DNA of 34,735 bases from Thiobacillus denitrificans (GTDB taxonomy: Bacteria > Pseudomonadota > Gammaproteobacteria > Burkholderiales > Thiobacillaceae). Positions 1 to 34,735 of the stretch are shown here, in pieces. The translations under genes were made by a program, and so were the position numbers. Position 1 is the first letter of the stretch. Every line of letters starts with the position of its first letter. The notes under the pieces are model-generated. The model made no database searches. It saw only the letters and a list, made by a program, of their open reading frames with translations, and was not told the DNA's origin. The stretch covers positions 1-34,735 of the forward strand of contig DYFW01000014.1 in assembly GCA_020725005.1 (NCBI GenBank), given 5' to 3'.

Positions 1-449
1 ACCGCCGGGGCCCACACCGCGAACAGGCAGCCGGTGATGCCGTCGACGGTCTTGAGGCGCGCGCCGAGCACTTTCCAGACGTCGAGATGGCGCCCTTCGC
101 CGAAGAGATGGAGATCCATCTCGCCGAGCTGGGGCGGGAAGGTGTAGGGCGAATGCATCAGGTGCCAGCGCCCGTCGGCCTTGGCCTGCCAGCGCAGCAG
201 GGGGTGGGGATCGAGCGCGCTGCCGGGCGGCAGGTGGCGTTCGAAACAGTCGGTGCCGTCGATGCGCGTCATCGGGCCGCCCGCCACCTCGACTGCCTCG
301 GCGGCGGGCAGGAACACGCGCACCACCCGGCCGCCGTCGGGCGTGGGGTGGATGCCGAGCACCTCGAACGGGTCGTGATGGGTTCCGGCCTGCAGACGCT
401 CGATCGGGGGACTGATCGCGGGCAGCTGGGCTCGCGGGGACGCTTTCAT
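1..449 (-). CDS. glgB: 1,4-alpha-glucan branching enzyme, N-terminal part (cut by window edge)
   Basis: This is the first ~149 codons of a GlgB-type branching enzyme, which makes alpha-1,6 branches in glycogen; the GH13 catalytic domain lies outside the window. The visible part carries an N-terminal CBM48-like module (HHDPFEVLGIHP near residue 24) and the diagnostic linker with GEMDLHLFGEGRHLDVWKVLGA, then the start of the second beta-sandwich (GCLFAVWAPA). Tandem N-terminal modules of this kind are typical of proteobacterial GlgB. The ATG at 449 overlaps the malQ TGA as ATGA, so translation is probably coupled to malQ, and it is the last visible gene of the pgi-glk-glgC-GH57-malQ-glgB operon. 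Identity rests on the linker motif and context. Confidence 0.9.
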   Translation of the reverse strand, partial: MKASPRAQLPAISPPIERLQAGTHHDPFEVLGIHPTPDGGRVVRVFLPAAEAVEVAGGPMTRIDGTDCFERHLPPGSALDPHPLLRWQAKADGRWHLMHSPYTFPPQLGEMDLHLFGEGRHLDVWKVLGARLKTVDGITGCLFAVWAPA

Positions 450-1798
450 GACGGGGGCAGGTTCTCGAATCGTTGGGTGTGTTTCAGTTTTTCAAGCATA
501 CGACATGCCAGGCCATCGGGGAGGTCGCGCCAGGCAAAGCGCCAGGTCCAGTTGCCCTCCACCGTGCCGGGCGTGTTCATGCGCGCCTCGCTGCCAAGGC
601 CGAGCACGTCCTGCAGCGGCAGGATCGCCAGCGCGGCCGCGCTGGCGAGCACGGTGTCGATCATTGCCTCGGGCACGGCATCAAACGCGTCCACGCCGAG
701 CTGCGCCATCACCTCGATGCGGGCGGCCTCGGGCAGACTCTCCCACCAGCCGCGCGTGGTGTCGTTGTCGTGGGTGCCGGTGTAATACACGGTATCGGGC
801 CGGACGTTCTCAGGCTTGTGCGGGTTGTCGGCGTGGTGGTCGAAGGCGAACTGTAGTATCGCCATGCCGGGCAGGCCGAAACGGTGTCGCAGGGCCGTCA
901 CCTCCGGCGTAATGATGCCGAGATCCTCGGCGACCAGCGGCAGCGGTCCCAGGTCGTCAGCGATCGCCTGCAGCAGGGCATCGCCGGGCGCCTCGACCCA
1001 GCGGCCATTGACGGCCGTGGGCTCGGCGGCGGGAATCGCCCACGCCGCGACCAGGCCGCGGAAATGGTCGATGCGCACGAGATCGAACCATTCGAAATGG
1101 GCGGCCAGGCGCTGCCGCCACCAGAGGAAACCGTCGGCCTGCATCGCCGCCCAGTCGTAGTGCGGATTGCCCCAGCGCTGGCCGGTTTCGGAGAAGTAGT
1201 CCGGCGGCACCCCGGCGACGACGGTCGGCTGGCCCGCCGCGTCCAGCAGGAAAAGGTCGCGGTGCGCCCACACGTCGGCGCTGTCGTGGGCGACGAAGAT
1301 CGGCATGTCGCCGAACAGGCGGATGCCGCGCACGGCTGCCTGCGCGCGGATGCGCTGCCACGCCATCGCGGCACGGTACTGCTCGAGCTGCACCGCATGG
1401 AGGGCGTCGGCATGGGCCGCGTCGAAGGCGGCAAGCGCCCGCGGATCGCGGTCGCGCAGGGGCGCCGGCCACGCGGTCCAGGCTGCGTTGCCGTGCAGCG
1501 TGCGCAGGATCATGAAGCGCGCGAAATCGACGAGCCAGTGCGCCTGCCTGCCGCGCCACGCGGCGAAGCCGGTGGCGTCGACCGGCCCCGCGGGAAACAG
1601 CCCCGGGTTCACCGCGAACGCCGACGCGCACTGGTAGGGCGACAGGCCGGCGAGCGGAATGCCGAGCGGCAGCATCTGCCACACGCCGAAGCCGGCCGCG
1701 TGCAGGAAGTCCAGCCAGCGCTCGGCGTCGGCCAGCGTGCCCGACGGCAGCGAGGTGGGGTGCAGCAGCAGGCCGGCGCGGCGGGTGTCGAGATTCAT
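446..1798 (-). CDS. malQ: 4-alpha-glucanotransferase (amylomaltase), GH77
   Basis: MalQ disproportionates malto-oligosaccharides by transferring alpha-1,4-glucan segments and releasing glucose. The 450-residue protein begins with the GH77 pattern RRAGLLLHPTSLPSG and PLGIPLAGLSPYQ. The catalytic residues are present: putative nucleophile D244 in VRIDHFRG, acid/base E291 in VAEDLG, and transition-state Asp D344 in GTHDNDTTRGW. It is somewhat shorter than the usual ~500 residues of GH77, with no extra N-terminal domain, like compact bacterial amylomaltases. It is separated by 169 bases from the upstream GH57 gene and overlaps glgB by four bases. Released glucose could be used by the neighbouring glucokinase. 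Confidence 0.93.
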   Translation of the reverse strand: MNLDTRRAGLLLHPTSLPSGTLADAERWLDFLHAAGFGVWQMLPLGIPLAGLSPYQCASAFAVNPGLFPAGPVDATGFAAWRGRQAHWLVDFARFMILRTLHGNAAWTAWPAPLRDRDPRALAAFDAAHADALHAVQLEQYRAAMAWQRIRAQAAVRGIRLFGDMPIFVAHDSADVWAHRDLFLLDAAGQPTVVAGVPPDYFSETGQRWGNPHYDWAAMQADGFLWWRQRLAAHFEWFDLVRIDHFRGLVAAWAIPAAEPTAVNGRWVEAPGDALLQAIADDLGPLPLVAEDLGIITPEVTALRHRFGLPGMAILQFAFDHHADNPHKPENVRPDTVYYTGTHDNDTTRGWWESLPEAARIEVMAQLGVDAFDAVPEAMIDTVLASAAALAILPLQDVLGLGSEARMNTPGTVEGNWTWRFAWRDLPDGLACRMLEKLKHTQRFENLPPS

Positions 1799-1967
1799 TC
1801 GGGAAATCGAAAGGCGATCCGCGAAAAACGCGAAGACGCACGAAGCAAGGCGGGTTCTTGCGTTGGTTCGTGCCCGTGCGGCAACCCTTGCGCAAGCCCC
1901 TGCCCCGGTCCGGACCGGCTTCGCGCGTCCGCGCGTCCTGCGCGGATGGAAACCGAAGCCTGCCGCA
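1799..1967. other. Intergenic spacer with two perfect palindromes and a CTTCGCG-type motif
   Basis: This is the only sizeable gap inside the glycogen operon. It contains a 10-base palindrome CTTGCGCAAG at 1887-1896 and a 14-base perfect palindrome CCGGTCCGGACCGG at 1905-1918. Read on the minus strand, 1817-1848 contains CTTCGTGCGTCTTCGCG followed by a T-run and CGCGGAT, resembling a short motif I have seen in intergenic DNA of many proteobacteria. No start codon with a ribosome-binding site and no convincing terminator T-run are seen. Confidence 0.5.
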
Positions 1968-3728
1968 TCAAACGTTCCTGCGCATGGTGCCGGCGTTTTC
2001 CGCCAGGCCGCCGCCGCTCGAGAGCGGCACGTCGAGCATGGCGGGCGGCGCCACGCCGAGCAGGCGGTACAGCTCGCGCAACTGGGTGCGGTAGAGGCGC
2101 TCGAAATCGCTCACGCTGTCGGCCGGGTTGTAGTCCCCGAACCACCAGAACCAGTCGGAGCCCTCGCAGATGGCGAGCTGACGCGTCGCCAGCGCCTGCT
2201 GTTCGACGCCGAGCCTGCCCGACGCCATCACGCTGTCGTAGGCGGTCTTGGCGGCGACGAGATAATCCCAGCCGCGGTTCTTGTCGGCCGAGCCGATCCA
2301 GGTCGAGAAACTGCCGTAGACCCAGCTGCCGGCGGCGAGACGCTTCAGCGGCACGGCCGGCAGCTTGCCGGCCAGGGAAGCGAAGGTGGCGGGCCGCAAC
2401 GTGGGATGCGCCGCCAGCACGCCATAGAGCCGATCGAGAAAGAAATGGCCGTTCGCGGGGTAATACTCCCAGGCGTTCTCGCCGTCGAGTATGACCGACA
2501 CCACGTGCTGACCCGCGGCCTGCCCGAAGTTGGCGGCGATCGTCTCGAGATGGTGGACGAAGTCGGCGACGGCATCGTCGGCGTGCCAGTCGCTGTAGCG
2601 GAAGCCGATGAGGTCGGACAGGCCGTCGTCGCGGAAGAAGACGCCGGTCTTGAAGCCATCGATGCGCGTCGGCGAGAACAGCGCGCGCTTGCTCTCGATA
2701 TCGGCTGCCGCCACGCCGGATTTCACGCAGCTGTTGCGCCACACGCCCTCGCCCGACGCCGTCCAGGCGACGCCCAGCTCGTCGAGCTGGGCCAGGGCGT
2801 CCTCGCTCACGCCGCCTTCGGACAGCCACACCCCCGCCGGCTTGCGGCCGAAAAAGCGTTCGAACACCTCGACGCCGTGCGCGAGATGCCAGCGCGCGCG
2901 CGCCGCACCGCCAGGGTAGGCGGGCGCTTCGGGCATCGGCGCGTCCGGCAGCGCGTCGCGCAGGTTGGCGAAGTCGTTGAGCAGGGGCACGATGGGATGG
3001 CCGTAGGGCGTCATCGACAACTCGATCTGGCCGCGCTCGGCGAGCGCGCGATAGCGCGGCACGAGGCCGGCGATGCAATGCTGGATGAGATGCAAAAGCT
3101 CGTGGCGGTCCGCCGCGGAATAGTGTTGCGCCTGGGCCATCAGGCGCTGCACCAGGGGCAGATGGCGCAACGAATTGCCGAGCCAGGCCAGGTGATACCA
3201 GGTCAAGAGGTCGAGGAAATACTGTTCCGACAGATAGGCCAGGTGCACCGGCAGGTCGTCCTCGCTACCTGCCGCGGGCATCGTCAGGCGCACCAGGCGG
3301 TGGAAGGCGGGATAGGGATGGATCATGCGCGGCGCGTGGCAGCGCTGGCAGTCCTGCACGATGCGCTTGCGGCTGGCGGCGTCGGACGGGATGCGCTCGA
3401 TGCCCGCCAGGAGGTTGAGCATGTGGTCCTGCGTCGGCTTGCCGTGCTTGAGCAGGGCGTCGAGCTGCTGCGCATAGTCGTCGAGCTGCTCCAGCAGCAC
3501 CGGGGCGAAGTTCACCACCGCGTGCATCCCGGGGTGGCGCTCGAGGTGCGCCGCCATGTCGCTGTAGTCCTTGATGCCGTGCAGATACACCCAGGGCAGA
3601 TGGTAGGCGCCCTTGAGTCCCTCGCGATAATACGGCTGGTGCATGTGCCAGCACAGCACCACATGGATGGACGCCGCCGGGGCCGGCCCGGCCTGGGCAG
3701 CGTCGGGCGGGAGGGATTCAGCCGTCAT
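1968..3728 (-). CDS. Glycoside hydrolase family 57 protein (alpha-amylase / alpha-glucan type)
   Basis: This 586-residue protein belongs to the GH57 amylase/branching family (COG1449-like). Visible landmarks are HMHQPYY at residues 28-34 (GH57 motif I), SMTPYGHPIVPLL at 238-250, WLSEGGVSED at 301-310 with E304 as probable nucleophile, and VILDGENAWEYY at 412-423 with D415 as candidate acid/base. Exact specificity (amylase, glucanotransferase or debranching) cannot be read from the sequence. No signal peptide is seen, so it probably acts in the cytoplasm on glycogen or maltodextrins. Its ATG lies inside the end of glgC (11-base overlap), indicating coupled translation. No glgX or glgP occurs in the window, so this enzyme may supply glucan breakdown here; that is inference. 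Confidence 0.85.
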   Translation of the reverse strand: MTAESLPPDAAQAGPAPAASIHVVLCWHMHQPYYREGLKGAYHLPWVYLHGIKDYSDMAAHLERHPGMHAVVNFAPVLLEQLDDYAQQLDALLKHGKPTQDHMLNLLAGIERIPSDAASRKRIVQDCQRCHAPRMIHPYPAFHRLVRLTMPAAGSEDDLPVHLAYLSEQYFLDLLTWYHLAWLGNSLRHLPLVQRLMAQAQHYSAADRHELLHLIQHCIAGLVPRYRALAERGQIELSMTPYGHPIVPLLNDFANLRDALPDAPMPEAPAYPGGAARARWHLAHGVEVFERFFGRKPAGVWLSEGGVSEDALAQLDELGVAWTASGEGVWRNSCVKSGVAAADIESKRALFSPTRIDGFKTGVFFRDDGLSDLIGFRYSDWHADDAVADFVHHLETIAANFGQAAGQHVVSVILDGENAWEYYPANGHFFLDRLYGVLAAHPTLRPATFASLAGKLPAVPLKRLAAGSWVYGSFSTWIGSADKNRGWDYLVAAKTAYDSVMASGRLGVEQQALATRQLAICEGSDWFWWFGDYNPADSVSDFERLYRTQLRELYRLLGVAPPAMLDVPLSSGGGLAENAGTMRRNV

Positions 3729-5037
3729 AGTCGTTCTGCAGGCGCGCGTAGAGGTTCTGGCCGAGCATGGCCGGCGTCACCAGCACGATGCCCTCCTCGG
3801 TGACATGGAAGCGGCGCGCATCCTCGGCCGGATCCTCGCCGATGATGGTGCCGTCGTGGATCACGCAGCCCTTGTCGATGATGGCGTGGTTGATGCGGCA
3901 GTTCCGGCCGATGCTGACCTTGGGCAGGATCACGCTGTCCTTGATGAGACTGTAGCTTTCCACCGTGGTGGCGAAGAACAGCACCGAGCGCTTGACCCGC
4001 GCGCCCGAGAGGATGCAGCCGCCGGCGATGAGCGAGTCGATCGCCTCGCCGCGCCGCCCTTCGTCGTCGAAGATGAATTTGGCCGGCGGATACTGCGGCT
4101 GGTAGGTCCAGATCGGCCAGTCACGGTTGTAGAGGTTGAGCTCGGGTTCGACCGAACACAGCTCCATGTTGGTCTTCCAGTACGATTGCAGCGTGCCGAC
4201 GTCGCGCCAGTAGGCGGGGCTGCCGTCCGGGTTGCGGAAGGGAAAGGCCATCGCGCGCGCTTTTGCGATATTGCCGGGAATGATGTCCTTGCCGAAATCG
4301 TGGCTGGAGGTGGTGCTGCCGGCATCCTCGATCAGCGCGCGGTAGAGGAAGTCCTTGGAAAAGACGTAGATGCCCATCGACACCAGCGCCGTGTCCGGCT
4401 TGCCGGGAATGCTGTCGGGACGCGCGGGTTTCTCGGTGAACCGGGTGATGCGCATCGTCTCGTCGACCGACATCACACCGAAGCCGCTCGCCTCGGAAAC
4501 CGGCACCTCGATGCTGCCGATGGTGAAATCCGCGCCGGTCTGCACGTGGTAGATCAGCATTTCCGAGTAATCCATGGTGTAGACGTGATCGCCGCCCAGC
4601 ACCAGCACGTACTCGGGATGATGCCGCTGCATGATGTCGATGTTCTGGAACAGCGCGTCGGCGGTGCCACGGTACCACTCCTTGCTGCCGGTGCGCTGCT
4701 GCGCCGGCAGGATCTCGACGAACTCCCCGATCTCGCCGCGCATGAATCCCCACGCCCGCTGCAGGTGGCGGATCAGCGAATGCGCCTTGTACTGGGTGAG
4801 CACGCCGATGCGGCGGATGCCCGAGTTGACGCAGTTGGACAGCGGAAAATCGATGATGCGGTACTTGCCGCCGATCGGCACCGCCGGTTTGGCGCGCCAG
4901 GCGGTCAGGTCTCTCAGTCGCGAGCCCTCGCCACCCGCCAGCACCAGCGCCAACGTGCGCCGCGTGATGTCGGTCACCATCTTCGGTTCGGTGTAGTAGC
5001 GATACAGCCGCTCCTGTTCTTCCTTGGAAATCGTCAT
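3718..5037 (-). CDS. glgC: Glucose-1-phosphate adenylyltransferase (ADP-glucose pyrophosphorylase)
   Basis: GlgC makes ADP-glucose and pyrophosphate from ATP and glucose-1-phosphate, the committed step of bacterial glycogen synthesis. The 439-residue length is normal. The nucleotidyltransferase domain starts with [11 protein letters not shown] (31-41) and [20 protein letters not shown] (50-69); [12 protein letters not shown] (121-132), [10 protein letters not shown] with catalytic D150, and FTEKP (200-204) follow. The C-terminal part has the left-handed beta-helix hexapeptide character ([17 protein letters not shown]). The start overlaps the glk stop by four bases as ATGA, and its end overlaps the GH57 start. 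The enzyme is usually allosterically regulated by glycolytic intermediates in this family; effector preference cannot be told here. Confidence 0.97.
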
Positions 5038-6038
5038 ATCCCGCTCCGGTGTTGTAGGTAAGGAAACTGGTGGGCCGCCCAGCCGGTCGCGATGGCGCCT
5101 TCGACGCCAAGCCGTGGATTCGTGACCAGGAAGACGGGGGTGCGCTCGACCACGCCGCGCATGCGTCCCTTGTCCGCCGCCACCGCCATGAAGCGCGGCG
5201 CCCGCAGCCGCGTCTCCAGATGTGCCGCGACGCCGCCCACGAGGAAGAGCCCGCCGCGCGGCTGGAACAGCAGCGCGACATTGCCGGCCCAGGCGGCGAA
5301 AAGATCGACGAAGAGATCGAGCGCGGCGTTCGCCGCGGCGTCGCCCGCGGCGGCGCGCGCCGACACTGCCGCGCCATCCGCCGGGCCGGCATCGGGCAAG
5401 GGCACACCCAGCTCATCGCAGCAGAAGGCGTAGAGGTCGCGCATCGCCAGTCCCGCGGCGACGCGCTCCCACGACACGTGGCCGTGCCGCGCGCGCAGCC
5501 GTTCGAGCAGCCGCGCCTGGCGCGCGTCGGCGGGCGCGAAATCGGCATGGCCGCCCTCGCTGGCGTAGGGGCGCAGGCCGCCGGCCTCGCCGGGCAGCAG
5601 ATACGCCAGTCCGAGCCCGGTGCCGGCGCCGGTGACGACGCGCACGCCGTCCGTTTCGACCGGCTGCGCATTGAGCGTGATCACGTCGTCGGGCCCGAGC
5701 ATCGTCACGCCGGTGGCCGCCGCCTGGAAATCGTTGATGAAACGCACCCGGGCGATGCCGAGCGAGGCGCGCATGTCGGCGGCGTCGAGACGCCAGTCGA
5801 GATTGGTCAGCGCCACGTGCTGGGAAGCGACCGGCCCCGGCACGGCGAGCAGCAGGCTGTCGGGCGACGCGGGCGCACCGGCGTCGCCGATGAACTGGCG
5901 GATGAGGTCGTCGGCCGTGGCGAACGCCGCACTCGGATAATCCCGCTCGAAACGGCGCGCCGGTCGCGTCGCCCCGTCACCCGTCACCCAGGCCAGCCGG
6001 CTGTGCGTGCCCCCGATATCCCCTGCGATCAGCTCCAT
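5034..6038 (-). CDS. glk: Glucokinase
   Basis: This protein phosphorylates glucose with ATP to glucose-6-phosphate. The 334 residues match the proteobacterial Glk family: phosphate-binding loop IAGDIGGTHSRLAW (4-17), catalytic Asp in FINDFQAAA (D103), adenosine/phosphate loop TGAGTGLGLAYL (136-147), and the sugar-binding EGGHADF (161-167). It lies 12 bases downstream of pgi and overlaps glgC by four bases, so glucose released by MalQ or GH57 can re-enter glycolysis through the adjacent Pgi. The ATG at 6038 gives the canonical MELIAGDIGGTHSR amino terminus. Confidence 0.96.
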   Translation of the reverse strand: MELIAGDIGGTHSRLAWVTGDGATRPARRFERDYPSAAFATADDLIRQFIGDAGAPASPDSLLLAVPGPVASQHVALTNLDWRLDAADMRASLGIARVRFINDFQAAATGVTMLGPDDVITLNAQPVETDGVRVVTGAGTGLGLAYLLPGEAGGLRPYASEGGHADFAPADARQARLLERLRARHGHVSWERVAAGLAMRDLYAFCCDELGVPLPDAGPADGAAVSARAAAGDAAANAALDLFVDLFAAWAGNVALLFQPRGGLFLVGGVAAHLETRLRAPRFMAVAADKGRMRGVVERTPVFLVTNPRLGVEGAIATGWAAHQFPYLQHRSGI

Positions 6039-6050
6039 GACACGAACATA

Positions 6051-7721
6051 CTACATCTTCGGGTGGCGCTGGCTCATGCGCCGGTAATAGTTGATGAGCG
6101 CGTTGGTCGAGGCGTCGTGCCCCCCCACCGGCGCCGGCGCGTGCAGCTCGGGCAGAATGCGGCTGGCGAGCTGCTTGCCGAGCTCGACGCCCCACTGGTC
6201 GTAGGAATCGAGGTTCCAGATCACGCCCTGCACGAAGATCTTGTGCTCGTAGAGCGCGAGCAGCATGCCGAGCGTATGCGGCGTGATCTGCTGCAGCAGG
6301 ATCGCATTGCTCGGGTGATTGCCGTCGAACACCTTGAAGGGCGACGCCTGGCCGGTCTGCGCCCGGGTCTCCTCCAGCGTGCGGCCGCGCATCAGCGCCT
6401 CGGTCTGGGCGAGAAAATTGGCAATCAGGATGTCATGATGCGCCTGCAGTTCGGTATGCGGCGTGACCGAGACGATGAAGTCGGCCGGGATCAGCCGCGT
6501 GCCCTGGTGCAGCAGCTGATAGAAGGCATGCTGGCCATTGATGCCGGTCGCGCCCCAGATGATCTGCCCGGTCGCGTAGTCGACGGCGTGGCCGTCGCGG
6601 TCGACCGACTTGCCGTTCGACTCCATGTCCGCCTGCTCCAGGTAGGCCGGCAGGCTCCGCAGGTAGTGATCGTAGGGCAGGATCGCATGCGACTCGGCAC
6701 CGAAGAAATTGTTGTACCAGACGCCCAGCAGCGCGAGGATCACCGGCATGTTCTGCGCGAGCGGCGCAGTGCGGAAATGCGTGTCCATCGCGTGCGCGCC
6801 CGCCAGCAGCTCGACGAAGCGCTCGGCCCCCACCGCCAGCACGATGGACAGCCCGATCGCCGACCACAGCGAGTAGCGGCCGCCGACCCAGTCCCACATT
6901 TCGAACATGCCGGCAGGATCGATGCCGAAGGCGGCGACCGCCTCGCGGTTGGCCGACACCGCGACGAAATGCCGCGCCACATGCTCGACCGCCTGCGACT
7001 GCGCGAGAAACCACGCGCGCGCATGATTCGCGTTGGTCATCGTTTCCTGCGTCGTGAAGGTCTTCGACGACACGACGAAAAGCGTCGTCCCGGGATCGAG
7101 CGCCTCCAGCGCCTCCTTCACGTGGGCGCCGTCCACGTTGGAAATGAAATGCACTTTCAGGTGCGGGTGGCGGTAGGGCTTCAGCGCCTGGTAGACCATC
7201 TGCGGACCGAGATCGGAGCCGCCGATGCCGATGTTCACCACGTCGGTGATGCGCTTGCCGCTATAGCCGCGCCACTCGCCGCTGCGCACCTTTTCCGCGA
7301 ATACGCCCATGCGGTCGATCACCGCGTTCACCCTCGGCATCACATCCTCGCCGTCGACCATGACCGGCGCGTTGCTCCGGTTGCGCAGGGCGACGTGCAG
7401 TACCGCGCGGTTCTCGGTGGTATTGATCTTCTCGCCGCCGAACATGCGATCGCGCCAGCCGGCCACGTCGGCCTCCTCGGCCAGGCGCACCAAGAGGGCC
7501 ATGGTTTCCTCGGTAATGCGGTTCTTCGAATAGTCGAGCAGGAGATCGCCGACCTGCAGCGAAAACCGCTCGAAGCGACGCGGATCGGCGGCGAACAGCT
7601 CACGCATGTGCACGCCCGCGACAGCGGCCTGGTGCGCCCGGAGCTGAGCGCACACGGACCGGTGCAGCGGGCCTGGCGCCACGCCCGGCCGGGGAATCGT
7701 CGAAAGATCCGATGACGTCAT
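6051..7721 (-). CDS. pgi: Glucose-6-phosphate isomerase
   Basis: Pgi interconverts glucose-6-phosphate and fructose-6-phosphate in the cytoplasm. I chose ATG 7721 (556 residues) because GGGAG stands about 8 bases upstream and the usual Pgi N-terminus follows; a TTG at 7802 would add 27 unconvincing residues. Motifs: [10 protein letters not shown] (165-174), [10 protein letters not shown] (218-227), the first family signature in [16 protein letters not shown] (273-288), [11 protein letters not shown] (341-351), E367 and H398 as active-site candidates, and the second signature [19 protein letters not shown] (501-519) with K516. It is the first gene of the minus-strand glycogen operon, so the operon promoter should lie in 7722-8143. 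Confidence 0.96.
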
Positions 7722-8143
7722 GCGATGCTGCTCCCAAGTTGAGTCCCATTGCGGCGTTTTCAAGGCTGGCGCGGTCGGCATACCCGGCCAGTGTCCCGGC
7801 AACGGCCTCGCGATGCCTCGGCACGATGTCCCTGCCCTGTTTCAAGAATAGGAAAAAATGGTTAGGACTCCATGACAGCCCCGCAGCCCCCGGCGACGCG
7901 CCGGCGAATCGCGGGATGCGACGCCGGCAGCAAGCCCCCCATCAGGATGGGTCGAGGATGCGGGCCGCCGCCGGCCCCGGACTGGTACGCCCTTTGCAGC
8001 ATGCACGGACAAGGGCGAAGTCTTCCGGCACCCGCCCCGGCCAGAGCTTGCAAGCGATTGTTTTGACTGGCCTTCAAATGACAGCGCGCCGCCGACCTGT
8101 CCAGAGTTCGGCAGCGGCCGGCGAAAAATCGGAAAGGTGCACC
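7722..8143. other. Divergent intergenic region between pgi and the epimerase-like gene
   Basis: This 422-base spacer has no convincing gene. It contains the candidate sigma-54 promoter listed separately, an inverted repeat CCCATC-AG-GATGGG at 7938-7951 (32 bases upstream of that promoter), and a 10-base palindrome GCTTGCAAGC at 8046-8055. The minus-strand promoter of the pgi operon must also be here or close by; a TATTCT hexamer is present on the minus strand but without a matching -35 box, so I do not call it. Confidence 0.6.
7983..7998 (+). promoter_or_regulatory. Candidate sigma-54 (RpoN) -24/-12 promoter
   Basis: The sequence TGGTACGCCCTTTGCA matches the RpoN consensus TGGCACG-N4-TTGCW with a single substitution (C to T at the fourth base). 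GG at 7984-7985 and GC at 7996-7997 have the required ten-base spacing. It points to the epimerase-like gene, whose ATG is 146 bases downstream, leaving a long leader. An upstream inverted repeat at 7938-7951 could serve as part of an activator site. Chance matches exist, so this needs expression data. Confidence 0.55.
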
Positions 8144-9127
8144 ATGCAGGTATTCATCACGGGCGGCGCAGGCTTCATCGGTTCGCATCTGGCGGCATAC
8201 CACCTCGATCGCGGCGACCGGGTTTACGTGGTCGACAACCTCAGCACCGGGTCGCTCGCCAACATCGAGGCCTTGCGCGCCCACCCGGGATTCCGCTTCG
8301 CCGAGGCCGACATGCTGCACTGGGGCGGCCTCGGCGAGGCTGTCGCCTCGGCCGACCGCATCTACCACCTGGCTGCCGTCACCGGCGTGACGAAGGCGCT
8401 GGAAGACCCCGTCGCGCTCATGACGGCCAACATGAACGGCACCGAAAAACTGCTGCGCGCGATCCACCACGGCGGCAGGCATCCCGAGGTGATCATCGCC
8501 TCGACGTCCGAAGTCTACGGCGCCAATGCCCGCGCCAGCTTCGCCGAGACCGACGCCATCGTGCTGCCTTCGGCCGGACCGCTGCGCTGGGCCAGCGCGG
8601 CCGCCAGGCTCGCCGACGAATTCCTCGCCTTGTCCTACGCGCGCAAGCACGGCCTGCACATCGTCGTCGCGCGCCTGTTCCACACCATCGGCCCCAACCA
8701 GGCCGGCCGCCACGACATGGTGGTGCCGCGCTTCATCCATGCCGCGCTGCACAATCTGCCGCTCACCGTGTACGGCGAAGGCACGCAGACGCGCTCGTTC
8801 TGCGACGTGCGCGACACCGTCGTGGCGCTCGACCGGCTCGCAGCCACCCCGGAAGCGTGGGGCGAAGTGATCAACGTCGGCAATGACCAGGAAATCGCGA
8901 TCCGCAACCTGGCAGAGCTGATCGTGCAACGCACCCACAGCCCCTCGCCAATACACTTCATTTCCTGCCAGGAAGCCTACGGCGAAGAATTCGAGGACGT
9001 CGCCCACCGCCGGCCGGAGCTCAACAAACTGCGGGCCCTGACAGGATTCACACCGGAATGGACATTGATCGATACGCTAGAAGACCTGCTCGAGAGAAAA
9101 ACCGCAAATGGTTTACATGTGGTCTAA
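8144..9127 (+). CDS. NAD-dependent epimerase/dehydratase-like protein (extended SDR) lacking the catalytic Tyr/Lys
   Basis: This 327-residue protein has the extended short-chain dehydrogenase fold seen in UDP-sugar epimerases and UDP-glucuronate decarboxylases. It shows the nucleotide loop TGGAGFIGSH (6-15), the acidic VVDNLSTG (29-36), HLAAVTGV (75-82), STSEVYG (120-126), RLFHTIGPNQ (177-186), VPRFIHAAL and VYGEGTQTRSFCDVRD (209-224). GGAAAGGTG seven bases before the ATG supports the start. Odd point: where relatives have RW-S-Y-x3-K-x2-DEF, this protein reads RWASAAARLADEF, with S151 at the Tyr and R155 at the Lys position. The cofactor pocket looks intact but classical SDR chemistry should be lost. 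No other polysaccharide gene adjoins it. Confidence 0.85.
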   Translation: MQVFITGGAGFIGSHLAAYHLDRGDRVYVVDNLSTGSLANIEALRAHPGFRFAEADMLHWGGLGEAVASADRIYHLAAVTGVTKALEDPVALMTANMNGTEKLLRAIHHGGRHPEVIIASTSEVYGANARASFAETDAIVLPSAGPLRWASAAARLADEFLALSYARKHGLHIVVARLFHTIGPNQAGRHDMVVPRFIHAALHNLPLTVYGEGTQTRSFCDVRDTVVALDRLAATPEAWGEVINVGNDQEIAIRNLAELIVQRTHSPSPIHFISCQEAYGEEFEDVAHRRPELNKLRALTGFTPEWTLIDTLEDLLERKTANGLHVV

Positions 9128-9428
9128 TAGCCTGTCGGCCTGCCCCAACCCGCATAAGACCAATAACCGTAACGCCCATCATCCCGCGCCGCTGCATTTC
9201 GCACAAGCAGAAAACCTTGCTGATCAATCGGTTAAGGCCCATTTCGCACTCTCCGTTGTTCAGGATCCGATGCAGAATGCCGATGATGCATCCTTAGTCA
9301 GTGCAGTAAGCGCGCTAAGCCAGAATCCGGATCTCAACGTCATTACCGAAGTGGTCGAAGCCGAAATGCAGCGCGATGGCCTGCGCAAACTTAATCCAGG
9401 GCCCACCTCAGCCGGCCCAAACCGCTAA
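9108..9428 (+). CDS. Possible small hypothetical protein
   Basis: A 106-codon open frame starts inside the last 20 bases of the epimerase-like gene and ends 62 bases before the REC-PAS gene. I do not recognise it. A shorter version from ATG 9270 (52 residues, beginning MQNADDASLV) has AGGA about five bases upstream and looks more protein-like: acidic, helical, with NPDLNVITEVVEAEMQRDG. The first half may be non-coding. It marks the left edge of the less GC-rich cassette. No domain, signal peptide or membrane segment is visible. Confidence 0.4.
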   Translation: MVYMWSNSLSACPNPHKTNNRNAHHPAPLHFAQAENLADQSVKAHFALSVVQDPMQNADDASLVSAVSALSQNPDLNVITEVVEAEMQRDGLRKLNPGPTSAGPNR

Positions 9429-9490
9429 AGAGCAACTTCCCGCTCTTCTGGCGGGCACGAGCTCGACGCCGGAAAACAAGGAGGATAAAC

Positions 9491-10315
9491 ATGGAAAGAA
9501 CCCTGCTGTTGGTCGATGATGAAGAAAATATCACGTCATCGCTGAGCCGAATGCTGCGCCGCGATGGCTATCGCATTCTGCGCGCAAGCAGCGGACAGGA
9601 AGGACTGAAAATACTCGCGAAAAACCCGGTAGGCGTCATCGTCTCGGACCAGCGCATGCCGGAAATGAGCGGTACTGAATTTCTCAGCCGGGTGCGAGAA
9701 CGCCACCCGGAGACTATACGCATCGTGCTGTCAGGCTACACCGACCTGAACTCGGTAACCGAAGCCATCAATCGTGGGGCGATATACAAATTTCTCACAA
9801 AACCGTGGGAAGACGACCAACTGCGTGCCCATATTGAAGAAGCCTTCCAAGTCTATGAGATGCGCATGGAAAATATCCGGTTGACACAACAGCTCAAGGT
9901 CGCCAACAACGAACTGGGCCGGATCAATGCAGCCCTCGAAATACAGGGCCAGGAAGGTGCGCAGCAAGCCATGCGTAACCTGCATGTGACTCGCTTGGCG
10001 CAGGAAATTCTAGAACACCTCCCGCTCGCCGTGGTCGGCATAGACAATGAAGGCCGCATCGCCCTGGCCAACCGTCGGGCACAGGAATGGTTTGGCTTAG
10101 TGGGTTCCTTGATCGGAGAGGAGGCGGCGTCGTGCATCCCTTCGGATTTTCTTATCTACAGCACAGCAAACATTCCCGGAGCGTCGCGTGCAAACCCGTT
10201 CGCCCTCGGCGACGGACGTCTCGGACGCTATTGGCACTACACGCTGGGTGATGTTTCGAATGTGTGTGGAACCGTACTGGTAGCAGAAATGAAACAACAG
10301 GATGATTATACATGA
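9491..10315 (+). CDS. Response regulator: REC domain plus PAS-like domain
   Basis: This 274-residue protein has an intact receiver domain at residues 1-120: acidic pair in LLLVDDEENI, phospho-acceptor D53 in VIVSDQRMP, S81 in VLSGYTD, and K104 in FLTKPWEDD. A coiled region of about 50 residues follows, then a PAS-like fold from ~170 (ILEHLPLAVVGIDNEGRIALANRRAQEWFG). There is no DNA-binding or enzymatic output, so it may act by protein contact or as a ligand-sensing relay. GGAGG eight bases before the ATG is a strong ribosome site. It is the first clear gene of the regulatory cassette; an IS3 element sits 28 bases after its stop and separates it from its presumed kinase partner. Confidence 0.85.
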   Translation: MERTLLLVDDEENITSSLSRMLRRDGYRILRASSGQEGLKILAKNPVGVIVSDQRMPEMSGTEFLSRVRERHPETIRIVLSGYTDLNSVTEAINRGAIYKFLTKPWEDDQLRAHIEEAFQVYEMRMENIRLTQQLKVANNELGRINAALEIQGQEGAQQAMRNLHVTRLAQEILEHLPLAVVGIDNEGRIALANRRAQEWFGLVGSLIGEEAASCIPSDFLIYSTANIPGASRANPFALGDGRLGRYWHYTLGDVSNVCGTVLVAEMKQQDDYT

Positions 10316-10343
10316 TGGGTAGACACTCGTCTGCCAGGCTGCC

Positions 10344-10369
10344 TGAACCGCCCCGGATTTTGAGGAGGC
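10344..10369 (+). repeat. Left terminal inverted repeat of the IS3 element
   Basis: The 26 bases starting TGAACCGCCCCGG and ending GGAGGC match the reverse complement of the right end except at positions 14, 18 and 20. The base before it completes a GCC target duplication copy at 10341-10343. Confidence 0.9.
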
Positions 10370-10393
10370 TCCAACTCTTGAGAAGATGGAGCC

Positions 10394-10717
10394 ATGAAGA
10401 AACCCGTAAAGTATTCCCCCGAAGTCCGCGAACGCGCCGTACGCCTGGTTGGCGAGTGTCGCGCCAGCTATCCATCGCAGTGGGCCGCCATTGAATCGAT
10501 CGCGGCCAAGATCGGCTGCTCGGCGCAAACCCTGCACACATGGGTGCGTCGGCACGAGACCGACACGGGCCAGCGCTCCGGCGTAACCACGGCCGAGGCG
10601 CAACGCGTCAAGGAACTGAAACGCGAGGTCAAGGAGTTGCGCCGAGCCAACGAGATCCTCAAGCTGACGAGCGCGTTTTTCGCCCAGGCGGAGCTCGACC
10701 GCCGTCTCAAGTCCTGA
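10394..10717 (+). CDS. IS3-family transposase OrfA (helix-turn-helix)
   Basis: OrfA (107 residues) is the DNA-end-binding part of an IS3 transposase. It starts [19 protein letters not shown], has a helix-turn-helix region around [20 protein letters not shown] (residues ~36-55), and a leucine-rich coil ending in [22 protein letters not shown]. The reading frame is intact. A TTTTTC run at 10676-10681 inside the conserved FFAQAELD region is a candidate site for the -1 slip that joins OrfA to OrfB in this family. As orfB is broken, the OrfA made here could only bind ends or act as a repressor. Confidence 0.9.
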
Positions 10718-11628
10718 ACGATTTTGTCGACCGGCATCGCGTCGCCTCCGGGGTCGAGCCGATCTGCAAGGCCTTGCAGATCGCCCCGTCGAGCTACCGG
10801 CGCCATGCCGCGCGCCAGCGCGATCCGGCGCTGCGTTGTGCGCGTGCGCAACGCGACGATGTATTGATGCCCGAGATCGAACGCGTCTGGCAGGCCAATC
10901 TTGAGGTCTACGGCGCGGATAAGGTCTGGCGGCAGATGAGGCGCGAAGGCACCGAGGTCGCGCGCTGCACCGTCGAGCGCCTGATGAGCCGCCTGGGATT
11001 GCGCGGCGCGGTGCGCGGCAAGGTCGTGCGCACGACGGTGCCCGACCCCAAACAGCCGTGTCTGCTGGACCGGGTGAATCGCCAGTTCAGGGCGGAGCGC
11101 CCGAACCAGCTCTGGGTCTCGGATTTCACCTACGTCTCGACCTGGCAGGGCTGGCTGTACGTGGCCTTCGTGATCGACGTGTATGCCCGGCACATCGTCG
11201 GCTGACGGGTCAGCCGAACGATGACGACGGACTTCGTGCTCGACGCGCAGGAACAGGCGTTGTACGCCCGCCAACCTGAGCGAGACCGCAGTCTCGTCCA
11301 TCACTCCGACCGGGGTTCGCAGTACGTCAGCATCCGCTACAGTGAGCGCCTGGCCGAGGCGGGTGTCGAACCCTCCGTGGGAAGCAAGGGAGATAGCTAC
11401 GACAACGCCTTGGCCGAGACGATCAACGGACTGTACAAGGCGGAGCTGATCCACCGGCGCGGCCCGTGGAAGACGCGGGAAGCAGTGGAGCTGGCGACGC
11501 TGGAATGGGTGGCGTGGTTCAACCACGTCAGGATGCTCGAACCCATCGGCTATATCCCGCCCGCCGAAGCTGAGGCAAACCACTACCGGCAACTCGCCGA
11601 ACAGGCCGAGTTATCGGCCTGCACTTAA
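10676..11628 (+). pseudogene. IS3-family transposase OrfB (DDE integrase), broken by an in-frame stop
   Basis: The -1 frame relative to orfA encodes the HTH_21 region (YGADKVWRQMRREG) and an rve-type DDE domain. The first Asp is in NQLWVSDFTYVST, the second in HHSDRGSQYVS, and the Glu in YDNALAETINGLYKAE. Between the first and second Asp, codon 11203-11205 is TGA where relatives have Trp (HIVG-W-RVSRTMTTDF). Reading resumes in the same frame, so this is a point nonsense change (TGG to TGA), not a frameshift. The remaining C-terminal part could restart at ATG 11221 but would lack a catalytic residue. The start given is the candidate slip site. Confidence 0.9.
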
Positions 11629-11636
11629 ACCAAATG

Positions 11637-11662
11637 GCCTCCACGAAACCCGGGGCGGTTCA
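11637..11662 (-). repeat. Right terminal inverted repeat of the IS3 element
   Basis: Reading inward from 11662 on the minus strand gives TGAACCGCCCCGGG, matching the left end with three differences in 26. GCC at 11663-11665 is the second copy of the target duplication. Confidence 0.9.
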
Positions 11663-11782
11663 GCCCCACTGCCGCATTCTGGTTGATCTGGGGTCAATTA
11701 TTGCCTTGCCTTGCCGATATACACTTCTGTGGCAGCGTCATGGCCGACAACTGATGCAGGCCCGATAAGACAGCAAACGTAA

Positions 11783-13204
11783 ATGCTTGAGGATATGGCG
11801 GTGGCTATCGACAACTGGAAAAATCCGTCCTGGATCTACGACCTTTACCGGTTGGGCCAGGCAAGCTCACTACGCGAGAATCCTGCGCAGGTTCAACAGC
11901 AAATCCTCAAACACATCGTGCAGTGCATCGGCGCGGATAGCGGATCGCTCGCAGTACGTGCATACGACCAGGACGAATTTGTTCTGGCCGCTGGGATTGG
12001 CCTTCCCGATTCAGCCATTGGCAGTCATATCCGTATGAGGCAGGGCGTGATCGGCTGGGTTGTCGAACATGGCGAGCCCATATTGGTAACGGATGACCCC
12101 AGCAAAGATCCGCGATTCGAGAACTATGTCCCGCGACGGGAGTCATCCACGCCGGGTTCAGCTATCTGCTGGCCCCTGAAACAGGAAACCCAGGTGATCG
12201 GCACGCTCTGCCTTAACCGCATGCCGAAGGCTCCGCCATTTACCGAGGCCGACATGGAACGCGGCAATATGCTGGCCAGCGTTGTGTCTATTGTCATTGA
12301 AAATACGCGCCTGCATCAGGAGCAGACCGCGCGGATCCGGCGCTTGTCGGAGCTCAATCAGCGGCTTGAAGACGCGCAAAGCCAACTGCTCCAATCCGAA
12401 AAAATGGCCTCCATCGGCCAGCTCGCAGCTGGCGTGGCGCATGAGATCAACAATCCAATAGGGTTTGTCTATTCTAATCTGGGGACACTAGAACGCTATG
12501 TGAGTGATCTACTCAGCCTAGTGGATAACTATGAATCTGCCGAGTCCAGTATCAGCGACGCTACTATTCTGGCGAATCTCCAAAACTTGAAACAGAAAAT
12601 AGATCTGGACTATCTACGCGAGGACGCGGTGTCGCTGATGAATGAATCCCGCGATGGCATTACACGGGTCAAGACCATTGTACAGAACCTGAAGGACTTC
12701 TCCCACGTAGATTCCAGCGAAGAGTGGCAGTCGGCCAGTCTTGAGCGCGGGCTGGATAGCACGCTCAACATCGTGTGGAACGAACTCAAGTACAAATGCG
12801 AGGTAAAGAAAGAGTATGGCAACATCCCTGATATCGAATGCGTTCCATCGCAATTAAACCAGGTTTTCATGAACCTTCTGGTGAACGCCGGCCACGCAAT
12901 CGAGGATCGCGGAACTATCACGCTGCGCACGGGCACCGCGGGAGAGCAAGTGTGGGTAGAAGTCGAGGATACCGGCAAAGGCATTGCCCCCGATCACATA
13001 AAGCGAATTTTCGACCCTTTCTTCACGACCAAGCCGGTTGGTAAGGGAACTGGGCTAGGGCTTTCAGTTTCACACGGCATCGTGCAGAAGCACCACGGGA
13101 GAATCGAAGTGAACAGCGAACTCGGGAAGGGGACCCGGTTCCGTGTGTGGCTGCCAATCAGCCAGCAAGAAAAAAATGAAGTCGAATACCAAAGCCATGC
13201 ATGA
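11783..13204 (+). CDS. Soluble GAF-domain sensor histidine kinase
   Basis: This 473-residue kinase has no membrane segment, so it should sense a cytoplasmic signal. A GAF domain spans ~15-175 (IVQCIGADSGSLAVR, GVIGWVVEHGEPILVTD, AICWPLKQETQVIGTLCL). A coil leads to the HisKA region with SEKMASIGQLAAGVAHEINN and phospho-acceptor H220, then a HATPase_c domain: N box near N364/N368 (VFMNLLVNAGHAI), DTGKG (396-400), FDPFFTT and GKGTGLGLSVS. It belongs to the NtrB-like HEINNP group. ATG 11783 lacks a clear ribosome site; ATG 11795 has TGAGG just upstream and may be the true start. Its end overlaps the HD-GYP gene. Confidence 0.92.
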   Translation: MLEDMAVAIDNWKNPSWIYDLYRLGQASSLRENPAQVQQQILKHIVQCIGADSGSLAVRAYDQDEFVLAAGIGLPDSAIGSHIRMRQGVIGWVVEHGEPILVTDDPSKDPRFENYVPRRESSTPGSAICWPLKQETQVIGTLCLNRMPKAPPFTEADMERGNMLASVVSIVIENTRLHQEQTARIRRLSELNQRLEDAQSQLLQSEKMASIGQLAAGVAHEINNPIGFVYSNLGTLERYVSDLLSLVDNYESAESSISDATILANLQNLKQKIDLDYLREDAVSLMNESRDGITRVKTIVQNLKDFSHVDSSEEWQSASLERGLDSTLNIVWNELKYKCEVKKEYGNIPDIECVPSQLNQVFMNLLVNAGHAIEDRGTITLRTGTAGEQVWVEVEDTGKGIAPDHIKRIFDPFFTTKPVGKGTGLGLSVSHGIVQKHHGRIEVNSELGKGTRFRVWLPISQQEKNEVEYQSHA

Positions 13205-14543
13205 CGCCGCACAAAAAACCGAAGCGATACACCAAGAACCGGGACCATTTACCTTACTTTGTGTTGATGATGAAGCCAATATCCTGTCGTCGCTGAAACG
13301 TCTTTTCCGTCCGCACGGCTATCGCATTTTCACCGCCGAAAGTGGAAAACAAGGGCTGGACATCCTGGAACAGGAAACAGTGGATTTGGTGATTTCCGAC
13401 ATGCGCATGCCGGAAATGAATGGCGCGCAATTTCTGGAGCGGGCGAGAGAGAAATGGCCGGACACCGTGCGCATCCTGCTTACCGGCTACGCAGAAATTA
13501 GCGCAGCTATCGATGCCATCAACAAGGGCCAGATCTATCAATACATATCCAAGCCGTGGGAAGACGCCGATATCCTGTTGCTGGTCAAGCAGGCGCTTGA
13601 ACGCAAGACGCTAGAGCGGGAGAAAAAGCGTCTGGAGGCGCTGACACAACGGCAGAACGAAGAACTTAAGGAACTCAACACCAGCCTGGAACAGAAAGTA
13701 CAGGACCGCACGGCGGAACTGCGCCAGACCATGGACTTTCTCAATCTGGCTCACGAAAAACTGAAAAAAGGATTCCTGACTTCCATTCAGGTTTTCTCAA
13801 ACCTGATCGAACTGCGTGAAGGAGCACTTGCCGGGCACTCCCGGCGCGTTGCGGATCTGGCCCACAAAATCGCGAAACAAATGGGAATGTCTGTACTGGA
13901 AGCGCAGGATGTACTGGTTGCCGGGCTCCTTCATGACATTGGGAAACTTGGCCTGCCGGACGATTTGCTTAAAAAACCGTTCAGCTCGTTAACATTAGAG
14001 CAGCGATCCGAGGTCATCAAACACCCGGCGCGCGGGCAAGCTGCCTTGATGGCACTGGAGCAGTTGAAGGGAGCGGCCAGGCTGATACGCGGACATCATG
14101 AACGCTTCGACGGGATGGGTTATCCCGACGGTCTAGCAGGGGAGGACATCCCATTGGGTGCGCGCATTCTGGCACTGGCCAATGACTATGACTCGCTGCA
14201 AATAGGCTCCATGGAAGACAGGCGATTCACCGTCGATGACGCTGCCGCCTTCATCAAAAGAAATTGTGGGAAATACTACGATCCGCAAGTAGTTGATGCG
14301 TTCTTCCTGGTAACAGGCCTGAAGGCTTCGCCGCCGCCCAGCTCCGGGACCCGGGAACTGGCTGTGCGAGTCGCTGATCTCGAGCCAGGCATGATTTTGG
14401 CGCGCGATATCATGACAGATGACGGAATGCTCTTGCTGTCGAAAGACTATCTGCTAGACGAAGATTTGATTTCGCAGCTAGCCAACTTCGAAGAAAATGA
14501 TGACAAACCGCTACGCATATTCATTAAAGCTGGACGGAGATAA
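13176..14543 (+). CDS. Response regulator with HD-GYP cyclic-di-GMP phosphodiesterase output
   Basis: This RpfG-like protein (455 residues from ATG 13176) pairs a receiver domain with an HD-GYP domain that hydrolyses cyclic-di-GMP. The receiver has LLCVDDEANI, phospho-acceptor D75 in VISDMRMP, T103 and K126 in YISKPWED. A long coil (140-195) follows. HD-GYP residues are present: H221, HD at 253-254 in LLHDIGKLG, HHERFDGMGYPDG (307-319) with GYP at 315-317, and LANDYDSL. A small C-terminal extension (GMILARDIMTDDGMLLL) resembles that of other HD-GYP regulators. A start within the kinase gene gives a 29-base overlap; GTG 13143 is open but unlikely. All catalytic residues I can check are kept, so it should be active. 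Confidence 0.92.
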   Translation: MKSNTKAMHDAAQKTEAIHQEPGPFTLLCVDDEANILSSLKRLFRPHGYRIFTAESGKQGLDILEQETVDLVISDMRMPEMNGAQFLERAREKWPDTVRILLTGYAEISAAIDAINKGQIYQYISKPWEDADILLLVKQALERKTLEREKKRLEALTQRQNEELKELNTSLEQKVQDRTAELRQTMDFLNLAHEKLKKGFLTSIQVFSNLIELREGALAGHSRRVADLAHKIAKQMGMSVLEAQDVLVAGLLHDIGKLGLPDDLLKKPFSSLTLEQRSEVIKHPARGQAALMALEQLKGAARLIRGHHERFDGMGYPDGLAGEDIPLGARILALANDYDSLQIGSMEDRRFTVDDAAAFIKRNCGKYYDPQVVDAFFLVTGLKASPPPSSGTRELAVRVADLEPGMILARDIMTDDGMLLLSKDYLLDEDLISQLANFEENDDKPLRIFIKAGRR

Positions 14544-14545
14544 GC

Positions 14546-15097
14546 ATGCACCGAATCATGCTGGTGGATGACGAAACAAGTGTTCTCAATGCGCTGCGCC
14601 GTACGATCGGGGAATGCGTTACTGACGGCTTCGATTCTTTCAGGGTAAGCGTCGAAACATTCGAGCAGCCAGAGGCTGCCTTGCACAGGGCACAGGATGC
14701 AAGGTTCGACCTGGTGCTGTCCGATTACCGCATGCCTGGTATGGACGGCGTGGCATTTCTTAAATCTTTGCGCGCCATGCAGCCAAACGCGATGCGCTTG
14801 ATTCTGAGCGGCTATGCGGATTTGAGCGCGCTTGTCAGCGCCATCAATGATGCGCAGATATACCGTTTCATAAACAAACCCTGGCAGGACTATGAGCTAA
14901 AGGCGTCGATCGTACAGGCTCTCGCATTCCAGAATTTATTATTGGAGAACCAGCGTCTGGCGGATCTTGTCCGTGTGCAGCACGGCAAGCTGACCCGCCA
15001 GGAGATGGCGCTACGCCGACTCGAGGAGGAGACTCCAGGTATTACCCGGGTCAATTGGGGGCCTGATGGCTCAATCCTGCTAGACGACGAGGAATAA
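14546..15097 (+). CDS. Response regulator: REC domain with short C-terminal tail
   Basis: The 183-residue protein has a complete receiver: MLVDDETSV, phospho-acceptor D60 in LVLSDYRMPGMDG, S88 in ILSGYAD and K111 in FINKPWQD. The rest (~125-183) is a charged coiled stretch ending in an acidic tail (LLDDEE), with no output domain that I recognise. It starts two bases after the HD-GYP stop, with GGAG about 8 bases before the ATG. It could be a phosphate sink, a relay or an adaptor for the GTPase or the ATPase downstream; this is inference from position. Confidence 0.88.
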   Translation: MHRIMLVDDETSVLNALRRTIGECVTDGFDSFRVSVETFEQPEAALHRAQDARFDLVLSDYRMPGMDGVAFLKSLRAMQPNAMRLILSGYADLSALVSAINDAQIYRFINKPWQDYELKASIVQALAFQNLLLENQRLADLVRVQHGKLTRQEMALRRLEEETPGITRVNWGPDGSILLDDEE

Positions 15098-15101
15098 GCG
15101 A

Positions 15102-15257
15102 GTGACTCAATCGACTACGGTACAGAACACCGCCCTGACCCTGGTTTGCAGCGACTCTGCGACCGCTCAGCAAATGGTCGGATTGGACATATCGAAGCGA
15201 AAACTCGACCGGCCGGACAGGCTGTCTAGAAGTTTTCTCTTGGCGGCCAGGAAGTAG
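15102..15257 (+). CDS. Possible 51-residue protein with GTG start
   Basis: The only gap in this tightly packed part of the operon (169 bases) is almost filled by an open frame starting GTG at 15102, four bases after the preceding stop codon, and ending 9 bases before the GTPase ATG. GAGGA lies about nine bases upstream of the GTG. The product starts VTQSTTVQNTALTLVC and ends basic (RKLDRPDRLSRSFLLAARK). I do not recognise it. It is too short for a roadblock/MglB protein. It may be real, or a decayed remnant. Confidence 0.35.
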   Translation: MTQSTTVQNTALTLVCSDSATAQQMVGLDISKRKLDRPDRLSRSFLLAARK

Positions 15258-15266
15258 CACAGCGCC

Positions 15267-15914
15267 ATGGCAGAGTACGATGAAATCAACCGCAAGCTCA
15301 TGCTTAAGCTGGTGTATTACGGGCCGGCGATGAGCGGTAAAACAACGAACCTGATGCGCCTGCACGACTTTCTCGCACCGGAACTCAAGGGCGATATTCT
15401 TACGCTCGAGACCCAAAATGACCGCACTCTATTCTTTGATCTTCTGCCGCTTGGATTTAAGACGCCGACGGGATGGTTGATCAAGCTCAAACTATTCACG
15501 GTACCAGGGCAAGTCGTGCATGACGCGACACGTAAGGCCGTCCTTTCCCGTGCAGACGGGCTGGTATTCGTGGCAGACTCACAACAAAACCAGAGTGTAA
15601 ACAACTCGGAGTCGTTCCAGAACTTAGAGGAAAATGCGCGTCGCGTTGGGCTGGACTTCGACAGCTTGCCCTTGGTGGTGCAGTTTAACAAACGTGATTT
15701 GCCGCGAATCCTATCGGAGGAAGAAATTCGAGCACGCTGGAAACAGGCGCCGTGGCCACTGACCTTTGCCTCGGCGCTCACCGGGGCGGGTGTGAAGGAA
15801 ACCTTCGTACGCCTTCTGGAACAGGTCTACCCCCAGATTGATAAACAATTTTCACTGACCGAGAAGCATGGCATGAGCACTGCCACCTTCGTGAAGGCGG
15901 TTGCCGGTATCTGA
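15267..15914 (+). CDS. MglA-like small Ras-family GTPase
   Basis: This 215-residue GTPase resembles MglA, the bacterial polarity GTPase that controls gliding and type IV pilus position in Myxococcus. Motifs: P-loop YGPAMSGKTTN (18-28, K25 T26), TLETQNDRTLFFDLLPL (46-62), switch II with VPGQ (79-82) instead of DxxG as is typical for MglA, FVADSQQNQ (101-109), base-specificity FNKRDLP (140-146) and ASALTG (168-173). No membrane anchor is seen. It lies between a REC gene and a kinase gene, three bases before the latter. No MglB/roadblock GAP gene is in the window. A regulatory role on the neighbouring motor ATPase is inference. Confidence 0.9.
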   Translation: MAEYDEINRKLMLKLVYYGPAMSGKTTNLMRLHDFLAPELKGDILTLETQNDRTLFFDLLPLGFKTPTGWLIKLKLFTVPGQVVHDATRKAVLSRADGLVFVADSQQNQSVNNSESFQNLEENARRVGLDFDSLPLVVQFNKRDLPRILSEEEIRARWKQAPWPLTFASALTGAGVKETFVRLLEQVYPQIDKQFSLTEKHGMSTATFVKAVAGI

Positions 15915-15917
15915 GCG

Positions 15918-17138
15918 ATGGAGATACTGTCAGGCAGCTTTGATCGTGAATTCACCCTAGGCGAGCTTCTCGGCGGGGTGCCGCGTGAACGGTTGGGCGC
16001 GGCACTGGCAGCCCTCCTCGGACCCGAATTCCGCCTGTCGTCGAATCTTGGCGAAGTGGTCGCGGGGACAAGCGGCGAGCTTGTGGGTGCGGAGCGGGTG
16101 GCGGTGCGTCACGATCTCGAGCCCTTGGGGTGGCTGGAGGCGCTAGCCACGGAAGACAAGGTTCGTGCCGCGGCCACATTGCTGGAAATGTTGCTGCATC
16201 AGGGCGCGCGCTATCTCATGGCGTCGGAACTCCACATCGAAGTGGTCAATTCGGATTATGCGGCGTTGCAGGATCAGTATGCCGCGCTGCAGGCATCCGA
16301 GGCGCGTTATAAGGAGCTTTCACAGCAACTGGAGGAACGGGTCAGGGCGCAGGTTAGTGTAATCGAAACGACCCAACGTCAGCTCTATCAGGCGGAAAAA
16401 ATGGCCTCCATAGGACAGTTGGCTGCAGGTGTCGCGCATGAGATCAACAATCCTATTGGGTTCATCCGCAGCAATCTGAACACAGCCCACGCTTATATCA
16501 AGAAACTTGAGGAAATTGCACCGGCAATACGCGCCACAACAGCGCTATCCGAGATATGGAAACGGACCGATATAGATTTCATGCTGGAGGATTTCCATGC
16601 GCTGTTGCAGGAAAGCATTAGCGGTGCAGACCGGGTGGCACGCATCGTGACAGATCTCAAGGGATTCTCCAATATCGACCAGTCCGAGGAAAAATACGTT
16701 GATCTGAATGACAACTTGCGTTCAGTCTGCAATGTCGCCCACGCTCAGATCAATCCGTGTGCTGAAGTCATCATGGACCTAGGCGAACTGCCACTGCTAC
16801 GCTGCCATGTGGGCCGGCTTAACCAGGCATTTCTCGCCCTGCTGCTCAACGCGGCACAGGCAATGAATTCGCGGGGAGAGATTCGCATCCGCAGCCGTCA
16901 TGAGGGAAACGAAGTCCGCATCGAGTTCACCGACAACGGCCACGGCATCGCGCAGGACGTGCTAGAGCGTATTTTCGACCCGTTCTTCAGTACCCGAGAT
17001 GTGGGCAAAGGGACAGGATTGGGGCTCACGGTCAGCCGCGACATCGTTGCAGCCCATGGCGGACGCATCGAGGTACGAAGCGAGCCCGGGGCCGGCAGCA
17101 CGTTTACCGTTGTGCTGCCGGCGAGCGACTGTACTTAA
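15918..17138 (+). CDS. Soluble sensor histidine kinase with an unassigned N-terminal domain
   Basis: The 406-residue kinase has a ~105-residue N-terminal region (MEILSGSFDREFTLGELL ... LLHQGARYLMASELH) that I cannot assign, then a coiled coil (~112-158) into a HisKA region with AEKMASIGQLAAGVAHEINN and phospho-acceptor H174. The HATPase_c domain follows (FLALLLNAAQAM, DNGHGI, FDPFFST, GKGTGLGLTVS). The H-box is almost identical to that of the GAF kinase at 11783-13204, so the two are probably paralogues with swapped sensor regions. No membrane segment is present. Its start is three bases after the GTPase stop, suggesting that the N-terminal domain might read the GTPase; that is inference. Confidence 0.9.
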   Translation: MEILSGSFDREFTLGELLGGVPRERLGAALAALLGPEFRLSSNLGEVVAGTSGELVGAERVAVRHDLEPLGWLEALATEDKVRAAATLLEMLLHQGARYLMASELHIEVVNSDYAALQDQYAALQASEARYKELSQQLEERVRAQVSVIETTQRQLYQAEKMASIGQLAAGVAHEINNPIGFIRSNLNTAHAYIKKLEEIAPAIRATTALSEIWKRTDIDFMLEDFHALLQESISGADRVARIVTDLKGFSNIDQSEEKYVDLNDNLRSVCNVAHAQINPCAEVIMDLGELPLLRCHVGRLNQAFLALLLNAAQAMNSRGEIRIRSRHEGNEVRIEFTDNGHGIAQDVLERIFDPFFSTRDVGKGTGLGLTVSRDIVAAHGGRIEVRSEPGAGSTFTVVLPASDCT

Positions 17139-17188
17139 AGATAGACGGCCAATTGAACAGCCGTCATGCGTCTAATCATCCCGAAGCC

Positions 17189-19417
17189 ATGAGCCGATAC
17201 TCCGCATTGTTTACCGGCAACGCAAACGATTCGCCGCCATCCGAAAAGGCTCCTACTCCCTACCGCATCCTGCTCGTAGACGACGAACAGAATGTGCTGC
17301 GCGCCTTGCAACGTGTGTTCCGTCAGGAAAACTATCAGGTCATGACGGCCAGCAGCGGGCAGGAAGCACTCGAACTACTGCGCCGCGAGACTTTCCACCT
17401 GATGATTTCAGACTACATGATGCCAGTCATGAATGGCGGCGAGCTGCTGCGCCAGGCCAAGGAACTGCATCCTGAACTGATTCGTATCATGCTGACAGGA
17501 CACGCAGATACGGGAGCCGTTATGGCCGCCATCAATGAGGGGGCCGTCTACAAGTTCATCCTCAAGCCCTGGAACGATGACGATTTGCGTGTCACGGTCG
17601 CTCTCGCGCTCGAGCAATACGAACTGATTCGCAAGAACAAAGCGCTCAGGCAGGAGAACGCTCTCAAGTCAAAGGAAATCTCGGCCCTGGCGAAATTGGC
17701 GGTAACCAACCGCAGCCAACTCGCAATCATGTTAAGCAACCGCAATCTGCTGAATAGCCAGCAGGTGCAAGAACTGCACCGCTTGCAACAGCAGCGCAAG
17801 GAGCCGCTAATCAAGATCCTGCTCGAACGTGACTGGGTGTCTGAGAGCGCGATTCGCGATATTCTGCGCAAGGATCTGCTGATTGAAGAGGTTTCCTTAC
17901 CGGAAATTCAGGTCGACCCGGCCGTATCCGCGCTCATCCCGCAGAGTTTTTGCATGCGACAACTCGTGGTGCCTTTGCGTATCGATGGCCGGCGCTTGCT
18001 TCTGGCCATGGCGGATCCGCTTGACGCGGGACTACTCGACGATCTGCGCTTCGCATCGGGACTGGAAGTCCAGCCGGTGATGGCTAATGTGTCTGCCATT
18101 CAGAGCAAGCTCGCCGACGTTTATGGTACCCGTGAGACGGTGGATTTCAGTGAGCTGGAAACCATCGTCGGGGGAGTCGATCCCTATGAGGGCATTGAGA
18201 TTGTCATCGACGATGAAGCGGAGGCGTCGTTGGATGAGTTGCTGCGCGGAACGGAAGAGCCGCCAGCGATTCGGTTGGTCAACGCAATCATCCTGGAGGC
18301 GATCCGACTCGGTGCCAGCGATATACATATTCAGCCGCGCACCAAGAGCGTGGTGGTGCGTTTGCGCATTGACGGCGTATTGACGGACAAGATTCATATT
18401 CCGCATCACTTGCACCAATCGTTGGTGTCCCGGCTGAAGATCATGTCCGAACTCGACATCAGCGAGCGCCGTCGGCCACAGGATGGGCGCATTACCGTCA
18501 AGTCCCCACTTCGTATGGTCGATCTGCGCATTTCGACGCTGCCAACCATCAATGGCGAGAAAATTGTGATGCGTATTTTGGATCGCAATTCCGCCATTCT
18601 GAACCTGGATACGCTTGGGTTTTCCGATCAGGATCTGCCTCGGATTCTCAACCTGGTAGACAAGCCGCAGGGGATCATTCTGACTACAGGCCCTACCGGA
18701 AGCGGCAAAACCACAACGCTTTATGCACTATTACAGCACAACGCAACATCTGCCAAGAACTACGTGACCATAGAAGATCCCGTCGAATATTACATGGACA
18801 TTGCGGGGCAGGTTCTGATCAAGGAAAAGATCGGGCTGTCGTTCCCCGTGGTGCTACGCTCCATCCTGCGTCAGGATCCGGACGTCGTGCTGATAGGGGA
18901 AATTCGCGATTTAGAAACGGCGGAAGTGGCCTTCCATGCAGCACTCACCGGACATCTGGTTTACTCTACATTGCATACGAATTCGGCCATTGCGACCCTC
19001 GCTCGTCTGTTCGACCTTGGGCTAAAGCCATACGTCATAGCAGCAGCACTGGAAGGTATCATCGCGCAGCGCCTGGTACGCAAGATTTGCGAACATTGCC
19101 GTGAGCCTGTGCAGCCTACGCCGGAACAACGTCATCGGCTGAGCGGCCTGTTCGCCGCCGGCCAATTGCCCACCTACCACGGCAAAGGCTGTAGCCAATG
19201 CCACAATAGCGGTTATCGTGGCCGCATCGGCCTGTACGAAATACTCATCCCGGACGAGGAATTACGGCATTTGATAACCAGCAACAGCAGTATCCGGGAC
19301 ATCACCCAGATGGCGAAATCGAAAGGCATGAAAACTCTGCTCGATGATGCCCGTGAAAAAGTCGCGCATGGTGTGACTTCCATGGACGAAATTCTACGGG
19401 TGCTCGGACCACAGTGA
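17189..19417 (+). CDS. Receiver domain fused to a PilB/GspE-type secretion/pilus ATPase
   Basis: This ~742-residue protein joins a receiver domain (24-145) to a complete type II secretion/type IV pilus assembly ATPase. Receiver: LLVDDEQNV, phospho-acceptor D75 in MISDYMMP, T103, K127 in FILKPWND. A coil and an MshEN/GspE_N-like region (~175-312) follow. ATPase: ASDIHIQP (377-384), Walker A GPTGSGKTTT (501-510), Asp box TIEDPVEY, Walker B RQDPDVVLIGEIRD with E571, His box STLHTN with H596, and a CxxC pair (C634/C637, C668/C671) for zinc. The start is uncertain: TTG 17153 would add 12 residues and neither start has a clear ribosome site. Phosphorylation-dependent control of the motor is implied by the fusion. 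No pilin, PilC or PilQ gene is present here. Confidence 0.9.
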   Translation: MSRYSALFTGNANDSPPSEKAPTPYRILLVDDEQNVLRALQRVFRQENYQVMTASSGQEALELLRRETFHLMISDYMMPVMNGGELLRQAKELHPELIRIMLTGHADTGAVMAAINEGAVYKFILKPWNDDDLRVTVALALEQYELIRKNKALRQENALKSKEISALAKLAVTNRSQLAIMLSNRNLLNSQQVQELHRLQQQRKEPLIKILLERDWVSESAIRDILRKDLLIEEVSLPEIQVDPAVSALIPQSFCMRQLVVPLRIDGRRLLLAMADPLDAGLLDDLRFASGLEVQPVMANVSAIQSKLADVYGTRETVDFSELETIVGGVDPYEGIEIVIDDEAEASLDELLRGTEEPPAIRLVNAIILEAIRLGASDIHIQPRTKSVVVRLRIDGVLTDKIHIPHHLHQSLVSRLKIMSELDISERRRPQDGRITVKSPLRMVDLRISTLPTINGEKIVMRILDRNSAILNLDTLGFSDQDLPRILNLVDKPQGIILTTGPTGSGKTTTLYALLQHNATSAKNYVTIEDPVEYYMDIAGQVLIKEKIGLSFPVVLRSILRQDPDVVLIGEIRDLETAEVAFHAALTGHLVYSTLHTNSAIATLARLFDLGLKPYVIAAALEGIIAQRLVRKICEHCREPVQPTPEQRHRLSGLFAAGQLPTYHGKGCSQCHNSGYRGRIGLYEILIPDEELRHLITSNSSIRDITQMAKSKGMKTLLDDAREKVAHGVTSMDEILRVLGPQ

Positions 19418-19647
19418 CCTGATCGAATAAACAAGCGTACCGCAGCGTTTCTGCTCTCCCTGAACGCGGCGGCTCAGATGCCGAGTGCCGGCTACGGGCT
19501 GGCACTAACCGTCATGCCGACGCAAGCTTCGTGTCGTAGAGCATTTGCGATTCTTCCACTCCTGCACAAACACAGCCATGCCCTGTCTCAGTGGACAGGC
19601 GGCGCACACCTGCCAGCGTGCGACAAGGCCGCGCGCGTTGCTTGAAC
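19418..19647. other. Intergenic region between the ATPase gene and tRNA-Leu, with hairpins
   Basis: No gene is seen. Two inverted repeats occur: AGTGCC...GGCACT at about 19479-19505 (9-base stem with one wobble pair), and CCTGTC-tcagtg-GACAGG around 19573-19590. Neither has a U-run, so they are only possible weak or Rho-assisted ends for the plus-strand cassette and the minus-strand tRNA. Confidence 0.4.
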
Positions 19648-19732
19648 TGGTGCCCAGGGGGGGACTCGAACCCCCACGCCTTGCGGCGGCGGATTTTGAA
19701 TCCGCTGCGTCTACCGATTCCGCCACCTGGGC
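19648..19732 (-). tRNA. tRNA-Leu (anticodon CAA)
   Basis: The minus strand gives an 85-base tRNA with the CCA end encoded (19648-19650). Acceptor stem GCCCAGG pairs with CCTGGGC. The anticodon arm GCGGA-TTCAAAA-TCCGC gives CAA, reading UUG. The long variable arm typical of tRNA-Leu and the T loop GTTCGAGTC are present. Its 3' end faces the regulatory cassette. Confidence 0.96.
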
Positions 19733-19773
19733 AAAGGGGCCGACCGCGAACGCGGCCGGCACGGAAGCCGGGC

Positions 19774-19803
19774 ATTATCGCTGAATCGGGCATCCCGTCG
19801 CAA
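19774..19803 (-). promoter_or_regulatory. Probable sigma-70 promoter of tRNA-Leu
   Basis: On the minus strand, TTGCGA (19798-19803) and GATAAT (19774-19779) are separated by 18 bases. The -10 box is ~41 bases upstream of the mature tRNA 5' end, which leaves a GC-rich leader. It lies back to back with the queA promoter. Confidence 0.55.
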
Positions 19804-19812
19804 GGCGGCGGC

Positions 19813-19818
19813 TATAAT
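19813..19818 (+). promoter_or_regulatory. Perfect -10 box (TATAAT) eight bases before queA
   Basis: TATAAT ends 8 bases before the queA ATG at 19827, so the expected transcription start falls on or just next to the start codon. No ribosome site lies in between (CGCGCCCC). No good -35 box is seen around 19790-19795, which overlaps the spacer of the divergent tRNA promoter. This suggests a leaderless or nearly leaderless queA message. Confidence 0.55.
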
Positions 19819-19826
19819 CGCGCCCC

Positions 19827-21961
<2,135 letters not shown>

Positions 21962-22006
21962 AATCCTGAGGATTTTACGTAGCCATCCGATTCTGGAGTC
22001 CCTTAC

Positions 22007-22324
22007 ATGATTTCGCTCGCCCACGCGCAGACCGCCGCCCCCGCCGCCCCCGGCTTTACCGACTTCCTGCCGCTCATCATCATTTTCATCCTGTTCTGGT
22101 TCATGCTCATCCGCCCGCAGATGAAGCGCGCCAAGGAACAGCGCAAGATGCTGTCCGAACTCGCCAAGGGCGACGAGGTCGTCACCGCCAGCGGCCAGGT
22201 CGGCAAGGTCGTCAAGATCGGCGAACAGTACGTGTCGCTGGAAATCGCCGATGGCGTGGTCACCCACGTGCAGAAGCAGTCGATCCAGACGCTGCTGCCC
22301 AAGGGAACGATCAAGGGCCTTTAA
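22007..22324 (+). CDS. yajC: Sec translocase accessory subunit YajC
   Basis: YajC is a small single-span inner-membrane protein that forms a complex with SecD and SecF. The 105 residues show a short N-terminal region (MISLAHAQTAAPAAPG), one membrane segment (~22-38, LPLIIIFILFWFMLI), the conserved RPQMKRAKEQRKM and a cytoplasmic domain with GDEVVTASGQVGKVVKI. GGAG nine bases before the ATG supports the start. Confidence 0.95.
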   Translation: MISLAHAQTAAPAAPGFTDFLPLIIIFILFWFMLIRPQMKRAKEQRKMLSELAKGDEVVTASGQVGKVVKIGEQYVSLEIADGVVTHVQKQSIQTLLPKGTIKGL

Positions 22325-22432
22325 TCCAGGGATTGGCATCCAGGGTCGGGCGTCAGGGGCATGCATTCCCCCCTGCCCTCAGATCAACCGATGCCTCCCA
22401 TACCCTCGCCCCCAACTCCTAGCCCCTAAAAC
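22325..22432 (+). other. C-rich spacer before secD without a ribosome site
   Basis: The 108-base gap has ATCCAGGG twice (22324-22331 and 22338-22345) and ends in a pyrimidine-rich stretch (TACCCTCGCCCCCAAC, then TAGCCCCTAAAAC) that touches the secD ATG. No Shine-Dalgarno sequence is visible. The style recalls the CCCCTTA array before the DedA gene. Confidence 0.5.
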
Positions 22433-24247
22433 ATGAACCGCTTCCCGCTCTGGAAATACCTTCTCATCGGTTTCACGCTGGTGGTGGCCTTTCTCTACAC
22501 GCTGCCCAATTTCTTCGGCGAAATGCCGGCGGTGCAGGTGTCGCCGCTGCGCACCACCGAGAAAGCCGATACGGCGCTGCTGGAAAAGATCGAAACCCAG
22601 CTGAAGGCGGCCCGCATCGCCCCCAGCGGCATCGAGCTGGCGGGCAACAGCGTCAAGGTGCGCTTTGCCAGCACCGACGTGCAGATCCAGGCGAAGGACG
22701 TCCTGCAGAACGGGCTGGGGGAGAACTATTCGGTGGCGCTGAACCTGGTGTCGGCGTCGCCGGCCTGGCTTACTTCGATCAATGCGCTGCCGATGTATCT
22801 CGGCCTCGACCTGCGGGGGGGCGTCCACTTCCTGCTCGAGGTCGACATGAAGGCGGCGCTGGAGAAGGCGGCGGTGCGCTACCAGAACGAATTCCGCACC
22901 GAATTGCGCAACGCCAAGATCCGCTACGGTCGCATCGCGCGCGAGGGCAATGCCGTCACCGTGCATTTCGCCACCCGCGACCAGCGCGACGCCGCGCTCG
23001 ACAAGCTGGGCGCGCTTTATCCGGATCTCGCCTTCACGTCCGAAGACCAGGCCGAAGGTTTCACCCTCCGCGCCCGCATGAAGCCGGAAGCGGAAAAACG
23101 GGTGCAGGATTTCGCCCTCCAGCAGAACATCACCACGCTGCGCAATCGGGTCAACGAGCTCGGCGTCGCCGAGCCGGTGATCCAGCAGCAGGGCGCCAGC
23201 CGCGTGGTCGTGCAGCTGCCCGGCGTGCAGGACACCGCCAAGGCGAAGGATATTCTCGGCCGCACCGCCACCCTGGAAATCCGCCTGGTCGACGAACTCG
23301 CCGACCCCGCGCTGCTCGCGCAGGGCCAGGTGCCCTTCGGCGCCGAGGTCGTGCCGAGCCGCGAAGGCACGCCCATCGCGGTGAAGAAAGAGGTGATCCT
23401 GACCGGCGATTCGATCACCGACGCCGCCCCCGGTTTCGACAACCAGAGCGGACAGCCCGCGGTGCACATCAGCCTCGACGGCAAGGGCGCGCGCATCTTC
23501 AAGGATGTGACGCGCGAGAACGTGAACAAGCGCATGGCCATCCTGCTGATCGAAAAGGGCCGCGCCGAGGCCATCACCGCGCCCGTGATCCGCGAGGAAA
23601 TCGGCGGCGGCCGGGTGCAGATCACCGGCATGGAAAGCGCGCAGGAAGCCTCCGACGTGGCCCTGCTGCTGCGCGCCGGCGCGCTCGCCGCGCCGATGCA
23701 GATCGTCGAGGAACGCACCGTCGGCCCCAGCATGGGCGCCGAGAACATCGCCAAGGGCATCCACTCCAATATCTGGGGCTTCATCGCGGTCGTCACCTTC
23801 ATGACGCTCTACTACCGTGTATTCGGCCTGTTCTCCTCCCTGGCGCTGGCCATCAACGGCTTTTACCTGATTGCGCTGCTGTCCATGCTGCAGGCGACGC
23901 TGACCCTGCCCGGCATGGCGGCGATCGCGCTCACGCTCGGCATGGCGATCGACGCCAACGTGCTGATCAACGAGCGCATCCGGGAAGAACTGCGCAACGG
24001 CGCGACCCCGCAGGCGGCGATTGCCGCCGGCTACGAGCGCGCCTGGGGCACGATTCTTGACGCCAACGTCACCACGCTGATCGCCGGCATTTCCCTGTTC
24101 TGGCTCGGCTCCGGGCCGGTGCGCGGCTTCGCCGTCGTGCTCTGCCTCGGCATCCTCACGTCGATGTTCAGCGCCGTCACGGTGTCGCGCGCGATGGTCA
24201 ACCTCACCTACGGTCGCCAGCCGCGCCTGGCGAAGATCTCGATTTAA
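22433..24247 (+). CDS. secD: Protein translocase subunit SecD
   Basis: SecD (604 residues) forms, with SecF, the proton-driven accessory that pulls exported proteins across the inner membrane after SecYEG. It has an N-terminal membrane anchor (LLIGFTLVVAFLYTLPNFFG, ~10-29), the signature YLGLDLRGGVHFLLEVD, a large periplasmic region, and the C-terminal bundle with GFIAVVTFMTLYY, the AIDANVLINERIREEL motif and FWLGSGPVRGFAVVLCLGI. Nine bases separate it from secF. The ATG lacks a Shine-Dalgarno sequence. Confidence 0.97.
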   Translation: MNRFPLWKYLLIGFTLVVAFLYTLPNFFGEMPAVQVSPLRTTEKADTALLEKIETQLKAARIAPSGIELAGNSVKVRFASTDVQIQAKDVLQNGLGENYSVALNLVSASPAWLTSINALPMYLGLDLRGGVHFLLEVDMKAALEKAAVRYQNEFRTELRNAKIRYGRIAREGNAVTVHFATRDQRDAALDKLGALYPDLAFTSEDQAEGFTLRARMKPEAEKRVQDFALQQNITTLRNRVNELGVAEPVIQQQGASRVVVQLPGVQDTAKAKDILGRTATLEIRLVDELADPALLAQGQVPFGAEVVPSREGTPIAVKKEVILTGDSITDAAPGFDNQSGQPAVHISLDGKGARIFKDVTRENVNKRMAILLIEKGRAEAITAPVIREEIGGGRVQITGMESAQEASDVALLLRAGALAAPMQIVEERTVGPSMGAENIAKGIHSNIWGFIAVVTFMTLYYRVFGLFSSLALAINGFYLIALLSMLQATLTLPGMAAIALTLGMAIDANVLINERIREELRNGATPQAAIAAGYERAWGTILDANVTTLIAGISLFWLGSGPVRGFAVVLCLGILTSMFSAVTVSRAMVNLTYGRQPRLAKISI

Positions 24248-24256
24248 GGGCCGACC

Positions 24257-25189
24257 ATGTTCGAACTGTTCCCCTTCAAGAAAACCATCCCCTTCATGAG
24301 CTGGGGAAAGGCGACCACCGCCATTTCCCTGCTCACCTTCCTGTTCTCGGTGTGGGCCTTGTGGGACCGCGGCCTCAATCTCGGCGTCGATTTCACCGGC
24401 GGCACCGTCATCGAAGTGGCCTACGATGCGCCGGCCGACCTGACCGCGGTGCGCGCCGCGCTGGAGAAAACCGGCCTGCCTGAAATCTCGGTGCAGAACT
24501 TCGGCACCAGCCGCGACGTCCTGATCCGGCTGCCCAACAAGGGCGAGGCCAGCACCGCCGAGACCAGCAACCGGGTGATGGAAGCGCTCAAGGCCGCCCA
24601 CGCCGGCGTCGAACTCAAGCGCGTCGACTTCGTCGGACCGCAGGTGGGCCAGGAACTCTACGACAGCGGCGCGCTGGCGCTGCTGGTCGTCAGCATCGGC
24701 ATCATGCTCTACCTGGCGGTTCGTTTCGAATGGCGCTTCGCCGTGGCCGGCATGCTCGCCAACCTGCACGACATCGTCATCATTCTCGGCGTGTTCGCCT
24801 TCTTCCAGTGGGAATTCACGCTCACCGTGCTGGCCGGCGTGCTGGCGATCCTGGGCTATTCGGTCAACGAATCGGTCGTCATCTTCGACCGCATCCGCGA
24901 AAACATCCGCAAGATGCGCGGCGCGACCATCCCGCACATCATCGACGACGCCATCACCCGCACCATGAGCCGCACCATCATCACCCACGGCTCGACCCAG
25001 ATCATGGTGCTCTCGATGCTGTTCTTCGGCGGCGAGGCGCTGCACTATTTCGCGATGGCGCTCACCATCGGCATCCTGTTCGGCATCTACTCGTCGACAC
25101 TGGTCGCCAGCCCCCTGCTGCTGATGTTCGGCGTCAAGCGCGAACACTTCATCAAGCCGGTGGAGAAAAAGGAAGAAGCCGTCGTGTGA
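24257..25189 (+). CDS. secF: Protein translocase subunit SecF
   Basis: SecF pairs with SecD in the inner membrane. The 310-residue protein shows the first membrane segment (ATTAISLLTFLFSVWALW), the signature LNLGVDFTGGTVIEVAYD, the periplasmic domain, and the conserved membrane bundle with YLAVRFEWRFAVAGMLANLHDIV, LGYSVNESVVIFDRIREN and MFGVKREHFIKP near the end. AGGG eight bases upstream of the ATG is an acceptable ribosome site. It is the last gene of the queA-secF run. Confidence 0.97.
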   Translation: MFELFPFKKTIPFMSWGKATTAISLLTFLFSVWALWDRGLNLGVDFTGGTVIEVAYDAPADLTAVRAALEKTGLPEISVQNFGTSRDVLIRLPNKGEASTAETSNRVMEALKAAHAGVELKRVDFVGPQVGQELYDSGALALLVVSIGIMLYLAVRFEWRFAVAGMLANLHDIVIILGVFAFFQWEFTLTVLAGVLAILGYSVNESVVIFDRIRENIRKMRGATIPHIIDDAITRTMSRTIITHGSTQIMVLSMLFFGGEALHYFAMALTIGILFGIYSSTLVASPLLLMFGVKREHFIKPVEKKEEAVV

Positions 25190-25219
25190 CGCCCTGAGGA
25201 GGCGGAGCCCGAGCGCCCA

Positions 25220-25289
25220 CCCCTTACCCCTTACCCCTTACCCCTTACCCCTTACCCCTTACCCCTTACCCCTTATCCCTTACCCCTTA
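25220..25289 (+). repeat. Ten tandem copies of CCCCTTA just before a DedA-family gene
   Basis: Ten 7-base units run without gaps; only the ninth differs (TCCCTTA). The array ends five bases before the ATG at 25295 and occupies the place where a ribosome site should be. On the minus strand it reads TAAGGGG repeated, a strong pattern for G-quadruplex formation. Its unit is not a multiple of three but it lies outside coding sequence, so copy changes would alter promoter or leader spacing rather than frame. Confidence 0.97.
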
Positions 25290-25294
25290 CCCAC

Positions 25295-25903
25295 ATGCTC
25301 CACGACGCCATCCAGTTCATCGTAGAAACCGTCGGCGCCTGGGGCTACCTGGGGATATTCCTGATGATGGCGCTGGAATCGAGCTTCTTCCCCTTCCCCA
25401 GCGAAGTGGTGATGATTCCCGCCGGCTATCTCGCCTACAAGGGCGAAATGAACATCGTGCTGGCGATCCTCGCCGGCATCGGCGGCAGCCTGGCGGGCGC
25501 GCTGTTCAACTACTGGCTGGCCTTGAAACTCGGACGGCCGTTCCTGCTGCGCTACGGGAAATACGTGCTGTTCAAGGAGCACTCGTTGCAGCGCATGGAA
25601 GATTTCTTCGCGCGCCACGGCCACATCTCGACTTTCACCGGCCGCCTGATCCCCGCGGTGCGGCAGTACATCTCGCTGCCCGCGGGGCTTGCGCGCATGA
25701 ACCTTGGCGTGTTCAGTTTCTACACCAGCCTCGGCGCCGGCATCTGGGTGACGATCCTCGCCGTGCTCGGCTACACCATCGGCCACAACGAGGCCGCCCT
25801 GCGCGAGAACCTGCATCTCATCACGCTCATCACGCTGGGGGCGGTCGCGGTGATCATCCTGCTCTACGTGCGCATCAAGCTAAAGAAGAAGATCATTCGC
25901 TGA
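25295..25903 (+). CDS. DedA-family (VTT/SNARE-associated) inner-membrane protein
   Basis: The 202-residue membrane protein belongs to the DedA family, now linked to lipid-carrier (undecaprenyl phosphate) flipping and membrane homeostasis. Conserved blocks are [19 protein letters not shown] (25-43), the [19 protein letters not shown] segment, [32 protein letters not shown] (~104-135), and a C-terminal helix ending in KLKKKIIR. The start has no Shine-Dalgarno sequence because the heptamer array abuts it; no better start is evident. Its stop is 22 bases from the convergent terC-like stop. Confidence 0.93.
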
Positions 25904-25925
25904 ACCGCGCCTTCGCGCCTGGCCG

Positions 25926-26897
25926 TCACGACTTGCGCGTGGCAATCAGGCTGGCGACGACACTGCCGCCGATCAGCACCGCGATGACCACCAGCGACGC
26001 CACCACCGGCACATGGGCCCAGGGCGCGATGAGCATCTTGGCGCCGATGAAGGTGAGCACCATGGCAAGGCCGTATTTCAGCAGGTGAAACCGGTCCGCC
26101 ACGTCGGCGAGCAGGAAATACAGCGCGCGCAGGCCCAGGATGGCGAAGATGTTCGACGTGAAGACGATGAACGGGTCGGTGGTGATGGCGAAAATGGCCG
26201 GAATGGAATCCACGGCGAACACCACGTCGGACACCTCGATCAGGATCAGCACCAGGAACAGCGGCGTGAAATAGCGCACGCCATCCTTCATCACGGTGAA
26301 TTTCTCGCCGTGGTAACCCTCGCTGATGCGCAGGTGCCGGCGCGCGAGCCTGAGCACGGGATTTTTTTCCAGATCCGGTTCCTTCTCCGCCATGACCAGC
26401 ATGCGCATACCGGTCACCACCAGGAATACGCCGAAAATATAGAGCACCCAACTGAATTCGCGCACCACCCAGGCGCCGGCCAGGATCATGACGGCGCGCA
26501 GGACGATGGCGCCAAGCACGCCGTAGATCAGCACGCGGCGCTGGTATTCGGGTGCGACATGGAACGACGTGAAGATGAGCAGGAAGACGAATATGTTGTC
26601 GACCGACAGCGATTTCTCGATCAGGTAGCCGGTCAGGAACTCAAGCGCCTTCTGGCCGGCAAGGTCGGGCCCGACCGTGCCCTTCAGGTACCACCACAGG
26701 CCGGCGTTGAAGAGGAGGGCGAGGCTCACCCAGACAGCGGACCAGGCGGCCGCTTCCCTGACGCCGACCTTGTGCGCCTTGCGCCCGCCGAAGACGAACA
26801 GGTCGAGCGCCAGCATGCCCAGCACGAAGGCAATGAACGCGCCCCACATCCAGGGCTCGCCGATGGAAAGGGCGTCAGGAGTGCCGGTGGGCTGCAT
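25926..26897 (-). CDS. TerC/Alx-family integral membrane protein
   Basis: The 323-residue protein has about nine membrane segments and the TerC landmarks LALDLFVFGGRKAHKV (29-44), EKSLSVDNIFVFLLIF and VSDVVFAVDSIPAIFAIT, with conserved acidic residues inside the membrane. Relatives (Alx, TerC) are tied to manganese export, alkaline response or metal loading of exported proteins. GAGG about nine bases upstream supports ATG 26897. I looked for a manganese (yybP-ykoY) riboswitch upstream and did not see one. Confidence 0.92.
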   Translation of the reverse strand: MQPTGTPDALSIGEPWMWGAFIAFVLGMLALDLFVFGGRKAHKVGVREAAAWSAVWVSLALLFNAGLWWYLKGTVGPDLAGQKALEFLTGYLIEKSLSVDNIFVFLLIFTSFHVAPEYQRRVLIYGVLGAIVLRAVMILAGAWVVREFSWVLYIFGVFLVVTGMRMLVMAEKEPDLEKNPVLRLARRHLRISEGYHGEKFTVMKDGVRYFTPLFLVLILIEVSDVVFAVDSIPAIFAITTDPFIVFTSNIFAILGLRALYFLLADVADRFHLLKYGLAMVLTFIGAKMLIAPWAHVPVVASLVVIAVLIGGSVVASLIATRKS

Positions 26898-26978
26898 GGG
26901 TGTGCCTCTTCATTGTCGGGGGTCGGAGGAAATCGGGGCCGATGGAGGACGATCGCTCCCGCGGCCGGCGGGCATCAT

Positions 26979-26999
26979 ACACAAAACGCCGCGGCGGCG
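26979..26999 (-). terminator. Candidate intrinsic terminator after pdxJ
   Basis: On the minus strand CGCCG-CCG-CGGCG is followed directly by TTTTGTGT, about 40 bases past the pdxJ stop. A second hairpin, CGTGCC...GGCACG, lies at 27004-27021. The stem is short but very GC-rich. It would separate the lepA-pdxJ run from the terC-like gene. Confidence 0.5.
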
Positions 27000-27040
27000 C
27001 AGTCGTGCCGGCAATGGCACGCGCCCCGATCCGGCACCGC

Positions 27041-27769
27041 CTAGCCCGCCGCCGCCACCATCAAGCGTTTCATCTCCGCCACCGCATCCTGCCAGCCGAC
27101 GAACAGCGCCTGCGCGACGATGGCGTGGCCGATGTTGAGTTCAAAAATCCCCGGCAGCGCGGCGATGGGCTGGACGTTGTGGTAGGTGAGACCGTGGCCG
27201 GCGTTGACGGTGAGGCCCAGGCTGCGGGCGTAGGCGACGGCGCTGCGGATGCGCTCGAATTCGACGCTGCGGGCCGCGTCGGTTCCGGCGTCGGCGTAGG
27301 CGCCGGTGTGGATTTCGACGACCGGCGCGCCGGCGGCGAGCGCGGCCTCGATCTGCGCGAAGTCGGGATCGATGAAGAGCGAGACGCGGATGCCGGCCTC
27401 GGCGAGACGCGTGCAGGCGTCGGCCAGCTTCGGCAACTGGCCCTTCACGTCGAGCCCGCCTTCGGTGGTGAGCTCTTCACGTTTTTCGGGGACGAGGCAG
27501 ACGTCTTGCGGGCGCGTGGCCGCGGCAATCGCCAACATTTCGTCGGTGACGGCCATTTCCAGGTTCATTTTTGTTTTGAGCACCTGGCGCAGGATGGCGA
27601 CGTCGGCATCCTGGATGTGGCGGCGGTCCTCACGCAGGTGCAAGGTGATCGAGTCGGCGCCTGCAGTCTCGGCCAGGAGCGCGGCCTCGACCGGGCTGGG
27701 GTAACGGGTTTTCCGGGCCTGCCTAAGGGTGGCGATGTGGTCGATGTTGACGCCGAGGTGGATGCTCAT
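27041..27769 (-). CDS. pdxJ: Pyridoxine 5'-phosphate synthase
   Basis: PdxJ condenses 3-amino-2-oxopropyl phosphate (from PdxA) with deoxyxylulose-5-phosphate to pyridoxine phosphate in vitamin B6 synthesis. The 242-residue protein shows the family blocks [17 protein letters not shown] (5-21), [15 protein letters not shown] (~38-52), [46 protein letters not shown] and [12 protein letters not shown]. Its start overlaps the recO stop by four bases (ATGA), the usual recO-pdxJ coupling. Confidence 0.97.
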
Positions 27770-28491
27770 GTTGAGAAATCGGTAAGTTCGCGCAGCAGCT
27801 GGCGAGTATAAAGCGGCTTGGCGCCGAGGGTGTGGTTGATGAGGCTGCGCATCAGCGCTTTCGCTTCGGCGAGCGTGACGGGGTCGTCGAAGCGGTCGGC
27901 AGCAAGGTCGAGCAGGGTACGTCCCGAAACCGGGCAGCCGGGCTGGCTGGTCTCACGAACGGCGCCGCGCTCGGGCTGGAAGACGTAACGCAGGTGCGCC
28001 TCAATCGGCGCGTGGCTACCGGCCTCGACGTCGAAGGTCGCGCCGTAGCCGATGTCGGCGAGCAGGTTCTTCTCGAAACGTCGCAGGATGCGCTCGAAAT
28101 CGTCGCGCTCGGCGGCCAGCAGGGCAAGCGTTTCCACGTAGCGCTCGTACAGGGTCTCGTGCGGGTCGCCACGCGCGAGCATGCGCAGCAACAGCTCGTT
28201 GAGGTAGAAGCCGCACATAAGGCCGCGCCCCTGCGGCGCAACCAGCCCGCCCTGCCATTCGGCGGCGTGCAGGGTCTTGAGGTCGTGCTTGCCGAACCAC
28301 GACAGCAGCAAGGGCGTGAAGGGCTGCATCAGTCCGCGCAGGCTGGATGTCGGCCGGCGCGCGCCGCGCGCGATGAGCGCGACGCGGCCGTGCGCGCGGG
28401 TGAACACTTCCGCAACCACGCTGGTTTCCTTGAAGGGATAGGTGTGGAGGACGAAGCCGGGTTCGTTGTTGATGCGGGCGTCGGTGGACAT
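27766..28491 (-). CDS. recO: DNA repair protein RecO
   Basis: RecO works with RecR to load RecA on SSB-coated gaps. The 241-residue protein begins with the OB-fold domain ([37 protein letters not shown]), followed by the helical domain with [13 protein letters not shown] and a C-terminal part with LNxxLG-like [20 protein letters not shown]. It follows era after 33 bases and overlaps pdxJ by four. Confidence 0.95.
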
Positions 28492-28524
28492 GCGTTACGC
28501 AAACACGGGGCGGACGGAGCGGCC

Positions 28525-29409
28525 TCAATCCAGGCCCAGCGACTTCAGCATGCGCACGTCGTCGGCCCAGCCGCCCTTCACCTTGACCCAGACCTCCAGG
28601 TACACCTTGCCGTCGAACGCGCGCTCCATGTCGAGGCGCGCCTGGGTCGAGATCGCCTTGAGCTTCTCGCCCCCCTTGCCGATGACGATGGCCTTGTGGC
28701 TGTCGCGGTCGACCAGGATGGTGGCGAAGATGCGGCGCAGCCTGCCCGCTTCCTCGAACTTGTCGATGGTCACCGCCACCGCGTAGGGGATTTCCTCGCC
28801 GCACAGGCGGAAGACCTTTTCGCGGATGAGCTCGGCGGCGAGCTGGCGCTCGGTCTGGTCGGTGATGTCGTCCTCGCCGAACAGCGGCGGGTTTTCGGGC
28901 AGGTGCGTCTTCAGCGTCTTCAGCAGTTCGTCGAGGTTGTGCGCGTTCTTCGCCGACACCGGCACGATTTCGGTGAAGGGATATGCCGCCGAGGCTTCCT
29001 TGAGCCAGGCCATGAATGCCGCCTTGTCCTTGGCATGGTCGATCTTGTTGACGACGAGGATGACCGGGCGGTCGGCGGGCAGCAGGTCGATCACCTGGCG
29101 GTCCTCGCGCGTCAGCCGCCCGGCCTCGACCAGCAGCATCACCACGTCGGTGTCGGCGAGCGTCTCCCGCACGCGCTTGTTCATCGCGCGGTTCATGGCC
29201 GTGCTGTGACGCGTCTGGAAGCCGGGCGTGTCGACGAAGACGAACTGCACATCGTCCTCGGTGCGGATGCCCATCACACGGTGACGGGTGGTCTGCGCCT
29301 TTTTCGAGGTGATGCTGATTTTCTGTCCGACGAGCTTGTTCAGCAGGGTGGACTTGCCGACGTTGGGGCGGCCGACGATGGCGACCAGCCCGCACTTGAA
29401 TTCGCTCAT
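28525..29409 (-). CDS. era: Ribosome-assembly GTPase Era
   Basis: Era binds 16S rRNA and helps to mature the 30S subunit. The 294-residue form from ATG 29409 is preferred because it overlaps the rnc stop as ATGA; GTG 29427 is an open alternative. GTPase motifs: [12 protein letters not shown] (13-24), [15 protein letters not shown] and SAKN. The C-terminal KH domain contains [22 protein letters not shown]. Coupling rnc-era is conserved in proteobacteria. Confidence 0.97.
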
Positions 29410-30086
29410 TTCTGCAACGCCTCGCACGCCTGGCGCGCGGCCTCCTGCTCGGCGGCTCGCCGGCTCTTGCCAACGCCACGCGTGGTGAGCGCCGGTTTCG
29501 TCAGCACGCAGTCGACGATGAAGCTTTGGTCGTGCGCCTCGCCGCGGGTGTCGACCAGCTGGTACTCCGGCAGCGGCAGCCGGCGGGCCTGCAGGATTTC
29601 CTGCAGCTGGGTCTTCGGATCCTTGCCCGAGGCCCTGGGGTCGATCTTCGCCACGAGGGGATCGAACAGTCGCCGCACCACGCCTTGTGCGGCGTCGAAC
29701 CCCGCATCGAGAAAGACCGCGCCGAACAGCGATTCGAGGGCGTCGGCGAGGATGGACGGGCGGCGGAAACCGCCGCTCTTGAGTTCGCCTTCGCCCAGCC
29801 GCAGGCTTTCGCCCAGCCGCAACGCCACGGCGATCTCGGCGAGCGTCTCCTGCCGCACGAGATTGGCGCGCAGGCGCGACAGGCTGCCCTCGGGCAGTTC
29901 GGGGAAGGCGTCATAAAGCGCCCGGGCGACCGAGCAGTTGAGCACCGAGTCGCCGAGGAATTCGAGCCGTTCGTTGTTGACCGCGCCGTAGCTGCGGTGC
30001 GTGAGCGCCTGGGCCAGAAGCTCGGGACGCGAGAAGGTATGGCCCAGCGCCTGCTGCAGACGCTGGGTCGGCAAGGGATTACTCAA
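29406..30086 (-). CDS. rnc: Ribonuclease III
   Basis: RNase III cuts double-stranded RNA, including rRNA precursors. The 226-residue protein has the catalytic signature [13 protein letters not shown] (38-50, with E42 and D46), a second acidic site in [15 protein letters not shown], and a C-terminal double-stranded-RNA-binding domain ([23 protein letters not shown] to [14 protein letters not shown]). The start is a TTG at 30086 inside the last codons of the DUF4845 gene (8-base overlap); its position fits other Rnc N-termini, but no Shine-Dalgarno sequence is visible. Confidence 0.95.
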
Positions 30087-30477
30087 TCTGGGCGGCGCGA
30101 CCGGGGTCGGTACTCGCGCTGAAATCGGCGACGAGGCTGATATTGCCTATCAGCTTGGTGCGGTATTCGTAATCCACCGAAATGACGGGGGTGCCGCCAC
30201 GCCGGTTGATGACCAGCTGCTCCGGCTTCACCACGGTGACATAGTCGACGCTGGCCCGTTTCTCGAAGTCGCTGCGGATTTCGGCATTGGTCTTGTTGGC
30301 CAGGCTGGCGTCCTGGCTCATGGTGTTGAAAATCTTCTTGATCGAGAAAAACTCGATGTAGGCCGGCACCAGCTTCATCGCCACCAGGGCGGCCGCGGCC
30401 AGCAGGATGGCCACGAACAGGAAACCGGTCATGGTCAGGCCGTGCTGGCGGGTTGTCGGTACGTGCGTGCGCTGCAT
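30079..30477 (-). CDS. DUF4845 small membrane protein
   Basis: This 132-residue protein sits between lepB and rnc, as in many betaproteobacteria. It has a basic N-terminus ([13 protein letters not shown]), one membrane segment at ~15-36 ([27 protein letters not shown]), and a soluble domain ending SLVADFSAS. The family function is unknown to me. AGGAG about 6-8 bases upstream of ATG 30477 is a strong ribosome site and fixes the start. Confidence 0.88.
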
Positions 30478-30488
30478 GATGTCTCCTC

Positions 30489-31298
30489 TTATCGAATGGT
30501 GGTGCCGATGCGGCCCAGGTCGTCGAAGTTCATCCAGATGAAGAAGGCGCGGCCGACGATGTTCTCGTCCGGCACGAATCCCCAGTAGCGGCTGTCGTTG
30601 CTGGCGTCGCGATTGTCGCCCATCATGAAATAGTGGCCGGCGGGAACCTTGCAGGCAAAGCCTTCGCCATCGGCATTGTAGGAGCAGTTTTCGCGATAGG
30701 GGAAATCCGCCACCTGGTGCGGCACCACGGAGGGACGCTCGGGCTCGACCATCATGGTGTGTGTCGCCGCGCCCAGGCGTTCCTCGTACACGGTGGCGCT
30801 CACGTAGTTGAGGCCATTGCTGACGTACGTGTAGGTGCCGGTCTCTTTCGTTTCGACCGGCACGCCGTTGATGGTGAGCTTCTTGTTGCGGTATTCGACG
30901 ACATCCCCCGGCACGCCGACGACGCGCTTGATGTAGTCGAGCCCGGGATCGGCGGGAAAGCGGAACACCATGACGTCGCCGCGCTGCGGGTCGTTGAGCG
31001 GCACGATCTTCTTGTTGATCACCGGCAGGCGGATACCGTAGGTGAACTTGTTGACGAGGATGAAATCGCCGACCAGCAGCGTCGGCATCATCGATCCGGA
31101 AGGGATCTTGAACGGCTCGACCAGGAAGGAACGCAGCGCGAACACGATCAGGATGACCGGGAAAAAGCTCTTGGCGTATTCGACCAGCAGGGGCTCGGCC
31201 GCCCCCGGGGCGCGGCGACGCTTGAGCAGCAGCGCGTCGGCCAGCCAGATGCCGCCGGTGACGACCAGCGCAATGAACAGGATGAGGGCAAAGTTCAT
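30489..31298 (-). CDS. lepB: Signal peptidase I
   Basis: LepB removes signal peptides from exported proteins at the outer face of the inner membrane. The 269-residue protein has two N-terminal membrane segments (~3-22 and ~45-60), the catalytic serine S69 in IPSGSMMPTLLVGDFILVNKF, and the catalytic lysine K124 in DYIKRVVGVPGD; the periplasmic boxes with RGDVMVFRFP and GHYFMMGDNRDASNDSRYWG follow. Six bases separate it from lepA, the conserved lepA-lepB pair. Confidence 0.97.
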   Translation of the reverse strand: MNFALILFIALVVTGGIWLADALLLKRRRAPGAAEPLLVEYAKSFFPVILIVFALRSFLVEPFKIPSGSMMPTLLVGDFILVNKFTYGIRLPVINKKIVPLNDPQRGDVMVFRFPADPGLDYIKRVVGVPGDVVEYRNKKLTINGVPVETKETGTYTYVSNGLNYVSATVYEERLGAATHTMMVEPERPSVVPHQVADFPYRENCSYNADGEGFACKVPAGHYFMMGDNRDASNDSRYWGFVPDENIVGRAFFIWMNFDDLGRIGTTIR

Positions 31299-31304
31299 GG
31301 GCGA

Positions 31305-33104
<1,800 letters not shown>

Positions 33105-33131
33105 AACAAAACGGGCACGCTGCCGTGCCCG
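33105..33131 (-). terminator. Hairpin with T-run directly before lepA
   Basis: On the minus strand an 8-base perfect stem CGGGCACG-GCAG-CGTGCCCG is followed by TTTTGTT and then the lepA GTG. This has the form of an intrinsic terminator for the mucD/glutaredoxin-like message, yet it lies in the leader of lepA, so it may also act as an attenuator or hide the lepA start. Confidence 0.65.
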
Positions 33132-33168
33132 GGCGGGGATGCGATAAGACCGCGAATTTTAACGGATT

Positions 33169-33423
33169 TCAGGGGCTTGCGGCGAGCCGTTCGGCAAGCG
33201 CCGCCGGATCGGCGAAATGCCGGCAGATTTCCGCCTCGCCCTCGAACAGGAGCGGCACGTCCCAGCCGAAACGCGCCTTCAGCGCCGGGTCGGCGTCGAC
33301 GTCGACCGCCAGCAGGCGATGGCCGGCCGCCTCGATCGCCGGCCGCACCGCGTCGGCCATGTCGTCACAGAGCGGGCAGCCGGCGCGGCCGTAGAGGGTG
33401 AAGAGCCGTCCCACCCGGCTCAA
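33169..33423 (-). CDS. Glutaredoxin-like protein (DUF836 type) with CPLC motif
   Basis: The 84-residue protein has a thioredoxin-fold pattern: LFTLYGRAGCPLCDDMADAV with a redox pair C16/C19, an acidic strand (LLAVDVDADPAL) and the cis-proline segment WDVPLLFEG. It is probably a small cytoplasmic thiol-disulfide protein. The TTG start at 33423 overlaps the mucD stop (TTGA); GTG 33414 is an alternative. It is commonly found between mucD and lepA in betaproteobacteria. Confidence 0.85.
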   Translation of the reverse strand: MSRVGRLFTLYGRAGCPLCDDMADAVRPAIEAAGHRLLAVDVDADPALKARFGWDVPLLFEGEAEICRHFADPAALAERLAASP

Positions 33424-34735
33424 TCGCCCGATATCTTCAGGGGAACGTAGAGCGAGCCTTCGCCGCGACGCACCAGGATCGCCGCGCTCTTGCCCTTGGG
33501 CACCTCGGCGATCGCCTTGCGGAAAGCTTCGACCGTGGCCACCTTGCTGTTATTTACCGCCAGGATGACGTCGCCCACGCGGATGCCGGCGCGCGCCGCA
33601 TCACCGGTGACCTCGACGACCAGGAGGCCATGATCGGTCTTGAGTTCGCGCCGCTGGTCGGGGGTCAGTTCGGACAAGGCGAGCCCCCCGCGCGAGAAGC
33701 TCTTGTCGCTGCGTCCCGCCACCTGCGGCTCGCCGGGCATCTCGCCCAATACGGCCGACACGGTCTGCAGTTTGCCCTTGCGCCAGACCTGCAGCAGGAC
33801 CCGGGTGCCGGGGCGCGTCATGCCGACCATGCGCGGCAGATCGCCGGAATTTTCCACCGCGCGGCCGTCGATGGCGAGGATCACGTCGGACGCCTGCAAA
33901 CCGGCCTTCATCGCTGGGCTGTCGTCCTGCACCTGCGACACCAGCGCGCCGCGCGGCCGGTCGAGCCCGAAGGATTCGGCGAGGTCCGCCGTCACTTCCT
34001 GGATCGCCACGCCTAGCCAGCCGCGCGCGACCTTGCCGTTCTTCTTCAACTGCTCGGCCACCTCCATCGCGAGATCGATCGGAATCGCGAACGACACGCC
34101 CTGGTAGCCGCCGCTGCGGCTGTAGATCTGCGAGTTGATGCCGACGACCTCGCCCTTCATGTTGAACAGCGGCCCGCCGGAATTGCCGGGATTGATCGGC
34201 ACGTCGGTCTGGATGAAGGGAACGTAGTTGTCCGACGGCAATGCGCGTCCCTTGGCCGACACGATCCCGGCGGTGACGGAATTCTCGAAGCCGAAGGGCG
34301 AGCCGATCGCCGCGACCGCCTCACCGACGCGCAGCTTGGCCGGGTCGCCCAGCTTGACCGTCGGCAGATTGCCGGCGGGGATCTTGATCACCGCCACGTC
34401 GGTGCGGTTGTCGGCGCCGACGACCTTGGCGACGAACTTGCGCTTGTCGATCAGCTTGACCTCGACCTCGTCGGCGTCGCGCACCACGTGCGCATTGGTG
34501 AGGATGTAGCCGTCCGAGCTGACGATGAAGCCGGAGCCGGCGCCGCGCGCGGGAATCTCCTGCCGCGGCACGCGGTTGCCCGGCATGCCGGGGAAGAAGC
34601 GCCGGAAGAATTCCTGCATTTCCTCGTCCTCGGGAAGCGCGAACGGCAGCCCGTCGGCACCGCGCCGCACCAGCTTGGTCGTGCTGATATTCACCACGGC
34701 GGGGCCATGGGCCTCGACCAGGTCGGCCACATCCA
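33420..34735 (-). CDS. mucD: Periplasmic Do/DegQ-type serine protease (MucD/HtrA), N-terminus cut by window edge
   Basis: This is the mature part of an HtrA-family protease, which degrades misfolded envelope proteins. About 438 codons are visible and the signal peptide lies beyond the edge. The catalytic triad is H81 (ILTNAHVV), D111 (DNRTDVAVIKI) and S184 (INPGNSGGPLFN), counted from the codon at 34730. Two PDZ domains follow (GWLGVAIQEVT... and GLLVVEVTGDAARAGIRVGDVILAVN). The name mucD is chosen from its place before lepA, where betaproteobacteria have rpoE-rseA-rseB-mucD; degQ-like naming would be equally defensible. Confidence 0.92.
   Translation of the reverse strand, partial: DVADLVEAHGPAVVNISTTKLVRRGADGLPFALPEDEEMQEFFRRFFPGMPGNRVPRQEIPARGAGSGFIVSSDGYILTNAHVVRDADEVEVKLIDKRKFVAKVVGADNRTDVAVIKIPAGNLPTVKLGDPAKLRVGEAVAAIGSPFGFENSVTAGIVSAKGRALPSDNYVPFIQTDVPINPGNSGGPLFNMKGEVVGINSQIYSRSGGYQGVSFAIPIDLAMEVAEQLKKNGKVARGWLGVAIQEVTADLAESFGLDRPRGALVSQVQDDSPAMKAGLQASDVILAIDGRAVENSGDLPRMVGMTRPGTRVLLQVWRKGKLQTVSAVLGEMPGEPQVAGRSDKSFSRGGLALSELTPDQRRELKTDHGLLVVEVTGDAARAGIRVGDVILAVNNSKVATVEAFRKAIAEVPKGKSAAILVRRGEGSLYVPLKISGD

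Follow-up and report, generated by a model that had tools for sequence, protein, structure and literature searches.

Three adjacent genes, encoding an MglA-like GTPase (E), a soluble histidine kinase (protein F) and a receiver-bearing motor ATPase (G), almost certainly constitute one signalling unit. The trio stays together across several bacterial groups and probably acts as a single circuit for switching a surface motor on and off. The genes lie on the plus strand of the window, the whole 34,735-nt stretch of Thiobacillus denitrificans DNA that was analyzed (contig DYFW01000014.1, GCA_020725005.1; genome handle G000), with the Ras-family GTPase E at 15267..15914 (215 aa), protein F at 15918..17138 (406 aa; PF02518, PF00512) and the receiver-MshEN-T2SSE ATPase G at 17189..19417 (742 aa; PF00072, PF05157, PF00437). 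They are the core of a seven-gene module, A to G. The listed TTG start of G at 17153 is too early, because the relatives begin at MSRY. A preliminary description had taken a system of this composition to be possibly undescribed, and literature searches aimed at the gene set likewise found no published description of E-F-G; a search of papers for NCBIfam model numbers gave no hit.

Conservation was followed in two overlapping samples. The first consists of 80 loci from named genomes, the best 80 of 364 relatives, outside which more distant MglA relatives fall. Two subsets of it were used, A5 (74 of the 80 loci, with L038, L040, L047, L050 and L099 left out by script and L086 by hand) and A6 (37 hand-chosen loci). 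The second samples the class evenly with 370 genomes, at thresholds of more than 330 bits for E, an E-value of at most 1e-170 for G and at most 1e-18 for the N-terminal domain of protein F. Genome G385 of this sample is that of locus L078, and G434 that of L076.

A kinase lies directly downstream of E in all of the best 80 of 364 loci, and starts at most 70 bases past the E stop codon in 76 of them. The receiver-ATPase then follows in all 76 of these best 80 loci in which the contig continues, within 1.8 kb in 73; G is more distant from E-F in L034, L090 and L099. In the class sample of 370, the genomes with E, with G and with the N-terminal domain of protein F are the same 8, and the genes are adjacent there; at these thresholds, none of the 370 has a full E or a full G apart or alone. 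The chance that two such sets of 8 coincide is about 1 in 8e15, if kinship is ignored. Weak matches to E in 15 of the 370 genomes count against the best explanation, and in two more genomes only remnants of the three genes are left. The distances of E, F and G are correlated (r 0.85-0.89; Mantel test for E-G, 0/999). Co-occurrence in other genomes had been named beforehand as the result on which the module idea would stand or fall, and the core E-F-G came through it. Such co-occurrence demonstrates a unit, not how E-F-G works. That the genes are neighbours by shared descent only, with no joint function, is hardly credible: related genomes do retain neighbours for a time, but the trio occurs in several bacterial groups with differing flanks, stands alone in Hahella and Desulfatibacillum, leaves remnants of all three genes together, and is present as a set in 3 of 117 family genomes.

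All module genes are on the plus strand with short gaps or overlaps, apart from the insertion between A and B and a 169-base gap between D and E, as stated in the preliminary description, which had however counted eight genes instead of seven. The remaining distances are 1467 bases for A-B, -8 for B-C, 2 for C-D, 3 for E-F and 50 for F-G. Gene A (9491..10315, 274 aa) encodes a receiver-PAS response regulator with PF00072 and PF13188 above cut-off, B (11783..13204, 473 aa) a soluble GAF-histidine kinase (PF01590/PF13185 and PF02518), C (13197, or 13176, to 14543) a receiver-HD-GYP c-di-GMP phosphodiesterase of the NosR family (NF053512, PF13487), and D (14546..15097, 183 aa) a receiver-only protein with a C-terminal tail (PF00072). 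The insertion at 10343..11663 (plus strand), which we take to belong to the IS3 family, has imperfect terminal inverted repeats, with ends placed both by eye and by computation. It carries open reading frames at 10394-10717, 10540-11205 and 11221-11628, the second transposase frame being interrupted by an in-frame stop, and comparison of loci revealed its absence between A and B in two relatives.

DNA similarity to two relatives (G001 and G103) sets in at 9494-9500 and ends at 19417-19418. Against G103, the window has 11 kb without similarity downstream and only about 0.37 kb upstream; against G001, there are 8.8 kb without similarity upstream and only 0.14 kb downstream. Because these boundaries coincide with the ends of the module, the gene set is more than a group of chance neighbours. 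All four receivers in the window (A, C, D and G) contain the Asp-Asp pair, the phospho-Asp, the Ser/Thr and the Lys, and a 19-residue hydropathy scan revealed no membrane-like stretch in any module protein (maximum 1.39, versus 2.26 for a protein in the same window that is presumably SecD-like). The earlier claims of intact receivers and of two soluble kinases therefore both held.

The idea of one conserved set had to be narrowed. Conservation is strictest for E-F-G. Among the 61 loci whose upstream sequence extends over 4.5 kb or more, 6 show no B, C or D (at least 40% identity). Relatives of A-C or A-D persist beside E-F-G remnants in two genomes. A-D are a partner set that is looser and paralogous, a putative second input added by most loci. 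The kinase cores of B and protein F share 47% identity, and identities among the four receivers range over 35-48%, a similarity that makes cross-talk possible. Clustering of neighbouring genes lumped receivers and kinases, and little beyond A-G emerged from it. C scored 599.1 bits with NF053512 (NosR family; cut-off 400). The HD-GYP motif comprises HD, HP and HHExxDGxGYP, and the translation of C retains these residues. Both kinases were below the cut-off (450) of the T2SS_HK model NF038348, B with 371.6 and protein F with 285.7 bits.

A PDB search matched E to M. xanthus MglA (5ymx) with an E-value of 6e-45. Group 1 MglA proteins are defined by an arginine beside the G2 threonine, TVPGQ in G3 and [NT]KxD in G4 (PMC4316618). 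In E, GKT, R53, T54, T78, P80, G81, Q82 and NKxD (N141, K142, D144) are present in 81 of 81 rows, with V79 outside the count, and by these residues E belongs to Group 1 of Wuichet 2014. The same survey counts 390 of 449 MglA proteins, over all groups, as coupled to MglB within four genes, and 59 as uncoupled (PMC4316618). E differs from most MglA proteins in having no MglB coupled within four genes: no Roadblock open reading frame was found in the best 80 of 364 loci. Genome-wide searches of 50 of the 80 module genomes identified no Roadblock protein in 34 and one elsewhere in the genome in 16; the window's own genome has none.

Protein F retains the H box His and the N box Asn in 79 of 79 rows (a count omitting L040 and L047). 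Its first 108 codons (15918..16241, plus strand) encode an FDRE..ELL motif and a Roadblock/GAF-like domain without any Pfam match. Among the best 80 of 364 loci, this domain was found in protein F in all 80 and nowhere else in them; it is tied to E. A PDB profile search with it returned only two unrelated weak rows. Structural comparison of the models is compatible with a Roadblock-like as well as a GAF fold. A longer homologue (L097) has the predicted order alpha-beta-beta-alpha-beta-beta-beta-alpha, which is that of Roadblock/MglB. In VIA, this homologue matched MglB 6hjm_P with Z 11.2 (3.8 Å over 119), in a tie with GAF 4g3k_A, also at Z 11.2, and 36 of the 50 listed rows were Roadblock, Rag, Ragulator or EGO proteins, as judged from their titles. 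Foldseek ranked a CodY-type GAF first. The proteobacterial version, including that of the window, is without the second helix of the longer version; the window's shorter version peaked at Z 7.4, in a list headed by GAF-type rows, with MglB at 6.2. Run with 18 sequences drawn from 27 loci, and with a subset of 5, hhalign scored 0.8 to 8.2% against Roadblock or MglB sets and 0.6 to 3.9% against GAF, values that did not separate the two folds.

These comparisons bear on the reading in which the domain, as a small GAF-like sensor of metabolites, makes no contact with E, so that E and F would meet only at the motor. The GAF structures at the top of the Foldseek ranking, the tie in VIA and the true GAF domain of B speak for such a sensor. 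We nevertheless consider it rather unlikely, given that the domain keeps company with E in a way not expected of a generic sensor and that the order of elements and the majority of VIA rows favour Roadblock.

The receiver residues of G are kept in 77 of 77 rows and the Walker A Lys in all 70 rows reaching it; Walker A/B, His box and zinc cysteines are kept. G scored below the cut-offs of the PilB equivalog TIGR02538 (569 bits; cut-off 675.65), the GspE equivalog TIGR02533 (560 bits; 630.25) and TfpB NF053534 (450.9 bits; 850), and the tree separates it, as a clade of its own, from the 12 other ATPases included. The c-di-GMP receptor motif of MshEN consists of two RLGxx...Q motifs (PMC5013675). 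Only 1 of the 8 key Arg/Gly/Gln positions is present in G of the window, and 0 to 5 of 8 across 77 rows. Direct input of c-di-GMP to G was rejected on the grounds of this loss, even though a few rows keep up to 5 positions, and the earlier proposal that c-di-GMP converges directly on the motor ATPase is thus unsupported.

No match to PilC/GspF or PilD genes (platform, prepilin peptidase) was found in the best 80 of 364 loci. Among 21 distinct chosen module genomes (22 handles, G001 and G124 being the same genome), 16 carry a canonical PilB above cut-off besides G, which rules out G as the housekeeping PilB for most genomes. The exceptions are G157, G164, G118, G154 and the window's own genome; T2SSF pieces near the starts of contigs C84 and C215 of the latter may point to an assembly gap. 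T2SSF platform proteins are present in all 21. G might instead drive a type II-like secretion or MSHA-like system, or no longer assemble any fibre, and the nearly equal PilB and GspE scores, both below cut-off, together with the separate clade are compatible with this. The conserved catalytic elements of the ATPase, the platform proteins in every genome and the canonical PilB in most make it improbable.

We lean slightly towards a model in which E, F and G form a unit where E is read by F and phosphate passes to G on an accessory motor, with A-D as a second input. E would be an MglA-type GTP switch with its own arginine finger, MglB not being adjacent. Histidine kinases are dimers, and the N-termini of protein F, with their FDRE..ELL motif and Roadblock-like domain, would therefore provide a paired platform for E, similar to an MglB dimer. 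GTP loading of E would toggle protein F between kinase and phosphatase activity, and phosphate from F would reach the receiver of G. This would switch G, an accessory PilB-type motor working on a platform encoded elsewhere, most likely that of the type IV pilus with housekeeping function. Other signals may be sensed by B, C and D, which would lower c-di-GMP alongside, bypassing the MshEN domain of G. We infer the E-F contact, the direction of the signal, the phosphotransfer from F to G and the machine that is driven. A relay from GTP to histidine to aspartate to motor within three genes, with a Roadblock domain fused to the kinase and the motor itself phosphorylated, is conceivable at somewhat under even chances.

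The signal might also run the other way. Protein F would then be a sensor, through its N-terminus and coiled coil, and a GAP or GEF for E; in its GTP form E would place or activate G, in the manner of MglA on Myxococcus pili, the receiver serving as a second lock. The full set of hydrolysis residues in E fits this order; the conservon kinase has been placed upstream and the GTPase downstream (PMC13343842), and in M. xanthus, MglA acts through SgmX to activate pili (PMC7668184). However, the phospho-acceptor sits on the motor itself in every row, and conservons are described without a response regulator (PMC4316618). We judge this reversal unlikely, though less so than the alternatives discussed for the N-terminal domain and for the machine.

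E-F-G bears on the link between bacterial Ras-like GTPases and two-component signalling, and on the switching of pilus motors. If the preferred model is true, it provides a direct phospho-switch on a pilus-type motor in several bacterial groups, and a role for one lineage of MglB-less MglA, proteins that the 2014 survey had set aside as a class (PMC4316618). With GTPase, kinase and motor-borne phospho-acceptor adjacent, the set can be cloned and tested as a whole, and members in named isolates, including Methylotuvimicrobium buryatense 5G, Hahella ganghwensis and Marinobacter oulmenensis, make it accessible to experiment. E and the N-terminus of protein F are a defined pair for a first structure. 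New here are the E-tied N-terminal domain on protein F, the separate clade of G and the absence of MglB and platform genes from the 80 loci; the preliminary description had missed the domain and both absences.

Conservons of Actinomycetota (CvnA-D) likewise unite a histidine kinase, a Roadblock protein and an MglA-family GTPase (PMC4316618; PMC13343842). Their GTPase belongs to Group 2, with GTPGQ, no G2 arginine and a separate CvnB, whereas E-F-G has Group 1-type residues and no separate Roadblock open reading frame. In the present set, a soluble kinase carries the predicted Roadblock-like domain as a fusion, there are receivers, the line ends in a motor ATPase and the carriers belong to other phyla. 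The MglA-MglB-RomR system of M. xanthus shares the Group 1 residues, a receiver protein (RomR) and the targeting of type IV pili (PMC4316618). Two orphan MglA proteins, SofG and the MglA of Bdellovibrio, were compared alongside it (PMC3441718, PMC7668184, PMC3983030). In all of these systems, MglB is a separate protein or uncoupled. To our knowledge, the receiver is not on the motor in the Myxococcus system.

NosP-NosK-NosR is related through C, which exceeds the NosR cut-off, and through NosK, which is without a membrane segment and has an HEINN box as in B and protein F (PMC12570481). C retains the HD-GYP residues, whereas NosR of B. pseudomallei does not; the single FIST (NosP) match in the window's genome is on contig C285 and not on the module contig, so the genes do not make up a NosP-NosK-NosR operon. 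TfpB of Acinetobacter baylyi, a second pilus extension motor, is PilB-like and separate from canonical PilB, which is also present in 15 of 16 species (PMC8213720). G differs from it in scoring below the TfpB cut-off, in having a receiver and in being accompanied by E and F. With MshE and GspE, G shares the MshEN and T2SSE domains; compared with these, it has lost the c-di-GMP-binding motif, as described for XpsE (PMC5013675), and has added a receiver.

The window comprises one entire contig (C228) of a draft genome of 3.26 Mb. Its region 9491-19417 holds seven plus-strand genes that we call A to G; an insertion sequence separates the first two. Pfam and NCBIfam matches identified a receiver-PAS protein (A, 9491-10315), a GAF-histidine kinase (B, 11783-13204), a receiver-HD-GYP protein (C, 13197-14543), a receiver (D, 14546-15097), an MglA-like GTPase (E, 15267-15914), a histidine kinase (F, 15918-17138) and a receiver-MshEN-T2SSE ATPase (G, 17189-19417, the start being set from relatives). 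Recomputed on A-G, the gene gaps, the receiver residues and the lack of membrane segments in the kinases were all as the preliminary description had claimed. The insertion (10343-11663), which we take to be IS3-like, has a second transposase frame broken by one in-frame stop. A 106-codon ORF before A (9108-9428) gave no Pfam or NCBIfam match; by eye, its end looks like an EAL-domain tail. The D-E gap is occupied by a short ORF (15102-15257, about 52 codons), and measures 13 bases in genome G103 and 55 in G001. The C-terminal tail of D, PGITRVxWGPxG, is common to the D relative in locus L016.

The preliminary description had proposed one circuit and let the idea depend on co-occurrence of the genes in other genomes, which was found for E, F and G. 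Three E proteins used as queries retrieved 364 relatives from named genomes, the best 80 of which were kept. The kinase match starts at most 1.4 kb after E in all 80 loci, and the called kinase start lies within 70 bases of the E stop in 76; L040 and L047 carry a kinase that is either broken or masked, and the start lies 230 bases on in L086 and 787 in L099. A receiver-ATPase follows downstream in all 76 loci in which the contig continues (L069, L084, L087 and L098, where it ends too early, were left out), within 1.8 kb in 73 and at a greater distance in L034, L090 and L099. According to record titles, these best 80 loci belong mostly to beta- and gammaproteobacteria, with Desulfobacterota, Nitrospirota and single MAGs titled Deferribacteres (L098) and Polarisedimenticolaceae (L042). 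Simple ORF calling placed E-F-G alone, flanked by opposite-strand genes, in Hahella (L074) and Desulfatibacillum (L095). Relatives of B, C and D with at least 40% identity were present in 54, 42 and 39, respectively, of the 61 loci with at least 4.5 kb upstream, and none of the three in 6 of these 61. Near the module, 7 of the 80 loci also encode a protein of about 236 residues with an FHQCxxCPL motif (e.g. L037:14868-15572).

As a control independent of the choice of neighbours, we drew 370 genomes, at least 90% complete, evenly from the class. E (>330 bits), G (E <= 1e-170) and the N-terminal domain of F (E <= 1e-18) exceeded these thresholds in the same 8 of the 370, adjacent each time, with G cut by the contig end in one (G528). 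At least two of the eight, the window's genome aside, are also among the genomes of the 80 loci. Matches to E below 210 bits occurred in 17 further genomes, two of which were examined. In G199, E is divergent and has a gap of 26 residues; a fragment of the F domain (E 0.008) and adjoining relatives of A, B and C are present, and G is absent. G461 carries E split in two, the tail of G alone, and adjoining relatives of A-D. These two loci (L140, L141) hold E-F-G as remnants only and have kept the A-C or A-D relatives. Because the same 8 genomes carry all three core genes and both loci hold remnants, the three occur together and seem to fade together.

Close to home, E is rare. A full-length relative was found in 3 of 117 family genomes, the window's own included (identities of 90 and 73% for the other two), and five more had weak matches only. 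Among the best 80 of the 364 relatives, the closest named one to carry the cluster, L021, is a Thiobacillus MAG. Both family relatives carry the set and lack the insertion at this place; in G001, an HDOD gene occupies its position and a nitrate reductase delta-subunit gene lies upstream. DNA similarity to both sets in where A starts and stops where G ends, within the reach of their contigs, which gives A-G the appearance of a cassette in variable surroundings. In the Hydrogenophilus-titled L016, an HDOD-domain gene (9703-10548) lies between A and B, at the place of the insertion in the window, with nitrate reductase delta, U32 peptidase and SCP2 genes upstream. Directly downstream of the cassette edge in the window is a minus-strand tRNA-Leu (caa) gene (19648-19732), a possible integration site.

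E matches solved MglA structures, which we take to be those from Myxococcus and Thermus, and its P-loop, arginine finger R53, T78, Q82 and NKxD are kept in 81 of 81 rows. Conservation extends to the Asp-Asp, Asp, Thr and Lys of the G receiver (77 of 77), the Walker A Lys of G (all 70 rows reaching that far), its Walker B Glu and His box (69 of 69), and the His, Glu and Asn residues of the H and N boxes of F (77-79 of 79). Distances of E, F and G are parallel over 75 rows, to which shared species history contributes. B and F share 47% identity in their kinase cores, and identities among the four receivers are 35-48%; the cluster probably grew by duplication inside one kinase-receiver family; which kinases and receivers are phosphorylation partners is not readable from sequence.

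Residues 1-108 of F comprise an FDRE..ELL motif and a small domain that matches no Pfam family. In every one of the 80 loci the domain is present in F, and at no other place in these loci; among the 370 genomes, it gave only weak matches outside the eight (G199 and G490). The window's domain, predicted from 75 rows (pLDDT 92.6, pTM 0.66), matched 3w2z (Z 7.4) and 5zoh (Z 7.2) best in VIA, presumably GAF-type photoreceptors, with 5x6v_B (Z 6.7), which we take to be Ragulator, and MglB 3t1r_A (Z 6.2, 2.8 A over 79 residues). A longer version from L097 (pLDDT 89.8, pTM 0.83) was predicted to have the order helix-strand-strand-helix-strand-strand-strand-helix, which is that of Roadblock. Its best VIA matches are the C-terminal part of a Rag-like GTPase (9m28, Z 12.0, 3.1 A over 121), MglB 6hjm_P (Z 11.2, 3.8 A over 119) and the GAF domain 4g3k_A (Z 11.2, 3.1 A over 121). 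By title, 36 of the 50 matches listed are chains of Roadblock, Rag, Ragulator or EGO proteins, including MglB in complex with MglA and MglC. Foldseek ranked a CodY-type GAF first (E 2e-4) and Roadblock-type structures from rank 9 on, and profile comparison singled out neither fold. Neither the 80 loci nor the window's genome yielded a Roadblock protein; of 50 module genomes searched, 34 have none and 16 at least one elsewhere. Given the VIA matches, the element order and the lack of a separate Roadblock protein in the loci, the parsimonious reading, though unproven and with the Foldseek ranking against it, is that F has a Roadblock-like partner built into the kinase. In M. xanthus, an MglB dimer binds one MglA, with contacts added by the N-terminal strand and C-terminal helix (PMC11016934). 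A dimeric F would offer paired Roadblock-like domains, as the MglB dimer does.

G of the window and that of 11 loci fall into one clade (100/99), separate from 12 other ATPases encoded in module genomes, some of which have PilC- and PilD-like neighbours; outside this clade the tree is unsure owing to long branches. G scores below the PilB, GspE and TfpB cut-offs, and the 80 loci gave no match to PilC/GspF or PilD. All 21 distinct module genomes tested encode T2SSF proteins and 16 a canonical PilB. The window's draft genome has T2SSF pieces near the starts of contigs C84 and C215 and no canonical PilB over the cut-off, probably an assembly gap. Both MshEN c-di-GMP motifs are degenerate in G; the proposed direct convergence of c-di-GMP on the motor was therefore not borne out, and C would act on c-di-GMP elsewhere.

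In the literature searched for the set and for MglA without MglB, we found no description of the set, in line with the preliminary description, which knew of no system with this composition; subscription journals and supplements lay outside this literature, so that prior mention is possible. A 2014 survey counted 59 MglA proteins without coupled MglB and deliberately set them aside (PMC4316618). The NCBIfam name of the kinase family, T2SS_HK, suggests that curators had come across a kinase of this type in the neighbourhood of a secretion-type gene. A review on the control of PilB mentions TfpB but, in the passages found, no receiver-fused PilB (PMC11656802). TfpB is a precedent for an accessory motor using a shared platform (PMC8213720), a role in which G may resemble it. 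Every part of the module is of a known kind, and the closest known system is the conservon.
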